From Hymenobacter daecheongensis DSM 21074 (GTDB taxonomy: Bacteria; Bacteroidota; Bacteroidia; Cytophagales; Hymenobacteraceae), in contig NZ_FQYN01000003.1 of assembly GCF_900141805.1 (NCBI RefSeq), positions 124,001 to 188,000 of the forward strand: a stretch of DNA of 64,000 nucleotides, read 5' to 3'. Positions 1-64,000 of the stretch are shown here, piece by piece. Position numbers and translations under genes: made by a program. The first letter of the stretch is position 1, and the number at the start of each line of letters is the position of its first letter. The notes under the pieces were generated by a model, which saw only the letters and a program-made list of their open reading frames with translations, was not told where the DNA came from and searched no databases.

Positions 1-29
1 TCGCGGTACTCCTGCTCCCGTGACTTCAT
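1..29 (-). CDS. Start of next gene in chemosensory operon (partial, runs off window)
   Basis: An ATG at 29..27 on the minus strand overlaps the TGA stop of the upstream cheB-like gene as ATGA, the usual sign of translational coupling. Only nine complete codons are visible (MKSREQEYR). The position after cheB would suit cheR or cheA, but nothing in nine residues identifies it. Confidence 0.5.
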
Positions 30-1120
30 CGTGCGACGAATTTAGGAGAAGCGGTAACGGGGCCAACCCAGGCAGGGCGACCGGGCAGCACAACGCGGCT
101 GAGGTATTCCGGCATAGCCGCCAACGGCAAAACGGTGGTAGCATAGCCCGCCTGGATAACGGATTTGGGCATACTGAATACCGCCGCTGAGGCCTCATCC
201 TGCGCCACTACCACGCCGCCGGCCTGCCAGATGCTCTGGGCTCCCAGCGTGCCATCGGTGCCCAAACCGGTCAGGATAACTCCCGTAGTGGCCCGGCCGA
301 ATGCCCGCACCGCCGAGCGCATCAGCAGGTCGATGGAAGGCTCATCGGGCGTGGGGCTGGCCTCAAGCGCCACATCGGTCTGCCAGGTAAGCCACGCCCC
401 GCGGGTTACGGGTCGAATAACCGTGTTTTGCCCGCCCGGAGCCACGATAATCGTTCCGGCCTCCAGCGTAGTGCCGGGCCAGCCGGCCACCACGGGCAGC
501 CCGGACACCTTCCGCAGCCGCTCCACAAACGAATTGGTGAAGTGCGCCGGCAGGTGCACCGCCACAATAATGGTCGTATTCGGGCTGGGCCGCCACGAGC
601 GCAACAGGCTTTCGACGGCCGTAGTGCCGCCCGTAGAGCCACCGAGCACCACTACACGGCTGGGCGGCATAGGGAGCGTAGGCGTGCGGGCCACCGTAGG
701 AGCCACTACGGGCAAGCGCACTGAGCGAATTTTGCGCAGCAGCTCATTCCGGTACTGATTGAACCCAGGGTGCTCGTGGCTCAGCAAGGGCCGGATGTAG
801 TCGAAAACACCCCAGCGGGCAGCTTCGCGCAGCATACCGGCCAGGGGCGCGGCGCTGCTGTAGAGCAGTACGGGCACCGGCTGCTGCCGGGCCAGCCGCT
901 CCAGGCCCAACAACTGGTTTTCAGCGGCTATCACCAGCCCGGGCCGCAAGCGACGGGCTTGGGCTACCAACTCGTCGGGACCAGCGGCCGAGCCCACCAC
1001 CCGCAGATCGGGCTCGGCGTGCAGCAGCTTAGTCAGCTGCATGCGCACCAGAGTGGGCAAGTCGCCGAGCAGTAGGGTGAATGGGGCAGAAAAATCGTAC
1101 ACTGAATGGGGAAAACGCAC
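26..1120 (-). CDS. cheB: CheB-type protein-glutamate methylesterase with degenerate receiver domain
   Basis: A 364-residue protein with the two-domain CheB layout: a receiver-like domain (about 14-130), a linker, and a methylesterase domain (about 155-345). CheB demethylates or deamidates chemoreceptor glutamates to reset adaptation in the cytoplasm. The catalytic triad of the family is visible: Ser162 in GGSTGG, His189 in VAVHLPAHFTNSF, and Asp289 in TGLGTDG. The receiver domain is odd: the acidic pair is GD (LLLGDLP) and the strand that should carry the phospho-accepting Asp reads PGLVIAAEN, with no Asp. Normal phosphorylation control is therefore probably lost. The start is a GTG; an in-frame GTG at 1102 is an alternative. 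It is the fourth gene of the mcp-cheW-cheY-cheB operon and overlaps the next gene by ATGA. Confidence 0.9.
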   Translation of the reverse strand: MRFPHSVYDFSAPFTLLLGDLPTLVRMQLTKLLHAEPDLRVVGSAAGPDELVAQARRLRPGLVIAAENQLLGLERLARQQPVPVLLYSSAAPLAGMLREAARWGVFDYIRPLLSHEHPGFNQYRNELLRKIRSVRLPVVAPTVARTPTLPMPPSRVVVLGGSTGGTTAVESLLRSWRPSPNTTIIVAVHLPAHFTNSFVERLRKVSGLPVVAGWPGTTLEAGTIIVAPGGQNTVIRPVTRGAWLTWQTDVALEASPTPDEPSIDLLMRSAVRAFGRATTGVILTGLGTDGTLGAQSIWQAGGVVVAQDEASAAVFSMPKSVIQAGYATTVLPLAAMPEYLSRVVLPGRPAWVGPVTASPKFVAR

Positions 1121-1184
1121 TGAAATCAGAGTGGCTGCCCGGCGCGGAACCCGCAGGCCCGGCCGGAGCTACACAGGCAATCGG

Positions 1185-1574
1185 TTAGTCTTCGGTGGAG
1201 CCGGAATCGGCAACCTGCAGGGCACTGCCCACGATTTCGAGGACTTTCTCTTCCGAAAACGGCTTTACGATGTAGGCCGTGGCCCCGCTTTCCAGCGCCT
1301 CGTTCACGATGATTTCCTGTCCGACGGCGCTGCACATCACTACTTTCACATCGGGCTGCTCCTGCCGGATGCCTTTAAGCACATCTAGGCCGGTATTATC
1401 GGGCAGAATTACGTCCAGCGTAATAAGATCGGGCTTGGTAGCGGCCGCCATTTCCAGCGCCTGCTGGCCGTTAGCGGCCTCACCTACTACTTCGTAGCCA
1501 GCATCGGTCAGCATATTCTTAAGCATCGTGCGCATGTAAAACGAGTCGTCGACGATGAGAATGCGGTTTTTCAT
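1185..1574 (-). CDS. cheY: CheY-like single-domain response regulator
   Basis: A 129-residue stand-alone receiver domain. All phosphotransfer residues are present: acidic pair Asp9/Asp10 (IVDDS), phospho-acceptor Asp54 (ITLDVILP), Ser82 at the switch position (VVMCSAV), and Lys104 (VKPFSEE). In chemosensory systems such a protein is phosphorylated by CheA and carries the signal to the motility output. No flagellar genes are in the window, so the output may be gliding, twitching or another process; this is inference. It lies between cheW and cheB in one minus-strand operon, and no CheA is visible here. Confidence 0.93.
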   Translation of the reverse strand: MKNRILIVDDSFYMRTMLKNMLTDAGYEVVGEAANGQQALEMAAATKPDLITLDVILPDNTGLDVLKGIRQEQPDVKVVMCSAVGQEIIVNEALESGATAYIVKPFSEEKVLEIVGSALQVADSGSTED

Positions 1575-1631
1575 AGGGGTTGGATCAGAAGGAAGAAAAG
1601 AGGAAAAGAGGTTGGCAGCGCAAAGTCGGGC

Positions 1632-2168
1632 CTATGTACGGGCTCTGGCAGACGAAGATTCTGATTTCGGCTGCAGCTGCATGATTTCCTCCGGGGTGAG
1701 CAGTTTGAGCATATCCAGCACGATGATGATACGCTCATCTACTTTGGCAATGCCCTCGATGTATTTGTCGTGAATATTGATGTCCTGAATGAATTCCGGC
1801 GCTTTTTCAATGATAGACATCGGAATGGACAGCGGCTGCGGCACCTCGCGCACCACAATGCCAATGGTATAGTCTTTGGCCTCCACGGCCAGCGTGTAAG
1901 TAAGGCCCACGAGCGGCTGGCTGGCCGAGCGCAGCTTGAAGCGCTCCTCCAGGTCGATGATGGCAATGATGTCGCCGCGCAGATTGGCAATGCCTTTCAC
2001 GAACGCCGGCGTTTTAGGCATCCGGGCAATTTCCGGGGTCACGGTCACTTCCTTCACCTGCTCGATGCGGATACCATATTCCTCATCGCCAAGCCGAAAC
2101 ACGATCAGCTGAATCAGCTTATCCTGCTTGACTACCTTTTTTTCGCCGGTCGATTCTGTTTCCGCCAT
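1632..2168 (-). CDS. cheW: CheW-like chemotaxis coupling protein
   Basis: CheW couples chemoreceptors to the CheA kinase at the inner face of the membrane or in cytoplasmic arrays. The 178-residue product has the single CheW fold, with family motifs in order: LIVFRLGDEEYGI near residue 25, VKGIANLRGDIIAIIDL near 60, and ERIIIVLDMLKLL near the C-terminus, followed by a short Ser-rich tail. I chose the ATG at 2168 because the CheW fold begins soon after it; an upstream start at 2222 would add 18 residues with no family match. It sits 72 bp downstream of the mcp stop and upstream of cheY in the same orientation. Confidence 0.9.
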   Translation of the reverse strand: MAETESTGEKKVVKQDKLIQLIVFRLGDEEYGIRIEQVKEVTVTPEIARMPKTPAFVKGIANLRGDIIAIIDLEERFKLRSASQPLVGLTYTLAVEAKDYTIGIVVREVPQPLSIPMSIIEKAPEFIQDINIHDKYIEGIAKVDERIIIVLDMLKLLTPEEIMQLQPKSESSSARART

Positions 2169-2240
2169 GCCCAAAGTTGTTGTGAAAGCAGGCTCGCGGC
2201 CCGAGGCCCCGAACCTGCTCACAAAGAGTTATCGGATGAA

Positions 2241-5200
2241 TTACTTGGCTTTGCTTTTGGCCCGGCTCTTGGGCGCCTCCTTGCCATTAGCGCTTGCCGG
2301 CGTCTCAGCCGACTTCAGTTCGGCCCGCCGACGAGTGGTCTGCCGCTCCTTGGCCACCAGGTTGGCGCTGCCAGGCTGAGCCGGGGCAGCTGCCTCGGTA
2401 GTCGCCGAAGCCGTCGCCGTGCGCCGGCTGGCAGCCTTCACCGGAGCCTTAGCAGTTGTCGGGCGCTTGCTGGCGCTGCCACGGTTAGTTGAGGCCGGGG
2501 CGGCCGTGGCTAAGCCGGCCCGCCGGGGGCTGCGCTCAGCGGCCGGAGCGGCCGCGCGTGGGCTCGCCATTCGGCGCAGGCTGCCCCGACGCTCCGGCTC
2601 GGGCTCGGGCTCCGGCATCATGTCTTCCACCAGCTGGAAGGCCGACAGCCCCACCTGCAGGTCATCGGCAATGTCGGTCAGGTTCTGGCTGGAAGTGGTC
2701 AGCTCCTGCATGGAGGTAGAAAGCTGCTTGGCAGTGCTGGCCACTTGCTGGGTGCCGCTGGCCGTTTGCTCGGCAATGGCTACCACTTCTTCCACGTACT
2801 TTACTACGTCGCCAATCGAGGTTTTCTGTACCTCGGTAGCCGTGAGAATGTCGCGGGAGGTGCGCAGGGTTTCACCGGTACTGGTCGAAATGTTTTTAAA
2901 GGCGCTGGAGGCTTCGAACGTGGCGTTCTTGCCTTTCAGTACCCGGCCTTCCATGGTCGAAATAGCGGTAGCAGCCGAGGTGGTATCTTTCTTAACATCC
3001 TCTACCAGCGTGGCAATTTCGGAGGCCGACTTGCGGGAGCCTTCGGCCAGCTTGCGAATTTCTTCGGCTACTACGGCGAAGCCACGGCCGGCTTCCCCGG
3101 CGCGGGCTGCTTCGATGGCGGCATTCAGGGCCAGCAGGTTGGTCTGGGAGGCAATGTCGGTAATCACGCCCAGCGACTTGCTGATTTCCTGCGAGCGGGT
3201 GCTCAGTACTTCGATGGTGCGCGAGGTCTGGGTGGCCGCGTTGGAGATTTCCTCCATGTTTTTCACCACTTCCGCCACCGTTTTCAGACCGAGCTGCGAG
3301 GTTTGCTCACCCAGGATAGCCGCTTTGTTCACCACGTCGGCCTTGCCGGCCGTTTCCTTGGTGGCCTGCATGATTTCCTCGATCAGCTTGAAGGCCTGGT
3401 CCGTCTTCAAAGCCTGGTTCTGAGCGCCTTCAGCCATCTGCTGCATAGCCAGGGCCACGTCGACCGTCACCCGGCTCATTTCCTGGCCCTTCGCGGCCAT
3501 TTCCTCCGACGACTCCCCTACAATCTGCGACGACTCGTTGATTTCGCCGAGCAGCTCGTTGAGGTTGTCCACGGCGATGTTCAGGGCGTTGGACATGGCC
3601 AGAATGTCGCCGGCGGTCTGGATTTCCACTTTCTGCGTCAGGTCGCCTTCCGCAATAGCACGTACCACGCGCGATACTTCGAGTACCGGCGAGGCAATGG
3701 ATTCGATCAGGTCGTTGAGCGTATCCACAATTTCCTTCCACGAGCCCGATACTCCGCCTACTGTGGCGCGCTCGGTCAGCTTGCCCTCTACCCCAGCCAC
3801 CTTCGCTACCCGGCTTACTTCCAGGGCGAGGCGGTTCAGGTCATCCACCATGCGGTTGATGGTGTCGGCCAGCTCGGCTACTTCGCCTTTGGCTTCCAGC
3901 TTGAGCTTCTGGGTCAGGTCACCTTTCGATACGCCGGTTACTACTTTCACAATGCCCCGTACCTGCGTGGTGAGGTTGGCGGCCATCGTGTTTACGTTGT
4001 CGGTCAGGTCTTTCCACACGCCCGATACGTTGGGCACGTTGGCCTGGCCGCCGAGGCGACCTTCAGTTCCTACTTCCTGCGCCACGCGCGTTACCTCGCC
4101 GGCGAAGATGTTCAGCGAGTCCACCATCCGGTTGATGTTGTCCTTCAGGTCGAGCAGCTCGCCTTTTACATCTACCGAAACCTTCTGGCTTAGGTCGCCG
4201 CGGGCTACGGCGGTGGTTACGTTGGCAATGTCCCGCACCTGCGAGGTGAGCGAGGCAGCCATGAAGTTTACGTTGTCGGTGAGGTCTTTCCAGGTGCCGC
4301 GCACATTGGGCACCACGGCCTGACCGCCGAGCTTCCCTTCGGTGCCCACTTCGCGGGCTACCCGGGTAACTTCGTCGCCGAACGTGTTCAGCGAGTCCAC
4401 CATCTGGTTCAGGTTTTCCTTGAGCTGGAGCAGCTCCCCGCGCACGTTCACCGTTACCTTCTGGCTCAGGTCACCTCTTGCTACGGCCGTTGCCACATTG
4501 GCAATGTCTCGTACCTGCGAGGTCAGGTTCGAGGCCATCGTATTTACGTTGTCGGTCAGGTCCTTCCACGTTCCTGATACGCTCGGCACGTTGGCCTGGC
4601 CGCCCAGGATACCCTCGGTGCCCACTTCGCGGGCCACGCGGGTTACTTCGCCGGCGAAGATATTGAGCGAGTCCACCATCTGATTCAGGATGTTCTTCAG
4701 GTCGAGAATCTCGCCGTTCACACTCACCGTCATCTTCTGGGTCAGGTCACCTTTTGCTACCGCGGTAGCTACGTTGGCAATGTCGCGCACCTGAAGCGTC
4801 AGGTTCGAAGCCATCGTGTTAACGTTGTCCGTCAGCTCCTTCCAGGTTCCGCCAACGCGCGGCACGTTGGCCTGCCCGCCGAGTTTACCTTCCGTACCTA
4901 CTTCGCGGGCCACGCGGGTTACCTCATCACCGAAGATGTTGAGGGAGTCCACCATCTGATTCAGGATGTTCTTCAGCTCCAGAATCTCACCCTTCACGTT
5001 CACCGTCATCTTCTGGCTCAGGTCGCCGCGGGCAACGGCGGTAGCCACGTTGGCAATGTCCCGTACCTGAGAGGTCAGGTTCGAGGCCATGTAGTTTACG
5101 TTGTCGGTCAGCTCTTTCCATACGCCGGCCACGTTCGGCACGCTGGCCTGGCCGCCGAGCTTGCCCTCGGTGCCTACTTCCTGCGCCACGCGCGTTACCT

Positions 5201-6653
5201 CGCCCGCGAACAGGTTCAGCGAGTCCACCATCTGGTTCAGGTTCTGCTTGAGTTGCAGCAGCTCCCCTTTTACATCAACGGTGATTTTCTGGCTCAAGTC
5301 GCCGCGGGCTACGGCGGTAGCCACGTTGGCAATATCCCGCACCTGAAGTGTCAGGTTCGAGGCCATGTAGTTTACGTTGTCGGTCAGCTCTTTCCACACG
5401 CCGGCCACGTTCGGTACGCTGGCCTGGCCGCCGAGGCGGCCTTCGGTGCCTACTTCCTGGGCCACCCGCGTTACTTCCCCCGCGAACAGGTTCAGCGAGT
5501 CCACCATCTGGTTTAGATTCTGCTTCAGCAGAAGCAGTTCGCCCTTCACATCGACGGTAATCTTCTGCGACAGGTCGCCTTTAGCAACCGCCGTGGCTAC
5601 GTTGGCAATATCCCGTACCTGCGAGGTCAGGTTCGAGGCCATGTAGTTTACGTTGTCGGTCAACTCTTTCCATACGCCGGCCACGTTCGGCACGCTGGCC
5701 TGGCCGCCGAGCTTGCCCTCGGTGCCTACTTCCTGCGCCACGCGCGTTACCTCGCCCGCGAACAGGTTCAGCGAGTCCACCATCTGGTTCAGGTTCTGCT
5801 TGAGTTGCAGCAGCTCCCCTTTCACGTCAACGGTTACTTTCTGGCTCAGGTCGCCTTTGGCTACGGCGGTAGCTACGTTGGCAATGTCCCGTACCTGCGA
5901 GGTCAGGTTCAGAGCCATGGTGTTCACGTTGTCGGTGAGCTGCTTCCACACGCCGCCCACGTTTGGTACGCTGGCCTGGCCGCCGAGCTTACCCTCAGTG
6001 CCTACTTCCTGCGCCACGCGCGTTACTTCGCCCGCAAACAGGTTCAGGTTGTCAATCGTCTTGTTGATGGTTTCGGCCATCACCTTGAAGTCGCCCGATA
6101 CCGGAATCTGGAAGGTTTCGTCCAGGTTTCCTTTCGAGATGTTCTTCAGTACTTTGCCTACTTCCAATACCGGCACGGCGATGCTGTCTACCAGGCCGTT
6201 GATATTGTTAATCATGTCGCGCCAGAAGCCCGAGGCGTTTTCGGCCGAGGCCCGCGCTTTCAGGTTCCCTTCTACCCCGGCCACCTTCGAAATGCGCGAC
6301 ACCTCGCCGCCCACGCCGCCGATCATCTCTACCATCGAGTTGTAGGCTTCGGCGATTTCGGCGAAAATGTCGTCGTTCTGCTTGGTCAGGCGCACACTCA
6401 CGTCGCCCTTCTTGAAGGCGTCGAGGGCGTAGAGCACCCGGTTGAGCTGGTCGTTGATGTAGTCGGCTTCTTGGCTGTCTTCCGAGCCGCGGCCACTCCC
6501 CCGCTTCCGGGTGATGTCGGAGCTGGTGCGGGCTCCGGTGGGCCGGAGCATCGTGCCTTTGTCGGGGGCAGGGGCCGACATAAGCGGGGTCGTTTTCTCG
6601 GGAGCGTCGGTATCCGGAGGGGTAATATTCTTGGTAATCTTACCTGAAGCCAT
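2241..6653 (-). CDS. Giant soluble methyl-accepting chemotaxis protein with tandem HAMP array
   Basis: A 1470-residue receptor from the ATG at 6653. After a Pro/Ser-rich N-terminus (1-65) come about eleven units of about 92 residues, each carrying HAMP-type signatures such as [19 protein letters not shown] and [19 protein letters not shown] standard MCP signalling domain follows (about 1050-1330), with the highly conserved hairpin tip ([20 protein letters not shown]) near 1170-1200. The tail from about 1345 is rich in Lys, Ala, Pro and Arg. I see no signal peptide or membrane segment, so it is probably a cytoplasmic receptor; its ligand is unknown. Some repeat units are almost identical at DNA level. 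It is the promoter-proximal gene of the che operon. An ATG at 6692 is possible but adds unconserved sequence. Confidence 0.9.
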
Positions 6654-6734
6654 ACAAAGGGATGGGTTGCGAAGCCTGGGAAAGGAAGGCAATGCTGTAA
6701 ACCAGAAACCGCCACCAAGCGGTTGCCAGACTTA

Positions 6735-6742
6735 CAAAGGTA
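6735..6742 (-). promoter_or_regulatory. Candidate -7 promoter element of the che operon
   Basis: The minus strand reads TACCTTTG, an exact match to the Bacteroidota -7 consensus TAnnTTTG, about 80 nt upstream of the mcp ATG. No convincing -33 TTTG lies at the usual distance. The 355-bp divergent gap (6654-7008) must hold both the che and topA promoters; on the topA side the nearest resemblance is CATCTTTG at 6922-6929. Confidence 0.4.
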
Positions 6743-7008
6743 GCAAATACGGCCTTTTCCCACGCATGAGTTTTCAAATTGAAAAATACTTTCTAAAGTG
6801 TCATTTGCTGAACCACTTGCGGAAGTTCCGGCGTTAGCCAATCCGCACCTAGTAGCGCTACCGGGGGCGCTGCGGCCGGGCTAATTGTGAATGGCGGCGC
6901 GGTTGCGCCGGATTATTGCAGCATCTTTGCGGCAAAATTCAACTTTTGCTTTGCTTCGGGCGTTTCTACCCCTAACCCACCCAGCTTCCCGCTCTCCAAT
7001 ACCTTAAT

Positions 7009-9495
7009 ATGGTCAAAAATCTAGTCATCGTCGAGTCTCCGGCCAAAGCCAAAACCATCGAGGGGTATTTGGGCAAGGACTTCATCGTGAAGTCCAGCTT
7101 CGGCCACGTTCGTGATTTGCCGAAGGACAATAATGCCATCGACATTGCCAATGGCTTTAAGCCCACCTACGTGGTGTCGCCGGACAAGCGCGAGGTTATT
7201 GCGCAGCTCAAAAAGCTGGCAAAGGAAGCCGAGGTAGTCTGGCTGGCGAGTGACGATGACCGCGAGGGCGAGGCCATTTCGTGGCACCTGGCCGAAACGC
7301 TGAACCTGAACAGCGCCAAAACCCGGCGCATCGTGTTCCGCGAAATCACCAAGAATGCCATTCTCAATGCCATCGACAATCCGCGTGAAATTGACCTGAA
7401 CCTGGTAAATGCCCAGCAGGCCCGTCGCGTGCTCGACCGGCTGGTAGGCTTCGAGCTGAGCCCGGTGCTGTGGAAAAAAGTGAAAACCGGCCTGAGCGCC
7501 GGCCGTGTGCAGAGCGTGGCGGTGCGCTTTGTAGTGGAGCGGGAGCGGGAAATCAACCAGCACAAATCGTCTTCCGCTTACCGCATTACGGCCCGCTTCG
7601 ATGCCGGCCGCGGCGCGACGCTGGAGGCCGAGCTGCCCACGCGCTTTAAGACTCAGGCTGAGGCCCGCGAGTTTCTGGAGCGTTGCGTGGGGGCTTCCTA
7701 TAAGATTGAGAGCTTGGAAAAAAAGCCGGGCAAGCGCAGCCCCGCGCCGCCCTTCACTACGTCTACGCTGCAGCAGGAGGCCTCGCGCAAGCTGGGCTTC
7801 TCGGTGGCCCAGACCATGAGCGTGGCCCAGAAGCTGTATGAAGCCGGTAAGATCAGCTACATGCGGACGGACTCGGTGAACTTGAGCCAGGATGCGCTGG
7901 CGGCGGCCAAGGCCGAAATCAGCAGCGCCTACGGCCCCGAATACGCGCATACACGGCACTTCAAAACCAAATCGGCCTCGGCCCAGGAGGCGCACGAAGC
8001 CATCCGGCCCACGGATTTTGCCCTGCTCAAAGCCGGCTCCGATTCGCAGGAGCAGCGCCTCTACGACCTGATCCGGAAGCGGGCCATGGCCTCGCAGATG
8101 GCCGACGCGACGGTGGAGCGCACGGTAGCTACCATCGGCATCAGTACCCAGCCTGGCACGCCGCTCACGGCTTCGGGCGAAGTCATTACGTTTGAGGGCT
8201 TTCTGAAAGCCTACAGCGAGTCGAAGGACGAGGAAACGCTGGATGAGGATGCCAGCACGGAGTCGTCGTTTTCGCGGGGGCTGCCGCCGTTGAGCGTGCA
8301 GCAGGAGCTACCGCTGCAGAGCCTGAAAGCTACGGAGCGCTACGCCTCGCCGGCGGCCCGCTACACGGAAGCTTCATTGGTGAAGAAGCTGGAGGAAATG
8401 GGCATCGGCCGGCCTTCGACCTACGCGCCGACCATCAGCACCATTCAGAAGCGCGGCTACGTGGAAAAAGACACCCGCGAAGGCAAGGAGCGCAAGTTTC
8501 ATGTGCTCACGCTGGAAGGCAGCGAGGTGAAAACGGAGGCCAAAACCGAAACCTATGGGGCCGACAAAGCCAAGCTTTTTCCCACTGATACGGCCATGGT
8601 GGTGAACGACTTCCTGGTGGAGCACTTCCCCATCATCATTGATTATCAGTTCACGGCCAAGGTAGAAGGCGAGTTTGACCTGATTGCCAACGGCCAGGAG
8701 CAGTGGGGCAAGATGCTGGGCGACTTTTACGGCGCGTTTCACGAAACCATTGAGCGGGGCCAGGACATTGAGCGCAGCACGCTGGGCAGTACCCGCGAAA
8801 TCGGGCTGCACCCCGAAACCGGCCAGAAGCTGACGGCCCGGCTGGGCCGCTACGGCCCTTACGTGCAGATTGAGCCCAAAGAAGGCGCGCCGGAAGACGA
8901 AAAGGCTGTGTACGCCAGCCTGCGCAAAGGCCAGTTTATTGAGAACATCACGCTGGAAGAGGCGCTGGATCTGTTTAAGCTGCCGCGCATTGTGGGCGAG
9001 TTCGAGGACAAGTCGATGACGGCCGCACTGGGCCGGTTCGGACCTTATATCCGCCACGACAGCAAGTTTTACTCCCTCACCAAGGAGCAGGACCCGCACA
9101 CCATCACGGCCGATGAGGCGGTAGCGCTGATTGAAACCAAGCGCAAAACCGACGCGGAGCGCCTGATTAAAAGCTTCCCCGAGCGTGAGGACATCCAGGT
9201 GCTGAACGGACGGTTCGGCCCCTATATCGTGGCCGGCAAGAAGAACGTGAAGATTCCGAAGGGCCAAGAGCCCGCCGACCTCACGCTGGAGCGTTGCATT
9301 GAGCTGGCCGACGCCACCCCGGACAAGCCCGCCAAAGGCGGCCGCTTCGCCAAGAAAGCTGCTCCGGCCGCTGAGGATGCCGCTGATAAGCCCGCCAAGA
9401 AAAAGCCAGCTGCCAAGAAGCCCGCGGCAAAAAAGCCGGCGGCTAAGAAGGCGGCCGGCACCACGGCGAAAAAGGCCACGGCGAAGGCTAAGTAG
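7009..9495 (+). CDS. topA: DNA topoisomerase I (type IA)
   Basis: TopA relaxes negatively supercoiled DNA by transient single-strand cleavage. The 828-residue protein starts with the Toprim motif VESPAKAKTIE (8-18) and has the metal-binding DDDREGEAISWH near 82-93. The catalytic tyrosine is Tyr284 in SYMRTDSVNLS. Conserved TSTLQQEASRKLGFS (251-265) follows family expectation. The C-terminal part lacks four-Cys zinc ribbons; it has three GRFGPYI-type repeats (LGRYGPYV, LGRFGPYI, NGRFGPYI) and ends in a Lys/Ala/Pro-rich tail, as in many Bacteroidota and actinobacterial enzymes. It is followed closely by a strong intrinsic terminator. Confidence 0.97.
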   Translation: MVKNLVIVESPAKAKTIEGYLGKDFIVKSSFGHVRDLPKDNNAIDIANGFKPTYVVSPDKREVIAQLKKLAKEAEVVWLASDDDREGEAISWHLAETLNLNSAKTRRIVFREITKNAILNAIDNPREIDLNLVNAQQARRVLDRLVGFELSPVLWKKVKTGLSAGRVQSVAVRFVVEREREINQHKSSSAYRITARFDAGRGATLEAELPTRFKTQAEAREFLERCVGASYKIESLEKKPGKRSPAPPFTTSTLQQEASRKLGFSVAQTMSVAQKLYEAGKISYMRTDSVNLSQDALAAAKAEISSAYGPEYAHTRHFKTKSASAQEAHEAIRPTDFALLKAGSDSQEQRLYDLIRKRAMASQMADATVERTVATIGISTQPGTPLTASGEVITFEGFLKAYSESKDEETLDEDASTESSFSRGLPPLSVQQELPLQSLKATERYASPAARYTEASLVKKLEEMGIGRPSTYAPTISTIQKRGYVEKDTREGKERKFHVLTLEGSEVKTEAKTETYGADKAKLFPTDTAMVVNDFLVEHFPIIIDYQFTAKVEGEFDLIANGQEQWGKMLGDFYGAFHETIERGQDIERSTLGSTREIGLHPETGQKLTARLGRYGPYVQIEPKEGAPEDEKAVYASLRKGQFIENITLEEALDLFKLPRIVGEFEDKSMTAALGRFGPYIRHDSKFYSLTKEQDPHTITADEAVALIETKRKTDAERLIKSFPEREDIQVLNGRFGPYIVAGKKNVKIPKGQEPADLTLERCIELADATPDKPAKGGRFAKKAAPAAEDAADKPAKKKPAAKKPAAKKPAAKKAAGTTAKKATAKAK

Positions 9496-9520
9496 CGCTA
9501 TCCTCCTGCCTGATGATAGA

Positions 9521-9554
9521 AAAGGCTCCGATTCGAGAATCGGAGCCTTTTTTT
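9521..9554 (+). terminator. Intrinsic terminator of topA
   Basis: A perfect 13-bp stem (9521-9533 with 9538-9550) with a 4-nt loop, followed by a T run, begins 26 bp after the topA stop. Confidence 0.9.
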
Positions 9555-9618
9555 GTTGCTTCGGCGGAGGCCGGAAGCTGCCCGGAAAATATACCGCTTC
9601 GGGCCACGTTAATAGCGC

Positions 9619-10530
9619 ATGTCCTTGCTCAGCACGCTTCCTCTTTACTCCTTCGCTACCGCTCTCCTGCTGCTTGGCAGCTCTGCTGGCTTGGAGCAAG
9701 TTGCGCCGTCTGCCCCGATTCGGAGCAAAATTGCCGCGCCAATCTTGCAAGCTGGGCCGCGCTACGCCTGGCTGCCAGCTGGTTTTTACGATGTCCGGCG
9801 CAGCCTCGTGGCACGCTTTGCGCCACCAGCTGGTTGCCGGCGCGTAGCCGTCGGGCAAGGTTCTTTCGGAGAGTGGCTTCGGGGCCTGCCCCTGCTGCCA
9901 GCGGGCACGGCCGTTCATCTATATGATGGCACGCTGAAAACCCCGCAGACCGTGCACGCCGCCGTGCTCAATATTGACGTGGGCCGCCGGGATTTGCAGC
10001 AATGCGCCGATGCCGTTATTCGCCTGCGGGCCGAGTATCAATTCAGCCAGCAGCCGAGTCAGGTTCATTTCCAGCTGACCAGCGGCGACGATATCCGCTT
10101 TGCCGACTGGATCGGCGGCCGGGGCTTTCGGGTGGAAGGCGGAACCGTGCAACCGGCAGCCCGGCCGGTGGAGGAGCCCACCCACGCGGCCTTCCGGCGC
10201 TACCTCGACCAGATTTTTACCTACGCCGGCACCAAATCACTGGCCCGCGAAACTGTGCCCGTGCCCCTGCCGCAAGTGCAGCCCGGCGACGTGCTGGTGC
10301 ATGGCGGAGCCCCTGGTCATGCCGTTATCGTACTGGATCTGGCGGAATACCCCACCAGCGGGCGCAAGTATGTGCTGCTGGCGCAGAGCTACATGCCGGC
10401 TCAGCAGATTCATGTGCTACGCAACACGATGATGCCGGCCCTGGGTGCGTGGTTTGCCGTGGATCCGCAACTATCAGAGTTTGATACCCCAGAGTGGACT
10501 TTCAGCCGCAACGAATTGCAGCGCTTCTGA
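9619..10530 (+). CDS. DUF4846-type exported protein
   Basis: A 303-residue protein with a hydrophobic N-terminus (LLSTLPLYSFATALLLLGSS) that could be a signal peptide. The body matches what I know of the DUF4846 family: GSFGEWLRGLPL (about 81-92), QCADAVIRLRAEYQF, SGDDIRFADWIGG, FRRYLDQIFTYAGTKSL, and GDVLVHGGAPGHAVIVLDLA in the C-terminal half. The last block, with conserved Gly and His, resembles an amidase-like fold, but no biochemical activity is established to my knowledge. It lies between the topA terminator and the sirtuin gene. Confidence 0.75.
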   Translation: MSLLSTLPLYSFATALLLLGSSAGLEQVAPSAPIRSKIAAPILQAGPRYAWLPAGFYDVRRSLVARFAPPAGCRRVAVGQGSFGEWLRGLPLLPAGTAVHLYDGTLKTPQTVHAAVLNIDVGRRDLQQCADAVIRLRAEYQFSQQPSQVHFQLTSGDDIRFADWIGGRGFRVEGGTVQPAARPVEEPTHAAFRRYLDQIFTYAGTKSLARETVPVPLPQVQPGDVLVHGGAPGHAVIVLDLAEYPTSGRKYVLLAQSYMPAQQIHVLRNTMMPALGAWFAVDPQLSEFDTPEWTFSRNELQRF

Positions 10531-10545
10531 AACTCCGCCGCGCCA

Positions 10546-10627
10546 CCTGCGCTCTGCGACCTCTGCGCCTTCCTCTGCGTACCTCTGCGGGAACCGTCGT
10601 TGTTAAACACGAACCGTCATCGTTAAA
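10546..10627. repeat. Short direct repeats between DUF4846-like gene and sirtuin
   Basis: Four copies of CTCTGCG lie within 10552-10589, a low-complexity type seen dispersed in many bacterial genomes. They are followed by two 17-bp direct repeats (10591-10607 and 10611-10627, both starting GAACCGTC and ending GTTAAA, two mismatches) exactly 20 bp apart. The pair ends 10 bp before the sirtuin ATG, so it could affect its expression; no function is shown. Confidence 0.5.
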
Positions 10628-10637
10628 ATAAGCACGC

Positions 10638-11333
10638 ATGAAAAAGAAAATCGTGGCGCTGACCGGCGCCGGCATCAGCGCCGAAAGCGGCTTGGCTACT
10701 TTCCGTGGCTCCGATGGGCTGTGGGAAGGACACCGCGTGGAAGACGTAGCCTCGCCCGAGGGCTGGGCCCGCAACCCGGCCCTGGTGCTCGACTTCTACA
10801 ACCAGCGCCGCGCTGCCGCCCGGGTCGCGCAGCCCAACGCCGGGCACCGCGCGCTGGCCGCGCTGGAGCAGGATTTTGAGGTCGTCATTATCACCCAGAA
10901 CGTGGATGATCTGCACGAGCGGGCCGGCTCCGGCCGCGTGATGCACCTGCACGGCAAGCTGTTTGAGGCGCGCAGCACCCGCCACGAGGAGTTGGTGTAC
11001 CCGATGACCGGCGACACGATTTATCTGGGTGATCTGTGCGAAAAAGGCGCGCAGCTGCGGCCCAACATCGTTTGGTTTGGCGAGCAGGTGCCGCTGATGG
11101 AGCTGGCGATGGACGAAGCTGCCACAGCCGATATATTTCTGGTAGTGGGCACCTCGCTGCAGGTGTATCCGGCGGCGGGACTGGTGCATTATGCCCCCAC
11201 CGGCTGCCCCGTCTACGTCATCGACCCCAACCAGCCACCGCTGACGGCCCGGCGTAACCTGCACTTCGTTACGGAGCCGGCTTCGGTAGGCGTGCCGCTG
11301 GTGGCGGCGGAGCTGCGCCGGCAGGCGGGATAA
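10638..11333 (+). CDS. cobB: Class III sirtuin, NAD-dependent protein deacylase
   Basis: A 231-residue Sir2-family enzyme, which removes acyl groups from lysines using NAD. Visible motifs: NAD-binding GAGISAESG (10-18), TQNVDDLHERAG (86-97), and catalytic His105 in MHLHGKL. Tyr54 and Arg57 in FYNQRR form the YxxR pair typical of SIRT5/CobB-type sirtuins, which favour succinyl or malonyl lysine. The four zinc-binding cysteines of most sirtuins are absent; the region between the catalytic His and NIVWFGE has only one Cys. The product is probably cytoplasmic. Confidence 0.92.
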   Translation: MKKKIVALTGAGISAESGLATFRGSDGLWEGHRVEDVASPEGWARNPALVLDFYNQRRAAARVAQPNAGHRALAALEQDFEVVIITQNVDDLHERAGSGRVMHLHGKLFEARSTRHEELVYPMTGDTIYLGDLCEKGAQLRPNIVWFGEQVPLMELAMDEAATADIFLVVGTSLQVYPAAGLVHYAPTGCPVYVIDPNQPPLTARRNLHFVTEPASVGVPLVAAELRRQAG

Positions 11334-11463
11334 GCATCAGGGCGAGGAAGCTGGCGCGGGAATATTTTTCCGCGGGAATTGGCGCTGGCACGCTAAGGAG
11401 CTATACCTGCGGGCGGTTTCTTGCGTAAGGGGAAGTTCATTCCTACGCCTCGCTTCTCAAAAT

Positions 11464-14400
11464 ATGCGAAAAATATACCGTCCGCTGCTGGCGGCGCTGC
11501 TGGCCGCCGTGTCGCCTTCAATTTATGGGCAATCCTCGGCCCCGGCTCACTCGGTTTTCCTGCTGGGCAATACGGCGGGCAAAAACCTGCCGGAAGATCA
11601 TTTGCGGGCCTTGCGCCAGCAGTTGGAGCAACAGCAGGGCTCGTTTACAGTCGTGCATCTGGGCGATATTGCGGCCAACTCCGGCCTGAAAAAGGAGCCC
11701 GACGCCGCCACTACCGCTCGAATCGATCAGCTGATTGCGTTGGTCCAGGGCCTGCCCAATGGCCGAATCTACTTCCTGCCCGGCGACAAAGACTGGGACA
11801 ACTCCGGCCCCGATGGCCTGAAGCGCGTGCGGCGGCTGGAAGAATACATTGAGCAGCGCCTGCCCAACCAGAACGCCTTCATCCCGACCGGCGGCTGCCC
11901 CGGCCCCGAAATAGTGGATGTGGCCCCCAACGTGCGCCTCGTGGCCCTGAACACGCCCTGGTGGACCCACCCATACGACCGGCCCGAAGCCCCGGACACG
12001 GAGTGCAAAACCATGACCAAGGAGGAGTTTCGGGAGCAGCTGCAGGACGTGCTGGACGATACGAAGGGCAAAAACATCTTGTTGGTAGGTCACCAGCCGG
12101 TGGTGAGTAATGGCGTGTATGGCGGCCGAATGCCGCTGAGCCGCCACCTGTTTCCGTTGGAAAACGGGGTGCCGCTACCCATTTTCGGGTCCCTGTATGC
12201 AGCCTACCGGCAGAACGTAGGCTCGCCCCGCGACCTGGCCAACCCAGGCTACCAGGAGCTGCGCCGCGAGATGCTGAATACGCTCAAGGAGAATCCCGGC
12301 GCGGTGTACGCCGCCGCCCACGACTACAGCCTGCAGCTCACCTATTCCAAAGAAAGCTACCACCTGGTGGCGGGCAGCTTCGCTGAGAAAGAGCACGTGG
12401 GGGCCAACGGCAATGCCCTCTACAACAAAGCCGAAGAAGGCTATTCGCGGCTCGATTACTACGCCGACGGCACCGTGAAGTCGTTTTTCTACGCCTTCGA
12501 TAAGACTGGCAGCCCGGTGCGGGAAGCCTTCAGCGCCACGCTGTTTCAGTCGGCCTGCACGGAGCCGCGCCTGCCGAACGTGCCGGTGAACGTGTATATT
12601 CCGGAGTGCCCTACGGCCCCGAAAGGCGTGGCCGTTTCGAAGCCTGATGCGCCGGTGGCGCCGACGGTGACGGTGGCGGCCGGGCCGCAGTATAAGGCCG
12701 GGCCGGGCAAGCGGTTTTTCCTCGGACCCGGCTATCGCACTTCCTGGACCCAGCCGGTCGAGGTGAAAACCCTGGACCTGGCCACTGAAAAAGGCGGCCT
12801 ACGGATTTTTGGCAAGGGCGGCGGCCGGCAGACGACCTCCGTCAAGCTCATTGCCGCCGACAGCTCCGAATACGTATTCCGCTCCGTGGACAAGGACGTG
12901 ACTAAGATTCTGCCACCCGAGTTGCGCAACTCCGTGGCCGCCGACGTGCTGCGCGACATCACGCCCACGGCCCACCCCTACTCGGCCCTCGTCACGGGCT
13001 CCTTGCTTGATCAGACCGACATTCTGCACGCCCGGCCCCGCCTGTTCGTGCTGCCCGACAACAACTCGCTCGGGCCCTACCGCGAGAAGTACGCGGGCCT
13101 GTTCGGCACGCTCGAAGACCGGCCCGTAGACCCCAAGCCCAACCTGCCCGGCTTCGGTGGAGCCGACGACGTGCGCCGCTCGTTCAGCTTTTTCCGCCAG
13201 CTCTACAAAGACCACGACAACCAGATCGACGCCGTGGCGCTGGGCAAGGCCCGCGCCTTCGATATGCTGGTGGCCGATTTCGGCAAGCACGAGGACAACT
13301 GGAAATGGGCCGGCTACAAGCAGGGCAAAAAGACTATTTACCGCCCCATTCCCCGCGACCGGGACCAGAGCTTCACCCTCTGGAACGGCCTGCTGACCTA
13401 CACCGCCAACCGCGAGTGGGCCGTGCCCAGCATCGAGGATTTCCAGGCCAAGTTTCATGACTTGGAGAGCCTGAACTGGCCCGCCCGTCACCTAGACCGG
13501 TTTTTGCTACAGTCGCTCACGCGGGAGCAATGGCAGGAAGTGGGGCGCTATATGCAGCAGAAAATCACGCCGGCCGCCATTGACCAGGCCACGGCGGCGC
13601 TGCCCAAAGAAATTCAGCCCATTTCGGGCAATGACCTGAACCGCAAGCTCAAAGCCCGGATTCAGGAGCTGCCGAAGGTGCTGGATGAATACTACCTGAT
13701 GCTGGCCAAGCGCGTGGATGTGGTGGGCTCCAACAAGGCCGAGGTGTTTCAGGTAGACCGCCAGCCCGACGGCAACGTGCGGGTGCGCATGTTCGACAAG
13801 GCCAAAGACGGCGACGCGCCCAACGGCGAGCCGCTGTTCGACCGCACCTTTAAGCACAACGAAACCAGCGAAGTAGCCCTGTACGGCCTCGATGGCAAGG
13901 ATATTTTCACCGTGACGGGCACGGCCCCGCGCAGCGTGCTGGTGCGCATCATCGGCGGCGACGGCAAGGACCGGATTACGGACGAGTCGAGCGTGCGGGG
14001 GCTGCGCACCAAAACCAAGGTGTATGACCTGGCCGACACGGAAATGAAGCTGAGCCGCGAAAGCGACAACCACACCTCCGACAAGCTGGAAGTAAACCGC
14101 TACGACCGCGAAGCCTTCGAATATGACGGCTACAACCCCCGCGCCACCATCATCTACAACCGCAACGACGGCTTCGGCGCGGGCGCGGGCGTGGATATCG
14201 TGCGGCAGGGTTTCCGCAAGCCGGGCTACAAAAACCTGTATGGCTTCGACGTGCGCGGCTCCTCCAACGGCAACTTCCAGGTAGCCCTGAATACGCGCCA
14301 CCGCCACGCCATCGGCAAGTGGGACATCGGGGCGCGCACCGAATACGGCAACTTCTTCCCGTTTTACAACTTCTTCGGGCTGGGCAACAACACCACCAAG

Positions 14401-15195
14401 GACGAAACCCAGTTCGACAATGGCTTCTACACCGCTCGCTACAAAGGCTACACGCTGAACGCCTTCACCGAGCACGTTTTCTTCAACCGTAGCCTGTTCC
14501 GCATCGGGCCCACCTACGAGCAGTACACCAGCAACTTCAGCCCTACCAGCTACCTGGGCCAGCTGCTGACCAGTCCGCGGCCCGCGGAGGAGAAGCCTAA
14601 CGCTAACTTCCAGCGCCTTATCGGCTTCAATGCCCTGTTCGACCTCGACCTACGCGACCGTCAGCGCTTCGCCCGCCGGGGCATCCGCATTCTAGCTCAG
14701 CACGATACTTACCACCAGCTGAACCGCGCGAAAGGCAATTTTGGCCTCACTCAGGGCTTTGCCGAATACTACGGCACCGCCCGCCTGCTGCTGCCCATGA
14801 CGCTGGTGGTGAAAGGTGGCGGGGCCCGCAACTACGGCAACGACGACGAAATTCCGTTCTACAAATTCGCCAGCCTGGGCCTGCGCGAAAACCTGCGCGG
14901 CTACTACCGCAACCGCTTCAATGGCGACGCCAGCCTCTACCTAAACACGGAGCTGCGCATCGGTCTGGGCCGCGTGCAAACCTCCTTCCTGCCCTTCTCC
15001 TACGGCGTGTTCGGCTTTTTCGACCGGGGCCGCGTGTACTTCAAAGGCAACTCCCCCGGCGGCTGGCACGACGGCTACGGCGCGGGCTTTTTCATCTCCC
15101 CCGTCTCCGACCAGTTTGCCCTGTCGGTGTCCTATCAGAAGTCGCCGGAGAACGGGCTGATTCAGTTTGGGCTGGGCTTCCGGATTGACCAGTAA
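11464..15195 (+). CDS. Metallophosphoesterase fused to an outer-membrane beta-barrel (BamA/surface-antigen-like)
   Basis: A 1243-residue exported protein. A signal peptide (1-23, ending IYGQS) precedes a calcineurin-like phosphoesterase domain (about 28-310) with recognisable blocks VFLLGNTAGK, VVHLGDIAANSG, FLPGDKDWDN, VGHQPVVSNGVYGG and AAAHDYSLQLTY. A middle region follows (about 380-870). The last 360 residues or so (from about DGFGAGAGVDIV) are rich in alternating Tyr/Gly/Asn beta strands, like the 16-strand surface-antigen barrel, ending LIQFGLGFRIDQ. Such fusions are annotated in Bacteroidota as metallophosphoesterases; substrate and role are not established to my knowledge. Metal-ligand motifs I and III are altered (Asn36 for Asp; GDKD for GNHD), so activity is uncertain. 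It appears to be a single gene with its own terminator. Confidence 0.8.
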   Translation: MRKIYRPLLAALLAAVSPSIYGQSSAPAHSVFLLGNTAGKNLPEDHLRALRQQLEQQQGSFTVVHLGDIAANSGLKKEPDAATTARIDQLIALVQGLPNGRIYFLPGDKDWDNSGPDGLKRVRRLEEYIEQRLPNQNAFIPTGGCPGPEIVDVAPNVRLVALNTPWWTHPYDRPEAPDTECKTMTKEEFREQLQDVLDDTKGKNILLVGHQPVVSNGVYGGRMPLSRHLFPLENGVPLPIFGSLYAAYRQNVGSPRDLANPGYQELRREMLNTLKENPGAVYAAAHDYSLQLTYSKESYHLVAGSFAEKEHVGANGNALYNKAEEGYSRLDYYADGTVKSFFYAFDKTGSPVREAFSATLFQSACTEPRLPNVPVNVYIPECPTAPKGVAVSKPDAPVAPTVTVAAGPQYKAGPGKRFFLGPGYRTSWTQPVEVKTLDLATEKGGLRIFGKGGGRQTTSVKLIAADSSEYVFRSVDKDVTKILPPELRNSVAADVLRDITPTAHPYSALVTGSLLDQTDILHARPRLFVLPDNNSLGPYREKYAGLFGTLEDRPVDPKPNLPGFGGADDVRRSFSFFRQLYKDHDNQIDAVALGKARAFDMLVADFGKHEDNWKWAGYKQGKKTIYRPIPRDRDQSFTLWNGLLTYTANREWAVPSIEDFQAKFHDLESLNWPARHLDRFLLQSLTREQWQEVGRYMQQKITPAAIDQATAALPKEIQPISGNDLNRKLKARIQELPKVLDEYYLMLAKRVDVVGSNKAEVFQVDRQPDGNVRVRMFDKAKDGDAPNGEPLFDRTFKHNETSEVALYGLDGKDIFTVTGTAPRSVLVRIIGGDGKDRITDESSVRGLRTKTKVYDLADTEMKLSRESDNHTSDKLEVNRYDREAFEYDGYNPRATIIYNRNDGFGAGAGVDIVRQGFRKPGYKNLYGFDVRGSSNGNFQVALNTRHRHAIGKWDIGARTEYGNFFPFYNFFGLGNNTTKDETQFDNGFYTARYKGYTLNAFTEHVFFNRSLFRIGPTYEQYTSNFSPTSYLGQLLTSPRPAEEKPNANFQRLIGFNALFDLDLRDRQRFARRGIRILAQHDTYHQLNRAKGNFGLTQGFAEYYGTARLLLPMTLVVKGGGARNYGNDDEIPFYKFASLGLRENLRGYYRNRFNGDASLYLNTELRIGLGRVQTSFLPFSYGVFGFFDRGRVYFKGNSPGGWHDGYGAGFFISPVSDQFALSVSYQKSPENGLIQFGLGFRIDQ

Positions 15196-15215
15196 GGTTT
15201 GAATTTGCTGTCATG

Positions 15216-15245
15216 AAAAAGCCCCGCCGGAAGCGGGGCTTTTTT
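15216..15245 (+). terminator. Intrinsic terminator after the phosphoesterase/barrel gene
   Basis: A perfect 12-bp stem containing GCCCCGC, with a 5-nt loop and T run, lies 21 bp after the stop codon. Confidence 0.85.
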
Positions 15246-15251
15246 GGTGGA

Positions 15252-15388
15252 TGTAGTTATAGCGGCTTCCTGAGTGGTGTAGAGAGGCATAGTTGCGTCT
15301 CAATTGTGGGAGCCGTAACAACGAATGTCGTTCAACGATGAGACGCGAATACGCGTCTCTACACCGTTCAGGAAGCCACTGTAAGCAA
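15252..15388. repeat. Long imperfect palindrome between convergent genes
   Basis: The left part (from about 15258, GCGGCTTCCTGAGTGGTGTAG) recurs inverted on the right (ending about 15380, GGTGTAGAGACGCG when read on the minus strand). The arms are about 45 bp with several mismatches and contain nested GAGACGCG/CGCGTCTC. It fills the gap between the 11464-15195 gene and a minus-strand membrane protein gene. The internal GACGCGTATTCGCGTCTC is the kind of dispersed repeat common in this group. Confidence 0.7.
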
Positions 15389-15431
15389 CGAAGTGACAAT
15401 GCGGTAAATACCTAGTTCTTCCCAAACCACC

Positions 15432-16142
15432 TCATCCCCGCACCAGCCGCCGCAACGCCACCAGATGCGTGAACGCTACCACCGGCACCACAAAAACCGG
15501 CAGCCACACGAATGGGAATTGCAGGATGGCCACGTTGGGCTGCGCGAAAGCCAGCCGTTGCAGCGGGGTTGGGGCCGAGAGCAGCGCCAGCCCCACGATG
15601 GTGGTGAGCAGGGCCAGCGCCGCCAAATGCCACGCCAGCAGGCCCCGCCGCCCCAGCCCGCCCCGCGCATAGGCGTAGGCCGCCACGGGCGCCGTTAGCC
15701 CGGCCACGATGTCGAAGTTGCGGCCCGCGAAGGTCATCAACTCGGGCACCAGGTGCTGCCCGGCCAGCGCGTAGAGTACGATTTCGACCGGCACGCGCAC
15801 CATGCTCAGCGCCGTGAGGGCTGGCAGGCTCAGGCGGTCGGTGAGGGCGTGGCCGCGGCGGCTGAGCAGCAGCCAGGCCAATGCGGCCACGGTGGGCAGA
15901 ATGCCGAACAGCACCAGGTGCGGCGGCAAGTGCTGCAATTGCTGCTGATAGAAGCCCGTGCGGGCCAGCCCGGCCTGCACCGCCAGCCAGCCGCCAATGC
16001 CTACCAGCCACGAGGTGCGGGGCAAAGTGACCGGCCGGAGCAGGCGCAACAGCATGCCGGCCGTGAGCAGCGTGGTAGCAATAAACAGGGCATTGATCCA
16101 GCCCGCGGCCGGCGTAGTGAGGTAGCGTAAATCCGGGGTCAT
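15432..16142 (-). CDS. Multi-pass membrane protein, unknown function
   Basis: A 236-residue hydrophobic protein with about seven predicted membrane segments, for example WINALFIATTLLTAGMLLRLL, SWLVGIGGWLAVQAGL, LVLFGILPTVAALAWLLL, and a C-terminal LPVFVVPVVAFTHLVAL. I do not recognise a catalytic motif; short charged loops (RRGHALTDRL, RNFD) separate the helices. I chose the ATG at 16142; a TTG at 16169 would add nine residues. It is divergent from ppx, with the start codons about 180 bp apart, and converges on the phosphoesterase gene across a palindromic repeat. Confidence 0.7.
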   Translation of the reverse strand: MTPDLRYLTTPAAGWINALFIATTLLTAGMLLRLLRPVTLPRTSWLVGIGGWLAVQAGLARTGFYQQQLQHLPPHLVLFGILPTVAALAWLLLSRRGHALTDRLSLPALTALSMVRVPVEIVLYALAGQHLVPELMTFAGRNFDIVAGLTAPVAAYAYARGGLGRRGLLAWHLAALALLTTIVGLALLSAPTPLQRLAFAQPNVAILQFPFVWLPVFVVPVVAFTHLVALRRLVRG

Positions 16143-16286
16143 CGGGACAAAACTGGTTGGTTGAGCCAAGGTAGCACCGGCGGCCGGGGTGGCAAGGGCT
16201 ATTTTCGACCCACGCCCAGCGGCACGGCTGCCGCCGATAGTTCAACTATTAGGAAACAGGAGGCGTACCGGCTTTTGGCAAAGTCC

Positions 16287-16294
16287 TATCTTTG
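16287..16294 (+). promoter_or_regulatory. Candidate -7 promoter element of ppx
   Basis: TATCTTTG matches TAnnTTTG and lies 31 bp upstream of the ppx ATG, an expected distance for a short leader. The -33 element is not clear. Confidence 0.45.
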
Positions 16295-16325
16295 GCCTTC
16301 CGCTCCGAACCCCTTTCCGACCCCT

Positions 16326-17324
16326 ATGGATTATCCGCTACTGAAACTGGCCGCCATCGATATTGGATCTAATGCGGTGCGCTGCCAGATTTCGGCGGTG
16401 CTGCACTATGGCGACCGATACCGGCTGAAGCGCGTGGAATACGTACGCTACCCGTTGCGGCTGGGCGAAGACGTATTTGCCACCGGCACCATCTCGGAGA
16501 AAAAGCAGGAGAAGTTCATCAAGTTTCTGCACGCGCTGCGGCTGCTGATGGAGGTGCACGACGTGGCCCCGAACCACTACCTGATCTGCGCCACCTCGGC
16601 CATGCGCACCGCCGCCAACGGCACCGAAGTAGCCAACCGCATTCAGCGGGAGCTGGGCATGACGGTTAATGTCATTGACGGCCAGGCCGAGGCCGCCTAC
16701 ATCAACCGCGTAATCGAGCATCTGCTCGAAGACAACAAGCACTACCTGCACATCGACGTGGGCGGCGGCAGCACCGAGTTCAACATCTACCACGACCGCC
16801 GCAAAGTGGCCTCGCAGTCGTTTGAGGTGGGCTCTATCCGGCGGATGCAGCAGGAAGAGGCCGGCCTCAACCCCGACCACACCAACGGCATCTGGCAGCG
16901 TATGGAAGCCTGGGTGAAGGAAAACGGCCGCAAATACCACGTCACGCGGGCCATCGGCACCGGCGGCAACATCAACAAGCTCTATAGCCTGGCCCAGTCG
17001 CAAGCCACGCTCGACAAACCCGTAACGCGCCGACGCATGGCCACCGTGCTCGAAAACCTGACCCGCATGACGATGGATGAGCGGGTGAATGTGGCCATGC
17101 TCAACCCAGACCGCGCCGACGTCATCATCCCTGCCGGCCACATCTACCTCTCCGCCATGGAATGGGCCAACATCAGCCAGATGATCGTGCCCGACATCGG
17201 CCTGAAAGACGGGATGCTGCAAACGCTTTTCGAAACGCACTTCGACGAAATCCGCCCCAGCACCGACCATTCCAGCGTCACGCCGGTGGCCTCCGTCTCC
17301 ATTCGCTCCGGCGAAATGGAGTAG
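16326..17324 (+). CDS. ppx: Exopolyphosphatase, Ppx/GppA family
   Basis: A 332-residue member of the ASKHA-fold Ppx/GppA family, which hydrolyses polyphosphate ends or pppGpp. Motifs: phosphate-binding LAAIDIGSNAVRCQIS at the N-terminus, ICATSAMRTAANG near 95, DVGGGSTEFNIY near 145, and GTGGNINKLYSL. The ATG at 16326 places the family N-terminus correctly; upstream in-frame sequence is not conserved. The protein is short for the family and has no C-terminal HD domain. It converges with ppk1, so enzymes that break down and make polyphosphate are side by side, separated by a 102-bp near-perfect palindrome. Confidence 0.92.
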   Translation: MDYPLLKLAAIDIGSNAVRCQISAVLHYGDRYRLKRVEYVRYPLRLGEDVFATGTISEKKQEKFIKFLHALRLLMEVHDVAPNHYLICATSAMRTAANGTEVANRIQRELGMTVNVIDGQAEAAYINRVIEHLLEDNKHYLHIDVGGGSTEFNIYHDRRKVASQSFEVGSIRRMQQEEAGLNPDHTNGIWQRMEAWVKENGRKYHVTRAIGTGGNINKLYSLAQSQATLDKPVTRRRMATVLENLTRMTMDERVNVAMLNPDRADVIIPAGHIYLSAMEWANISQMIVPDIGLKDGMLQTLFETHFDEIRPSTDHSSVTPVASVSIRSGEME

Positions 17325-17340
17325 CTGGAAGTCCAACGCC

Positions 17341-17442
17341 TGTCATCCTGAGCAAAGCGAAGGACCTTGTGCCAGTTGAACAAGTCGTGGTTACGACAGT
17401 AGTTTAACTGGCACAAGGTCCTTCGCTTTGCTCAGGATGACA
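17341..17442. repeat. Perfect 37-bp inverted repeat between ppx and ppk1
   Basis: Arms 17341-17377 and 17406-17442 are perfect reverse complements, beginning TGTCATCCTGAGCAAAGCGA, with a 28-nt loop that holds a further small hairpin (GTCGT/ACGAC). The GAGCAAAGCGAAGGACCTT motif is a dispersed repeat known from many bacterial phyla. Its position between convergent genes suits a bidirectional transcription stop. Confidence 0.85.
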
Positions 17443-17450
17443 GACAGGTC

Positions 17451-19784
17451 TTAGGCGTTGGCAAAGCCTTCTTCCGCATTCGCCTCGCCTTCCACCAGCG
17501 CCACATCCTTGGCCGCGTCGGCGGCGGTTTCTTCGGCTTCCTCGTCCTCATCGGCCGGCTCCGGGCACGCTTCCAGCGCGGCGGCTTCCTCAGCTTTCAG
17601 CGCATCGGCGGCCAGCTGGTGGCGCGTTTGCTGAAACATGAGGTGCAGCAAACCAACGGGCGTGGCGGCGGCCAGGCGCTCGTCGTCGCGGCGGTAGAAG
17701 TCGCGGTGCACGCTCACCACGGGCTCCTCGGGGCCGGGGCGGCAGCGCACGTAGGCCCCGTCTTCGCGCATCTGGTACGAGTTCTGGTTGTCGAGCAGGT
17801 TCAGCATCAGAATGCTGATGGCCTCGCGCTTAATTTGCGGATTAACGATGAGGAACAGCGCCTCAATGCGCCGATCAAAGGAGCGCACCATGACGTCCGC
17901 CGAGCCGGCGTAGAGCTTCGGGTCGCCGGCCTGGTGGAAGTAGAACAGCCGCGCGTGCTCCAGAAAATCGCCCACGATGCTGCGCACCTCAATGTTCTCG
18001 CTCAACCCCGGCCGCCCCGGCCGCAGGCAGCAGATGCCGCGCACAATGAAGCGCACCGGCACGCCGGCCTTCGAGGCTTTGTAAAACTCATCGATTATCT
18101 CCTTGTCTTCCAGCGAGTTCATCTTCATCACAATACCACTGGGCAGGCCCTTTTTGGCATTGCGCACTTCCTCCCGAATCAGCTGAATAAGCTGCTGACG
18201 CATGTCTTTGGGCGCCGTGATGAGGTACTCGTAGTCGTCGGGCTGGGAGTGGCCGGTGATGACGTTGAAGAATTCCGACACGTCGTGGCCGTACACGTCG
18301 TTGGTGGTGAGCAGGCTCACGTCGGTGTAGATTTTGCTGGTCTGCTCGTTGTAGTTGCCGGTACCGATGTGCACGTAGCGCGTCACCTTTTCGCCCTCCT
18401 TGCGGATGATCATCAGCAGCTTAGTGTGCGTCTTGTACTTGCTCACGCCGTAAATCACGAAGCAGCCGGCCTTTTCCAGCTTGGCGCCTTCCCGGATGTT
18501 GCGCTCCTCATCGAAGCGGGCCTTAATCTCGAACAGCACCGAAACGTGCTTGCCGTTTTCGGCCGCCTTCAGCAGCGCCGCCGTCACCCGCGAGTCGTCG
18601 GCGAGTCGGTAAATGGTCTGCTTGATGCCCAGCACGTGCGGATCCTCGGCGGCCTGCTCCAGCAGCCGCACCACCGGCTCGATGCTGTTGTAGGGATGGT
18701 GCAGCAGCACATCCTGGTGCTTGAGGTACTCAAACAGGTTTTCCTCCGCTCCTTCCGGCAGGCTCAGGGGCGGCACCGTCGCCGGCGGCCGCGTCGATTT
18801 GCCCCGGAAGTTGGGGTGCTTCAATATCTGCAGCAGGCCCTTCATATCCATCAGCGAGTTGATAACGAACACGTTGCCGTTATCAATCTGCCAGCGTTCC
18901 TTGAGTACGGTCATCATCACCGGCGAGGCGTCTTTTTCAACCTCCAAACGCACCACGCGGCCTTTTTTGCGGGTTTTGAGGCCCACCTGAATTTCCTTGA
19001 TGAAGTCGGAGTCAATGTCGTCGGACTCTTCCAGGGTGAAGTCGCCGTTGCGCGTGATGCGGAACAGGTTGGCCGACACGATTTCGACGTTGCGAAACAG
19101 CTTGGGCAGGTTGGCCCGCACGATTTCCTCGATGGGCACAAAAATCACCTTGTCCTTGCGCGTCAGCTCAAAGAAGCGCGACAGGTTCTGCGGAATCTGC
19201 ACGAAGGTGAGCCGCTCCTGGCCCTTTGTTTCCTCGCCCTCGCCGGTGCCCCGCGCCTCGGAGCCGATGTTGGTGGCCACGCCGAAGATGAGCATCTGGT
19301 TCATCATCAGCGGGAAGCCGTGGTACGAGTCGTAGACCATGGGCGTGAGCAGCGGGAAAACCGTGTTTTTGAAGTAGCCCTCGGCCTTTTTCAGCTCCAG
19401 CTCCGTCAGCTCATCCATACGCAGAATGTTGAAGCCGTTCTTCTCAAACTGTGGCTTCAGCTCATTCAAGTAAGTCAACGACTGATCGTTGACGAAGCGG
19501 TGGGCGAAATCGAGCAGCTTGCGACGAAACGGCAGCTCCCGCAGCCCCGAATAATCAACCCGCTCCTTGCCATAGTCGAGATAGTTATACAACGACCCCA
19601 CCCGAATCATGAAGAACTCATCCAGATTCGACGAGGTGATGGCCAGAAACCGCAGCCGGTCGAACAAGGGCCGCGCCGTATCCTTCACCTGATCGAGCAC
19701 GCGGTAGTTGAACCGCAGCCAGCTCAGGTCGCGGCTGATGTATTTGCTCTTGCGGATAAGGTCGGCGGATTTGAAGAGTTTCAT
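17451..19784 (-). CDS. ppk1: Polyphosphate kinase 1
   Basis: Ppk1 reversibly transfers ATP gamma-phosphate to polyphosphate. The 777-residue protein begins MKLFKSADLIRKSKYISRDLSW, matching the family N-terminus (YxxRELSWLxFN); an ATG-less upstream extension to 19922 was rejected. The autophosphorylated His is His472 in YVHIGTGNYNE, and the second conserved His is His610 in LEHARLF. Also visible are the N-terminal helical domain with SSNLDEFFMIRVG and the C-terminal phospholipase-D-like domains. The last 50 residues or so are an acidic Glu/Ala-rich tail that is not part of the catalytic core. It converges with ppx. Confidence 0.96.
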   Translation of the reverse strand: MKLFKSADLIRKSKYISRDLSWLRFNYRVLDQVKDTARPLFDRLRFLAITSSNLDEFFMIRVGSLYNYLDYGKERVDYSGLRELPFRRKLLDFAHRFVNDQSLTYLNELKPQFEKNGFNILRMDELTELELKKAEGYFKNTVFPLLTPMVYDSYHGFPLMMNQMLIFGVATNIGSEARGTGEGEETKGQERLTFVQIPQNLSRFFELTRKDKVIFVPIEEIVRANLPKLFRNVEIVSANLFRITRNGDFTLEESDDIDSDFIKEIQVGLKTRKKGRVVRLEVEKDASPVMMTVLKERWQIDNGNVFVINSLMDMKGLLQILKHPNFRGKSTRPPATVPPLSLPEGAEENLFEYLKHQDVLLHHPYNSIEPVVRLLEQAAEDPHVLGIKQTIYRLADDSRVTAALLKAAENGKHVSVLFEIKARFDEERNIREGAKLEKAGCFVIYGVSKYKTHTKLLMIIRKEGEKVTRYVHIGTGNYNEQTSKIYTDVSLLTTNDVYGHDVSEFFNVITGHSQPDDYEYLITAPKDMRQQLIQLIREEVRNAKKGLPSGIVMKMNSLEDKEIIDEFYKASKAGVPVRFIVRGICCLRPGRPGLSENIEVRSIVGDFLEHARLFYFHQAGDPKLYAGSADVMVRSFDRRIEALFLIVNPQIKREAISILMLNLLDNQNSYQMREDGAYVRCRPGPEEPVVSVHRDFYRRDDERLAAATPVGLLHLMFQQTRHQLAADALKAEEAAALEACPEPADEDEEAEETAADAAKDVALVEGEANAEEGFANA

Positions 19785-19916
19785 GAAGCGCGGATAACTT
19801 TGGAGTAGGCTGATTACGCTGATTTGGGCGGCAGGTAGCAGCTTGTGGGCAAGATAATGGCTTGGCGCGGATCGATTGGGCCTGCGCGGCAAAAGAAAGC
19901 GAGGAAACAGCCCTTT

Positions 19917-19949
19917 AAACAAAAACGCCGCCCGATGAAGGCGGCGTTT
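19917..19949 (-). terminator. Intrinsic terminator of gyrB
   Basis: A 10-bp perfect stem (19923-19932 with 19940-19949, AAACGCCGCC) followed on the minus strand by TTTTTGTTT, 70 bp downstream of the gyrB stop. Confidence 0.75.
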
Positions 19950-20020
19950 CTGGTGTTCGCAGGAAAGAAAAAACCGGCCACAAAATCCGGGGAATCCGAA
20001 GACTCGCGGGGATCCGCAGG

Positions 20021-22006
<1,986 letters not shown>

Positions 22007-22032
22007 TTAATTGCAGCGTGTTTGCGTACGCG

Positions 22033-22040
22033 CAAAGATA
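22033..22040 (-). promoter_or_regulatory. Candidate -7 promoter element of gyrB
   Basis: The minus strand reads TATCTTTG, matching TAnnTTTG, 36 bp upstream of the gyrB ATG, which predicts a leader of about 30 nt. The -33 region is not a good match. Confidence 0.5.
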
Positions 22041-22174
22041 CCGATTTTATCCGGTTTTTGCCAGCTTACAGCCGTTTTAGGCCCTATGCAAATAGCTCAA
22101 AAAACGTCTTTCTGGCCAACCTGCCGCTGTTTTAAACCTGCTGATCCTCCACCATCCTCTTCCGTAGCAAAAGG

Positions 22175-22211
22175 CCAAAAAAAAGCTCCTTCCACGAAGG
22201 AAGGAGCTTTT
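22175..22211 (-). terminator. Intrinsic terminator of the beta-propeller T9SS gene
   Basis: A perfect 13-bp stem (22181-22193 with 22199-22211), 5-nt loop, and an eight-T run on the minus strand, 24 bp after the stop of the 22236-23627 gene. Confidence 0.88.
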
Positions 22212-22235
22212 CCGAAAAGCGTAAGCCTTGGTAGT

Positions 22236-23627
22236 TTATTCCACCACCAGCTTCTGCTGAGCCACGCCATTTTCGGTGCGCAGCTCCAGCGTGTAGAGGC
22301 CGGCTTTCTCCTTGCTCAGGTCGATGGTAGAGCGTTGCGCGGCTACCGTGGTGCCGTTCAGCGTCTGGGTCAGCACCTGGCGGCCCAGGGCATCGAACAC
22401 ACGCACCGTGGTGCCGGCTTTGATGCCGGAAGTTAGCTGCAGGCTGAACACGCCCGAAGCGCTGGGGTTCGGATATACCGACAGGTCTTTCTGCAGCTCA
22501 GCGTTGCGGCTGGCCAGCGCCGTAGCGGTGGCTTTGTACACACCACCGGCACCGTTGGCATCCGTACGGGCACCTACATAGCCCACCGTGCGGCTGATGA
22601 AGTCAACCGTGGAGTAGTAGCGGCCGCGGTCAATGTTCGTCCAGCTCTGCCCGTTGTTGGTGGAGTAGGAGGAGCCGTAGTCGGCCGCCGTAGCTACCGT
22701 AGGCTCAGAAGAACCCACGCTCACCAGGATGTTGGTGCCAGGCACGGCATCAATGTCGAAGTGGTTGAATTTGCCCGTGTAGTTTTTGGTCTGCCAGGTA
22801 GCGCCGCCATCGGTGGTGGCAATCAGCGTCGTCACGCCGGCAGCGTTGGTGTTGTAGGCGATGCCGTTGTTCTGGTCGGTGAAGGCAATCTTGCTGATGC
22901 TGCCCGAAATGGGAGTGATGGCGGAAGAAGTCCAGGTCAGGCCGCGGTCCGTAGATTTGAGGATACGGGCCGGAATGCCCGTCGTCTGGTCAGCCGGGTT
23001 CTGCAGGTGAATGGTGCCCGACCAGATGGTGTTGCCCAGCGCGAAGTAGGAGCCCACCAGGCCAAACTCGCCGCCCGAAAGCTCGTTCAGCACCGGAGTT
23101 CTCGGTACGCGGGTCCAGGATGTACCGCCGTTGCTGGTAGTATAAATCTCGAAGTAGCCACCGTTCGGGTCGCCCAGGCTCACGCCGTTGTTGGCGTCGA
23201 AGAAGTAAACCCAGTTGGCAAAGCCAGCTGGGGCCGCAAACTGCGAAAGGGCCGTGGATTTGGTCCAGCTGTTACCGCCATTCACCGTCTTTACCACTTC
23301 GCCACCGCCATTGCCACCAAACTGCGCCACGAAGGCCGTGTTGGCATCCAGGGCATGAATGCTGGCACCCTGGTAACCAGCAGCACCGTTGATGGAGCTG
23401 AAAGTGAAGTTTGCGCCACCATCGATGGTGCGGGTAAACAGGTTAATCGTCGAGCCAGCAGCATTCTCGCGGATCAGGCTCCAGGCAATCTGGTCGCTCA
23501 CCGTGTGGGTCTGGGCCGAAATGTAGTCTGGTGGCAGGCCGGCGCTGGTGTTCAGCAACGTCCATTGCGCCTGGGCGGCGAAGCTCATGCTGCACAGCAG
23601 AGCCAGGGAAAGTAATGTTTTCTTCAT
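22236..23627 (-). CDS. T9SS-secreted beta-propeller (sialidase/Ycf48-like) protein
   Basis: A 463-residue exported protein from the ATG at 23627. It has a signal peptide (MKKTLLSLALLCSMSFAAQAQ), then a repeated propeller body with GGxxW/T-type blades: DGGANFTFSS, VNGGNSWTKS, SNGGTSWTRV, STDRGLTWTSS, TTDGGATWQTK and TNNGQSWTNI. Such BNR/Ycf48-like blades are common in surface and secreted proteins. The C-terminal 80 residues or so (LSVYPNPSASGVFSLQL to AQQKLVVE) form a type A T9SS sorting domain, so the mature protein is probably exported across the outer membrane. Ligand or enzyme activity is unknown. Confidence 0.88.
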   Translation of the reverse strand: MKKTLLSLALLCSMSFAAQAQWTLLNTSAGLPPDYISAQTHTVSDQIAWSLIRENAAGSTINLFTRTIDGGANFTFSSINGAAGYQGASIHALDANTAFVAQFGGNGGGEVVKTVNGGNSWTKSTALSQFAAPAGFANWVYFFDANNGVSLGDPNGGYFEIYTTSNGGTSWTRVPRTPVLNELSGGEFGLVGSYFALGNTIWSGTIHLQNPADQTTGIPARILKSTDRGLTWTSSAITPISGSISKIAFTDQNNGIAYNTNAAGVTTLIATTDGGATWQTKNYTGKFNHFDIDAVPGTNILVSVGSSEPTVATAADYGSSYSTNNGQSWTNIDRGRYYSTVDFISRTVGYVGARTDANGAGGVYKATATALASRNAELQKDLSVYPNPSASGVFSLQLTSGIKAGTTVRVFDALGRQVLTQTLNGTTVAAQRSTIDLSKEKAGLYTLELRTENGVAQQKLVVE

Positions 23628-23770
23628 GGGAAAAGAAGTGAGTGGTAAGGGTGTGTGACTGAGTTGAAAACAAGTGCAATTAAGGGCTTTTATCCCCGCA
23701 AAGCCCAATTCTTGCATGGCCAAGATAAGGCTTTCCTCAAAAAAAGTCCATCAGCAGGGAAAAATAAGCC

Positions 23771-23816
23771 CAAAAAAAGCCCTGACTGCCGATAGGCAAT
23801 CAGGGCTTTTTTTGGC
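23771..23816 (-). terminator. Intrinsic terminator downstream of the tRNA cluster
   Basis: A long stem (about 12 bp with one mismatch plus flanking A/T pairs; left from 23773, right to 23815) with a T run on the minus strand, just after the 3' end of the tRNA-Arg gene. Confidence 0.75.
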
Positions 23817-23823
23817 AGAGACG

Positions 23824-23897
23824 TGGCCCCGATGTGATTCGAACACATGACCGGCTGCTTAGAAGGCAGCTGCTCTATCCAGCTGAGCTACGGGGTC
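23824..23897 (-). tRNA. tRNA-Arg (UCU)
   Basis: A cloverleaf folds on the minus strand: acceptor GACCCCG/CGGGGCC, D arm GCTC/GAGC, anticodon stem GCTGC/GCAGC with loop CTTCTAA (anticodon TCT), and T arm ATGTG-TTCGAAT-CACAT. The 3' CCA is not encoded. Position 2-71 is an A-C mismatch; a U at 71 would pair. Confidence 0.95.
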
Positions 23898-23905
23898 AAA
23901 AACAA

Positions 23906-23940
23906 ATAGCCGCCTGCCCCAAAGGCGGGCTGACGGCTAT
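23906..23940. repeat. Hairpin between tRNA-Arg and tRNA-Pro
   Basis: Outer stem ATAGCCG/CGGCTAT and inner stem CCTGCC/GGCGGG lie in the spacer between two tRNA genes. It could be a processing signal of a joint precursor. Confidence 0.5.
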
Positions 23941-23946
23941 ACTGAG

Positions 23947-24020
23947 TCGGGGTGGCAGGATTCGAACCTGCGGCCTCCTGCTCCCAAAGCAGGCGCGATA
24001 CCGGGCTACGCTACACCCCG
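23947..24020 (-). tRNA. tRNA-Pro (UGG)
   Basis: A cloverleaf on the minus strand: acceptor CGGGGTG/CACCCCG, anticodon stem CCTGC/GCAGG with loop TTTGGGA (anticodon TGG), and T arm GCAGG-TTCGAAT-CCTGC. The C1 start is typical of tRNA-Pro. CCA is not encoded. Confidence 0.96.
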
Positions 24021-24027
24021 AAAAGGA

Positions 24028-24099
24028 AATGTTGGATTTTGAATGTTGAAGGTTGAATGAATTAATCAATTCAAAACTCAACACTCAAAATCCAACATT
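24028..24099. repeat. AT-rich palindrome between tRNA-Pro and tRNA-Ser
   Basis: An imperfect inverted repeat: the left arm starts AATGTTGGATTTTGAATGTT at 24028, and the right arm, read on the minus strand from 24099, starts AATGTTGGATTTTGAGTGTT. The arms are about 33 bp. The base composition is far lower in GC than the surroundings. Confidence 0.75.
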
Positions 24100-24107
24100 A
24101 CCAAAAG

Positions 24108-24195
24108 TGGAGAGAGGGGGATTCGAACCCCCGGTAACCTTTAGAGCTACGGCAGTTTAGCAAACTACTGGTTTCAGCCACTCACCCATCTCTCC
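24108..24195 (-). tRNA. tRNA-Ser (GCU)
   Basis: An 88-nt class II tRNA on the minus strand: acceptor GGAGAGA/TCTCTCC, anticodon stem GTAGT/ACTGC with loop TTGCTAA (anticodon GCT), a long variable arm (GTAGCTCTAAAGGTTACC region), and T arm GGGGG-TTCGAAT-CCCCC. CCA is not encoded. Confidence 0.95.
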
Positions 24196-24311
24196 AGAAA
24201 GGCTGCTCTTCCGTCCGAAGAGTGCGCAAATATACGACTAGTACCGAAAAACAAACCCTCCGAAAAAAAATAACTTCTTTTGCCGAACCCGCCGCCAGTG
24301 CCGCGAAAGCC

Positions 24312-24319
24312 TATCTTTG
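24312..24319 (+). promoter_or_regulatory. Candidate -7 promoter element of the bat operon
   Basis: TATCTTTG matches TAnnTTTG, 71 bp upstream of the batB-like ATG. The 194-bp gap 24196-24389 otherwise shows an A/T-rich stretch (24236-24290) and nothing else I can name. Confidence 0.45.
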
Positions 24320-24389
24320 CCCCGCCGACTGGCCTTGCTTTCGCACGCTTTCAAATGAATTTTAACCACTTGGCTTACGCGCCGCGCTC

Positions 24390-25364
24390 ATGAAGTGGGC
24401 CTTTCCGCTCTCGTGGCTGGAGCTCTCGGCGGCCCTTCTTTTTTTTGGGCTATACCTGGGCTATGCTCTGCGCACCCGCCGGCTGGCCGCGCCGCTGCGC
24501 CAGAAAGCCTGGCGGCTGGGCTGGAAGCTGGGGCTGCGGCTGGCCTATTTCGCCCTGCTGCTGGTGGCGCTGCTCGGCCCGGCCTATGGCGTGACCCAGC
24601 AGCCAGTGCGCACGGCCGGCAAAGACGTATGGCTGCTGGTAGACCTGTCGCGCTCGATGGATGCGCCCGATGTGGTGCCCACCCGCCTGCAGAAAGCCAA
24701 AGCCGAGCTGACGGCCCTCGTCAGCCGCTTTCAGGCCGACCGCATCGGCCTGATCGTGTTTGCGGCCGATGCCTTCGTGCAGTGCCCGCTTACCTACGAC
24801 CAGGGGGCGCTGCAGCTCTTTATTAGTACGCTGCAAACGGATCTGGTGCCGGTGGGGCCTACCGATCTGGCGGCTCCGCTGGCGCTGGCGTTGGCCCGCA
24901 TCAGCGCTACGCCGACGCTGGCGGGCAGTCCGCCCAGGGCCACGGCGCTGGTGCTGGTGAGTGATGGCGAGGACTTTGGCGAAAGCCTGGAGCCGACGTT
25001 GCGCGAGCTGACCCGCTCGGGGGCGCGGCTTTTTGCCATGGGCGTGGGTACGCTGGATGGGGCGCGCCTGCCCCGCGCCGCGGGCCGCTACGTGCGCGAT
25101 GCCCAGGGGCGCGATGCCGTAAGCCGGCTGGCCCCGCTCCCGCTACGCCGGCTGGCGGAGCAAACCAACGGGCAGTATTTTGAGCTGACGGACCGGCGCA
25201 ACGAGTTTCCGCTGCTCCTTAATGCCCTGAACCGCGTGGAGGGCCAAGCGGAGCAGGTGCGTACCGTATCGGTGGCCGACAACCGCTACCGCTACCCGCT
25301 GGTGCTCGCCTTGGCACTGCTGCTGCTCGATGTGCTCATCACCGTGAAAGTAATCCGGCCATGA
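24390..25364 (+). CDS. batB: BatB-like VWA-domain membrane protein
   Basis: A 324-residue protein with two N-terminal membrane segments (about 8-27 and 48-67), a von Willebrand A domain (about 78-290), and a C-terminal membrane helix (YPLVLALALLLLDVLITVKVI). The MIDAS metal site is complete: DLSRS (Asp85, Ser87, Ser89), Thr158 in GPTDL, and Asp192 in SDGED. Proteins of this type belong to the Bat (Bacteroides aerotolerance) operon and probably act in envelope stress responses; their exact role is unsettled. Its TGA overlaps the ATG of the next gene (ATGA), so the two are translationally coupled. Confidence 0.88.
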   Translation: MKWAFPLSWLELSAALLFFGLYLGYALRTRRLAAPLRQKAWRLGWKLGLRLAYFALLLVALLGPAYGVTQQPVRTAGKDVWLLVDLSRSMDAPDVVPTRLQKAKAELTALVSRFQADRIGLIVFAADAFVQCPLTYDQGALQLFISTLQTDLVPVGPTDLAAPLALALARISATPTLAGSPPRATALVLVSDGEDFGESLEPTLRELTRSGARLFAMGVGTLDGARLPRAAGRYVRDAQGRDAVSRLAPLPLRRLAEQTNGQYFELTDRRNEFPLLLNALNRVEGQAEQVRTVSVADNRYRYPLVLALALLLLDVLITVKVIRP

Positions 25365-26338
25365 AGACCATCGTGCTGACTACGCTACTGGTGCTGGGAA
25401 GCTGGGGCAGCCTGACCCACATCCGGGACCGGAACGCGGCCATCCGGCAGGCGGAGGCGGCTTACGCGAAAGGGGATTTCAGGTTGGCGGCGCTGGCCTA
25501 CCGCAAAGCCGTGGAGCAGTTGGGAGCCAGAGATGAGGCGGTGGTACTGAATCTGGCCCATGCGTGCGTGCTGGCCGGGCAGCCGGCCGAAGCCCGCGGC
25601 TTCTACGGCCGCCTGCTCACGAGCCGGCAGCCGCACACGCGCAGCATAGCGCGGCAGCAGCTGGCGGTGCTGGCGGCCCAAAAGGGCGACTATGCCCAGG
25701 CCGTGGCGTTGTTGCGCAAGGCCCTGCTCGCCGACCCGACCAATGCCGGGGCGCGGTATAACTACGAGGCGCTAAAAGCGTATCTGGACCGCCGCCGGCA
25801 GGAACCGCAGCTGCCGCCGCCCGCTTCGGCGGCCGACGACGCGGCTCCCGACCCGCAGAGCCCGGCCAGCCGCCCCCGCCCGCAGCCCGGCCCCGACCAG
25901 CCCGGCCTGCTCGACGACCCCACTCAGCCCACCGACCCGCGCAGCGCCCCCCGGCCCCGCCCCGACCAGCGGGGCCAGCGCGACCCGGCCCGGCCGAAAA
26001 ACAGTGCCGGCACTGGGGCGAAAGGCGGTTTCCAATTGGGGCAGGGCAACCGGCAGGCGGTGGCGCAGGGCACGCAGGCCGGCCAGGTGCGGGGGCTGAG
26101 CAATGACGCTGGCGAAGTCCGGCCGCCGACCGGAGCCCCCCGAACGGCCAGCGCGGAGCAGGCGGCGCTCAATGAAACTCAACTCCAGACCCAGCGCGAG
26201 CGGCTGCAGCAGATGAACCTCAGCTCGGGGCAGGCCCGGCAGCTGCTGGAGGCGCTGAACGCGGCCGAGCAGCAGTATCTGCAGCAGCTGCCGCACAAAT
26301 CGGCCCGCAAGCCGGATTCGGGCAAGCCGGCCTGGTAG
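25361..26338 (+). CDS. batC: BatC-like TPR protein
   Basis: A 325-residue protein overlapping batB by 4 bp. An N-terminal hydrophobic segment (TIVLTTLLVLGSWGSLTHI) serves as a signal or anchor. TPR repeats cover about residues 25-150 (for example AEAAYAKGDFRLAALAYRKA and KGDYAQAVALLRKALLADPT). The middle, about 150-230, is Pro/Arg/Asp-rich and probably disordered, and the C-terminal part carries a Gln-rich helix (LNETQLQTQRERLQQMN). This is the usual BatB-BatC order. batA and batD are not adjacent here. Confidence 0.82.
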   Translation: MKTIVLTTLLVLGSWGSLTHIRDRNAAIRQAEAAYAKGDFRLAALAYRKAVEQLGARDEAVVLNLAHACVLAGQPAEARGFYGRLLTSRQPHTRSIARQQLAVLAAQKGDYAQAVALLRKALLADPTNAGARYNYEALKAYLDRRRQEPQLPPPASAADDAAPDPQSPASRPRPQPGPDQPGLLDDPTQPTDPRSAPRPRPDQRGQRDPARPKNSAGTGAKGGFQLGQGNRQAVAQGTQAGQVRGLSNDAGEVRPPTGAPRTASAEQAALNETQLQTQRERLQQMNLSSGQARQLLEALNAAEQQYLQQLPHKSARKPDSGKPAW

Positions 26339-26452
26339 CGGCGGCGCGGGAAAGATTTGCAGGCCGCGCCGACGGCAGCAGGCGGCAGCTATCGGCCAAT
26401 GCTTACCTTTACTGCCCAATCCAACCTAATTCCCCACCCCTCCTCTTAGCTT

Positions 26453-27637
26453 ATGCAAACCAAAGAAGTTGTAATCGTAGCCGCTGTGCGCACTCCCATT
26501 GGCTCGTTCGGCGGCAGCCTGTCGTCGTTGTCGGCCACTGAGCTGGGAGCCATTGCGCTGAAAGGAGCCCTGGAAAAAGCCGGGGTTGATCCGAAGGAAG
26601 TGCAGCAGGTGATTATGGGCAACGTCATTTCGGCCAACCTGGGCCAGGCTCCGGCCCGGCAGGCCGCCAAGAAAGCCGGCCTGCCCGATACGGTGGAATG
26701 CACGACGGTGAATAAAGTGTGCGCTTCGGGCACCAAGGCCATTATGTATGCCGCCCAGGCCATCATGCTGGGTCAGGCTGATGTGGTGCTGGCCGGCGGC
26801 ATGGAAAGCATGTCGAATGTGCCGTATTACCTCGATAAAGCCCGTTTTGGCGCTAAGTACGGCCACGGCCAGATGATTGACGGCCTGGTGCGCGACGGCC
26901 TCTGGGACCCGTACCACGACTATGCTATGGGCAACGCGGCCGAGAACACGGCCAAGGAAATGGGCTTCACCCGCGAGCAGCAGGATGCCTTTGCCATGGA
27001 GAGCTACACCCGCAGCGCCAACGCGGCCAAAGCCGGCAAGAAAAAGGACGAAATTGTGCCCGTGACCATTGAGAACCGCGGCAAAACCACGGTGGTAGAG
27101 GACGATGAGGAATATCTGAAAGTGGATTTCACGAAAGTGCCCGGCCTGAAGCCGGCCTTCGTGAAGGATGGCGGCACCGTGACAGCGGCCAATGCCTCGA
27201 CCCTGAACGACGGCGCGGCGGCCGTGCTGCTGATGAGCCGCGAGAAAGCCGAAGCGCTGGGCGTAACCCCGCTGGCCATCATCCGCGGCTTCGCCGATGC
27301 CGAGCAGGCTCCCGAGTGGTTCACGACCACCCCTTCATTGGCAATTCCGAAGGCGTTGAAAAATGCCGGCGTGGATGCTTCGGAAGTGGATTTCTACGAA
27401 ATTAACGAGGCTTTCTCGGTGGTATCGTTGGCCAACAACAAGCTGCTGAACCTGGAAGGCTCGAAGGTGAACGTGTACGGCGGCGCTGTGAGCCTGGGCC
27501 ACCCGCTGGGGGCCTCGGGTGCCCGTATCGTGACGACTTTGCTGAGCGTGCTGCGCCAAGAAGGCGGCAAAATCGGCGTGACCGGCATCTGCAACGGCGG
27601 CGGCGGCGCGAGCAGCCTCGTGATTGAGAAGATCTAA
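26453..27637 (+). CDS. Acetyl-CoA C-acetyltransferase (thiolase)
   Basis: A 394-residue thiolase that condenses or cleaves acetoacetyl-CoA. The catalytic residues are all visible: nucleophile Cys90 in VNKVCASGTKA, His350 in GHPLGASGAR, and Cys380 in GICNGGGGAS. The length and the GMESMSNVPYYL motif (near 118) are those of the short-chain biosynthetic/degradative type II thiolases. It sits alone between the bat genes and a MORN-repeat gene, with an intrinsic terminator 55 bp downstream, so the pathway (ketone-body, branched-chain or fatty-acid metabolism) is not decided by context. Confidence 0.96.
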   Translation: MQTKEVVIVAAVRTPIGSFGGSLSSLSATELGAIALKGALEKAGVDPKEVQQVIMGNVISANLGQAPARQAAKKAGLPDTVECTTVNKVCASGTKAIMYAAQAIMLGQADVVLAGGMESMSNVPYYLDKARFGAKYGHGQMIDGLVRDGLWDPYHDYAMGNAAENTAKEMGFTREQQDAFAMESYTRSANAAKAGKKKDEIVPVTIENRGKTTVVEDDEEYLKVDFTKVPGLKPAFVKDGGTVTAANASTLNDGAAAVLLMSREKAEALGVTPLAIIRGFADAEQAPEWFTTTPSLAIPKALKNAGVDASEVDFYEINEAFSVVSLANNKLLNLEGSKVNVYGGAVSLGHPLGASGARIVTTLLSVLRQEGGKIGVTGICNGGGGASSLVIEKI

Positions 27638-27691
27638 ACCACGGATTCGCTCGGATTTTTCCGATTTCACTGATTTCGGGACTGACTTGCT

Positions 27692-27726
27692 AAAGCCCTG
27701 CTGCATTTTTGCGGCAGGGCTTTTGT
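27692..27726 (+). terminator. Intrinsic terminator of the thiolase gene
   Basis: A 10-bp stem (27692-27701 with 27714-27723, AAAGCCCTGC) followed by TTTTGTTTT. Confidence 0.82.
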
Positions 27727-27783
27727 TTTCGGGCTGATTCAGGGCGCGAAAAATACTTTCCCATTTCCCCCGTTCTTGCAGCT

Positions 27784-29193
27784 ATGACTAGACTTTCCTT
27801 TTCGCTTTCACTCCTGCTGCTCCTGCTTGCCACGGCCGTCCAGGCCCAGAAGCTGCGGCGCTTCACCACCTATTACGACTCGACCAATACCCGCCGGCGC
27901 GAGGTATACTCGGCCCTCGTGGCGGGCGATACGGTGATGGAAGGGCCGTACAAGCGCTTTTATCGCTCCGGCAGGCTGGAAGCCCAGACCCGCTACGCCG
28001 GCGGCAAGCGCGACTCGGCCTACGTGGAGTTTCATCCCGGCGGACAGCGGCGGCTGGAGGTCACGTATCGGCAGGGCGTGCGGCAAGGCCCGTTCAAAAC
28101 CTACTACGAAACCGGCAAAATAGCCCAGGAAGGCACCTACGACAACGACCAGCCCACCGGTACGCTGCGCTACTACCACCCCAGCGGCGAAGTGAAGCTG
28201 GAAACCACCCTCGCCAACGGCCAGCCGGCCGGCGCGGTGCGCGCGCTGTACCCCTCGGGCAAGCCCAAAGCTGAAATAACCTACCTGAACGGGCAGGCCA
28301 ACGGGCCGGCCAAAACCTATTTTCCCAACGGCCAGCTCCAGAGCGAAGGCACCTACAGCCACGGCCTGCTGGCCGGCCCCTACAAAACGTATTACGACAA
28401 TGGTCAGGTGGAAACCGAGGTGCTGACCGACAAATCAGGCCGGGGCAGCTACCGCAGCTACTACCGCTCGGGCAAGCTGCGCACCGAAGGCACCTACGTG
28501 GCGGGCACCTTCACGGGCCGCGCCATCAAGAATCCGCTGTCGGACGACCTGACCAAGCAGGCCAAGAGCCTGGCCGGCGGCACCTCCAACCTCGACGGGC
28601 CCGCCAAAGCCTACTACGAAAGCGGGGCCCTGAAAAGCAAGCTGACCTACCGCAACGGTGTGCTGACCGGCACCCAGGAAGATTTTTACGAGTCGGGCAA
28701 GCCCCAGCAGAAAACCGACTACAGCAACCAGGCCCGCGACCGGCGCATCACCTCCTACTTCGAGGATGGCAGCGTGCAGGCCGATCAGCAGTTTAAAAAC
28801 GGCCAGCCCAGCGGACTGTGGCGCACATTTTATGCCGGTGGCAAGCAGCTGCACCAGCAGGAAAGCTACGTGAACGGCCGCCTGGCGGGCGAAAAGCTGA
28901 CCTACTACCCCACCGGCACGCTGCAAAGCAAGTTGCTCTACGAAAACGGCAAGCCCGCCGGCCTGAGCCAGGAATTTCACCCTTCGGGCAAGCTCAAAGC
29001 AGAAACCACCTACGTGAAAGGCCTGAAAGCCGGCCCCTTCCGGCAGCTGCGCGAAGACGGGACGCCCGAAATAACCGGCGCCTTCCGCAACAACCGCGAA
29101 ACCGGCCCCTGGCTGTACTACGGCCCCGATGGCAAGACTGTAGCGCAAAGAAAAACCTTCCGCAACGGTCAGGAAGTGAAAGCGGGCAAGTAG
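27784..29193 (+). CDS. Exported MORN-repeat (YwqK-like) protein
   Basis: A 469-residue protein from the ATG at 27784. A signal peptide (MTRLSFSLSLLLLLLATAVQAQ) is followed by about 15 to 18 MORN_2-type repeats of about 23 residues, with the pattern G.yktYYesGklk.e.tY.nGq..G: for example GPFKTYYETGKIAQEGTY, GPAKTYFPNGQLQSEGTY and GPYKTYYDNGQVETEVL. Such all-repeat proteins are annotated as YwqK-family antitoxin components in databases, but here no toxin partner is adjacent and the protein is exported. A periplasmic or surface role is more likely; function unknown. A strong terminator follows. Confidence 0.85.
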   Translation: MTRLSFSLSLLLLLLATAVQAQKLRRFTTYYDSTNTRRREVYSALVAGDTVMEGPYKRFYRSGRLEAQTRYAGGKRDSAYVEFHPGGQRRLEVTYRQGVRQGPFKTYYETGKIAQEGTYDNDQPTGTLRYYHPSGEVKLETTLANGQPAGAVRALYPSGKPKAEITYLNGQANGPAKTYFPNGQLQSEGTYSHGLLAGPYKTYYDNGQVETEVLTDKSGRGSYRSYYRSGKLRTEGTYVAGTFTGRAIKNPLSDDLTKQAKSLAGGTSNLDGPAKAYYESGALKSKLTYRNGVLTGTQEDFYESGKPQQKTDYSNQARDRRITSYFEDGSVQADQQFKNGQPSGLWRTFYAGGKQLHQQESYVNGRLAGEKLTYYPTGTLQSKLLYENGKPAGLSQEFHPSGKLKAETTYVKGLKAGPFRQLREDGTPEITGAFRNNRETGPWLYYGPDGKTVAQRKTFRNGQEVKAGK

Positions 29194-29221
29194 CGCCCAG
29201 CTGTTGAACCTGCTCCTACCC

Positions 29222-29258
29222 ATAAAACCGCCGCCATAGCTTATGGCGGCGGTTTTAT
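29222..29258 (+). terminator. Intrinsic terminator of the MORN-repeat gene
   Basis: A perfect 17-bp stem (29222-29238 with 29242-29258, core AAAACCGCCGCCATA) with a 3-nt loop; the A and T runs at the ends make it bidirectional in principle. Confidence 0.88.
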
Positions 29259-29847
29259 GTTTTCTGCGGTTTGCCTGCCACTGTGCAACTGCCCGGCGAG
29301 GTGCTGGTCTATAGGTTGCGCTTGGGAGCTACGGGTGGCAGGCAGCAACTTGGCCGGCAGCTAGCGTACCCAAAACGGGCGCTACGGCCCGGAAACGCCG
29401 ATTTTAGAAAGCGCAGAAAAAATTATCGCAAATATTTTCTTCTGCTAATGCAATGAATGCAACCTACGAATCGTTTCGTAGTCAGATAGGCAGCTAGCAG
29501 ATCATGCCGATACAGCAGCGCGCTTTTAGTCCGCCGGGAGCCGCCCGGCTGCTGGGCGGGCCGCCAACCGGCCGCCTCACTTTCCCGCTTCCTAGTGCCT
29601 AGTGCTCACCACGCGCCACCTCACATCATTGCGCTATGGACAGTCATTCTTTTCGGCTTCAGCTTCGCAAGTCCGTTGCGCTCATGGGCAAAAAGATGTT
29701 TCCGCTATTTTTTACCGCTCCGGGCAACCCTTCTCCCCTGGCTGCCATCTACCCTGACAACTGCGGCCTTAAAGCCGGGCTCGTTTCAACCGAGCCGCAT
29801 CTCCGCTCTTTCCTACTTTTTCAGCCCGAATGAAAATAAATTTAAGA
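29259..29847. other. Long intergenic region without a supported gene
   Basis: No open frame here has a family match, plausible start or codon pattern like its neighbours. A 123-codon frame at 29595-29966 is Ser/Leu/Pro-rich without known motifs and runs through the promoter below, so I reject it. The region drops in GC after about 29400. It may be decayed sequence or the upstream control region of the 30.1 kb locus. Confidence 0.5.
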
Positions 29848-29884
29848 AGTACCTTGCGTTGCATAGTACCTTAATTTATCTTTG
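29848..29884 (+). promoter_or_regulatory. Promoter with 23-bp palindromic operator (copy 1)
   Basis: A 23-bp quasi-palindrome at 29848-29870 has the form GTACnTnGC-N3-GCnAnGTAC. It overlaps a -33 TTG at 29854-29856; 20 bp further lies a -7 TATCTTTG at 29877-29884. The predicted leader to the 30131 start is about 240 nt. The same arrangement, with the same 20-bp spacing, recurs at 31210-31246. Overlap with the -33 element suggests repression by a dimeric regulator, not encoded nearby; this is inference. Confidence 0.65.
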
Positions 29885-30130
29885 TTGCGTTCCTTCCCTC
29901 TGCCTAGCGCACGGTCTGCCCTCCTGTAAGGCATCACCTCACTGTTTCCAGAGCCTTCCTGGCTAAATGAGCCGGGATTTAGCTTCGCTGCCTCTTCCCT
30001 AAAAGCCTGTGACAGCGGGCTCGGTTACCTTCTCTTTTTTTCTTGCTCAGCCCCGTGCAACGGGACAGAACCGCGGCTTTCCGGACGCGCATCGGCTGAC
30101 CTTTTCCCTCACTTTCCTTTCCCCATTGCC

Positions 30131-30550
30131 ATGAAAACGTCATTCTTTGTCCGTGCGCTTGCTTTTTTCTCGTTGCTTTTGCTGCTGGCGGCTTCACCTT
30201 CTCTGGTAGCGCAGAGCCCCGCCCACGGCACGCTAACCGGCAAACTGCTGGATGCCGACACCCAGGAGCCCATTCCCAATGCCCACGTGGTATTGCTGCG
30301 AACTTCTGATAACTCATTGATCAGCAGTGCCACTACCCGCGCCGATGGTTCCTTCCGGATGGCCCGGGTTCCTTTCGGGCAGTATTCGTTCCGCACCACC
30401 GTGCTGGGTTATCATCCCAACCAACCCCGGGTTCGCTTTGATGCCAGACAAACCACGGTGGCCCTGGGCAATGTGGCACTGCTCCCTCTGGGCAGCCAGC
30501 TGGCTTCGGTGCTCAAAACGCCCCGGCTGCTGCTGAGCGTCCTGCAATAA
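30131..30550 (+). CDS. Small exported carboxypeptidase-regulatory-like domain protein
   Basis: A 139-residue protein with a signal peptide (about 1-28, ending LVAQS) and one beta-sandwich domain of the CarboxypepD_reg type (about 32-125): GTLTGKLLDADTQEPIPNAH, TTRADGSFRMARVPFGQY and TTVLGYHPNQPRV. The sequence lines up with the first 120 residues or so of the TonB-type receptor at 31483 (VTGALLDKSSGQPLPFAT, ASVLGYQPLRKA), but it stops where the receptor would enter its plug. It looks like a free-standing copy of the receptor's N-terminal extension, or a receptor truncated after duplication. It has a nearly identical promoter/operator to that receptor. Confidence 0.75.
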   Translation: MKTSFFVRALAFFSLLLLLAASPSLVAQSPAHGTLTGKLLDADTQEPIPNAHVVLLRTSDNSLISSATTRADGSFRMARVPFGQYSFRTTVLGYHPNQPRVRFDARQTTVALGNVALLPLGSQLASVLKTPRLLLSVLQ

Positions 30551-30672
30551 GGCGACTAAATTTCCCGCAATTCACTCAATACCAAATAATTGCCCGCAGT
30601 CTGCAGATACTGCTAAAAGCGCTGCGGCTGATCCTGCCTCCCATTTTCCCCAACTCTTTTTTCTTCTGAATC

Positions 30673-31050
30673 ATGAAAACCTCCTTGCTTTTCCGTCTGG
30701 GCCTGCTGGCCGTTGTGCTGAGCTGCTCTACCACCCTGGCCAGTGCCCAAGTGTCTGTCTACACGGAAGATGCCAAGCAGCCGGGCATTGGCTACTGGTC
30801 CGTGGAAACCAACCAGCTCCAGCGCGACTACAGCGTGGTGCGCTTCTACACGGCGCAGCACGAAAAAATCTACGAGGAACGCCTCGAAGGCCTCTGCCTT
30901 GATCTGAGCAAAGGTACTGCTGCCTGCCGGCGCACAGCCCGGATGCTGAGCGACGGTGTGGTGCGGGTGCAGCAAGCCAGAAATAACTCATTGGTGGCCA
31001 ATGGCCTAGGTTTATTCCGCCGCGCCCAGCGTACCTACGCGGCAATGTAA
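30673..31050 (+). CDS. Small secreted protein, unknown
   Basis: A 125-residue protein with a clear signal peptide (MKTSLLFRLGLLAVVLSCSTTLASAQ). The mature part (VSVYTEDAKQPGIGYWSVET onward) has a mixed alpha/beta look, two cysteines (in GLCLDL and TAACRRT), and no motif I recognise. It is 122 bp downstream of the carboxypeptidase-like gene and may be co-transcribed with it, since no terminator lies between them. Confidence 0.7.
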   Translation: MKTSLLFRLGLLAVVLSCSTTLASAQVSVYTEDAKQPGIGYWSVETNQLQRDYSVVRFYTAQHEKIYEERLEGLCLDLSKGTAACRRTARMLSDGVVRVQQARNNSLVANGLGLFRRAQRTYAAM

Positions 31051-31209
31051 GGCTGAACTGCTACGCCGGCCTTATGTCCGGGCAACGGAATTCGCTGCCC
31101 AGCTATGGGGCCGGCGTAGCAGCCCAAGAACCGGGCCCGCGACTAATATTAGGGTATTAGTAGCCTTATGGGCCTTGGGGGATGCTAAGCTGTATTATTA
31201 TTTTATAAA
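31051..31209. other. Intergenic region upstream of the receptor promoter
   Basis: AT-rich towards its right end (31150-31209, including TATTATTATTTTATAAAA). No gene or clear terminator is seen. Together with 31210-31482 it forms a 432-bp gap holding the receptor's control region and a leader of about 230 nt. Confidence 0.5.
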
Positions 31210-31246
31210 ACTACCTTGCATAACATAGTACCTTTTTTTAACTTTG
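31210..31246 (+). promoter_or_regulatory. Promoter with 23-bp palindromic operator (copy 2)
   Basis: The 23-bp site 31210-31232 differs from copy 1 (29848-29870) at about five positions and keeps the CCTTGC and CATAGTACC blocks. It overlaps a -33 TTG at 31216-31218. A -7 TAACTTTG lies at 31239-31246 after the same 20-bp spacer. The predicted leader to the receptor ATG at 31483 is about 230 nt, close to that of copy 1. Confidence 0.65.
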
Positions 31247-31482
31247 TTCTGTTGGCGGTCAATTTGTTCGCGCTCCACGCTTTCTCTGTTGCTTCGCCCG
31301 GGGGCGTACTGCTATAAAAACCTGTTAATCAGGCTTCCGGACAGCACCCAACTATCAAGTCTAACATTCCGCGCCGGCCCCGAAACCATCGGGCAGCTAG
31401 GAATTAACCGGAGAACCAGCGGAACCGCGGCCGTCTGGTAGATCCAAGCCTGCAGGCCACTTCCACTCACTTTCTTCTTCCC

Positions 31483-33933
31483 ATGAAACACGTTTCACGC
31501 TTTTGCCAGGCATTGCGGTGCCTCGGGTTGCTGTTGGTGCTGCTGCCGTTCACGCTACGGGCCCAGCAGACTGGGTCGGTTACGGGCGCCTTGCTGGATA
31601 AAAGCAGCGGCCAGCCGTTGCCATTTGCCACGGTAGTGCTGCTGCGGGCCCAAGATTCAAGCTTCGTGCAGGGCACCCAGACGGCGGAAAACGGCACGTT
31701 CGCCTTTTCTAAAGCCACCCTGGGCTCTTACCTGCTGCGGGCCTCGGTGCTAGGCTATCAGCCGCTGCGCAAGGCCATTTCGCTCACGGCGGCGGCGCCC
31801 AATGCGCAGCTGGGGCCACTGCGGCTGGCGGCAACAGCCACGCAGCTGGCCGGCGTGACGGTGCAGGGCGAGCGGGCTGCGGTGGTCGAAAGCCTGGATA
31901 AGAAGGTGATAAACGTGGAAAAAGACCTGAGCAGTGTGGGCGGCACGGCCGTGAACGTGCTCCAGAATGTGCCTTCGGTGAGCGTGGACCAGAATGGGAC
32001 GGTGAGCATGCGCGGCAGCACCAACATCACGGTGCTGGTGGACGGCAAGCCTTCGGGCGCGGCCAATGGCGGCACCGGCACCCGGTTGGACCAGATTCCG
32101 GCCAGCGCCATTGAGAAGGTGGAGGTGGTGACCAACCCCTCGGCCCGCTACGATGCAGCCGGCGCGGGCGGCGTTATCAACATCATTCTGAAAAAGCAGC
32201 GCAAAGACGGCTGGAACGGCCAGGCCACGGCCAACCTGGGCAGCCGCGACAAGTACAACACCTCGTTGAGCCTGAACCGCCGCACCGGCAAGCTGAACGT
32301 GTTCGGCTCGTATGATATGCGCGACGACCGCTACCGCAGCACCAACGACGTGCGCCAGAACACCGTGCTGGCTGGCAAGCCGCTTTTCATTGGTCAGGAT
32401 GGGCGGGCGCTGCGCCACAACACCAATCACGGCGGCCGGCTGGGCTTCGACTATACGTTTTCGCCCGAGCAAAGCCTGACCCTCACGGCGGAACCCAATA
32501 GCAGCCGCGGCCTGAACCTAGCCAACCAGCAGGCCACGCTGCGCGCCGAAACGGGCACCGAGCAGCAGCAAAACCGCCTGCGGGTGAGCGAGGACGTGCA
32601 AAACGTGGACGTTTCGGCCGACTACCGGCGCACCTGGGCCGCCCACAAGGGCCGCGAGCTGACCGCCAACGCGGGCTACACGCGGCTGTGGGCCGATGTA
32701 GTGGTGGGCCAGCAATTGACTACCGAAACCGCCGTGCAGCCCGAGTGGCAGCAGGTGTTCCGGGTGCGCCTGCACGCGCCTTACGGCCAGCTCGACTACA
32801 CCCACCCCTTCGACTCGCTCAGCCGCCTGGATGTGGGCTTGAAGGGCCAGTGGCAGCAAAACAATGGCACCGACGACTTCCTGCTGCTGCAAAACCCCGA
32901 GCAGCCCACTCGCCTTTCTGACCGCTCCTTTGCCTACGATTTCACCGAATACCTGCAGGCCGGCTACGCCACTTACCAACGCCAGCTGGGCCCGTGGAGC
33001 TACCAGGGCGGCCTGCGGGCCGAATACACGCACACCTACGGCGAAGTGCTAGGCCGCCAGGGCCGCTTCGATCTGCGCTACCTCAACCTGTTTCCCTCGG
33101 CCACCGTGGCCCGCACCCTGCCCCACGATCAGAAAGTGCAGCTCAGCTACGCCCGTCGCCTCAACCGCCCCGGTTTCATGCAGCTGCTGGCCTTCCCGCT
33201 CTACCAGGACCCGCGCTACTACCGCCTCGGCAACCCCGCCCTGCGGCCCGAATACATCAACGCCTTCGAGCTGGGCCACCAGGTTTCGGTGGGCCGGGCC
33301 AGCGTGAGCAGCACCCTGTTCTACCGCCAAACCACCAATGCCATCCAGCGCATCCGGGAAGTGGATGAGGAAGCCACGCGGCAGAATGGGGCCGGCGGCG
33401 TGGTGACGGTAGAAAAAAGCGTGAATCTGGGCCAGAGCACCAGCTATGGGGCCGAGCTTTCGGTGAACCAACCGGTGGCCAAGTGGTGGCGCGTGGCGGC
33501 CAGCGGCTCGCTGTTTCGCAACCGCATCACGGCCGCCACGGGCACCGAGGCCAGCCGCCGCAACCTGACGGGCACGGCGCGGCTGCAGAATACCTTCAAC
33601 CCTACGCCCAAGCTTGATGTGCAACTGACCGGCACCTACCGCGCGGCCGTCATCACGCCGCAGGGCCGACTGGCCCCGCAGGGCGGCCTCGATGTGGCCC
33701 TGCGCCAGCGCCTGTTTCAGGAGCGCGGAGCCCTTACGCTGCGCGTAAGCGACATTTTCGACACCCAGCGCCAGCGCATCACGGCTTTCGGGCCGGGCCT
33801 GGAGGCTACTTATCTGAATAAGTATGAAACGCGGGTGGCTTACCTGGGCTTCACCTGGTATTTCGGCCTGAACAAGCCGCCGAAGAAGATTGAAAGCGCG
33901 CCCCAGGGCGGTGGCGGCGGGTTTGGGGGGTAA
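31483..33933 (+). CDS. TonB-dependent-receptor-like outer-membrane beta-barrel protein
   Basis: An 816-residue protein: signal peptide (about 1-28, ending LRAQQ), a CarboxypepD_reg-like domain (about 30-120), a plug-like region (about 125-235: VINVEKDLSSVGGTAVNVLQ, STNITVLVDGKPSG, ASAIEKVEVVTNPSARYDAA, GGVINIILKK), and a long C-terminal barrel ending in an aromatic strand (VAYLGFTWYFGLNK) and a Gly-rich tail. This is the layout of the outer membrane beta-barrel 3 family common in Bacteroidota. No SusD partner is adjacent, so it is not a classical polysaccharide-utilisation pair. The substrate is unknown. Confidence 0.9.
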   Translation: MKHVSRFCQALRCLGLLLVLLPFTLRAQQTGSVTGALLDKSSGQPLPFATVVLLRAQDSSFVQGTQTAENGTFAFSKATLGSYLLRASVLGYQPLRKAISLTAAAPNAQLGPLRLAATATQLAGVTVQGERAAVVESLDKKVINVEKDLSSVGGTAVNVLQNVPSVSVDQNGTVSMRGSTNITVLVDGKPSGAANGGTGTRLDQIPASAIEKVEVVTNPSARYDAAGAGGVINIILKKQRKDGWNGQATANLGSRDKYNTSLSLNRRTGKLNVFGSYDMRDDRYRSTNDVRQNTVLAGKPLFIGQDGRALRHNTNHGGRLGFDYTFSPEQSLTLTAEPNSSRGLNLANQQATLRAETGTEQQQNRLRVSEDVQNVDVSADYRRTWAAHKGRELTANAGYTRLWADVVVGQQLTTETAVQPEWQQVFRVRLHAPYGQLDYTHPFDSLSRLDVGLKGQWQQNNGTDDFLLLQNPEQPTRLSDRSFAYDFTEYLQAGYATYQRQLGPWSYQGGLRAEYTHTYGEVLGRQGRFDLRYLNLFPSATVARTLPHDQKVQLSYARRLNRPGFMQLLAFPLYQDPRYYRLGNPALRPEYINAFELGHQVSVGRASVSSTLFYRQTTNAIQRIREVDEEATRQNGAGGVVTVEKSVNLGQSTSYGAELSVNQPVAKWWRVAASGSLFRNRITAATGTEASRRNLTGTARLQNTFNPTPKLDVQLTGTYRAAVITPQGRLAPQGGLDVALRQRLFQERGALTLRVSDIFDTQRQRITAFGPGLEATYLNKYETRVAYLGFTWYFGLNKPPKKIESAPQGGGGGFGG

Positions 33934-33995
33934 TAAGTCGTATCAGGCTTTTCTTCTGCTTTTTCGCCCCAGCCTGCTGTGCCCTTGTATGAATG

Positions 33996-34038
33996 AACCG
34001 GGATTTTCGCCACTCACCCGGCGGAATCCCGGTTTTTT
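33996..34038 (+). terminator. Intrinsic terminator after the receptor gene
   Basis: A 10-bp perfect outer stem (33996-34005 with 34025-34034, AACCGGGATT) with an inner CGCC/GGCG pairing, followed by six T. The rest of the 348-bp gap 33934-34281 shows no gene. Confidence 0.75.
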
Positions 34039-34281
34039 GGTATCCGATGGTTTTCGGCCAGAACCGGGCGGGGCGGCGGCGAGACTCGCCCGCGCCACCG
34101 GGAAGAGAAAGGTGGTCATGGTTCAGGTTCGCGGTAATATGCGTAAATTCAGTGGTCAGTAAGGGCTTGGCCGGAGCAGGAAATCGGCTGGGGGGAAGAG
34201 CGGGCCGGCGAAAGGAGTGCGGGCTGTTCGGGGAGCGAGGCGGGGCAGCAGTATAGCAGCATAGTGCGGAGGGCGGCAGCG

Positions 34282-36303
34282 ATGAAAATACTGAGCATCT
34301 TTTTGCTGTGGTGGCTCATGCCGGAAGCCGTCATCACCCAGGCCGACCGCCGGATCGACAGCCTGCGCCACCAGCTGGCCACCGCCCCGCCCGATACGAC
34401 CCGCGTGCTGCTGCTGGCCCAGCTGGCCTACGAGCACACCCAAACCGACCCGCTGGCTACCATCACGTACGGCAAGCAGGCCCTGCAGCTGGCCCGGCAG
34501 CTGGGGTTTCGGCGGGGCGGCTGCTGGGCGCTGGTGCGGCTGGGCTCCGGCTTCCGCGAGGCCGGCAACTATCCGGCTGCTCTCCAAGTAGGCCTGCAGG
34601 GCCTGCGCGAGGCCGAGGCGCTGCGCGACCCGGAGCTGATTGGCAGAGCCTATAATGCGCTGGGCTATCAGTATTGGGAACAGGGCAACAGCCGCCCGGC
34701 GCTGGCGTATTTTCTGCGGGCCAAAGCCGTGGCCGAAAAGAGCAACAACCGCAAGCTGCTCACCCGCGTGATGGGCAACATCGGCAATGCCTACCAGCAG
34801 CTCAACCGCCTCGACTCGGCCCTGCTCTACCTGCGCCAGGGCTACGCGCTGGACCTGAGTCTGCCCGACCTGACCAGCGAAGTGGGCGACGCGGCCATGC
34901 TGGGCAACGTGTATGCCGCGCTGGGCCAGCCAGCGTTGGCCCAGAGCTACTACCGCCGCAGCATCCGGCGGGCCCGGCCCCAGCGCATCACGTTTGCGCT
35001 GTGCCGGGCCTATCTGGGGCAGGCGCGGCTGTTTCAGCGTCAGGGTCGCGCCGGGGCCGATTCGGCCTTGTATTATGCCGAGCAGGCGCTGCGGGCCGGG
35101 CAGCAGGGCCATTACCCCAAGGGCGTGCTGGAGGCCAGCCAGTTTCTGGCCGCCGCCTGGGCCGCCCGCCCCGACAGCGCCACCGCGTTTCGCTACCTCA
35201 CGCTGGCCAGCGCCACCCGCGACAGCCTGTTCAGCCTCACCAAGATAGCCCAGCTGCAGGCCCTGGACGTGAGTGAGCGGCTGCGCCAGCAGGAGCTGGC
35301 CGATGATATGGAGCTGGCCGTGGAGGCGCAGCGCCGACAATGGTTGGTGGTGGCCCTGCTGAGCGTGCTGCCGGTAGTGCTGCTGCTGTGGCGCAATATC
35401 CGGCTCAAGCAGCGCGCCAACCGCCAGCTCAGCCTGCGCAACCAGCAGATAGCCGCCCAGCGCGACGAGCTGAGCAACGCGCTGGCCCAGCTGAAAACCG
35501 TGCAGGAGCAGCTGGTGCAGCGCGAGCGGATGGCGCTGCTGGGCGAGCTCACGGCTGGCATTGCCCATGAGCTGCAGAACCCGCTCAACTTCGTCAAGAA
35601 CTTCGCCGAGGTGAGCACCGAGCTGCTGGAGGAACTGCTGGAAGAGCACCACGGGTCCGAAATAGGCGTGGCCGTGGAGCCGGACACGCTGGCCGGACTG
35701 CGGCAGAATCTGCAGAAAATCAGTCAGCACGGGCAGCGGGCCTCCAGCATCATCAAGGATATGCTGGAGCACTCGCGGGCCGGCTCGGGCCGCCGCACCC
35801 CCACCGACCTGAACGCGCTGGTGGAGGAATCATTAACGCTGGCTTACCAAAGCTTCTGCACCACCGACAAGGCATTTTCGGCCACCCTGCACCAGGACCT
35901 GGACCCCAACCTGGGCCTGGTGACGGTGGTGCGGCAGGATGTGGGCCGCGTGCTGCTGAACCTGTTTGCCAACGCCTTTTATGCCGTGCGCCAGCGCCAG
36001 CAGCACGCCGCCACTCCCGGCCACCGGCCCCACCCCCCCTACCGCCCCACCGTGACCGTGCGCACGCGCCGGCCCACCTCCCAGACCGTAGAAATCCGGG
36101 TGCGCGACAACGGCACCGGCATGCCCGAAAAGGTGCAGGCCAAGGTGTTTCAGCCCTTTTTCACTACCAAGCCGCCGGGCGAGGGCACGGGGCTGGGCCT
36201 GTCTTTGAGCTTCGACATAGTGGTGCAGAGCCACGGCGGCACCTTCGCGGTGGAGTCGCGGGAGGGCGAGTTCACCGAATTCACGATTTCGCTGCCCGGC
36301 TGA
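34282..36303 (+). CDS. TPR-containing sensor histidine kinase
   Basis: A 673-residue kinase from the ATG at 34282 (an in-frame GTG at 34264 is possible). A signal-like N-terminus is followed by about six TPR repeats (about 35-330; for example AYNALGYQYWEQGNSRPALAY), one membrane helix (WLVVALLSVLPVVLLLW, about 353-370), and a coiled segment. The kinase core follows: H-box with phospho-acceptor His429 in IAHELQNPLNFV, N-box NLFANAFYAV, G1 box VRDNGTGMP, and FFTTKPPGEGTGLGLSLS. The periplasmic TPR sensor layout is common in Bacteroidota. No response regulator is adjacent, so its partner is unknown. Confidence 0.9.
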   Translation: MKILSIFLLWWLMPEAVITQADRRIDSLRHQLATAPPDTTRVLLLAQLAYEHTQTDPLATITYGKQALQLARQLGFRRGGCWALVRLGSGFREAGNYPAALQVGLQGLREAEALRDPELIGRAYNALGYQYWEQGNSRPALAYFLRAKAVAEKSNNRKLLTRVMGNIGNAYQQLNRLDSALLYLRQGYALDLSLPDLTSEVGDAAMLGNVYAALGQPALAQSYYRRSIRRARPQRITFALCRAYLGQARLFQRQGRAGADSALYYAEQALRAGQQGHYPKGVLEASQFLAAAWAARPDSATAFRYLTLASATRDSLFSLTKIAQLQALDVSERLRQQELADDMELAVEAQRRQWLVVALLSVLPVVLLLWRNIRLKQRANRQLSLRNQQIAAQRDELSNALAQLKTVQEQLVQRERMALLGELTAGIAHELQNPLNFVKNFAEVSTELLEELLEEHHGSEIGVAVEPDTLAGLRQNLQKISQHGQRASSIIKDMLEHSRAGSGRRTPTDLNALVEESLTLAYQSFCTTDKAFSATLHQDLDPNLGLVTVVRQDVGRVLLNLFANAFYAVRQRQQHAATPGHRPHPPYRPTVTVRTRRPTSQTVEIRVRDNGTGMPEKVQAKVFQPFFTTKPPGEGTGLGLSLSFDIVVQSHGGTFAVESREGEFTEFTISLPG

Positions 36304-36390
36304 GCGGGGCGCGGGGCCGGCCCGCCGGGGGCGCGGAATGAAGTAAGGCCGCTGGTTGTACCTTCGCGGCATCATTCCGCATACTTCCCG

Positions 36391-37836
36391 ATGAGCATTC
36401 AGAAGCCCAGCATCCCGAAAGGCACCCGCGACTTTGGTCCGGCCGTAGTGGCCCGCCGCAACTATATTTTCGGCATCATCCGCCGCACGTTCGAGAAGTT
36501 CGGCTACGCTCCGCTCGAAACCCCGACCCTGGAAAACCTCTCGGTGCTCACCGGCAAGTACGGCGACGAAGGCGACCAGCTATTGTTTAAAGTCCTGAAC
36601 TCCGGCGACTTCCTCAAGGACGTGACGGCCGACGACCTGCAGAACGACGACGGCCGGGCCACCCGCCGCGTGCTGCCCAAACTAGCCGAGAAAGGCCTGC
36701 GCTACGACCTCACCGTGCCCTTCGCCCGCTACGTGGTCATGAACCGGGGCACGCTGGTGTTTCCCTTCAAGCGCTACCAGATTCAGCCCGTGTGGCGCGC
36801 CGACCGCCCCCAGCGCGGCCGCTACCGCGAGTTTTACCAGTGCGACGCCGACGTGGTGGGCACCGATTCGCTGCTCTGCGAGGCAGAAATTGTGCTGATG
36901 ATGTGCGAGGTATTAGATACTCTCAATAAGGAAGCTAAATCAGAAGATCAAAAGCTCAAATACACTATAAAGATTAATCACAGGGATGCTTTGCGTGGCA
37001 TCTTCTTCGCTGCAGCTGAGAATCGTAGCAAAGAGTCTGACTTTTTTGTTGTGCTAGACAAGCTTGATAAAATAGGCACTGAAGGAGTCAAACAAGAGTT
37101 GAAAGAACGGGGCTTTAGCAATAATGGCTTCCAATGGCTTACCTATTTATTACGCACAGATGATGGTAATCGGAAAATGACTTCTGAAGAGCGTATGATT
37201 TACGTGAATGCCATGTTCAAAGAAATTATGTCTGATCCAAATGCAGAGCCAGTTGGTAGCAAAGGCATAAAACAGTTGCAGGAAGTGTTTAATATTTTGC
37301 GCGGCTTTGATTTCAAGCAGTTCCAGAACCTAGAATTTGACCCCACCCTGGCCCGCGGCCTCTCCTATTATACGGGCTGCATCTTCGAAATCAAGATCAA
37401 CAACGTGAACATGGGCAGCGTGAGCGGCGGCGGGCGCTACGACAACCTCACCGGCGCCTTCGGGCTGCCCGGCGTGTCGGGCGTGGGCTTCTCCTTCGGC
37501 GTCGACCGCCTCTACGACTGCCTGGAGGAGCTGAACCTGTTCCCCGAGGGCGCGGCGGCCACCACCCGCTGCCTGATTGCCAACTTCGACGCGGCCGCCA
37601 TGACCGCCATGCTGCCCGTGCTGCGCGACCTGCGGGCCGCCGGCATTGCCAGCGAGCTTTACCCAGAGCCGGCCAAGCTGGCCAAGCAGTTTAAGTATGC
37701 CGACGGCAAAGGCATTGCCTACGTGCTGCTGCAAGGGCCCGAGGAGCTGGCCCTGAACACGTTCAAGCTCAAAGACCTGCGCACCGGCCAGGAACAGACG
37801 CTGACGCTGCCCGAGGTGGTAGCGACGCTGGGGTAG
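36391..37836 (+). CDS. hisS: Histidyl-tRNA synthetase with AT-rich internal segment
   Basis: HisRS charges tRNA-His. The 481-residue class II enzyme shows motif 1 near the N-terminus (KGTRDFGPAVVARRNYIF), motif 2 (WRADRPQRGRYREFYQCDAD, near 131-150), the His-specific LARGLSYYTG, GGGRYDNL, motif 3 (GVGFSFGVDRL), and the C-terminal anticodon-binding domain. The reading frame is intact. The segment at about 36908-37335 is strikingly AT-rich: hand counts of three 60-nt lines (36961, 37081, 37201) give 42-45% GC, with codons such as TTA, ATA and AAA, while flanking parts of the gene use almost only G/C-ending codons. It covers the end of the catalytic core's first half and the insertion domain. 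This looks like a recombined block from a lower-GC relative. Confidence 0.95.
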   Translation: MSIQKPSIPKGTRDFGPAVVARRNYIFGIIRRTFEKFGYAPLETPTLENLSVLTGKYGDEGDQLLFKVLNSGDFLKDVTADDLQNDDGRATRRVLPKLAEKGLRYDLTVPFARYVVMNRGTLVFPFKRYQIQPVWRADRPQRGRYREFYQCDADVVGTDSLLCEAEIVLMMCEVLDTLNKEAKSEDQKLKYTIKINHRDALRGIFFAAAENRSKESDFFVVLDKLDKIGTEGVKQELKERGFSNNGFQWLTYLLRTDDGNRKMTSEERMIYVNAMFKEIMSDPNAEPVGSKGIKQLQEVFNILRGFDFKQFQNLEFDPTLARGLSYYTGCIFEIKINNVNMGSVSGGGRYDNLTGAFGLPGVSGVGFSFGVDRLYDCLEELNLFPEGAAATTRCLIANFDAAAMTAMLPVLRDLRAAGIASELYPEPAKLAKQFKYADGKGIAYVLLQGPEELALNTFKLKDLRTGQEQTLTLPEVVATLG

Positions 37837-37890
37837 TCACGTTTGTTCCTCGTTACGTTTGTTACTCACGCTGCCAAACTTGCCGCCGGC

Positions 37891-38054
37891 CAGCCCCAGC
37901 GGGGCGACAGATCGGTAGAAACAGGTCCGCTTCTAAAGATTAGGAAAGCCCCAGCGGGGCGACACCCTCGTTCAACGATTGGTGCCGCCCCGCTGGGGCC
38001 TTGGCGTTGCTTTGTGATTCTTCGGCTACCGATATACCGCCCCGCTGGGGCTGC
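37891..38054. repeat. Nested palindrome with four copies of AGCCCCAGCGGGGCG
   Basis: Direct copies of the core lie at about 37892 and 37947, and inverted copies at about 37986 and 38039. The inner pair forms a hairpin of about 19 bp (37948-38000) with a 14-nt loop. The outer pair (37891-37918 with 38026-38053) is extended by GATCGGTAG/CTACCGAT. The core is itself a small hairpin (CCCC-AGC-GGGG). Confidence 0.75.
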
Positions 38055-38212
38055 CGGAGTTCATGATGGTGCTTGCTATGTATTTGCAGGGATTCGCGCC
38101 GTCGTTCGGCCGGGTCGGGCCGGGCTGGAACCGTGCCGGAGTGGCTCACGCCTTACCCAACTGCCCTTGCGCGCCGCAGCCTATGCCCGCCCACCGGTCG
38201 GAGCGGCTGATA

Positions 38213-38348
38213 CTAACACATTTTCATGTCGGCCAAAAATGTGTTAGTCCGTAAGGATACTGACACGTTTCTATCCTGTTGCAAAACGTGTCAGTATTCT
38301 TGTGAACTGACACGTTTTGCAACAGGATAGAAACGTGTCAGTATCCTT
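38213..38348. repeat. Hairpin plus perfect 42-bp nested inverted repeat
   Basis: A 12-bp hairpin (38213-38247, CTAACACATTTT) is followed by perfect 42-bp arms 38253-38294 and 38307-38348 with a 12-nt loop. Each arm is itself a hairpin (TGACACGTTT ... AAACGTGTCA), so the motif TGACACGTTT occurs four times. Confidence 0.85.
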
Positions 38349-38361
38349 GCTGGAGGTATCT

Positions 38362-38506
38362 AGTCGCTCGGCTGTGCCGAGTGACCCTTATGCTCTGAGC
38401 AGCTGTACTGCGAATTGCTGCGCGCCTCCTCAACGACCCAACCGGCGCGGGACGCTCGCGGCAGAGCCGCTCCGGCGTAGACGTCACTCGGCACAGCCGA
38501 GCGACT
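38362..38506. repeat. Inverted repeat with self-complementary arms
   Basis: Perfect 24-bp arms 38362-38385 and 38483-38506 flank 97 bp. Each arm holds the hairpin CTCGGC-TGT-GCCGAG. With the two elements to its left it fills most of the 759-bp gap between hisS and hutH, where I see no gene. Confidence 0.8.
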
Positions 38507-38595
38507 GTGGCGGCGCGGTCCGGGCCCGGGCCGATAGCCCGTTTGAAAAGAATTGAGGAACTTTCGGGTCACCCACCGCCCCTTCCCACCTGTTC

Positions 38596-40095
38596 ATGCC
38601 CGATTCCACCTTCTACCTCAGCCCCACCACCCACCTCGACCTGCCCACCCTGCGCCAATTGCTGGCCGACAAAGCCACCGTCAAGCTCAGCGACGAGGCC
38701 CGGCAGCGCATTCAGGACTGCCACCAGTACCTGCACGACCGGCTCGAACGCTCGGATGCGCCGGTGTATGGCATCAATACCGGCTTCGGGGCGCTGTGCG
38801 GCAGCAGCATCGCGCCCGAGGAGCGGCAGCAATTGCAGGTGAACTTGATGATGTCGCACGCCTGCGGCACGGGCGAGGAAGTGCCGCCGGAGCTGGTGCG
38901 CCTGCTGCTGCTGCTGAAGGCCCAGAGCCTGAGCTACGGCCACAGCGGCGTGCAGGTGGCCACCGTGCAGCGCCTGCTCGACTTCTACAACCGCGACATT
39001 TACCCCGTGGTGTACCAGCAGGGCTCTTTGGGGGCCAGCGGCGACCTGGCCCCGCTGGCGCACCTGTGTTTGCCGCTGCTGGGGCTGGGCGAGGTGAACT
39101 ACCAGGGCTACCGCCTGCAGGCCGCTGATGTGCTAAGCTTGTTTAGCTGGGCGCCGCTGGCGCTGGAGGCCAAGGAAGGCTTGGCGCTGCTCAACGGCAC
39201 CCAGTTTATGCTGGCCTACGGCGTGCATTGCCAGCTGCGGGCCGAGCGCCTGGCCAACGCCGCCGATACCATCGGGGCGCTGTCGTTGGAAGCTTTCGAC
39301 GGGCGGCCCGAGCCGTTTGATGCCCGTTTGCACGCCATCCGGCCCCACGCCGGGCAGCAGCTGGTGGCGGCCCGCATCCGGGGGCTGCTGGCCGACAGCG
39401 AATTGCAGCGCCAGCCCAAAACCGCCGTGCAGGACCCCTACTCGTTTCGCTGCCAGCCCCAGGTGCACGGCGCCTCGCGCGATGCGCTGGCCTACGTGGC
39501 CCGCACCCTCGAAACGGAGTGCAACAGCGTGACCGACAACCCCAACATCTTCCCGGCGGATGATCTAATTCTGAGCGGCGGCAACTTCCACGGCCAGCCC
39601 CTGGCCCTGGCCCTCGACTTTCTGGCCGTGGCCGTGGCCGAGCTGGGCAGCATCTCGGAGCGCCGCACCTACCAGCTCATCAGCGGGCAGCGCGGGCTGC
39701 CGCCGTTTCTGGTGGCCGAGCCGGGCCTGAACTCGGGCCTGATGATTCCGCAGTACACGGCCGCCGGTATCGTGAGTCAGAACAAGCAGCTCTGCACCCC
39801 GGCCTCCGTAGACAGCATTGTGAGCAGCAACGGGCAGGAAGACCACGTGAGCATGGGGGCCAACGCGGCCACCAAGGCCCGCCGCGTGGTGGAGAACGTG
39901 GAGCAGATTCTGGGCATCGAGCTGCTGAACGCGGCCCAGGCCTTGGCTTTCCGCCGCCCGGCCCGCACCTCGCCGGCCCTGGAGCAGGTGGTAGCGGCCT
40001 TCCGCGAGAAGGTCGCGTTCGTGAGCCGCGACCGGGTGCTCTACCCCGATCTGCACGCCGCCGCCGCCTTCGTGCGCACTTATGAGTGGGCGTAG
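38596..40095 (+). CDS. hutH: Histidine ammonia-lyase
   Basis: HutH deaminates histidine to urocanate, the first step of histidine breakdown. The 499-residue protein carries the MIO cofactor triad Ala147-Ser148-Gly149 in GSLGASGDLAPLAH, the active-site Tyr58 in VYGINTGFG, and the conserved QDPYSFRCQPQVHGASRDA and SSNGQEDHVSMGANAA blocks. The length is typical. No hutU, hutI or hutG follows in the window; the next gene is a surface protein. The ATG at 38596 fits the family N-terminus. Confidence 0.95.
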   Translation: MPDSTFYLSPTTHLDLPTLRQLLADKATVKLSDEARQRIQDCHQYLHDRLERSDAPVYGINTGFGALCGSSIAPEERQQLQVNLMMSHACGTGEEVPPELVRLLLLLKAQSLSYGHSGVQVATVQRLLDFYNRDIYPVVYQQGSLGASGDLAPLAHLCLPLLGLGEVNYQGYRLQAADVLSLFSWAPLALEAKEGLALLNGTQFMLAYGVHCQLRAERLANAADTIGALSLEAFDGRPEPFDARLHAIRPHAGQQLVAARIRGLLADSELQRQPKTAVQDPYSFRCQPQVHGASRDALAYVARTLETECNSVTDNPNIFPADDLILSGGNFHGQPLALALDFLAVAVAELGSISERRTYQLISGQRGLPPFLVAEPGLNSGLMIPQYTAAGIVSQNKQLCTPASVDSIVSSNGQEDHVSMGANAATKARRVVENVEQILGIELLNAAQALAFRRPARTSPALEQVVAAFREKVAFVSRDRVLYPDLHAAAAFVRTYEWA

Positions 40096-40146
40096 GGGCC
40101 GGTTATTTTTAGCTGGTTGAAAACGCAAACGCCCCCGGAGCACGTT

Positions 40147-42093
40147 ATGAGCCTCGTGAACATGCTGAACCCCAAACTGCTGCTGCTCCCGGCCCTGCTG
40201 CTGGCCGCCCTCACGCCCGGCCGCGGGCAGGGCTGCTTCGTGAATGCCAACGGCACCCGCGAGTTCCGCGTGTACGACGCGGCCACCCGGCAGGAAGTGA
40301 CAGCGCTGTGCGTGGGCAACCGCTACCGGCTCAAGGATGTCAGCGACCAGCTCACGTCGCCCCAAATCATTCCGCCGTCCCGCATCTACTACCTCACGGG
40401 GCCGGCCATCACCTGCGCCGCCGGCACCGATACCACCACCTTCTACACGCCCGCCACGGCCGGCCCGGTGGTCATCACCCAGAACACGCCCAACCTGACC
40501 AACCCGGCCAGCGGCATCATCTACAGCCGCACCTTCGAGGTGCTGGCCCGGCCCCGGCCCACGTTTGCGCTGCTGGCCTGCTCGCCGGGTGTAGTGCAGG
40601 TCAGCATCGACTACGCCAAAGACAGCTACAACACTTACCAGGTGCAGGTGGGCACGCTCACGGATAACGTGCCCCGCGGGGCCGCCCCCCGCTCCTATCC
40701 GGCCGCGGCCGGCGTCACCAGCGTCACCGTCACGGGGGCCTATACCGGCAGCTGCGCCTCCGAGCCCACCGCGCAGTCCTTCACCCCCAAGCCTGCGCCC
40801 CTCACGCCCGCCATCCAGCGCCTCGACCGGCAGGGCCCCAGCTTCGTGCTGCAGTTCGGCCCCCTGCAACCGGAGTATACCTACACCCTGCAGCAGACCG
40901 ATGCCCCCGCGCCCGACGTTCGGCTGAGTCCCGGCCAGACTACCCTGACCCTGCCGGTGCCCGCCGCCGCCAACGGCTGCTACCGCCTGCTGCTCACCGA
41001 TGCCTGCTCGCCCAGCCTGCTTAGTGTCCCTTCCGCCACCCTGTGCTCGGTGCTGCTCACCGGCACGTCGGCCAACGGCCGCAACCTGCTGAGCTGGCCC
41101 CCAAACGGCGCGACCAGCTACGTGCTGCGCCGCGACGGCGTGGTGCTGCCGGGTGCCACGTCGCCCTACGTCGATTCGGTGGGCATTGTCTGCGGGGTGA
41201 GCTACCGCTACCGCCTGGAGGCCACCACGGGCAGCGGCCCCACGGCCGGCGTGGCCACCAGCGAGGCGGTGGTGCTGACCTCGGCCCTGCGCACCCAGCC
41301 GGTGCCGGCCCTGTTTGTCAGCTTCAATGCCCGCAACCAGCCCGAGCTGACCGCCAGCGTGCCGGGCCTGCCCACCGGCGGCCAGCTTATCTACCAGCGC
41401 GACAACACCCTTACTATAGCCACCACCGCCCGCCGCACCACCCGCGACTCGACCCTGACCGCGCCCACCGGCCCGGTGTGCTACACGGTGCGCTTCGCCG
41501 ATGCCTGCGGCAACCAGTCGGCGGCCAGCCCGGCCTTCTGCCCGGTGTTTCTGACGGCTAAAGCCGCCGACCCGGAAGGCACCCGCGCCCAGCTGGCCTG
41601 GACGGCCCTGGGCAGCCCGGCCCCCGCCGCCGCCGTGCGCTACACCGTGGAGGCCCAGCTCGCCGACGGCACCTGGCGGGCCGTGAGCGCCGCCCTCGCG
41701 GCCCTCGACTTCCTGGATCTGCAGCCCGCCGCCGACCGGCAGGTGCTGCGCTACCGCGTGGCGGCCCGCGCCCCCGGTCAGCCGGTGAGCTACTCCAACA
41801 CGGCCACCGTGGCCCGGCAGCTCAAGCTGTTTCTGCCCACTGCCTTCAGCCCCAACGGCGACGGCCTGAACGACGTGCTGGAATTGAAGGGCCGCTTCCT
41901 CACCACGTTCCGCTTCTCGGTGGTCGACCGCAACGGCCAGGAGGTGTTCCGCGCCGCCGACCGCACCCAGACCTGGAACGGCCGCATCGGCAACGAGCAG
42001 CCCGTGCCCGGCGCCTACGTGTGGCGCTTCGAGGCTACCGACGAAACCGGCCTGCGCATCGTGCAGCACGGCACCATCACGATAGTGCGGTAA
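40147..42093 (+). CDS. Surface protein with gliding-type (CHU_C) C-terminal sorting domain
   Basis: A 648-residue exported protein from the ATG at 40147 (alternatives: TTG 40117, ATG 40162). A signal peptide (LLLLPALLLAALTPGRGQG) is followed by a Thr/Ala/Pro-rich body with several fibronectin-like beta-sandwich stretches (for example NLLSWPPNGATSYVLRRDG). It ends in the CHU_C/type B T9SS sorting domain (about 570-648): FLPTAFSPNGDGLNDVLELK, FSVVDRNGQEVF, TWNGRIGNEQPVPGAYVW. This predicts export by the type IX system and display on the cell surface, as for adhesins of gliding bacteria. No ligand can be inferred. Confidence 0.88.
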   Translation: MSLVNMLNPKLLLLPALLLAALTPGRGQGCFVNANGTREFRVYDAATRQEVTALCVGNRYRLKDVSDQLTSPQIIPPSRIYYLTGPAITCAAGTDTTTFYTPATAGPVVITQNTPNLTNPASGIIYSRTFEVLARPRPTFALLACSPGVVQVSIDYAKDSYNTYQVQVGTLTDNVPRGAAPRSYPAAAGVTSVTVTGAYTGSCASEPTAQSFTPKPAPLTPAIQRLDRQGPSFVLQFGPLQPEYTYTLQQTDAPAPDVRLSPGQTTLTLPVPAAANGCYRLLLTDACSPSLLSVPSATLCSVLLTGTSANGRNLLSWPPNGATSYVLRRDGVVLPGATSPYVDSVGIVCGVSYRYRLEATTGSGPTAGVATSEAVVLTSALRTQPVPALFVSFNARNQPELTASVPGLPTGGQLIYQRDNTLTIATTARRTTRDSTLTAPTGPVCYTVRFADACGNQSAASPAFCPVFLTAKAADPEGTRAQLAWTALGSPAPAAAVRYTVEAQLADGTWRAVSAALAALDFLDLQPAADRQVLRYRVAARAPGQPVSYSNTATVARQLKLFLPTAFSPNGDGLNDVLELKGRFLTTFRFSVVDRNGQEVFRAADRTQTWNGRIGNEQPVPGAYVWRFEATDETGLRIVQHGTITIVR

Positions 42094-42161
42094 GCGCCGT
42101 CGGCTGCCACCCGTGCTACTTTCCCGTCCGCTGCCTCCGCATGGGTGACGGGCAGCGTGGC

Positions 42162-42497
42162 GTTGGTCTTGACCAACGGCGCTTCGGACGAGACCAACAC
42201 GATTTTGGACGAGAGGGAAACGGTTTTGGATGCGTCCGAAATCGTGTTGGACGTATCCGAAATGATTTTGGATACGTCCGAAATGATTTTGGATGCGTCC
42301 GAAATGATTTTGGATGCGTCCGAAATGATTTTGGACGAGAGGGAAACGGTTTTGGACGTGTCCGAAATCAAGTTGGATGCGTCCAACGCGCCGGTGGTCA
42401 AGAGGAAGACCGTTTTGGACGTACCCAACGGCGCGTTGGCCTTTCCCGACGCGGCGTTAGACACGTCCGAAACGGCGTTAGTCTTGGGCAAAATGGC
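42162..42497. repeat. Sixteen 21-bp tandem units with internal dyads
   Basis: The sequence divides without slippage into 16 units of exactly 21 bp starting at 42162. The best-conserved unit is TTTGGATGCGTCCGAAATGA plus T (42267, 42288 and 42309 are nearly identical). Most units hold a small dyad of the form GGAnnnnTCC. There is no stop in two forward frames and one reverse frame; the frame of the downstream gene reads heptads such as ILDASEM. The function may be regulatory or coding. Confidence 0.8.
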
Positions 42498-44259
42498 CCG
42501 CTGGCCCGTGCCGGGGCCTTTCGCCGCTTCCGGGCCGGTGGGCTTCTCTATCTTTGGGGCCAAAGGCCGGCTGTTCGGCCCCGGTGCCCGCTTGTCTTTC
42601 GCCTGCCTGTTGTCCAGATTGCTCCCGCCCCGCTTTGTCCGCCTGCTGCTCCGGCCCTCCATGCTGGCCGGGCTGGGCTTTGGGCTGCTGCTGGCCCTGG
42701 GCGTGCTGCTGCACCGCGACTACGGCATGTCGTGGGATGAGGAGAACAACCACCGCAACGGGCTGGTCAGCCTCAACTACGCCGCCCAGCAGCTGGCCCC
42801 CGACCTGGCCCGCCGGCTGGCCACCAGCCACTCCCCCATCACCGACTTACGGGCCTTCCCCGACGCCGACCACGGCCCGGTGTTCGAAATGGCTGCGGCC
42901 CTGCTTGGCTACCTGCTCACCGATGGCGACTCGCGCCAGGTTTATTTTCTGCGGCATCTGCTGGTCTTTTTCACCTTCGCGCTGGGCTGCGGGGCGCTGG
43001 GCTACATCGGTTGGCAACGCTTCCAGAACTGGCGCTGGGGCCTGCTGTGCAGCCTGCTGCTGGTGCATTCGCCCCGTTTTTTCGCCGAAGCATTCTACAA
43101 TGGCAAAGACGTGGTGTTTATGGCGCTGTTTACGCTGGCGGTGGCTGGGCTGCTCTGGCTGCGCCAACGCCCCACGCTGGGCCGGGTAGCGGGGCACGCC
43201 CTGCTCACGGCCCTGGCCACCGACATCCGGGTGCAGGGCCTGCTGGTGGTGTTGCCCACGCTGGTGGCGCTGCTGGCTCTGCCCTCCCCCGCTTATCCGG
43301 GGCGGCGCCGGCTGCTGCTCAGCGCCGCCTACGTGGCTCTGACGCTGGCCGGCACGGTGGCGGGCTGGCCCTACCTGTGGGCCACGCCCCCGGCCGAGCT
43401 GTGGCAGGCCCTGCACCGATTGGGCAGCTACCCGTGGCCGTTCACGGTGCTCTACTGGGGCCGATTGGTGCCGGCCACGCAGCTTCCCTGGCACTATATT
43501 CCGGTCTGGCTGCTGATTACCACGCCCGTGGCCTACACCGCGCTGGCGCTGCTGGGCCTGGGCCGCACCTTGGCCGGGTGGCCCGCCGGCCGGCTGCGCA
43601 CCCTGGCCGGCCGGCTCGATGCCTGGTTCGCGCTATGGCTGCTGGGGCCGCTGCTGCTGATTGTGGTGCGGCATACGGTGGTGTATGATGGCTGGCGGCA
43701 CCTGTATTTCGTGTATCCGGCCTTACTGCTGTTTGCCGTGGGCGGGCTGCGCGGGCTGGTGGGCGTGGCACGCGGCGCGCACCCGGCCCGTTGGGTGGCG
43801 GGCGCGGCCATGGCCGCGGCGCTGCTGGAGCTGCCCGTCACGGCTCTGCGCATGGCGCGGATGCACCCGTTTCAGCAGGTCTATTTCAGCTTTCTGCCCG
43901 CCGCCACCGCCGAGCGCCTCTTCGAGCGCGACTACTGGGGCCTGGCCTACCGGCAGGGCCTGGAGTGGCTGCTGGCCCACGATGCTGCCCCCCACCTCAC
44001 CATTCAGGTGCCCTGGCACTATCCGCTCTACAACAACTCCCTGATCCTGCCTCCTGAGCAGCGCGCCCGGATTCGCTACGAGCCCAGTGCCCGGGCCCGC
44101 TACTTCATCACCGGCTACCGTTGGCACCCCCAGTCCTACCTCGACAGCATGGGCCACGAAGTGCACACCATCCGCGCAGGCGGGGTCCGGATTCTGTCGG
44201 TGTTTGAGCGGACCGCGCCGGCTGCCCGGCCGGTGGGGCCGGCCGCGGCCCCGCGGTAA
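42493..44259 (+). CDS. Multi-spanning glycosyltransferase (GT39/PMT-like)
   Basis: A polytopic membrane protein of 588 residues from the ATG at 42493, with about ten to twelve hydrophobic segments. After the first helix (AGLGFGLLLALGVLL) comes HRDYGMSWDEENNHRNG, the acidic loop typical of GT-C enzymes that use lipid-linked sugars; further on are HSPRFFAEAFYNGKDVVFM and a C-terminal soluble part. The start is uncertain: a GTG at 42145 would add a heptad-repeat region encoded by the 21-bp array, and an ATG at 42661 would begin at the first helix. The donor and acceptor are unknown. A family 2 glycosyltransferase lies 0.6 kb downstream. Confidence 0.72.
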   Translation: MARWPVPGPFAASGPVGFSIFGAKGRLFGPGARLSFACLLSRLLPPRFVRLLLRPSMLAGLGFGLLLALGVLLHRDYGMSWDEENNHRNGLVSLNYAAQQLAPDLARRLATSHSPITDLRAFPDADHGPVFEMAAALLGYLLTDGDSRQVYFLRHLLVFFTFALGCGALGYIGWQRFQNWRWGLLCSLLLVHSPRFFAEAFYNGKDVVFMALFTLAVAGLLWLRQRPTLGRVAGHALLTALATDIRVQGLLVVLPTLVALLALPSPAYPGRRRLLLSAAYVALTLAGTVAGWPYLWATPPAELWQALHRLGSYPWPFTVLYWGRLVPATQLPWHYIPVWLLITTPVAYTALALLGLGRTLAGWPAGRLRTLAGRLDAWFALWLLGPLLLIVVRHTVVYDGWRHLYFVYPALLLFAVGGLRGLVGVARGAHPARWVAGAAMAAALLELPVTALRMARMHPFQQVYFSFLPAATAERLFERDYWGLAYRQGLEWLLAHDAAPHLTIQVPWHYPLYNNSLILPPEQRARIRYEPSARARYFITGYRWHPQSYLDSMGHEVHTIRAGGVRILSVFERTAPAARPVGPAAAPR

Positions 44260-44427
44260 GCACTGGTCGCGGCGGCAGGCAGCCCGGCAGCGGCAGGCCG
44301 GCCTTCTGCGGGCGCTTTCCGTAAATTGCCCCGGCAACGGGCGGCGGCCGGGCCATCCGGCCGCCGCCCCCGCACGATTTTCTTTTTAAAACCCTTCCAG
44401 CTCGCTGGAAATCAAGATTCGGAACCT

Positions 44428-44763
44428 ATGTTTGACATGATGGGCATGATGGGTAAGGTTAAGGAGCTTCAGGAGAAGATGAAGCTGGCCCAAGATGAGC
44501 TGCAGCACATTACGGCCACGGCCGAGTCGGGGGGCGGGCTGGTGAAGGCCACTGCTAACGGCCAGCGCCGCCTGCTCAAGCTCGAAATCGACGAGTCGCT
44601 GCTCACGCCCCAGGACCGCGACATGCTGGCCGACCTGGTGGTGGCCGCCGTGAACAAAGTGATGGAAGAAGCCGGCGAAAAGGCCAAAGAGGAGCTGAAA
44701 AGCAAAACCGCCGGCCTGCTGCCCAACCTCCCCGGCCTCGACCTCGGCAGCTTTGGCCTCTGA
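44428..44763 (+). CDS. ybaB: YbaB/EbfC family nucleoid-associated protein
   Basis: A 111-residue DNA-binding protein. The start MFDMMGMMGKVKELQEKMKL matches the family pattern (MFG.MGMMGKMKEMQ). The conserved core is ATAESGGGLVKATANGQRRLLKLEID, followed by LLTPQDRDMLADLVVAAVNKV; the tail (LLPNLPGLDLGSFGL) is like other Bacteroidota YbaB proteins. Family members form dimers that bind DNA. In many bacteria the gene sits beside dnaX and recR, but neither is seen here. I chose the ATG at 44428; in-frame upstream codons are unconserved. Confidence 0.92.
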   Translation: MFDMMGMMGKVKELQEKMKLAQDELQHITATAESGGGLVKATANGQRRLLKLEIDESLLTPQDRDMLADLVVAAVNKVMEEAGEKAKEELKSKTAGLLPNLPGLDLGSFGL

Positions 44764-44829
44764 TTCAGCTACCCCCTGCCTGCCTGGCAGGGCTGCGCGC
44801 CCGCTGCTCACAAAACGAACAATTACTCA

Positions 44830-45921
44830 TTGCTGCCTGCTAATTACCCCCTGACGGATGTAGCCGTCGTCATCCTGAACTGGAACGGCGCGGCCCTGCT
44901 GCGGCAGTTTCTGCCCGCTGTGCTGGCCTGCTCCGACGGCGCCCGCATCATCGTGGCCGATAATGCCTCCACCGATGAGTCGGTGCAGGTGCTGGCCCAG
45001 GAGTTTCCCACGGTTGAAGTGCTGCGGCACACCGAGAATCTGGGCTTCTGCGAAGGCTACAACCAGGCCCTGCGGCAGCTTGAGGCCAAGTATTATATGC
45101 TGCTCAACTCCGATGTGGCCGTGACGCCGGGCTGGCTGCGGCCCTTGCGCCAGCTACTGGAGGAGCGCCCCGCCGTGGCTGCCTGCCAGCCCAAAATCCG
45201 CGCCCACGCCGACCCAACCATGTTCGAGTACGCCGGGGCCGGCGGCGGCTACCTCGACCGCCTGGGCTACCCCTTCTGCCGCGGCCGCCTGTTCGACACC
45301 CTCGAAAAAGATCTGGGCCAGTACGACGACGCGCGGCCGGTGGCCTGGGCCACGGGGGCCTGCATGCTAGTGCGGGCCGAAGCCTGGCACGCGCTGGGCG
45401 GACTGGAAACGGCGTTTTTTGCCCACATGGAAGAAATTGACCTCTGCTGGCGGCTCTGGAACGCGGGCCGGGAAGTGTGGTACCACGGCGGCAGCACCGT
45501 GTATCATGTGGGCGGCGGCACGCTGCACAAGTCGAACCCGCGCAAAACCTATCTCAACTTCCGCAACGGCCTGGCGCTGGTCTACAAAAACGTGCATTCG
45601 CAAGAGCTGTGGGGCATCATGGCCACGCGCGTGGCGCTGGACTGGGTAGCGGCCCTGCGCTTTCTCAGCCAGGGCAATACCGCCGATGCCAAAGCCATAG
45701 CCCGGGCCCACCGCGACTTTCTGCGCAAGCTCAGCTACTGGCGGCAGCGCCGCCGCGCGGCCCCGCACAAGCTGCTCACGCGGCAGCGGCCGGGCGTGTA
45801 TGATGGTAGCCTTGTATGGGCGTATTTCGCAAAGGAAATCCGGGCCTTCTCCCAACTCAGCTCCCACGATTTTCCCGCTGACCAAGCCAACACGGCCGCC
45901 AGCGAAAAACTCACTGATTAG
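44830..45921 (+). CDS. Family 2 glycosyltransferase (rhamnosyltransferase-like)
   Basis: A 363-residue GT-A enzyme. It starts with VAVVILNWNGAALLRQFLPA and IIVADNASTDES, binds the nucleotide sugar near LLNSDVAVTPGWLRPL (DXD-like), and has GACMLVRAEAWHALGGLETAFFAHMEEIDLCWRLWNAG, the acceptor/catalytic block of the WbbL-like family. A C-terminal extension (about 245-363) follows. It probably adds a sugar to a cell-surface glycan. The only start consistent with the family is TTG at 44830, since no ATG lies upstream in frame. The stop (45919-45921) lies at the edge of a candidate inserted element. Confidence 0.9.
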   Translation: MLPANYPLTDVAVVILNWNGAALLRQFLPAVLACSDGARIIVADNASTDESVQVLAQEFPTVEVLRHTENLGFCEGYNQALRQLEAKYYMLLNSDVAVTPGWLRPLRQLLEERPAVAACQPKIRAHADPTMFEYAGAGGGYLDRLGYPFCRGRLFDTLEKDLGQYDDARPVAWATGACMLVRAEAWHALGGLETAFFAHMEEIDLCWRLWNAGREVWYHGGSTVYHVGGGTLHKSNPRKTYLNFRNGLALVYKNVHSQELWGIMATRVALDWVAALRFLSQGNTADAKAIARAHRDFLRKLSYWRQRRRAAPHKLLTRQRPGVYDGSLVWAYFAKEIRAFSQLSSHDFPADQANTAASEKLTD

Positions 45922-46626
45922 GAGCCTCCCAGAAGATGGAAAGTACAGTATGTTAAGCTCCACCACACTACTGCTATGAAGGAATTTCACCATTTGGTGG
46001 CCGTGTCACAGCCCACGAAAATCATCCCCGAATATGGTTTTCTGTACTTTGTTAGCTAAACGAGTTTTTTGAACTCCAACCGATTTAATAACCGGTTTGC
46101 AATGAGTCGTTCTTTGAACTATGATTAACCTCTTTGATGAGTCGGTCCGACGCCAGCTTCGGTGGGAAGAGCTGCAAAAAATCATGGTGCTGCTGCTGGG
46201 CACGCTGCTGTTGGCTTGGTGGTTCCAGAACGACTACCGGCTGTTTATAGAGCCAGTCCACACGCCCGCCCGCATCCTTAAGGTGACCGACTGGGCAATT
46301 GACTACGAGTTCTACGACTCACTGGCAGACCAAACCCTCACGTTTCGACACGAGTTGTCCCCCGAACAAGCCCGGCGTTTGCGCACCCATACTGCCCTGG
46401 ATGTGGTTTACGCCGCTTCCAATTCCGACGTGGTGGTCGTGCCATCCCTGAAGCGGCAGTTGCCCGTCTGGGTGTTTGCCGCCCTACACCTCTTGTGCTT
46501 TGTGGCCCTATTGCGCAGCATCCGGGATTGGTGGCGACTACGTCCTACTCAATAACCGGAGTTGGTTCACTAAAACGGTGGTTACCGTGATGTACTTTCC
46601 TTTTTCCCAGAGGACTCCCAACTCAC
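45908..46626. mobile_element. Candidate small insertion with inverted ends and 7-bp direct repeats
   Basis: The sequence AACTCAC occurs at 45908-45914 and again at 46620-46626. Just inside are imperfect inverted repeats of about 28 bp: 45921-45947 and 46591-46618 share GGAG at the outer end and GGAAAGTACA at the inner end, with about 22 of 28 matching. The segment holds one small membrane-protein gene and no transposase. This could be a non-autonomous element or coincidence. Confidence 0.3.
46121..46555 (+). CDS. Small two-helix membrane protein, DUF3592-like
   Basis: A 144-residue protein with a membrane helix at about 22-36 (IMVLLLGTLLLAWWF), a soluble middle of about 80 residues (ILKVTDWAIDYEFYDSLADQ, TFRHELSPEQARRLRTHTAL), and a second helix near 115-132 (VWVFAALHLLCFVALL). 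The helix-domain-helix layout with a short beta-rich middle resembles DUF3592 proteins, but I cannot confirm it. The gene lies between candidate inverted repeats and converges with pspC. In the 199-bp gap upstream (45922-46120) I see only a 27-codon frame at 45976 without identity. Confidence 0.6.
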   Translation: MINLFDESVRRQLRWEELQKIMVLLLGTLLLAWWFQNDYRLFIEPVHTPARILKVTDWAIDYEFYDSLADQTLTFRHELSPEQARRLRTHTALDVVYAASNSDVVVVPSLKRQLPVWVFAALHLLCFVALLRSIRDWWRLRPTQ

Positions 46627-46841
46627 AAGTCCCACACCGTACTACGCTGCTGGCGCAGGGCGCGGCGCACGTTCATCCAGAAGGCTAGGGCAAAGTAGAG
46701 CACGATGGGCGAGCCGAACGTGAAAAACGAAGCGTACACGAAGGAGAGCCGCATGCTGCTGCTGGAAAAGCCGAGGCGGTTCCCCAATGCGGTGCAGACC
46801 CCGAAGCTCTGCTTTTCGATGAAGTCAGTTACTCGTCTCAT
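46623..46841 (-). CDS. PspC-domain membrane protein
   Basis: A 72-residue protein with the PspC family pattern: a short N-terminus (MRRVTDFIEKQSFGVCTALG), a Gly-containing amphipathic region (NRLGFSSSSMRLSFVYASFF), and a membrane helix (TFGSPIVLYFALAFWM). PspC-type proteins sense or relay envelope stress. Unusually for this window, a good purine-rich ribosome-binding site (AGTGAGGAGAA) lies just before the ATG at 46841. The gene stands alone, without the PadR-type regulator often found beside such genes. Confidence 0.85.
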   Translation of the reverse strand: MRRVTDFIEKQSFGVCTALGNRLGFSSSSMRLSFVYASFFTFGSPIVLYFALAFWMNVRRALRQQRSTVWDL

Positions 46842-47001
46842 TTCTCCTCACTTATAATCAGTTAACAACGCTTACGCAGTCCAAAATAACGAGAAAAACG
46901 GCGGAAGGCAACCACAACATTTCTCTTCGGCCACAATTTCTGACCCTTGGCGGTAGTTTTTGCGTTTGATGGACAGCTTTTCCCGCCCTCACCTGTTGCT
47001 T

Positions 47002-48810
47002 ATGAACTACCTGCCGCGCCTGCTTCCGTCCATTTTGCTGCTGGCCGCCGCGGGTGCGCTGCCCGGTTGTACGCTGCCCCGGATGCTAAAGGTTGCGCAA
47101 GCTGGTCAGCAAATTACGGTGAAGCCCGGGGTGCTGGAAAATAACGGCGAAAACGTGCTGTTTGAGGTGCAAGCCCGCGTGCCGGCCAAGGTGCTGCAAA
47201 AAGGAAAAGCCTACAACCTCGACCTGCGCTACCGCTACGACAATGGCCTACGCGAAGACACGCTGGGCCGCCTCACCTTCGTGTCGGGCGAGTATGTATA
47301 CGACCCAGAAAACAAGGACCAGCTGTTGATTACCAAGCAGTTTTCCTTTCCCTACACCCCGCGCAAAAACCCCGGCGAGCTGCTGGCCCGGCCCGATGCC
47401 CGCGTGCTGAAGCCCAACGGCAAGCGGCTGAAAGGAACCGAAATCCGGCTGGCGCGCGGCATCGTGACCACGGCCCGCATGGTGGTGCGCCAGGATACGG
47501 CCCTCGCGCTGCTGCCCGAAACCGTGGACAACAACATGAGCGGCACCCGCGTGCTGCCCTTCTTCTTCGATGCCGGGCAGGCGGCCATCCGCAACTACCT
47601 GGGCACCAACGTGGCGGCGCTGGAAGACTTCATTGATGCCAACCAGCGCACCCGCAAGGTGATGATTGTGGCCGGCCACTCGCCCGACTCGCTCGATACC
47701 CGTGACCCGCGCCTAGCCGACAAGCGCGTGCAGGCCCTGCTGAAGTACTACCGGAAGCGCGTCGATACGTATTCGTACCTCAACTCACTGCGCGACATCG
47801 AGTTTCAGACCCTGGCCTACCACCGCCGCTGGGATTTATTTCTGAACAAGGTGCAGCAGTCGGCGCTGAAACCGGCGCAGATCGACTCCGTGATTCTGCT
47901 TATTAACGACTCGCCGGGCTCGTTTGCCCGCAAGGAAAAAAGCCTGCACCGGCTCTCCTTCTTCGATTACCTCGAGCAGTATATCTACCCCGTGCTGCGC
48001 TTCGGCACGGTGGCCGTGGAGTACACCGCGCCCAAGCGCTACGATTCGGAGATTTATCTGCTCTCCAAAAAGATTGTGGAGAAGGAAACCGAGGCCGACG
48101 CCCTCACGGCCGAGGAGCTGCGCTATTCGGCCACGCTCACGCCGCTGCTGGCCGAAAAGCAGCGCATCTACGAAACCGCGGTGGCCACCACCGGCAGCTG
48201 GCAGGCCTACCACAACCTGGCCGTGGTGCTGCTGCTGCGCTCCGAGAAAGAAGTGAGCGACAAAGTGCGCCGCGCCTACCTGCGCCGCGCCGCTACCAAC
48301 TTCACCCTGGCCGCCCACCGCAACCCCACCGCCGACATGTTCTACCGCGTGGCCACCGCCTACCACCGCGCCGACGACAAGCTCGAAGCCTTGCAGAACT
48401 ACGACTACGCCATCAAACTCGGCGGCCCCCGCCCGGTGCTCGACAAGGTTTTCGCCGATAAAGCCGCGCTGGAAATCGAAATCGGCCAGCTCGACGATGC
48501 CGTGAGCAGCCTGGGCTACAGCAGCAAAAGCTACCAGAACACGATGAATAAGGCCCTGATCTACCTGCTGAAAGGCAATTACGACGGGGCCGCCGGCATT
48601 TATCAGGAGGCGCTGGCCCTCAAGCCCAACGATGCGCGGGCCTACTACAGCCTGGCCGTAGTGGCCGCCCGCGCCAAAGACGAAGCCCAACTCGGCCCGA
48701 ACCTGCGCCGCGCCATCCAGCTCGACCGCGCCTTCGCCCAGCGCGCCGTGGAGGACCTGGAGTTTCGGGATTATGCGGGCAGCAAGATGTTTCTGGAGGT
48801 GCTGCGTTGA
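47002..48810 (+). CDS. Lipoprotein with OmpA-like and TPR domains
   Basis: A 602-residue protein from the ATG at 47002. A lipoprotein signal (LLPSILLLAAAGALPGC) puts the lipidated Cys near residue 23; upstream starts TTG 46960 and ATG 46969 would lengthen the N-terminus. The first third is beta-rich. Residues about 180-270 resemble an OmpA C-terminal domain (VLPFFFDAGQAAIRNYLG, VMIVAGHSPDSLDTRDPRLA), expected to hold peptidoglycan. The C-terminal part (about 380-590) has TPR repeats (YHNLAVVLLLRSEKEV, LLKGNYDGAAGIYQEALALK). A peptidoglycan-associated scaffold in the outer membrane is likely. Its stop is 2 bp from a 37-bp inverted repeat. Confidence 0.78.
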   Translation: MNYLPRLLPSILLLAAAGALPGCTLPRMLKVAQAGQQITVKPGVLENNGENVLFEVQARVPAKVLQKGKAYNLDLRYRYDNGLREDTLGRLTFVSGEYVYDPENKDQLLITKQFSFPYTPRKNPGELLARPDARVLKPNGKRLKGTEIRLARGIVTTARMVVRQDTALALLPETVDNNMSGTRVLPFFFDAGQAAIRNYLGTNVAALEDFIDANQRTRKVMIVAGHSPDSLDTRDPRLADKRVQALLKYYRKRVDTYSYLNSLRDIEFQTLAYHRRWDLFLNKVQQSALKPAQIDSVILLINDSPGSFARKEKSLHRLSFFDYLEQYIYPVLRFGTVAVEYTAPKRYDSEIYLLSKKIVEKETEADALTAEELRYSATLTPLLAEKQRIYETAVATTGSWQAYHNLAVVLLLRSEKEVSDKVRRAYLRRAATNFTLAAHRNPTADMFYRVATAYHRADDKLEALQNYDYAIKLGGPRPVLDKVFADKAALEIEIGQLDDAVSSLGYSSKSYQNTMNKALIYLLKGNYDGAAGIYQEALALKPNDARAYYSLAVVAARAKDEAQLGPNLRRAIQLDRAFAQRAVEDLEFRDYAGSKMFLEVLR

Positions 48811-48812
48811 AC

Positions 48813-48977
48813 TGTCATTGCGAGGACGAAGGACGAAGCAATCCGTCCTGGCCAATGAGCTGAACATTGTTTCAGCACAAAGCCTTGATGTAATGGATAC
48901 GTCAGGGCTTTCTGGGTTAACAGAGCTATTTACATTTCAGAGGACGGATTGCTTCGTCCTTCGTCCTCGCAATGACA
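48813..48977. repeat. Perfect 37-bp inverted repeat flanking 91 bp
   Basis: Arms 48813-48849 and 48941-48977 are perfect reverse complements and begin TGTCATTGCGAGGACGAAGG, a dispersed repeat type known from many bacteria. The element lies between the lipoprotein gene and pdhB. Arm length equals that of the ppx/ppk1 repeat (17341-17442), though the sequences differ after the first six bases. Confidence 0.85.
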
Positions 48978-49080
48978 GGCGGGTACACATTTGCCCGTCC
49001 CGGCTTCTCGTCGTAGCTTTACCCGCCGGTTTCGTACCGGCTTTTTCTGCTTTGACCTTTCGACTTTCTGTCAATCCATA

Positions 49081-50070
49081 ATGAGTATGCGGACCATCCA
49101 ATTCCGGGAAGCCCTGCGTGAAGCCTTATCTGAAGAAATGCGCCGCGACCCGCGCGTGTTTCTGATGGGCGAAGAAGTAGCCGAATACAACGGCGCCTAC
49201 AAAGTGAGCCAGGGAATGCTCGACGAGTTTGGCCCCGAGCGCGTGATTGATACGCCCATTGCCGAGCTGGGCTTTGCCGGCATCGGCGTGGGCGCGGCAG
49301 TCAACGGCCTGATTCCGGTCATCGAGTTCATGACCTTTAACTTCTCGCTGGTCGCTATTGACCAGGTGATTAACTCGGCCGCCAAGATTTATTCCATGTC
49401 GGGCGGGCAGTACTCCTGCCCCATCGTGTTTCGCGGCCCTACCGGCAACGCGGGCATGCTCAGCAGCCAGCACTCGCAGAACTTCGAGAACTGGTACGCC
49501 AACTGCCCCGGCCTGAAAGTGGTGGTTCCCAGCACGCCCTACGATGCCAAAGGCCTGCTGAAAAGCGCCATCCGCGACCCGGATCCGGTGATTTTCATGG
49601 AGTCGGAGCTGATGTATGGCGACAAGGGCGAGGTGCCGGAAGAGGAATACCTCATTCCCATTGGCAAGGCCAACGTGGTGCGACCCGGTAAGAGCGTGAC
49701 CATCGTGAGCTTCGGCAAAATGATGAAAATAGCCCTTTCCGCCGCCGACGAGCTGGCCAAGGAAGGCATCGAAGCCGAGGTTATCGACCTGCGCTCGGTG
49801 CGCCCGATTGACTACGACACGCTGATTGAATCGGTGAAGAAAACCAACCGCATGGTGGTGGTAGAGGAAGCCTGGCCGCTGGCCAGCATCAGCTCGGAGC
49901 TGGCCTACATGGTGCAGCGCCGCGCCTTCGACTACCTCGACGCCCCCGTATTGCGCATCACCTGCATGGACGTGCCGCTGCCCTACGCCCCCACGCTCAT
50001 CGAAGCCTCGCTGCCGAACGTGGAGCGCACGGTGAAGGCGGTGAAGGAAGTGATGTATCAGAAGGCGTAA
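49081..50070 (+). CDS. pdhB: Pyruvate dehydrogenase E1 component, beta subunit
   Basis: A 329-residue transketolase-type subunit, part of the thiamine-diphosphate-dependent E1 enzyme that decarboxylates pyruvate. Family blocks: [54 protein letters not shown], and the C-terminal [19 protein letters not shown] and [17 protein letters not shown]. These match the pyruvate-type E1 beta of Bacteroidota better than branched-chain E1 beta. The alpha subunit and E2/E3 are not adjacent; separate genes are normal in this group. The ATG at 49081 is at the family start. A terminator follows. Confidence 0.93.
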
Positions 50071-50095
50071 GCGCTGCTTTCGGCCCGGCTGAAAT

Positions 50096-50132
50096 AAAAA
50101 ATGCCCCGGCCAGCTTTGGTCGGGGCATTTTT
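50096..50132 (+). terminator. Intrinsic terminator of pdhB
   Basis: A 12-bp perfect outer stem (50096-50107 with 50121-50132, AAAAATGCCCCG) 25 bp after the stop. The A/T ends let it act in both directions, so it can also serve the convergent gene at 50149-51594. Confidence 0.88.
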
Positions 50133-50148
50133 GTGTTGAATAGCAGGC

Positions 50149-51594
50149 TTAACGCGCCGCACTTCCCAACGGCCGTAGCACGCTCAGATCAGCCGTCAGG
50201 TAGTTTCGGGTTTGGGCCGAAAGGGTGACGCAAATCAGCAAAAACAACCCGTAGGCAGCCGCTACCAGCCCCCGCTTCCACCCCGACCAAGCCCGGACAG
50301 CGTCATAATTAGGCAGCGCCCCGAAGCAGAAAGCAGCGTAGAGCAGCAGGTGCAGCGGCAGCAAAAACCGGCATTCGATGGCCATGGGCAGCGTGACCAG
50401 CGCCGGCGCCAGCAGCGCCCCCGCCACCAGCAAGTGCGGCCAGCGGATGGGCCGCCGCCAGTGCGCCAGCGCCAGCAGTGCCCCAAACCAGACGGAATAA
50501 TGCAGCAGCGCCAGTCCCGCCTGCCGCCCGCCCACCTGCCGGATATACGGACTGGCATACTGCACATCGAGCCCATTGAACAGGTGGCGGCCGTAGAGCG
50601 CCGCAAACTCTAGCGGCTGCCGGGCCAGCGCCCGCAGATAGGTGGCGTAATCCGGGAAGTGCCGCAGGGCCTGCTGGCGCAGCAGCCGCTGCCCGGCCGG
50701 ATCGACGTAGAGCATCCGCGGGGCCGGAAAGGCGGCGTCCAGAGTGGTTTCGTATTTCTGCACCACCACGCCCCAGCCCAGCTGCGACAGGTACAGATTG
50801 GCGGCCGGAAAACGCGCGTCGCGGGCCAGCACCAGCGGGGTTGGGCGCTGGTAGTGACGGGCATTTATTAGCAATTGCGGAGCGCTGAGGCAGGTGAAGC
50901 CCAGTGCTAGCGCCGCCACCCCACGCCAGCGGGCCGACCAAGTGGCGGCGGCCTGTGTGATGGTCAGCACCATCACCAGCGGCGCGGCTACCAGGTATAC
51001 CGGCCGTATGTTCACGGCCGCCGCCAGTAGCGCGCCGGCCAGCAGCAGAGGCCCGAATGCCTTCCTACGCACGATTAGCCACAGGCTGGTTGCCATCGCC
51101 AGTACCGCCGGAAAATCGGAGAGCGGGAAGTTGAAATAGTCGCGCCAGAATAGAAAGCCCAGGGCCACGAAGGCTGCCCGGCTGGCCTTGGAAAGCGCGG
51201 CGGCCGGGAAAAGCGCCCGCCACAGCGCCGGACCGGCCCAGCCAAAGAGCAGCGCCGCGTTGGCCGCTCCCATCACTCTGGTGAAAACTAGTGGGGCAAC
51301 GCCGGTGAAGTGTACCAGGGCTTTGGCCGGCAGGTTCAGCAGGGCCAGCAGGTAGCCGCGCAGGCTGTCGTCGTAGGCCAGGAGCTGGAAGCGGCTATAA
51401 CGGAAGAAACGCTCAGTGAGCGTCCAGTACTTTCCGGCATCAAATACCAGCTCTGAATAGCCCGAAAAGGGCAGATAGAGCAGGTAGAGCAGAAACACCA
51501 GCCCCACCGGAAGCCAGGACCCAAGATGACCAGCGCGGCGAAAGCGAGTAGATAGCGGCGTCAAAATAGCGGGAACAGAGATACGCCGGGTCAT
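50149..51594 (-). CDS. Polytopic membrane protein, glycosyltransferase-C-like
   Basis: A 481-residue protein with about ten hydrophobic segments (for example LPVGLVFLLYLLYLPF, AFGPLLLAGALLAAAVNI, LVAAAYGLFLLICVTLSA). After the first helix comes SGYSELVFDAGKYWTLTERFF, an acidic luminal loop like that of GT-C type lipid-sugar-using transferases; further on are FRDYFNFPLSDFPAVL-like and AIECRFLLPLHLLLY stretches. No exact family could be assigned. I took the ATG at 51594; a TTG at 51615 is possible. It is divergent from the DinB-family gene. Confidence 0.75.
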   Translation of the reverse strand: MTRRISVPAILTPLSTRFRRAGHLGSWLPVGLVFLLYLLYLPFSGYSELVFDAGKYWTLTERFFRYSRFQLLAYDDSLRGYLLALLNLPAKALVHFTGVAPLVFTRVMGAANAALLFGWAGPALWRALFPAAALSKASRAAFVALGFLFWRDYFNFPLSDFPAVLAMATSLWLIVRRKAFGPLLLAGALLAAAVNIRPVYLVAAPLVMVLTITQAAATWSARWRGVAALALGFTCLSAPQLLINARHYQRPTPLVLARDARFPAANLYLSQLGWGVVVQKYETTLDAAFPAPRMLYVDPAGQRLLRQQALRHFPDYATYLRALARQPLEFAALYGRHLFNGLDVQYASPYIRQVGGRQAGLALLHYSVWFGALLALAHWRRPIRWPHLLVAGALLAPALVTLPMAIECRFLLPLHLLLYAAFCFGALPNYDAVRAWSGWKRGLVAAAYGLFLLICVTLSAQTRNYLTADLSVLRPLGSAAR

Positions 51595-51728
51595 CACAAG
51601 AGATGAGCGTGGCAATGATTTCGACCAAGAGTAAGATAGGCTGGCTTAGCTTTTGCCAGGGCCGGCAGACCAGATTTTACGTACCTTTTGCCCAAAGCTA
51701 CTTCATTCCTCCTGTCCGTTTCGGCACT

Positions 51729-52265
51729 ATGAACCACCGTTTGCACCTGCGCTTCGAGCAACTCGAACAGGCCACTACCCGCTTGCTCGCCATGGCCCAG
51801 GCACTGGGGCCCAATACGCATCAGGTTCCGGCCCCCGGCCAGTGGTCGGCGGCGCAGGTGGTGCAGCACCTGCTGGTGGCCGAAACCGGCATCGGGCAGT
51901 ACATTGAGAAGAAAGTGCAGCAGGAAGAAGGGCTGGGCAAAACCGGGCTGCTTACTTTTCTGAAATCCCGGCTGCTGCGCCTGGCGTTGCGGCTGCCGTT
52001 TCTGCGCTTCAAAGCGCCCAAGTATCTGGCCGCGCTGACGCCCGAAACCGCGCCACCGCTCGCGGAGCTGCAAACCGAATGGGCCCGCACGCGCCGCCAG
52101 CTGGAGCGCACCCTGAACGAGTTTCCCTCCAAGCTGCTCGACCGCATGATCTTCAAGCACCCCCGCTCCGGGATGCTCAACATCTACCAGACCCTGGACT
52201 TCATGGTCGACCACGTGCTGCACCACCAAAAACAGCTGGAACGCATCCAGAAAGTGGTGAGATAG
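51729..52265 (+). CDS. DinB-family protein
   Basis: A 178-residue four-helix protein of the DinB/YfiT-like superfamily: MNHRLHLRFEQLEQATTRLL, then NTHQVPAPGQWSAAQVVQHLLVAE with the first metal-ligand His (in VQHLL), and near the C-terminus FMVDHVLHHQKQLERI with the paired His residues. These three His positions usually bind a divalent metal. Some members are thiol transferases; the function here is unknown. The ATG at 51729 matches the family start. The stop codon TAG (52263-52265) lies inside the left arm of a long palindrome. Confidence 0.85.
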   Translation: MNHRLHLRFEQLEQATTRLLAMAQALGPNTHQVPAPGQWSAAQVVQHLLVAETGIGQYIEKKVQQEEGLGKTGLLTFLKSRLLRLALRLPFLRFKAPKYLAALTPETAPPLAELQTEWARTRRQLERTLNEFPSKLLDRMIFKHPRSGMLNIYQTLDFMVDHVLHHQKQLERIQKVVR

Positions 52266-52365
52266 TGAAATGGTGAAATAGTGAGTTTGCTGTTCGACTT
52301 GCGCCAACTGCGCCACTTGCGCAAGTCGAACAGCAAACTCACCATTTCACTATCTCACTATTTCA
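52259..52365. repeat. 47-bp near-perfect palindrome containing both flanking stop codons
   Basis: Arms 52259-52305 and 52319-52365 are complementary; the 24 bp next to the loop (GCGCAAGTCGAACAGCAAAC core) are perfect and the outer 23 bp are near-perfect, made of GTGAAATAG-like repeats. The TAG of the DinB gene (52263-52265) and the TAG of the convergent thioesterase gene (52358-52360, minus) lie inside the two arms. Confidence 0.8.
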
Positions 52366-52795
52366 CTATTTCAGCATACGTCTCGTGCTGGGGCATTTGG
52401 CGCATGGCTTCTACTATTTCGGCGGGAGGCACCATGAGTTTGCGGCGGCGCAGGTCGAGCCAGGCACCATCGACGGTGATGGTGGCGGCCACGCGGCCAT
52501 CGGCTTTGTAGAGCGTATGGACGATGCGCCAGCGGGAGCCGTCGGGACTCAGGCCGGCCGCTTCCGCCGTCACCCGGATAGCCTCGCTGATACCGACTTC
52601 CTTCAGAAAGCGGGTGTCTTCGCGGAACAGAATCGGGCCCATGGCCAGCTCCGCGAAGCGCGGCAGGGTGAAGCCATGCTCGGCCAGATATTCCAGGCGC
52701 ACCTGGGCGGCATAGTCGGTGTAGGCGGAGTGGCGCATGTGCCCGTTTGGGTCCATATCGGCCCAGCGCACGGTGTAGGTTTTGGCGTACTGCAT
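52358..52795 (-). CDS. Acyl-CoA thioesterase, hotdog fold (4HBT type)
   Basis: A 145-residue single hotdog domain. The catalytic block YTVRWADMDPNGHMRHSAYTDYA holds the conserved Asp (Asp15, DPNGHM). VRLEYLAEHG forms the long helix, and the C-terminal half has FREDTRFLKEVGISEAIRV and the paired beta strands. Such enzymes hydrolyse acyl-CoA thioesters; the natural substrate is unknown. The last codons (EIVK, stop) are read from the right arm of the palindrome at 52259-52365, and the space upstream of the ATG is filled by another palindromic repeat. Confidence 0.88.
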   Translation of the reverse strand: MQYAKTYTVRWADMDPNGHMRHSAYTDYAAQVRLEYLAEHGFTLPRFAELAMGPILFREDTRFLKEVGISEAIRVTAEAAGLSPDGSRWRIVHTLYKADGRVAATITVDGAWLDLRRRKLMVPPAEIVEAMRQMPQHETYAEIVK

Positions 52796-52798
52796 TGG

Positions 52799-52934
52799 AA
52801 GGAGCTAGGAGTTGGGAGCTAGAAGCTAGGAGTTGAAGAAAGGTGAGAAGAGATTTGAAGTAGCCGTGAGTAGGAAGAATGAAAGCGCAGCGCTACAACC
52901 GCTCCTACCCCCTAACTCCTAGCTCCTAGCTCCT
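52799..52934. repeat. Imperfect palindrome of GGAGCTAGGAG-type repeats
   Basis: The left part (52799-52835) consists of AGGAGCTAGGAGTTGGGAGC-like units and the right part (52901-52934) is the imperfect reverse complement. It fills the space between the methyltransferase stop and the thioesterase ATG. The methyltransferase stop TAG (52926-52928) and its last two codons lie inside the right arm. Confidence 0.7.
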
Positions 52935-53654
52935 CAAAGTAAGCCGGACCAGGAATTGCTGCTGTTCGTCTTCGCCCAAAAATTCTACTTCGTAGCCGGC
53001 GGCTTCGGCGTAGTCCTGCACGATGCCGGCATCGGCGAAGAGCCAGCTGAACGCGGGGCCGGTTTCGTCGCCGTAGGTCATCGAATATTCCACTTCGCCG
53101 TAGTACGGGCCGTTCAGATTCAGCATCAGCGCGCCTTCCTCGTCCTCGTAGAGGTAGCTCACATCAGAGGAGGTGGCCAGAATCTGGCCGCCGGGAGCCA
53201 GCAGGGCGCGGGCATGAACTAGAAATTTTTCCAGCCCGTCGAGCGTGCCCACCAAGCCCAGGCCGTTCATGAGCATCAGAATAGTGTCGAAATGCTCGCC
53301 TTCGGCGGGCGCGTCGAAGAGGTTGTGGCAGGCAGCGTGGCGCACGCCGCGCTCCTGCAGCACCTGCACCGCGCCGGGCGAGGCATCGATGGCCTTCACC
53401 TGGAAGCCCCGGCTGAGCAGTTCCAGGCTGTGGCAGCCGGCTCCGGCCCCGGCATCCAGAATGCGGCCGCGGCATTCTTCCAGGGCCGTGCGCTCCAGCT
53501 CGGGCATTTCCCAGAGGGTGCGAAAAAAGTAGCTGGCCGGCAGCGCTTCGTCTTCCGATACGTTGCTGTGCACCAGCAGGGAAGCCGCTTTGTTGCCGCG
53601 CAAAAAGGCCATCAGCGCATGGCCGACCGGGTCGGGAGCAGGAGTTCGGGACAT
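52926..53654 (-). CDS. Class I SAM-dependent methyltransferase
   Basis: A 242-residue methyltransferase from the ATG at 53654. The SAM-binding motif I is GRILDAGAGAGCHSLELLSRG (about 66-86), motif II VKAIDASPGAVQVL, motif III HFDTILMLMNGLGLVG, then LLAPGGQILATSSDVSYL. This is the Rossmann-fold UbiE/Methyltransf_25 type; the substrate cannot be told. Upstream in-frame codons to 53726 are unconserved. It is divergent from the small gene at 53783, and its last codons come from a palindromic repeat. Confidence 0.88.
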   Translation of the reverse strand: MSRTPAPDPVGHALMAFLRGNKAASLLVHSNVSEDEALPASYFFRTLWEMPELERTALEECRGRILDAGAGAGCHSLELLSRGFQVKAIDASPGAVQVLQERGVRHAACHNLFDAPAEGEHFDTILMLMNGLGLVGTLDGLEKFLVHARALLAPGGQILATSSDVSYLYEDEEGALMLNLNGPYYGEVEYSMTYGDETGPAFSWLFADAGIVQDYAEAAGYEVEFLGEDEQQQFLVRLTLRS

Positions 53655-53782
53655 AGCACGAAGATACGGGAGTTCTGAGTTGACGGCCGGCCGAAACAAG
53701 GCTACGGGCAGCTTTTTGACGCCCAACGCATCTTTCCCACCCCGGTCTGCGTTGTTTGGGGCATACCACTTTTCCCCCGATT

Positions 53783-54169
53783 ATGGCCAGCAACCTCGAC
53801 TATCTGGACCCCAAGCTGCTTCCGCTCGAAGAGAAAGTAAAAGCCTACTTAGAGGCCGAAGAAGACCTGCGCAAGGCCACGGTGGAGGCCCGCTCGCTGC
53901 CCACCACCGAAGCCGCCGAGGAGGCCGCGGCCCGGCAGTTTGAGCAGCGCCCCGCCACCGGCAGCTTCCATCAGCACGCCGACGAAGTGGAGCAGCGCAT
54001 CCAGAACATGCACGACGACCTGGCCGAGCTGCGCCGCGAAATTATTGCCCTGCTGCCCGTGCGCGACGAATTTGTGAAAGTGAACCTGGGCTATGGTCCC
54101 AGCCGCGTGGGCGCTTTCGCGGCGGCCGGCCAGCCCGACTCCGGGTATGAGCTGCGCATCGTGCACTAA
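53783..54169 (+). CDS. Small charged helical protein, unknown
   Basis: A 128-residue protein from the ATG at 53783, without a signal peptide. It is rich in Glu, Ala, Arg and Leu, with two helical stretches likely to pair (PLEEKVKAYLEAEEDLRKAT and DEVEQRIQNMHDDLAELRRE), followed by a short Gly-containing C-terminus (VNLGYGPSRVGAFAAAG). I recognise no family. It converges with galM, with only 12 bp between the stops, and is divergent from the methyltransferase gene. Confidence 0.7.
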   Translation: MASNLDYLDPKLLPLEEKVKAYLEAEEDLRKATVEARSLPTTEAAEEAAARQFEQRPATGSFHQHADEVEQRIQNMHDDLAELRREIIALLPVRDEFVKVNLGYGPSRVGAFAAAGQPDSGYELRIVH

Positions 54170-54181
54170 GCTACGCCGGCC

Positions 54182-55237
54182 TTATTCGCGCACGCCGAAG
54201 CGGTATTCGGTAGTAGTCTGGTAGGTTTCGCCAGGCCGCAAAATCGTATTGGGAAATGTTGGTTGGTTGGGCGAGTCAGGGAAATGCTGGGTTTCGAGGC
54301 AGAACCCGGCGTGCCGGCCGTATACCACGCCGCCTTTGCCGGTGAGCGTGCCATCAAGATAATTGCCGGTGTAGAACTGCAGGCCGGGCTGGTCGGTGAG
54401 CACCTCCATTAAGCGGCCCGAAAGCGGCTCATACACGGTGGCCGCCACGGTCTGCGCCTCCGCGTGGTTCAGTACCCAGTTGTGGTCGTAGCCGCCGGGC
54501 ACCGCCCCCAGCCGTTCGCCGATGGTGTGCGGCGTCGTGAAATCGAAGGGCGTGCCCGCCACCGGCCGCAGCTCGCCGGTCGGAATCTGGCTGGCATCGA
54601 CTACCGTGTAGCGGTCGGCGGCCAGCAGCAGCTCGTGGCCCAGGATATCGGCGCTGTGGCCGTGGTTGAGGTTGAAATAGGCGTGGTTGGTGAGATTCAG
54701 CGGCGTGGGCTGGTCGGTGGTGGCGGTGTAGGCAATGCGCAGCGCGTTGGTAGTGAGAGTATAAATCACCTTTACGTTCAGGTTGCCGGGGTAGCCTTCT
54801 TCGCCATCTACACTTATATAGCTGAGCGTCAGCATTGGTCCGGCAGCCGATGCGCCGGACTCAGCCTGCCACACCACTTTGTCGAAACCGCGGAGGCCGC
54901 CGTGCAGGTGGTTGGGCCCGTTGTTGGCAGCCAGGCAATAGGTTTTGCCAGCCAGCGAAAACCGCCCGCTCGCAATGCGGTTGCCGTAGCGCCCGATCAG
55001 GGCCCCGAAATACGGGTTTGACTTCAGAAACTCCGGACTTTGGTAGCCGGCTATGCCATCAAACCCCAGCACTACCTCGCCCGGCCGACCAGCCCTGTCG
55101 GGCACCAGCAGGCTGGTGAGCGTGCCGCCGTAGCTGCTGATAGCGGCCCGCATTCCGCGGCCGTTTTCGAGTATATACATCTGTGCATCAGCACTATCAT
55201 TCTTCGCATTAAACGGAGTAGCAGGAGATGATGACAT
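54182..55237 (-). CDS. galM: Aldose 1-epimerase (galactose mutarotase)
   Basis: GalM interconverts alpha and beta anomers of aldoses. The 351-residue protein has the family blocks SYGGTLTSLLVPDRAG near the N-terminus, NPYFGALIGRYGNRIA, NNGPNHLHGG (His near 111), PLNLTNHAYFNLNHG (catalytic His near 187), DASQIPTGEL, YDHNWVLN, and the C-terminal GFCLETQHFPDSPNQPTFPN with the catalytic Glu. No signal peptide is seen, so it is probably cytoplasmic. A sugar-phosphate isomerase-like cupin gene lies 65 bp upstream in the same direction, so the two may form a sugar-metabolism operon. Confidence 0.95.
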   Translation of the reverse strand: MSSSPATPFNAKNDSADAQMYILENGRGMRAAISSYGGTLTSLLVPDRAGRPGEVVLGFDGIAGYQSPEFLKSNPYFGALIGRYGNRIASGRFSLAGKTYCLAANNGPNHLHGGLRGFDKVVWQAESGASAAGPMLTLSYISVDGEEGYPGNLNVKVIYTLTTNALRIAYTATTDQPTPLNLTNHAYFNLNHGHSADILGHELLLAADRYTVVDASQIPTGELRPVAGTPFDFTTPHTIGERLGAVPGGYDHNWVLNHAEAQTVAATVYEPLSGRLMEVLTDQPGLQFYTGNYLDGTLTGKGGVVYGRHAGFCLETQHFPDSPNQPTFPNTILRPGETYQTTTEYRFGVRE

Positions 55238-55302
55238 AGTACTGATTTGGAGAGGCAGCCGCCGGGTTGGTGGCGAATAGAGAAAGATGCGGCCTGCGGA
55301 GC

Positions 55303-55800
55303 CTAGCGCCCGAAGTCGTCCTGCACGCGCACGATGTCGTCCTCATCCGAAGGCTGGGCCGCGTCGGTGTGCTGCCAGATTTCGGCCACCACGCCCCAGC
55401 CTGCCAGGCCCACCAGCCGGTGCCGCTCGCCCTGGCGCAGCACAATCCGCTCCCCGGCCGCATACGATTTCACTTCACCTTCGGCATCGGTGGGGCTGGT
55501 AGCCACGCCCACGGGCCCCTGCACCACCTGCCAGATTTCGGCCCGCCGATGGTGGTATTGCCAGGAAAGGCGCTGCTGCGGGGCCACCACCAGCACTTTG
55601 GGGCTAAGCTTGCCCGCTATCCGGAGCTGCTCCACGGGTAGGCCATCGAAATACGTATCCGCGAATTGCTGGGCCTGCTCTTCCCGGAGCACGAAAAAAC
55701 CGCCCCACGGCCGCGCCAGATCCTGCCGGTCGATGCCGAACCCCTGCGCCTGGAGCCGGCCGGCCACCTCCTTGAATAATGTCTGTTTCTGGGTTTCCAT
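55303..55800 (-). CDS. Cupin protein related to type II phosphomannose isomerase
   Basis: A 165-residue single-cupin protein. PRPWGGFF-like sequence near 30 (ARPWGGFFVLREE), LSPKVLVVAPQQRLSWQYHH, RAEIWQVVQGPVGV, and YAAGERIVLRQGERHRLVGLAG correspond to the cupin of the C-terminal domain of ManC-type bifunctional mannose-6-phosphate isomerase/GDP-mannose pyrophosphorylase. It ends SDEDDIVRVQDDFGR, the family signature. The pyrophosphorylase domain is absent, so it would be an isomerase only. It lies upstream of galM in the same direction. Confidence 0.82.
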   Translation of the reverse strand: METQKQTLFKEVAGRLQAQGFGIDRQDLARPWGGFFVLREEQAQQFADTYFDGLPVEQLRIAGKLSPKVLVVAPQQRLSWQYHHRRAEIWQVVQGPVGVATSPTDAEGEVKSYAAGERIVLRQGERHRLVGLAGWGVVAEIWQHTDAAQPSDEDDIVRVQDDFGR

Positions 55801-55881
55801 AGTTTCTATGCCCGCTAGCTGTGCTTACTTGAAGTCTGCAAGTAATCGGGAATAGCTGAAATAGCCCACTAAATGGCACAA

Positions 55882-55914
55882 TAAAAAAAGGACGCCGATA
55901 CGACGTCCCCTTTT
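55882..55914 (-). terminator. Probable intrinsic terminator of the CHRD gene
   Basis: A GGACG/CGTCC stem extended by AAAAGG/CCTTTT pairs, followed on the minus strand by TTTTTTTATT. It lies 108 bp beyond the stop of the CHRD gene, which leaves a long 3' untranslated region. Confidence 0.6.
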
Positions 55915-56021
55915 CCACAACCAAAACACCTAAAAAACTATTCTTTCAGGCGAAGCATCAGCAATGTCTGTGCCAGATAGAGTGAGTAAACCAGGCTAAG
56001 CAAAATTATTTTATCGGTCGG

Positions 56022-57905
56022 TTACTCTTTCATAATGCGGCTCACGATTTTGGAGCCGGCGGCTTCCACCGTCACCAGGTATACGCCGGCCTTCACCTGA
56101 GGCAGCGCCAGCTCGTGCGCGTTGGCTCCGGCGCGAATCTGGATGGCTTGCGTGGCCACGGTGCGCCCCAGCAGATCGGCTACCTGCACGGTAGCCGGGC
56201 CGGTGGTGCGGGCCTCAAACCGGATGGTGATGCCGGTGCGGAACGGGTTGGGGTAACTCGTGAAGGTTTCGGCGGCTAGGGCGGCGGGCTGGGCGCTGAG
56301 CACGACGCGCAGATTGCGGGCCCCACGGAACACCTGCCCCCTGATTTCGCCGCCAAGAAACTGCGCGGTATGCAGGTTTACATACATACTGTCGCGGCGA
56401 AACTGGATGGAGCGGCGCAGCGTGAAGGGCCGCGCGGCATTGGGCGCGGGGTTGCCGGTGGCCTGCCAGAAGCCCTGCGCCGAGGCCGGTGCGGCGGTAT
56501 TATCGAAGTACTGACCCAGATCGAATACGACCGGCCCGGCCTGCGTGCTGAGCCCGGTGTGGAAGTGGCCGGACTGGGCAGGCCCCGTGAGCCCCGTCCA
56601 GGCCAGCATGAAGTGCACGTTGCTCTGGTCGCGGTCAATGGAAACCACGCCCGAGCCAGTGCCCGGCGAGGCCACCGGCGTGGGCCGCTCCTGCGAGCCG
56701 CTCAGGGTAAACGTGTAGCCTTCGCGGGCCACCCGGTATACCTGCCCCCGGATTTCGCCCTCGGGGTTGGCGGCCGTGGTCAGCACCATATTCACCCGCC
56801 CCGACAGCAGCGCGTTGGCCGTGGCCACGTTCAGGTTGGGAAACGTGACGGAAAAAGCATTGTTGGTAAGCCCGGCCAGCGGCACCCGGCCTATGCGCGT
56901 GGCCCCCACGTTGGTTTGCCCGGCATCGGCCACATACAGGTCCAGGTTGGCCGGCGGGCCGCTCAGGCCGGCAAACGACAGATTGAAGCGTAGCGTATCC
57001 AGGGCCGGGTTCAGCTCGGCCGTGGCCACGGCCTTGGCCGTAGTGGTGATGGGCGGCACCATCTGCGTTCCGTCGAAGCGGGCGTCGTGGGCCACTACGC
57101 GGGCCCGGCTCACCAGCTGCCCCCGGATTTCGCCACCCAGGTTGGCGGCTGTATGCACGTTAATGTAGATATTGCCGGCTTCCAGCGCCGTCAGGATAGC
57201 CGGTGTAATGTCTACTACGCCCTCCATGGTGTTGCCCACCACATAAGTGAACAACGGCAGAATAACAGGACCCGACACGCCGGGCGCTCCGGTGTGAAAG
57301 TGGGCATTGGTAGCGGGCCCGCTGAGCCGGTCGAACACAGCCCGGAAGTTCATTTTGGTCTTATCCTGCGAGAGCACGAAGCTGCCCACGCCCAGCGCGG
57401 GCGTAGTCACGGGCGGCACTTCCTGCGCCCCCGACAGCACGGCGGCATACATATAGTCGGTTTCGACCTCAATCTGGCCCCGGATTTCGCCGCCGGGGTT
57501 GGCGGCCGTATGAATGTTGATGTAGTAGTCGCCGCGCAGGTAGCGCCGCAGCTTCTGATTGTCCAGGTCGGTGCCGGTCAGGAAGCCCTGCAGCCGGTTG
57601 CCCTGCACCATACTCAGCAGGCTCGTCACTACTCCGCCCGACACGCCGCGCCGGCCCAGGTGGGTATGGGCGTTGGTGATGGGGCCGCTCAGGCCGCTAA
57701 AGGTGGCGTTGATGAAGAGCGTGTCGCGGGTGGCATTGAGTGTGAAGCTGGCCACGCCCTGGCCGGGCGTGGTCACGGCGGGCACTTCCTGGGCTCCATC
57801 GAGCCGGGCCGAAAGCAGCAGGTGGGGCCGCAAATGGTCGGCCCGTACGAATCCGGTGGCCAGCAGCAGCAAGCCGGTGAGCAAGAGCGTAAGATGTCGG
57901 CGCAT
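56022..57905 (-). CDS. Multi-CHRD-domain T9SS-secreted protein
   Basis: A 627-residue exported protein: signal peptide (MRRHLTLLLTGLLLLATGFVRA), four CHRD domains (about 28-145, 150-265, 270-390 and 395-535), and a type A T9SS sorting domain (about 545-627, FTSYPNPFRTGITIRFEA to SKIVSRIMKE). CHRD domains show the repeated pattern GAQEVPPVTTPA.G...F.L, FSGLSGPITNAHTHLG and GNIYINVHTAANLGGEIRGQ. The domain was named from chordin and its function in bacteria is unknown; the conserved HxH and NxHT motifs could bind metal. The mature protein is probably on the cell surface or released. Confidence 0.92.
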   Translation of the reverse strand: MRRHLTLLLTGLLLLATGFVRADHLRPHLLLSARLDGAQEVPAVTTPGQGVASFTLNATRDTLFINATFSGLSGPITNAHTHLGRRGVSGGVVTSLLSMVQGNRLQGFLTGTDLDNQKLRRYLRGDYYINIHTAANPGGEIRGQIEVETDYMYAAVLSGAQEVPPVTTPALGVGSFVLSQDKTKMNFRAVFDRLSGPATNAHFHTGAPGVSGPVILPLFTYVVGNTMEGVVDITPAILTALEAGNIYINVHTAANLGGEIRGQLVSRARVVAHDARFDGTQMVPPITTTAKAVATAELNPALDTLRFNLSFAGLSGPPANLDLYVADAGQTNVGATRIGRVPLAGLTNNAFSVTFPNLNVATANALLSGRVNMVLTTAANPEGEIRGQVYRVAREGYTFTLSGSQERPTPVASPGTGSGVVSIDRDQSNVHFMLAWTGLTGPAQSGHFHTGLSTQAGPVVFDLGQYFDNTAAPASAQGFWQATGNPAPNAARPFTLRRSIQFRRDSMYVNLHTAQFLGGEIRGQVFRGARNLRVVLSAQPAALAAETFTSYPNPFRTGITIRFEARTTGPATVQVADLLGRTVATQAIQIRAGANAHELALPQVKAGVYLVTVEAAGSKIVSRIMKE

Positions 57906-58120
57906 GAGTGCAGGGGTTTAGTGGATTAAAAAAAGAACAGTTTGCAACGGTACGTAACTGGCTATTCGAGAGCAGTAACCCATTGGTTGCCTTGCCTCAA
58001 TGAGCTGAGTAACTACAGCAGAGCTTCGGTGCAGGAGTGGCGGGTCGGCACCGTTTGGCCGGAACTACCGGCCGGGCGTACCTTGCAGGCTTTCCGTATT
58101 CCTCATTCCTCTCCCCTCCT

Positions 58121-58597
58121 ATGGAAGCTCCCCGCGACGAATTCATGCGCGAAGCCATTCGCCTCTCTATCGAAAAAATGCAGGCCGGCCACGGCGGGCC
58201 GTTCGGGGCGGTGGTCGTGAAAAACGGCCGCGTCATTGCCCGCGGCTTCAACCAGGTGACCAGCACCAACGACCCCACCTGCCACGCCGAGGTGGATGCC
58301 ATCCGCAAAGCCTGCCAGGCGCTGGGCACCTTCCAGCTCGACGACTGCGACCTGTATACCAGCTGCGAGCCGTGCCCGATGTGCCTGGGGGCCATTTATT
58401 GGGCCCGCCCGCGCCGCGTGTTCTACGGCAACACCAAGCAGGATGCCGCCGCCATCGGCTTCGACGACCAGTTCATCTACGAAGAGCTTGACAAGCCTCT
58501 GCCCGACCGCCAGATTCCGATGCAACAGCTATTGCGCGACGAAGCCCTGGCTGGTTTCGAGGCCTGGACCACCAAGGAAGGCAAAACTGAATATTAG
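58121..58597 (+). CDS. guaD: Guanine deaminase / nucleoside deaminase
   Basis: A 158-residue zinc-dependent cytidine-deaminase-fold enzyme. His55-Ala-Glu57 (CHAEVDAIRKAC) and the PCxxC cysteines Cys85 and Cys88 (SCEPCPMCLGAIYWARPRRV) form the zinc site and proton shuttle. The long C-terminal block KQDAAAIGFDDQFIYEELDK is characteristic of GuaD-type guanine deaminases such as that of Bacillus subtilis, and distinguishes it from tRNA adenosine deaminase TadA. It converts guanine to xanthine for purine salvage or breakdown. The ATG at 58121 matches the family start. Confidence 0.9.
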   Translation: MEAPRDEFMREAIRLSIEKMQAGHGGPFGAVVVKNGRVIARGFNQVTSTNDPTCHAEVDAIRKACQALGTFQLDDCDLYTSCEPCPMCLGAIYWARPRRVFYGNTKQDAAAIGFDDQFIYEELDKPLPDRQIPMQQLLRDEALAGFEAWTTKEGKTEY

Positions 58598-58644
58598 AAC
58601 ATTAGCAGGAATAGTTAGCAGCAAGCTAACCGTTTATCCTTCTT

Positions 58645-58695
58645 TTCGGCAGGCAACTTGGGAGCAGACGCTCTGTTCCCAAGCTGCCTGCCGAA
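58645..58695. repeat. 19-bp inverted repeat after guaD
   Basis: Arms 58645-58663 and 58677-58695 (TTCGGCAGGCAACTTGGGA) are complementary with one mismatch. No T run follows, so it is more likely a dispersed palindrome than an intrinsic terminator. Confidence 0.6.
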
Positions 58696-58832
58696 TGCAT
58701 TTAGGCCAGTTTTGGAATGTTTTCCAACTACCTTAAACTCTTTTCCATAGAAAAAACTTAAATGGTTGAGCTTGTTTATTCAGCAAGATAAATTGTATCA
58801 TTAAGTATAAAAGTTAAATATAAAACTTGTAT

Positions 58833-61784
58833 ATGAATAATTTTACGCAGATTCTGGGCAGCATTCTTTTCGCATTGACTTTCGCCTGCCAGGCCACTGC
58901 CCAAACCGGAAGCTGGACTCCGCCTGGCGCAGACCCCGCTTACCCGCGCACCCTGCTGAAGCAGGCGGCTACTCCGGGAGTCCGGCTTTCTTTGGCGGAG
59001 CCTGAGGGCTACGCCGTGTACGCGGATCTATACGCCAGCACCCTGAGCACGCCCACCACCGACAACACCAGCGCCGGGGGCCGGCGGGGCCGCGCTACCT
59101 TCGCCAAAAACGCGGCCTTTGTGGCCCTGCTGGACCGGCAGGCCGATGCGGGCATGCTCTCGGCCCTGCCGGCTGCCCGGCGCACGGCCCTTATCGACCA
59201 GACCCGCGCGCTGCTCGAAACCATCAACCCGGCCGTAGAGGTCTTCGCTACTTTCAGCAATGCCTCCAGCTACACCGAGTGGCAATGGCGGTCTAAAGAG
59301 CTGATTGACTACCTGATAGCCTACGACCTGCTGCGCGGCGCGGGCGAAACCGATGCCACGCTGGCCGCCGGCCGGGCCAAGCTGCAGACGTTTGCGGCCA
59401 ACCTGTACAAGCAGTCTGTAACGCCCTTTTTCGGGTTTGCTTTCTACACTTCCGTCAAGAACAATCATACGCTGATGACGGCGGCGGCGCTGGGCATGGC
59501 CGCCGTGGTGCTGAACGATGCCGGCGGCTCGCTCCCCGAGCAGCAGCCCCAAAACTGGATCAACACGGGCCTCTACAACCTCGACAACGTGCTGTGGGAA
59601 GATGCCCGGCGGCAGTCGGACCCGGCGGCGGTGGCGGGCTACGCCGAGGGGCCGTATTATTTCAAATACGCGTTTCTCAACTGCCTGCCCTTCTTCCGGG
59701 CCCTGGGAAATTTCCTGCCTGACAACACGGCGAGCTACACCTTCGGCAGCACCACGCGCGCCATCCGCCACCCCTATCATGACCCGCGCTACGAGCAACT
59801 CTACGACTGGATAACGGCCATTCTGATGCCCGACGGCCGGTTTCCGTCCCTGGAGGACTCCTACATCGACATGGGAATGCCGGAGCTGGCCCTCACCGGC
59901 AAGAGCCGCTACGTGAAGTCGCTGCATCTGGAAAACCTAGCCCCCAATCAGCTCGGCTCGCTCACGCTGCAGCTGCGCGACGTGACGGTGGATATGCGGG
60001 CCGCCTACCTGGCCGCCCTGCCCACGCCCACCAGCCCGACCAACGCCCCGCTGACGGTTTTGCCCCGGAGCGGTAACCTTATTTTCCGGTCGGGAAATGA
60101 TGAAAAAGCCCGCTACCTGCACGTATACGGCAAAAGCGGCCCGGCCCAGACCAACTCCGGCGGCCACAGCCAGGCCGATGCCACCAGCTTCATCCTGCAC
60201 GCCCACGGGCAGCTGCTGGCCCTCGACCCCGGCTACCTGAGTTTTTCCCGGCGGGGCGAAATCGGCAATGCCACCAACCACAACATGCTACTGGTCGATG
60301 GCACCGGCCCGGCTATCGGCACGCCCGGCGCGGCCAACGACACCGAGGCCGCGATTCAGAAAACCTTTCAGACCGCGCACCTGGCTTACGGCGAAGTGCA
60401 GACCACCTACGCGGGCCAGGCCACGGCCATCACCCGCAAAACCCTGTTTATTCGGAACACTTATTTCCTGATGGCCGACTTCGTGAAAGCCAATGCCACG
60501 CACACCTACACCTGGCAGCTGCACGGCTACGGACTGGAAGACACCACCGCCACCTCCGGCAGCTTCCGCGACAGTCTGCTGACGAAGCAGCAGGGCACCT
60601 GGCGGAAAAACGGGGCCAGCCTGACAGCCCACGTAACGGCCACCGGCGGCGCTACGGCTTACGAAAAGGCCACCAACATTCACGAAGCCACCTTTAATAC
60701 CACCGAAAACCACACCACCATGCTGGTGCGCAAGAGCGGCGAAACGCAAACCCAGTTTCTGGCCGCCCTCTACCCTTTCACGTCCCGCCGCGTCACGCTC
60801 GCCACCGCCAGCACCGCCACCACGGCCGCCCTCACCGCCCGCAGCCCCGATTACCACGATGTCGCCTTCGCCCAGGCCGATACTGTCCTGAGCAACAGCG
60901 GCACCGTCAGCGCCGATGGCCTCGTGAATTTTTACTCCACCAAAGCAGATGGCCGCTTTGCCCAGGCTTTCGTGGAACTGGGCACCGGGCTGAGCGCGGG
61001 GGGCGTGCCGGTGCTGCAAGCTTCCAAACGCGCCACCATCAGCTGGCAAAAGACCGACGCGACGCACTACGCGGGCTACGTGAGCCGCGGCACCACGCTC
61101 GTAGTAGCGCTGGCCGAAACCCCGCAAGCCGTGACGGGCACAGGCGTAAGCAGCTTTTCCTATGATGCCGCCGCCCGCCAGCTCCGCATTGTCTTCGGGC
61201 AGGCCTCCGACCTGCAGGTGACCACCGGCGGCGGTGTGCTGCCGGTAGTGCTGACCAAGTTCAACGCCAGCCGCCAGCCCGGCTCGGTGCTGCTTACCTG
61301 GCAAACCGCCTCCGAGCTGCAAAACCAGGGCTTTGCCGTGCAGCGCCGCACGGCCGCCGAGGCCGACTTTCGTACCATCGACTTCGTAGCCGGCGCGGGC
61401 AGCAGTCAGCATGGCCATACGTATTCGCACTCCGATTTTACCGCGCCCGCCGGGCTGCTCTACTACCGCCTCCAGCAGCTCGACGCGAATGGCACTACGG
61501 CTTACTCGCCCGTGGTGGCCGTGGCCGCGCTGACCCCGCTGCACCGACTAACGGTAGCGCCCGTGCCGGCCCGGCAGCACCTGCAGATTACGTTTGCCGA
61601 TCCGCAGCAGCAGGTGCAGCTGCGCCTGCTGAATCAGACTGGGCAAACCGTTTTACAGCAGGCATTTCAGTTAAATATTCGGCTAAACATCAGCTATTTG
61701 CAGCCCGGCCTCTACTACCTGCAAGCCCTGGATGCCGATGGCAACCCGCTGGCCAAAACCGAGAAAGTCCTCATCGCGCCCTGA
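58833..61784 (+). CDS. Heparinase II/III-like polysaccharide lyase with T9SS sorting domain
   Basis: A 983-residue secreted protein from the ATG at 58833. A signal peptide (ILGSILFALTFACQATAQ) is followed by a helical toroid domain (about 40-370; NNHTLMTAAALGMAAVVLND, GYAEGPYYFKYAFLN) and a heparinase II/III-like beta-sandwich (about 410-640) with GGHSQADATSFILHAHGQ and NATNHNMLLVDG, holding the conserved His residues. Later comes a fibronectin-like stretch (LPVVLTKFNASRQPGSVLLTW), then a T9SS C-terminal domain (LTVAPVPARQHLQITFAD to EKVLIAP). It probably cleaves an acidic polysaccharide outside the cell. The upstream 100 bp are very AT-rich. A 23-bp-stem terminator follows. Confidence 0.87.
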   Translation: MNNFTQILGSILFALTFACQATAQTGSWTPPGADPAYPRTLLKQAATPGVRLSLAEPEGYAVYADLYASTLSTPTTDNTSAGGRRGRATFAKNAAFVALLDRQADAGMLSALPAARRTALIDQTRALLETINPAVEVFATFSNASSYTEWQWRSKELIDYLIAYDLLRGAGETDATLAAGRAKLQTFAANLYKQSVTPFFGFAFYTSVKNNHTLMTAAALGMAAVVLNDAGGSLPEQQPQNWINTGLYNLDNVLWEDARRQSDPAAVAGYAEGPYYFKYAFLNCLPFFRALGNFLPDNTASYTFGSTTRAIRHPYHDPRYEQLYDWITAILMPDGRFPSLEDSYIDMGMPELALTGKSRYVKSLHLENLAPNQLGSLTLQLRDVTVDMRAAYLAALPTPTSPTNAPLTVLPRSGNLIFRSGNDEKARYLHVYGKSGPAQTNSGGHSQADATSFILHAHGQLLALDPGYLSFSRRGEIGNATNHNMLLVDGTGPAIGTPGAANDTEAAIQKTFQTAHLAYGEVQTTYAGQATAITRKTLFIRNTYFLMADFVKANATHTYTWQLHGYGLEDTTATSGSFRDSLLTKQQGTWRKNGASLTAHVTATGGATAYEKATNIHEATFNTTENHTTMLVRKSGETQTQFLAALYPFTSRRVTLATASTATTAALTARSPDYHDVAFAQADTVLSNSGTVSADGLVNFYSTKADGRFAQAFVELGTGLSAGGVPVLQASKRATISWQKTDATHYAGYVSRGTTLVVALAETPQAVTGTGVSSFSYDAAARQLRIVFGQASDLQVTTGGGVLPVVLTKFNASRQPGSVLLTWQTASELQNQGFAVQRRTAAEADFRTIDFVAGAGSSQHGHTYSHSDFTAPAGLLYYRLQQLDANGTTAYSPVVAVAALTPLHRLTVAPVPARQHLQITFADPQQQVQLRLLNQTGQTVLQQAFQLNIRLNISYLQPGLYYLQALDADGNPLAKTEKVLIAP

Positions 61785-61801
61785 GCCGGCCCTGCCGCCG
61801 C

Positions 61802-61850
61802 TAAGCAAAGCAGGCCCGGACGCTGGTAGCGTCCGGGCCTGCTTTGCTTA
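61802..61850. terminator. Bidirectional terminator between heparinase-like gene and ffh
   Basis: A perfect 23-bp stem (61802-61824 with 61828-61850) with a 3-nt loop lies between two convergent genes, 18 bp and 25 bp from their stops. It has no long T run but is flanked by short A/T ends. Confidence 0.75.
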
Positions 61851-61874
61851 ACAAACAGCCACAAAATCCGTGGT

Positions 61875-63221
61875 TTACATGCGGCCTTTCATGCCCATCA
61901 TCTTGGCCATCTGGGCCATACCGCCTTTGGTGCTGCTCATCTTATTCATGGTGCGCATCACTTTGCGCATGTCCTCGAACTGCTTCATCAGGTTGTTTAC
62001 CTGCTGAATGTCGGTGCCGGAACCCTTGGCTAGGCGGCGGCGGCGCGAGCCGTTCAGGATTTCGGGGGTGGCCCGCTCCTGCTTGGTCATGCTCTTGATG
62101 ATGCTCTCAATCGGCTTGAAGGCGTCGTCATCGATGTCCACGTCCTTGATGGCCTTGCTCATGCCCGGAATCATGCCCACCAGATCCTTCAGGTTGCCCA
62201 TCTTCTTGATCTGCTCCAGCTGGGAGAGGAAGTCGTCGAAGTTGAACTGGTTTTTGCGGATCTTCTGGTTGATGCGCTTGGCTTCGTCCTCGTCGAACTG
62301 CTGCTGGGCGCGCTCCACGAGCGAAATCACGTCGCCCATGCCCAGGATCCGCTGCGCCATCCGGTCGGGATAGAACATGTCCAGGGCCTCCATCTTCTCG
62401 CCCGTCGAGATGAACTTGATGGGCTTCTCTACCACGGCCCGGATGCTCAGGGCTGCACCACCGCGCGAGTCGCCGTCGAGCTTGGTGAGCACCACGCCGT
62501 CGAAGTTGAGGCGGTCGTTGAAGGTTTTAGCCGTGTTCACCGCGTCCTGACCGGTCATGGCATCTACCACAAACAGGGTTTCGGACGGATTGATGGCCCG
62601 CTTCACGGCCTCAATCTCCTTCATCATCTGCTCATCCACGGCCAGGCGGCCGGCGGTGTCGATGATGACGACCTTCTTGTTGTTTTTCTTGGCGTAGGCA
62701 ATGGCGTTCTGCGAAATCTCGACCGGATTCTTGTTCTCCGGCTCAGAGTACACCTCCACGCCCACCTGCTCGCCCAGCACTTTCAACTGGTCGATGGCGG
62801 CGGGGCGGTACACGTCGCAGGCCACGAGCAGCACCGTGCGGTTCTGCTTTTTGATGAACGTGGCCAGCTTGCCGGCGAAGGTGGTTTTGCCCGAGCCCTG
62901 CAGGCCCGAGAGCAGAATCACGGCCGGGTCGCCCTTCAGCACCACATCTTCCTTGGTGCCGCCCATCAGCTGAGTCAGCTCGTCGTACACGATTTTGGTC
63001 ATCAGCTGCCCCGGCGAAACGGTGGTCAGCACGTCGCGGCCCATGGCCTCGTCCTTGATCTTGTCGGTGACGTCCTTGGCCACCTTGTAGTTCACGTCGG
63101 CATCCACCAGCGCGCGGCGAATTTCCTTAATGGTGGCCGCTACGTTGATTTCGGTGATGCTGCCCTGGCCTTTGAGGGTTTTAAAGGCTTTGTCGAGCTT
63201 GGTACTGAGGTTATCAAACAT
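61875..63221 (-). CDS. ffh: Signal recognition particle protein Ffh
   Basis: Ffh binds signal sequences and 4.5S RNA and targets ribosomes to FtsY at the membrane. The 448-residue protein has the helical N domain, then the G domain with LLSGLQGSGKTTFAGKLA (P-loop), DVYRPAAIDQL, DTAGRL and TKLDGDSRGGAALS, and the Met-rich M domain with RRRRLAKGSGTDIQQVNNLM (RNA binding) and a tail of MGMKGRM type. The length is standard. The 5' leader contains two direct repeats of GTGCTGAGGTG (63231-63241 and 63247-63257). Confidence 0.97.
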   Translation of the reverse strand: MFDNLSTKLDKAFKTLKGQGSITEINVAATIKEIRRALVDADVNYKVAKDVTDKIKDEAMGRDVLTTVSPGQLMTKIVYDELTQLMGGTKEDVVLKGDPAVILLSGLQGSGKTTFAGKLATFIKKQNRTVLLVACDVYRPAAIDQLKVLGEQVGVEVYSEPENKNPVEISQNAIAYAKKNNKKVVIIDTAGRLAVDEQMMKEIEAVKRAINPSETLFVVDAMTGQDAVNTAKTFNDRLNFDGVVLTKLDGDSRGGAALSIRAVVEKPIKFISTGEKMEALDMFYPDRMAQRILGMGDVISLVERAQQQFDEDEAKRINQKIRKNQFNFDDFLSQLEQIKKMGNLKDLVGMIPGMSKAIKDVDIDDDAFKPIESIIKSMTKQERATPEILNGSRRRRLAKGSGTDIQQVNNLMKQFEDMRKVMRTMNKMSSTKGGMAQMAKMMGMKGRM

Positions 63222-63474
63222 CTGATAAAAGTGCTGAGGTGGTAATGTGCTGAGGTGTGCTTTTTAGCAAAGTCCGATTCAGCCCGTATTCGTGATTTTT
63301 TGGAGATGATGAGGTGGCCAGTGCCTGCCTTATGCATCGCTAAAAGTCTTTTCTACTCCGGCATGCGTATAACGCCGCCGTTTCGCTCCCAAAATTAGCC
63401 AGAAAACCGCGAAAGCCGATACCTGCTTACCTTCGCCCCGCCAACCTGCCCTCACGCTGCTCCCTGCCGTACCT
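63222..63474. other. Divergent intergenic region between ffh and a glycosyltransferase gene
   Basis: It holds the ffh leader with its GTGCTGAGGTG direct repeats and an AT-richer centre. TACCTTCG at 63429-63436, close to TAnnTTTG, could be the -7 element of the glycosyltransferase gene at 63475. No RNA gene recognised. Confidence 0.4.
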
Positions 63475-64000
63475 ATGCGCCTGCTCGTTATCACCTATTA
63501 CTGGCCGCCTTCCGGGGGCGCGGGCGTGCAGCGGACGTTGAAATTCGTGAAGTACCTGCCCAGCCTGGGCGTAGACTGCACCGTGATAACCGTGGACCCC
63601 GAGCGGGGCGCGTATCCGGTGCTGGATGCCTCGCTGGCGGCGGAAGTGCCGGCCGCCGTGCGGGTCATCCGCACGGGCACCACCGAGCCCTTTGGCAGCT
63701 ATCAGAAGCTTACCGGCCGCAAGCAGATTCCGTACGGCGGCTTCGCCAACGAGAGCAAAACCAGCTTTCAGCAGCAGTTTTTCAAATTCGTGCGCGGCAA
63801 CGTGTTCATTCCGGACCCGCGCCGGGGCTGGAACGCGCATGTGCTGCGGGCCTGCGAGGCGCTGTTTGCCGCCGGCGAGCGGTTCGATGCCGTGCTCACC
63901 AGCAGCCCGCCGCACTCCACCCAGCTCATCGGGCTGGCGCTCAAAAAACGCTACGGCCTGCGCTGGCTGGCCGATATGCGCGACCCCTGGACGAATATTT
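63475..64000 (+). CDS. Family 4 glycosyltransferase, N-terminal part (cut by window end)
   Basis: The first 175 residues of a GT-B glycosyltransferase, reading from the ATG at 63475 to the end of the window. The N-terminus MRLLVITYYWPPSGGAGVQR is the classic start of GT4 enzymes of Bacteroidota (YYWPPxGGAGVQRTLKF). The conserved VDPERGAYPVLDASLAAEVP, FIPDPRRGWNAH, DAVLTSSPPHSTQLIGL and WLADMRDPWTNI follow. It probably makes a cell-surface glycan. The sugar-nucleotide-binding domain is outside the window. Confidence 0.9.
   Translation, partial: MRLLVITYYWPPSGGAGVQRTLKFVKYLPSLGVDCTVITVDPERGAYPVLDASLAAEVPAAVRVIRTGTTEPFGSYQKLTGRKQIPYGGFANESKTSFQQQFFKFVRGNVFIPDPRRGWNAHVLRACEALFAAGERFDAVLTSSPPHSTQLIGLALKKRYGLRWLADMRDPWTNI

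Follow-up and report, generated by a model that had tools for sequence, protein, structure and literature searches.

In the window, i.e. the whole stretch of 64,000 nucleotides of Hymenobacter daecheongensis DSM 21074 analysed here (G000:C11:124001-188000 of a 4.39 Mb genome), sixteen 21-bp units form an array that we tentatively regard as a non-coding orphan platform, its phased dyad sites being read in trans by a putative binder, an explanation to which we give slightly less than an even chance. It looks like a detached relative of arrays that stand before the genes of a little-known fn3 protein family in scattered Bacteroidota, and thereby suggests a system of gene plus array that is so far undescribed.

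The array extends from 42162 to 42497 without assignment to a strand, as defined by the unit listing, the signal at lag 21, the TRF core and the dyad test. The exact periodicity claimed in the initial annotation was confirmed, since the 336 bp comprise 16.0 units of 21 bp with zero slippage, and the self-identity of the array at lag 21 is 0.657. Core units consist of a 5-bp arm, a 4-bp centre, a second 5-bp arm and a 7-bp spacer, the commonest unit being TTGGA-TGCG-TCCGA followed by the spacer. In the core region (42137-42407), dyad symmetry was higher than in column shuffles (0/400 shuffles), so that, given the 21-bp spacing, the proposal of dyad sites at integral helical spacing also held. 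The motif GGAnnnnTCC, however, which had been attributed to most units, was found in 7/16 of them. The outer units are diverged and TRF calls just 42201-42384. The array folds far better than dinucleotide shuffles, both as RNA (z -13.7) and as DNA (z -12.7). Furthermore, an array-scale inverted repeat without strand (42167..42403, arms 42167-42284 and 42286-42403) with 118-nt arms of 71% complementarity runs across units 1-12; its axis at 42285 is the best among the same-phase axes, and the order of the units adds to the symmetry (unit-order permutation, p=0.014). Such a palindrome was rejected as a general trait, because among nine arrays the axis symmetry was found in the window only (L182 reached 0.068). 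By folding, unit order matters in 6/23 arrays (<=1 of 60 permutations). Arm covariation inside the window array alone was not found (p=0.32); among other arrays, L069 (0.018) and L003 (0.046) covary, whereas L158 (0.46) does not. Inverted-repeat ends were likewise not detected around the window array (p=0.215), but they flank four other arrays at p=0.000 (L062, L069, L076 and L182). The array L182:517-737 (G143:C140) is symmetric around its middle and closed by matching 18-bp inverted ends. A 7-bp sub-period was not found (mean lag-7 z -0.08, pooled over 21 arrays), and the column variability at periods of 10.5 bp and 3 bp gave nominal p-values of 0.008 and 0.039 among 10 frequencies, on which we did not build. 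A search of the array against plasmids gave three weak Streptomyces matches, which were taken as chance.

Together with a probable GT-C (PMT_2-like) membrane glycosyltransferase gene (42661..44259, + strand, start likely at 42661 by homology limits), the array sits between a gene with a CHU_C (type IX secretion signal) domain (40117..42093, + strand; Pfam PF13585, 1.1e-11) and a ybaB/ebfC-like gene (44428..44763, + strand; Pfam PF02575, 9.3e-27). The earlier label of a glycosyltransferase is plausible with regard to the homologues, 9/12 of which matched PMT_2 in the alignment (best match 1.9e-8; 12 of 30 fetched rows aligned), but the window protein itself matched 0 families; its structure predicted from one sequence (mean pLDDT of 46.6) was set aside. 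Homologues of the protein occur in 99/120 genus genomes. Their alignments mostly begin around residue 150-178 of the 704-codon frame, few of them earlier, which places the start of homology near 42661, and DNA similarity starts at 42670-42710 in the 10 loci compared. Hence, judged by homology, the array lies outside the downstream enzyme. Neither the protein nor the DNA comparison showed conserved homology running through it. A 21-bp array within 1.5 kb was found at 0/29 homologue loci, which gives no support to a conserved control element of this enzyme. The CHU_C gene has matches in 60/61 genus genomes, and the array is missing at its loci in relatives (0/14). Among these 14 relatives, ybaB directly follows the CHU_C gene in 7 with a gap of about 80-150 bp, lies about 1.2 kb behind it in one further relative and is not within 1.5 kb in the remaining 6. 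The array and the GT-C gene may have been inserted together, and some effect of the array on this gene is conceivable. Between the two lies a TAnnTTTG box (42549..42556, + strand), a possible promoter element that we take to resemble the Bacteroidota consensus; it is one of 11 on the + strand of the window, and a TTG upstream of it was not found at the tested spacing. The transcript of the GT-C gene could start from this box. A 21-bp array also stands before a PMT_2 transferase gene (1.5e-11) in the uncultured Bacteroidota genome G142 (L160:13414-13770), possibly by coincidence.

With its exact 21-bp period and its intergenic position (protein homology starts after the array), the window array belongs to a class of intergenic 21-bp arrays with unrelated units, of which we did not find a description. 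Lag scans over samples of genomes at lags 12-45 (the genus set containing one genome per species) revealed that exact-21-bp intergenic arrays are dense in Hymenobacter duratus (G007) and in G142 and sparse in the other samples. In 400 kb of H. duratus, 8 regions were found at lag 21 and 6 at lag 42, compared to 0-1 at others; one of the 8 regions (L072, 78% GC) was set aside as probably coding. The 149,855 unmasked bases of G142 contained 11 regions at lag 21, two of them heptamer repeats, and 13 at lag 42, compared to 0-2 at others. In 464 kb of the window genome there was 1 region at lag 21 versus 3 at lag 24, which counts against a platform, and 12 other genomes with 100 kb each gave 3 lag-21 regions in total, one a heptamer repeat and two coding-repeat-like. 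The unit sequence differs from array to array. According to rough gene calling, 11/21 arrays are clear of called frames and 10/21 overlap frames, mostly of 81-120 codons inside the repeat; the two long overlapping frames are the 704-codon frame of the window and a 616-codon frame at L069. Five of the 21 arrays stand between divergent genes. Within arrays, unit likeness declines from 0.737 at distance 1 to 0.579 at distance 8, and the edges are more diverged (0.651 vs 0.797), which is a mark of local duplication.

Several further repeats were noted during this survey. Heptamer arrays (AATACCA, CACTAAT) at L164:5092-5300, L164:6922-7139 and L131:11926-12122 also show lag 21 but are of a different kind, and L144 turned out on reading of the contig match to be a pair of palindromes and not an array. 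An ECF sigma factor gene of G142 is preceded, at about 400 bp, by a 21-bp array (L177:10941-11218). The window itself contains another tandem repeat at 3906-6047 (period 276, 7.8 copies, 81% matches) and short tandem repeats of 8 and 16 bp at 52250-52377.

The gene family found with the arrays encodes, as far as profile searches tell, proteins with an N-terminal half of unknown kind and a C-terminal fn3 half. The latter was recognised by Pfam in 4/10 members and matched titin fn3 at 3.6e-20; the former had no convincing match in the searches and looks helical to us. The family profile was seeded with four Hymenobacter proteins and one array neighbour from G142, itself found at 3.7e-5. This five-row profile then found a second array neighbour in G142 (L176; 3.4e-7 among 15,029 frames) and, in 395 genomes of the phylum, 8 loci in 7 genomes. 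Period 21 was present in 8/8 cases over 600 bp on the upstream side (z 9.3-30) and ranked first of the periods 15-30 in each, while the downstream regions gave z -0.7 to 2.7, with period 21 still first at L251 and L252. Values of z>=9 occurred in 0/40 control regions and 2/300 random pieces, and period 21 ranked first in 6/40 and 52/300, respectively; it must be mentioned that z values are inflated in ordinary DNA, since z>=5 was reached in 1/40 control regions and 17/300 random pieces. Two of the 8 loci are related to the Hymenobacter seeds, which leaves 6 independent ones, and the arrays at L251 and L252 among these 6 are weak; both points were counted against a platform. With a plain lag threshold, 4/6 independent loci are clear versus 0/43 control loci (p=7e-5). 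The seeds themselves are biased, because it was the neighbours of arrays that led to the linkage. Their arrays lie upstream in 4/5 cases and downstream at L184, and at L143, a likely family relative by its fn3 part, the array is also downstream; these two downstream positions count against a platform.

Within the genus, family matches at E<=1e-3 were obtained in 41/120 genomes, many of them over the fn3 part only, and at E<=1e-60 in 11/120. A covariance-model match (see below) lies within 300 bp upstream of 6 of the 11 strong genes, the upstream DNA of the other 5 being unread. The genome G061 has 10 family matches on several contigs and no array found by the covariance model, again a point against a platform. 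PADLOC gave one weak match in 1/10 family members and PHROGs weak matches in 2/5 proteins, the better of which align tail proteins with the fn3 part of L196. The proteins beside L060, L064, L159 and L226 are similar by eye but were not joined by the profile. At L196:1167-1628 (G564:C1), in another Bacteroidota family, about 21 nearly identical 21-bp units stand upstream of an fn3 protein, and the minus strand of this array reads as KVFAELR-like heptads. A description of the coupling of gene and array was not recognised in the open-access literature searched, outside of which most subscription journals and preprints lie.

Dyads are not a general trait of the class, since dyad p<0.05 was obtained in just 4/15 arrays found by period alone. 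A covariance model built from three tandem units gave matches in 12/120 genus genomes at E<=0.01. Reading of the 11 fetched model loci gave 8 with arrays of 21-bp units, 1 with a short array and 2 without; L227 and L228 were dropped after reading, and at L222, one of the 8 array loci, the dyad was not significant. Four loci (L224, L229, L242 and L245) have one flanking stretch in common, which encodes one protein. Together with the array on contig 14 of the window genome, found by protein search, they form a set of linked arrays from five species with five different complementary arm pairs, each with dyad p<=0.003. It counts against a platform that four of these five cases came from a model that rewards pairing, and that perfect dyads in G002 and G123 comprise 1-2 units only. 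A search of 395 genomes with the dyad pattern is not evidence alone, because matches in 2 other genomes stand against control matches in 3 genomes; the array of G564 was recognised solely by reading after such a match. At another site, shared by two species (G027 and G016) with common flanks and 92.7% identity over 1620 bp including the array, 14 x 21 bp lie between fixed anchors in one species and 11 x 21 bp in the other, a difference of exactly 3 units in this sister array.

The window genome has one gene-array pair, its sole family match at E<=1e-3, on contig 14, and the encoded protein is 81% identical to that of L224. Directly downstream of the window array the family gene is absent and the next gene is GT-C-like, so the window array is an orphan. 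As to other unit copies in this genome, the strict pattern is confined to the window array (with 2 mismatches allowed, 4 scattered single matches were found versus 2 for a control pattern), but blastn detected the contig-14 array as a relative (72.7% over 66 bp, E 1.5e-7), and pieces common to both arrays include AAATGATTTTGG and GTCTTGGGCAA. Compared with the five linked arrays, the window array is nearest to this one of its own genome (0.710; others <=0.629). The same was observed in 3/3 genomes with both kinds of array (the window genome, G007 and G060), where the three within-genome pairs beat random pairings (permutation p=0.0009) and ranked 1st, 2nd and 1st of 19 against all other-genome partners. 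Moreover, a full-length gene is present in 5/8 orphan-array genomes, which were assigned by reading, versus 11/120 overall (p=1.2e-4), and in 4/7 when the window genome is left out (p=8e-4). The orphan array of H. duratus is absent from the corresponding site in 7 relatives, in 5 of which both flanking genes are adjacent, and this absence was counted against a platform. Beside this array, at about 6401-6491 of L069 (G007:C3:436401-436491), lies a palindromic element, about 95 bp long and dispersed, that reads AGAGACGCATA...TATGCGTCTCT; it is MITE-like and has copies in many Hymenobacter genomes.

We propose to assign the window array, as an orphan member, to the class of 21-bp arrays that stand directly upstream of the fn3 family gene in Bacteroidota. 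Most of these units in Hymenobacter are dyads, and as 21 bp equal two helical turns, successive sites lie on the same side of the helix. The dyads would be read by a fast-evolving factor acting in trans, perhaps encoded by the linked gene, both at its own upstream array and at orphan arrays, and slippage or unequal exchange would alter the unit number in whole 21-bp steps. This proposal would account for the fixed pitch, the free sequence, the changed dyad arms, the one linked gene and the likeness within genomes. Such a multi-operator-like function gains indirect support from the sequence comparisons, namely that in relatives both arms change but dyad and 21-bp spacing are kept, and that orphan arrays are similar to the linked array of the genome in which they occur. 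A more far-reaching version, which we consider speculative and rather unlikely, would be a self-recognising module, in which the fn3-bearing protein assembles, with one step per two helical turns, on the array upstream of its own gene and acts in trans on the orphans, so that the pitch is kept while the sequence drifts in each lineage.

The most serious rival is neutral growth, i.e. a minisatellite that does nothing and whose expansion and turnover stem from slippage or unequal exchange; template switching would mend quasi-palindromes, so that arms covary without selection. The gradient of unit likeness with its diverged edges, the differing unit numbers of orthologous arrays and the matching sites that are empty in relatives are all in line with such turnover, and bacterial satellites of unrelated sequence are known (PMC6749651). 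Nevertheless, neutral growth alone leaves unexplained why one period is fixed in distant genomes, why the arrays are linked upstream to one gene family and why orphans resemble the linked array of their own genome; we regard it as the less likely explanation, though one to be taken seriously. The last of these observations could also result from copying between arrays without any binder, if gene and array were mobile or gene-converting and the orphan arrays were copies or remnants without the gene. For such an element speak the likeness itself, the position of the window array and GT-C gene between genes that directly adjoin in 7/14 relatives, the matching 18-bp inverted repeats at the ends of L182, and similar arrays in G142 and G143 that could not be placed at matching sites. 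However, terminal inverted repeats were not found around the window array (p=0.215), a transposase match is absent from the fn3 gene family, relatives were found neither on plasmids (two members searched) nor in viral contigs (one member), and the units of paired arrays are just about 0.71-0.80 alike. Taken together, we consider mobility or copying improbable.

Two further alternatives would place the function of the array into RNA or protein. If transcribed, the array could form hairpins that terminate the upstream gene's transcript or protect it, for which the strong RNA folding of the window array and 5 terminator-like sites in 41900-42800 (versus 1.2 in shuffles; 3 within the array) could be quoted. 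But folding is not better than in shuffles for many arrays of the class, arrays also occur between divergent genes (5/21) and upstream of linked genes, and the 7 Rfam matches were all far under their gathering scores, so we think a role at the RNA level very unlikely. Even less credible is the reading of the array as coding heptads, i.e. a coiled-coil N-terminal extension of the glycosyltransferase. The initial annotation was right that the frame through the array is open (42145 to 44259 in the window) and that it contains LDASEM-like heptads. Among the 11 strongest genus matches, 4 also have frames of 383-464 codons running through the array, and the 21 arrays contain 51 open frames in total versus 32.5 in the shuffle null. 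However, the coding meaning does not follow: two + frames and two - frames stay open across the 11 core units, so openness of the frame says little, and the ILDASEM-matching frame contains stops, as read by eye, in L002, L003 and L143, which are related arrays. Of the 21 arrays, 15 have one open frame or more versus 16.0 expected and 6 have none, and third-position GC is 0.75 in the window array versus 0.87-0.92 in neighbouring genes. Since, in addition, homology begins behind the array in both protein and DNA, we discarded the coding reading on homology limits and frames and leave it next to no probability.

Returning to the proposed recognition of phased dyad sites in trans, its significance would lie in the fact that known repeat systems conserve sequence, whereas here a conserved spacing goes with a free sequence and with the coupling of one protein family. 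Should the proposal hold, this would offer a testable case of protein-DNA co-evolution and a role for fn3 proteins of unknown function as well as for minisatellites that are usually dismissed as inert.

Among known systems, parC/ParR represents a multi-operator or centromere-like repeat array beside the gene of its binding protein. The 21-bp arrays are similar in being direct repeats with a near-integral helical pitch, placed immediately before a gene that possibly encodes the binder, with binding putative here; they differ in that a partition protein was not seen, the sequence is different in each lineage and orphan copies occur elsewhere. In RAYT/REP systems, a gene is flanked by palindromic repeats with relatives dispersed in the same genome. 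A repeat-flanked gene and related repeats dispersed in the same genome are common to both, but the fn3 family is without a transposase match and the repeats are tandem arrays rather than single palindromes. BrickBuilt of Porphyromonas gingivalis is a minisatellite within a MITE with 23-nt units of one sequence family, inverted leader and tail ends and 19 copies in one strain (PMC4596501). It shares with the arrays reported here the occurrence in Bacteroidota, the intergenic position, the short tandem units without spacers and the presence of several arrays per genome. The window array differs from it by its 21-bp unit, by the missing inverted ends (p=0.215) and by a strict unit pattern confined to this one array instead of many copies of one unit, and the arrays in general by their free sequence and their tie to a gene family. 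Prokaryotic satellites are described as tandem repeats of 10-200 nt, many of them unique in sequence and mostly short, and the 21-bp arrays resemble them in all three respects (PMC6749651). The portion of that source consulted mentions neither a 21-bp class nor Hymenobacter nor a linked gene family, and in this the arrays presented here differ from it.
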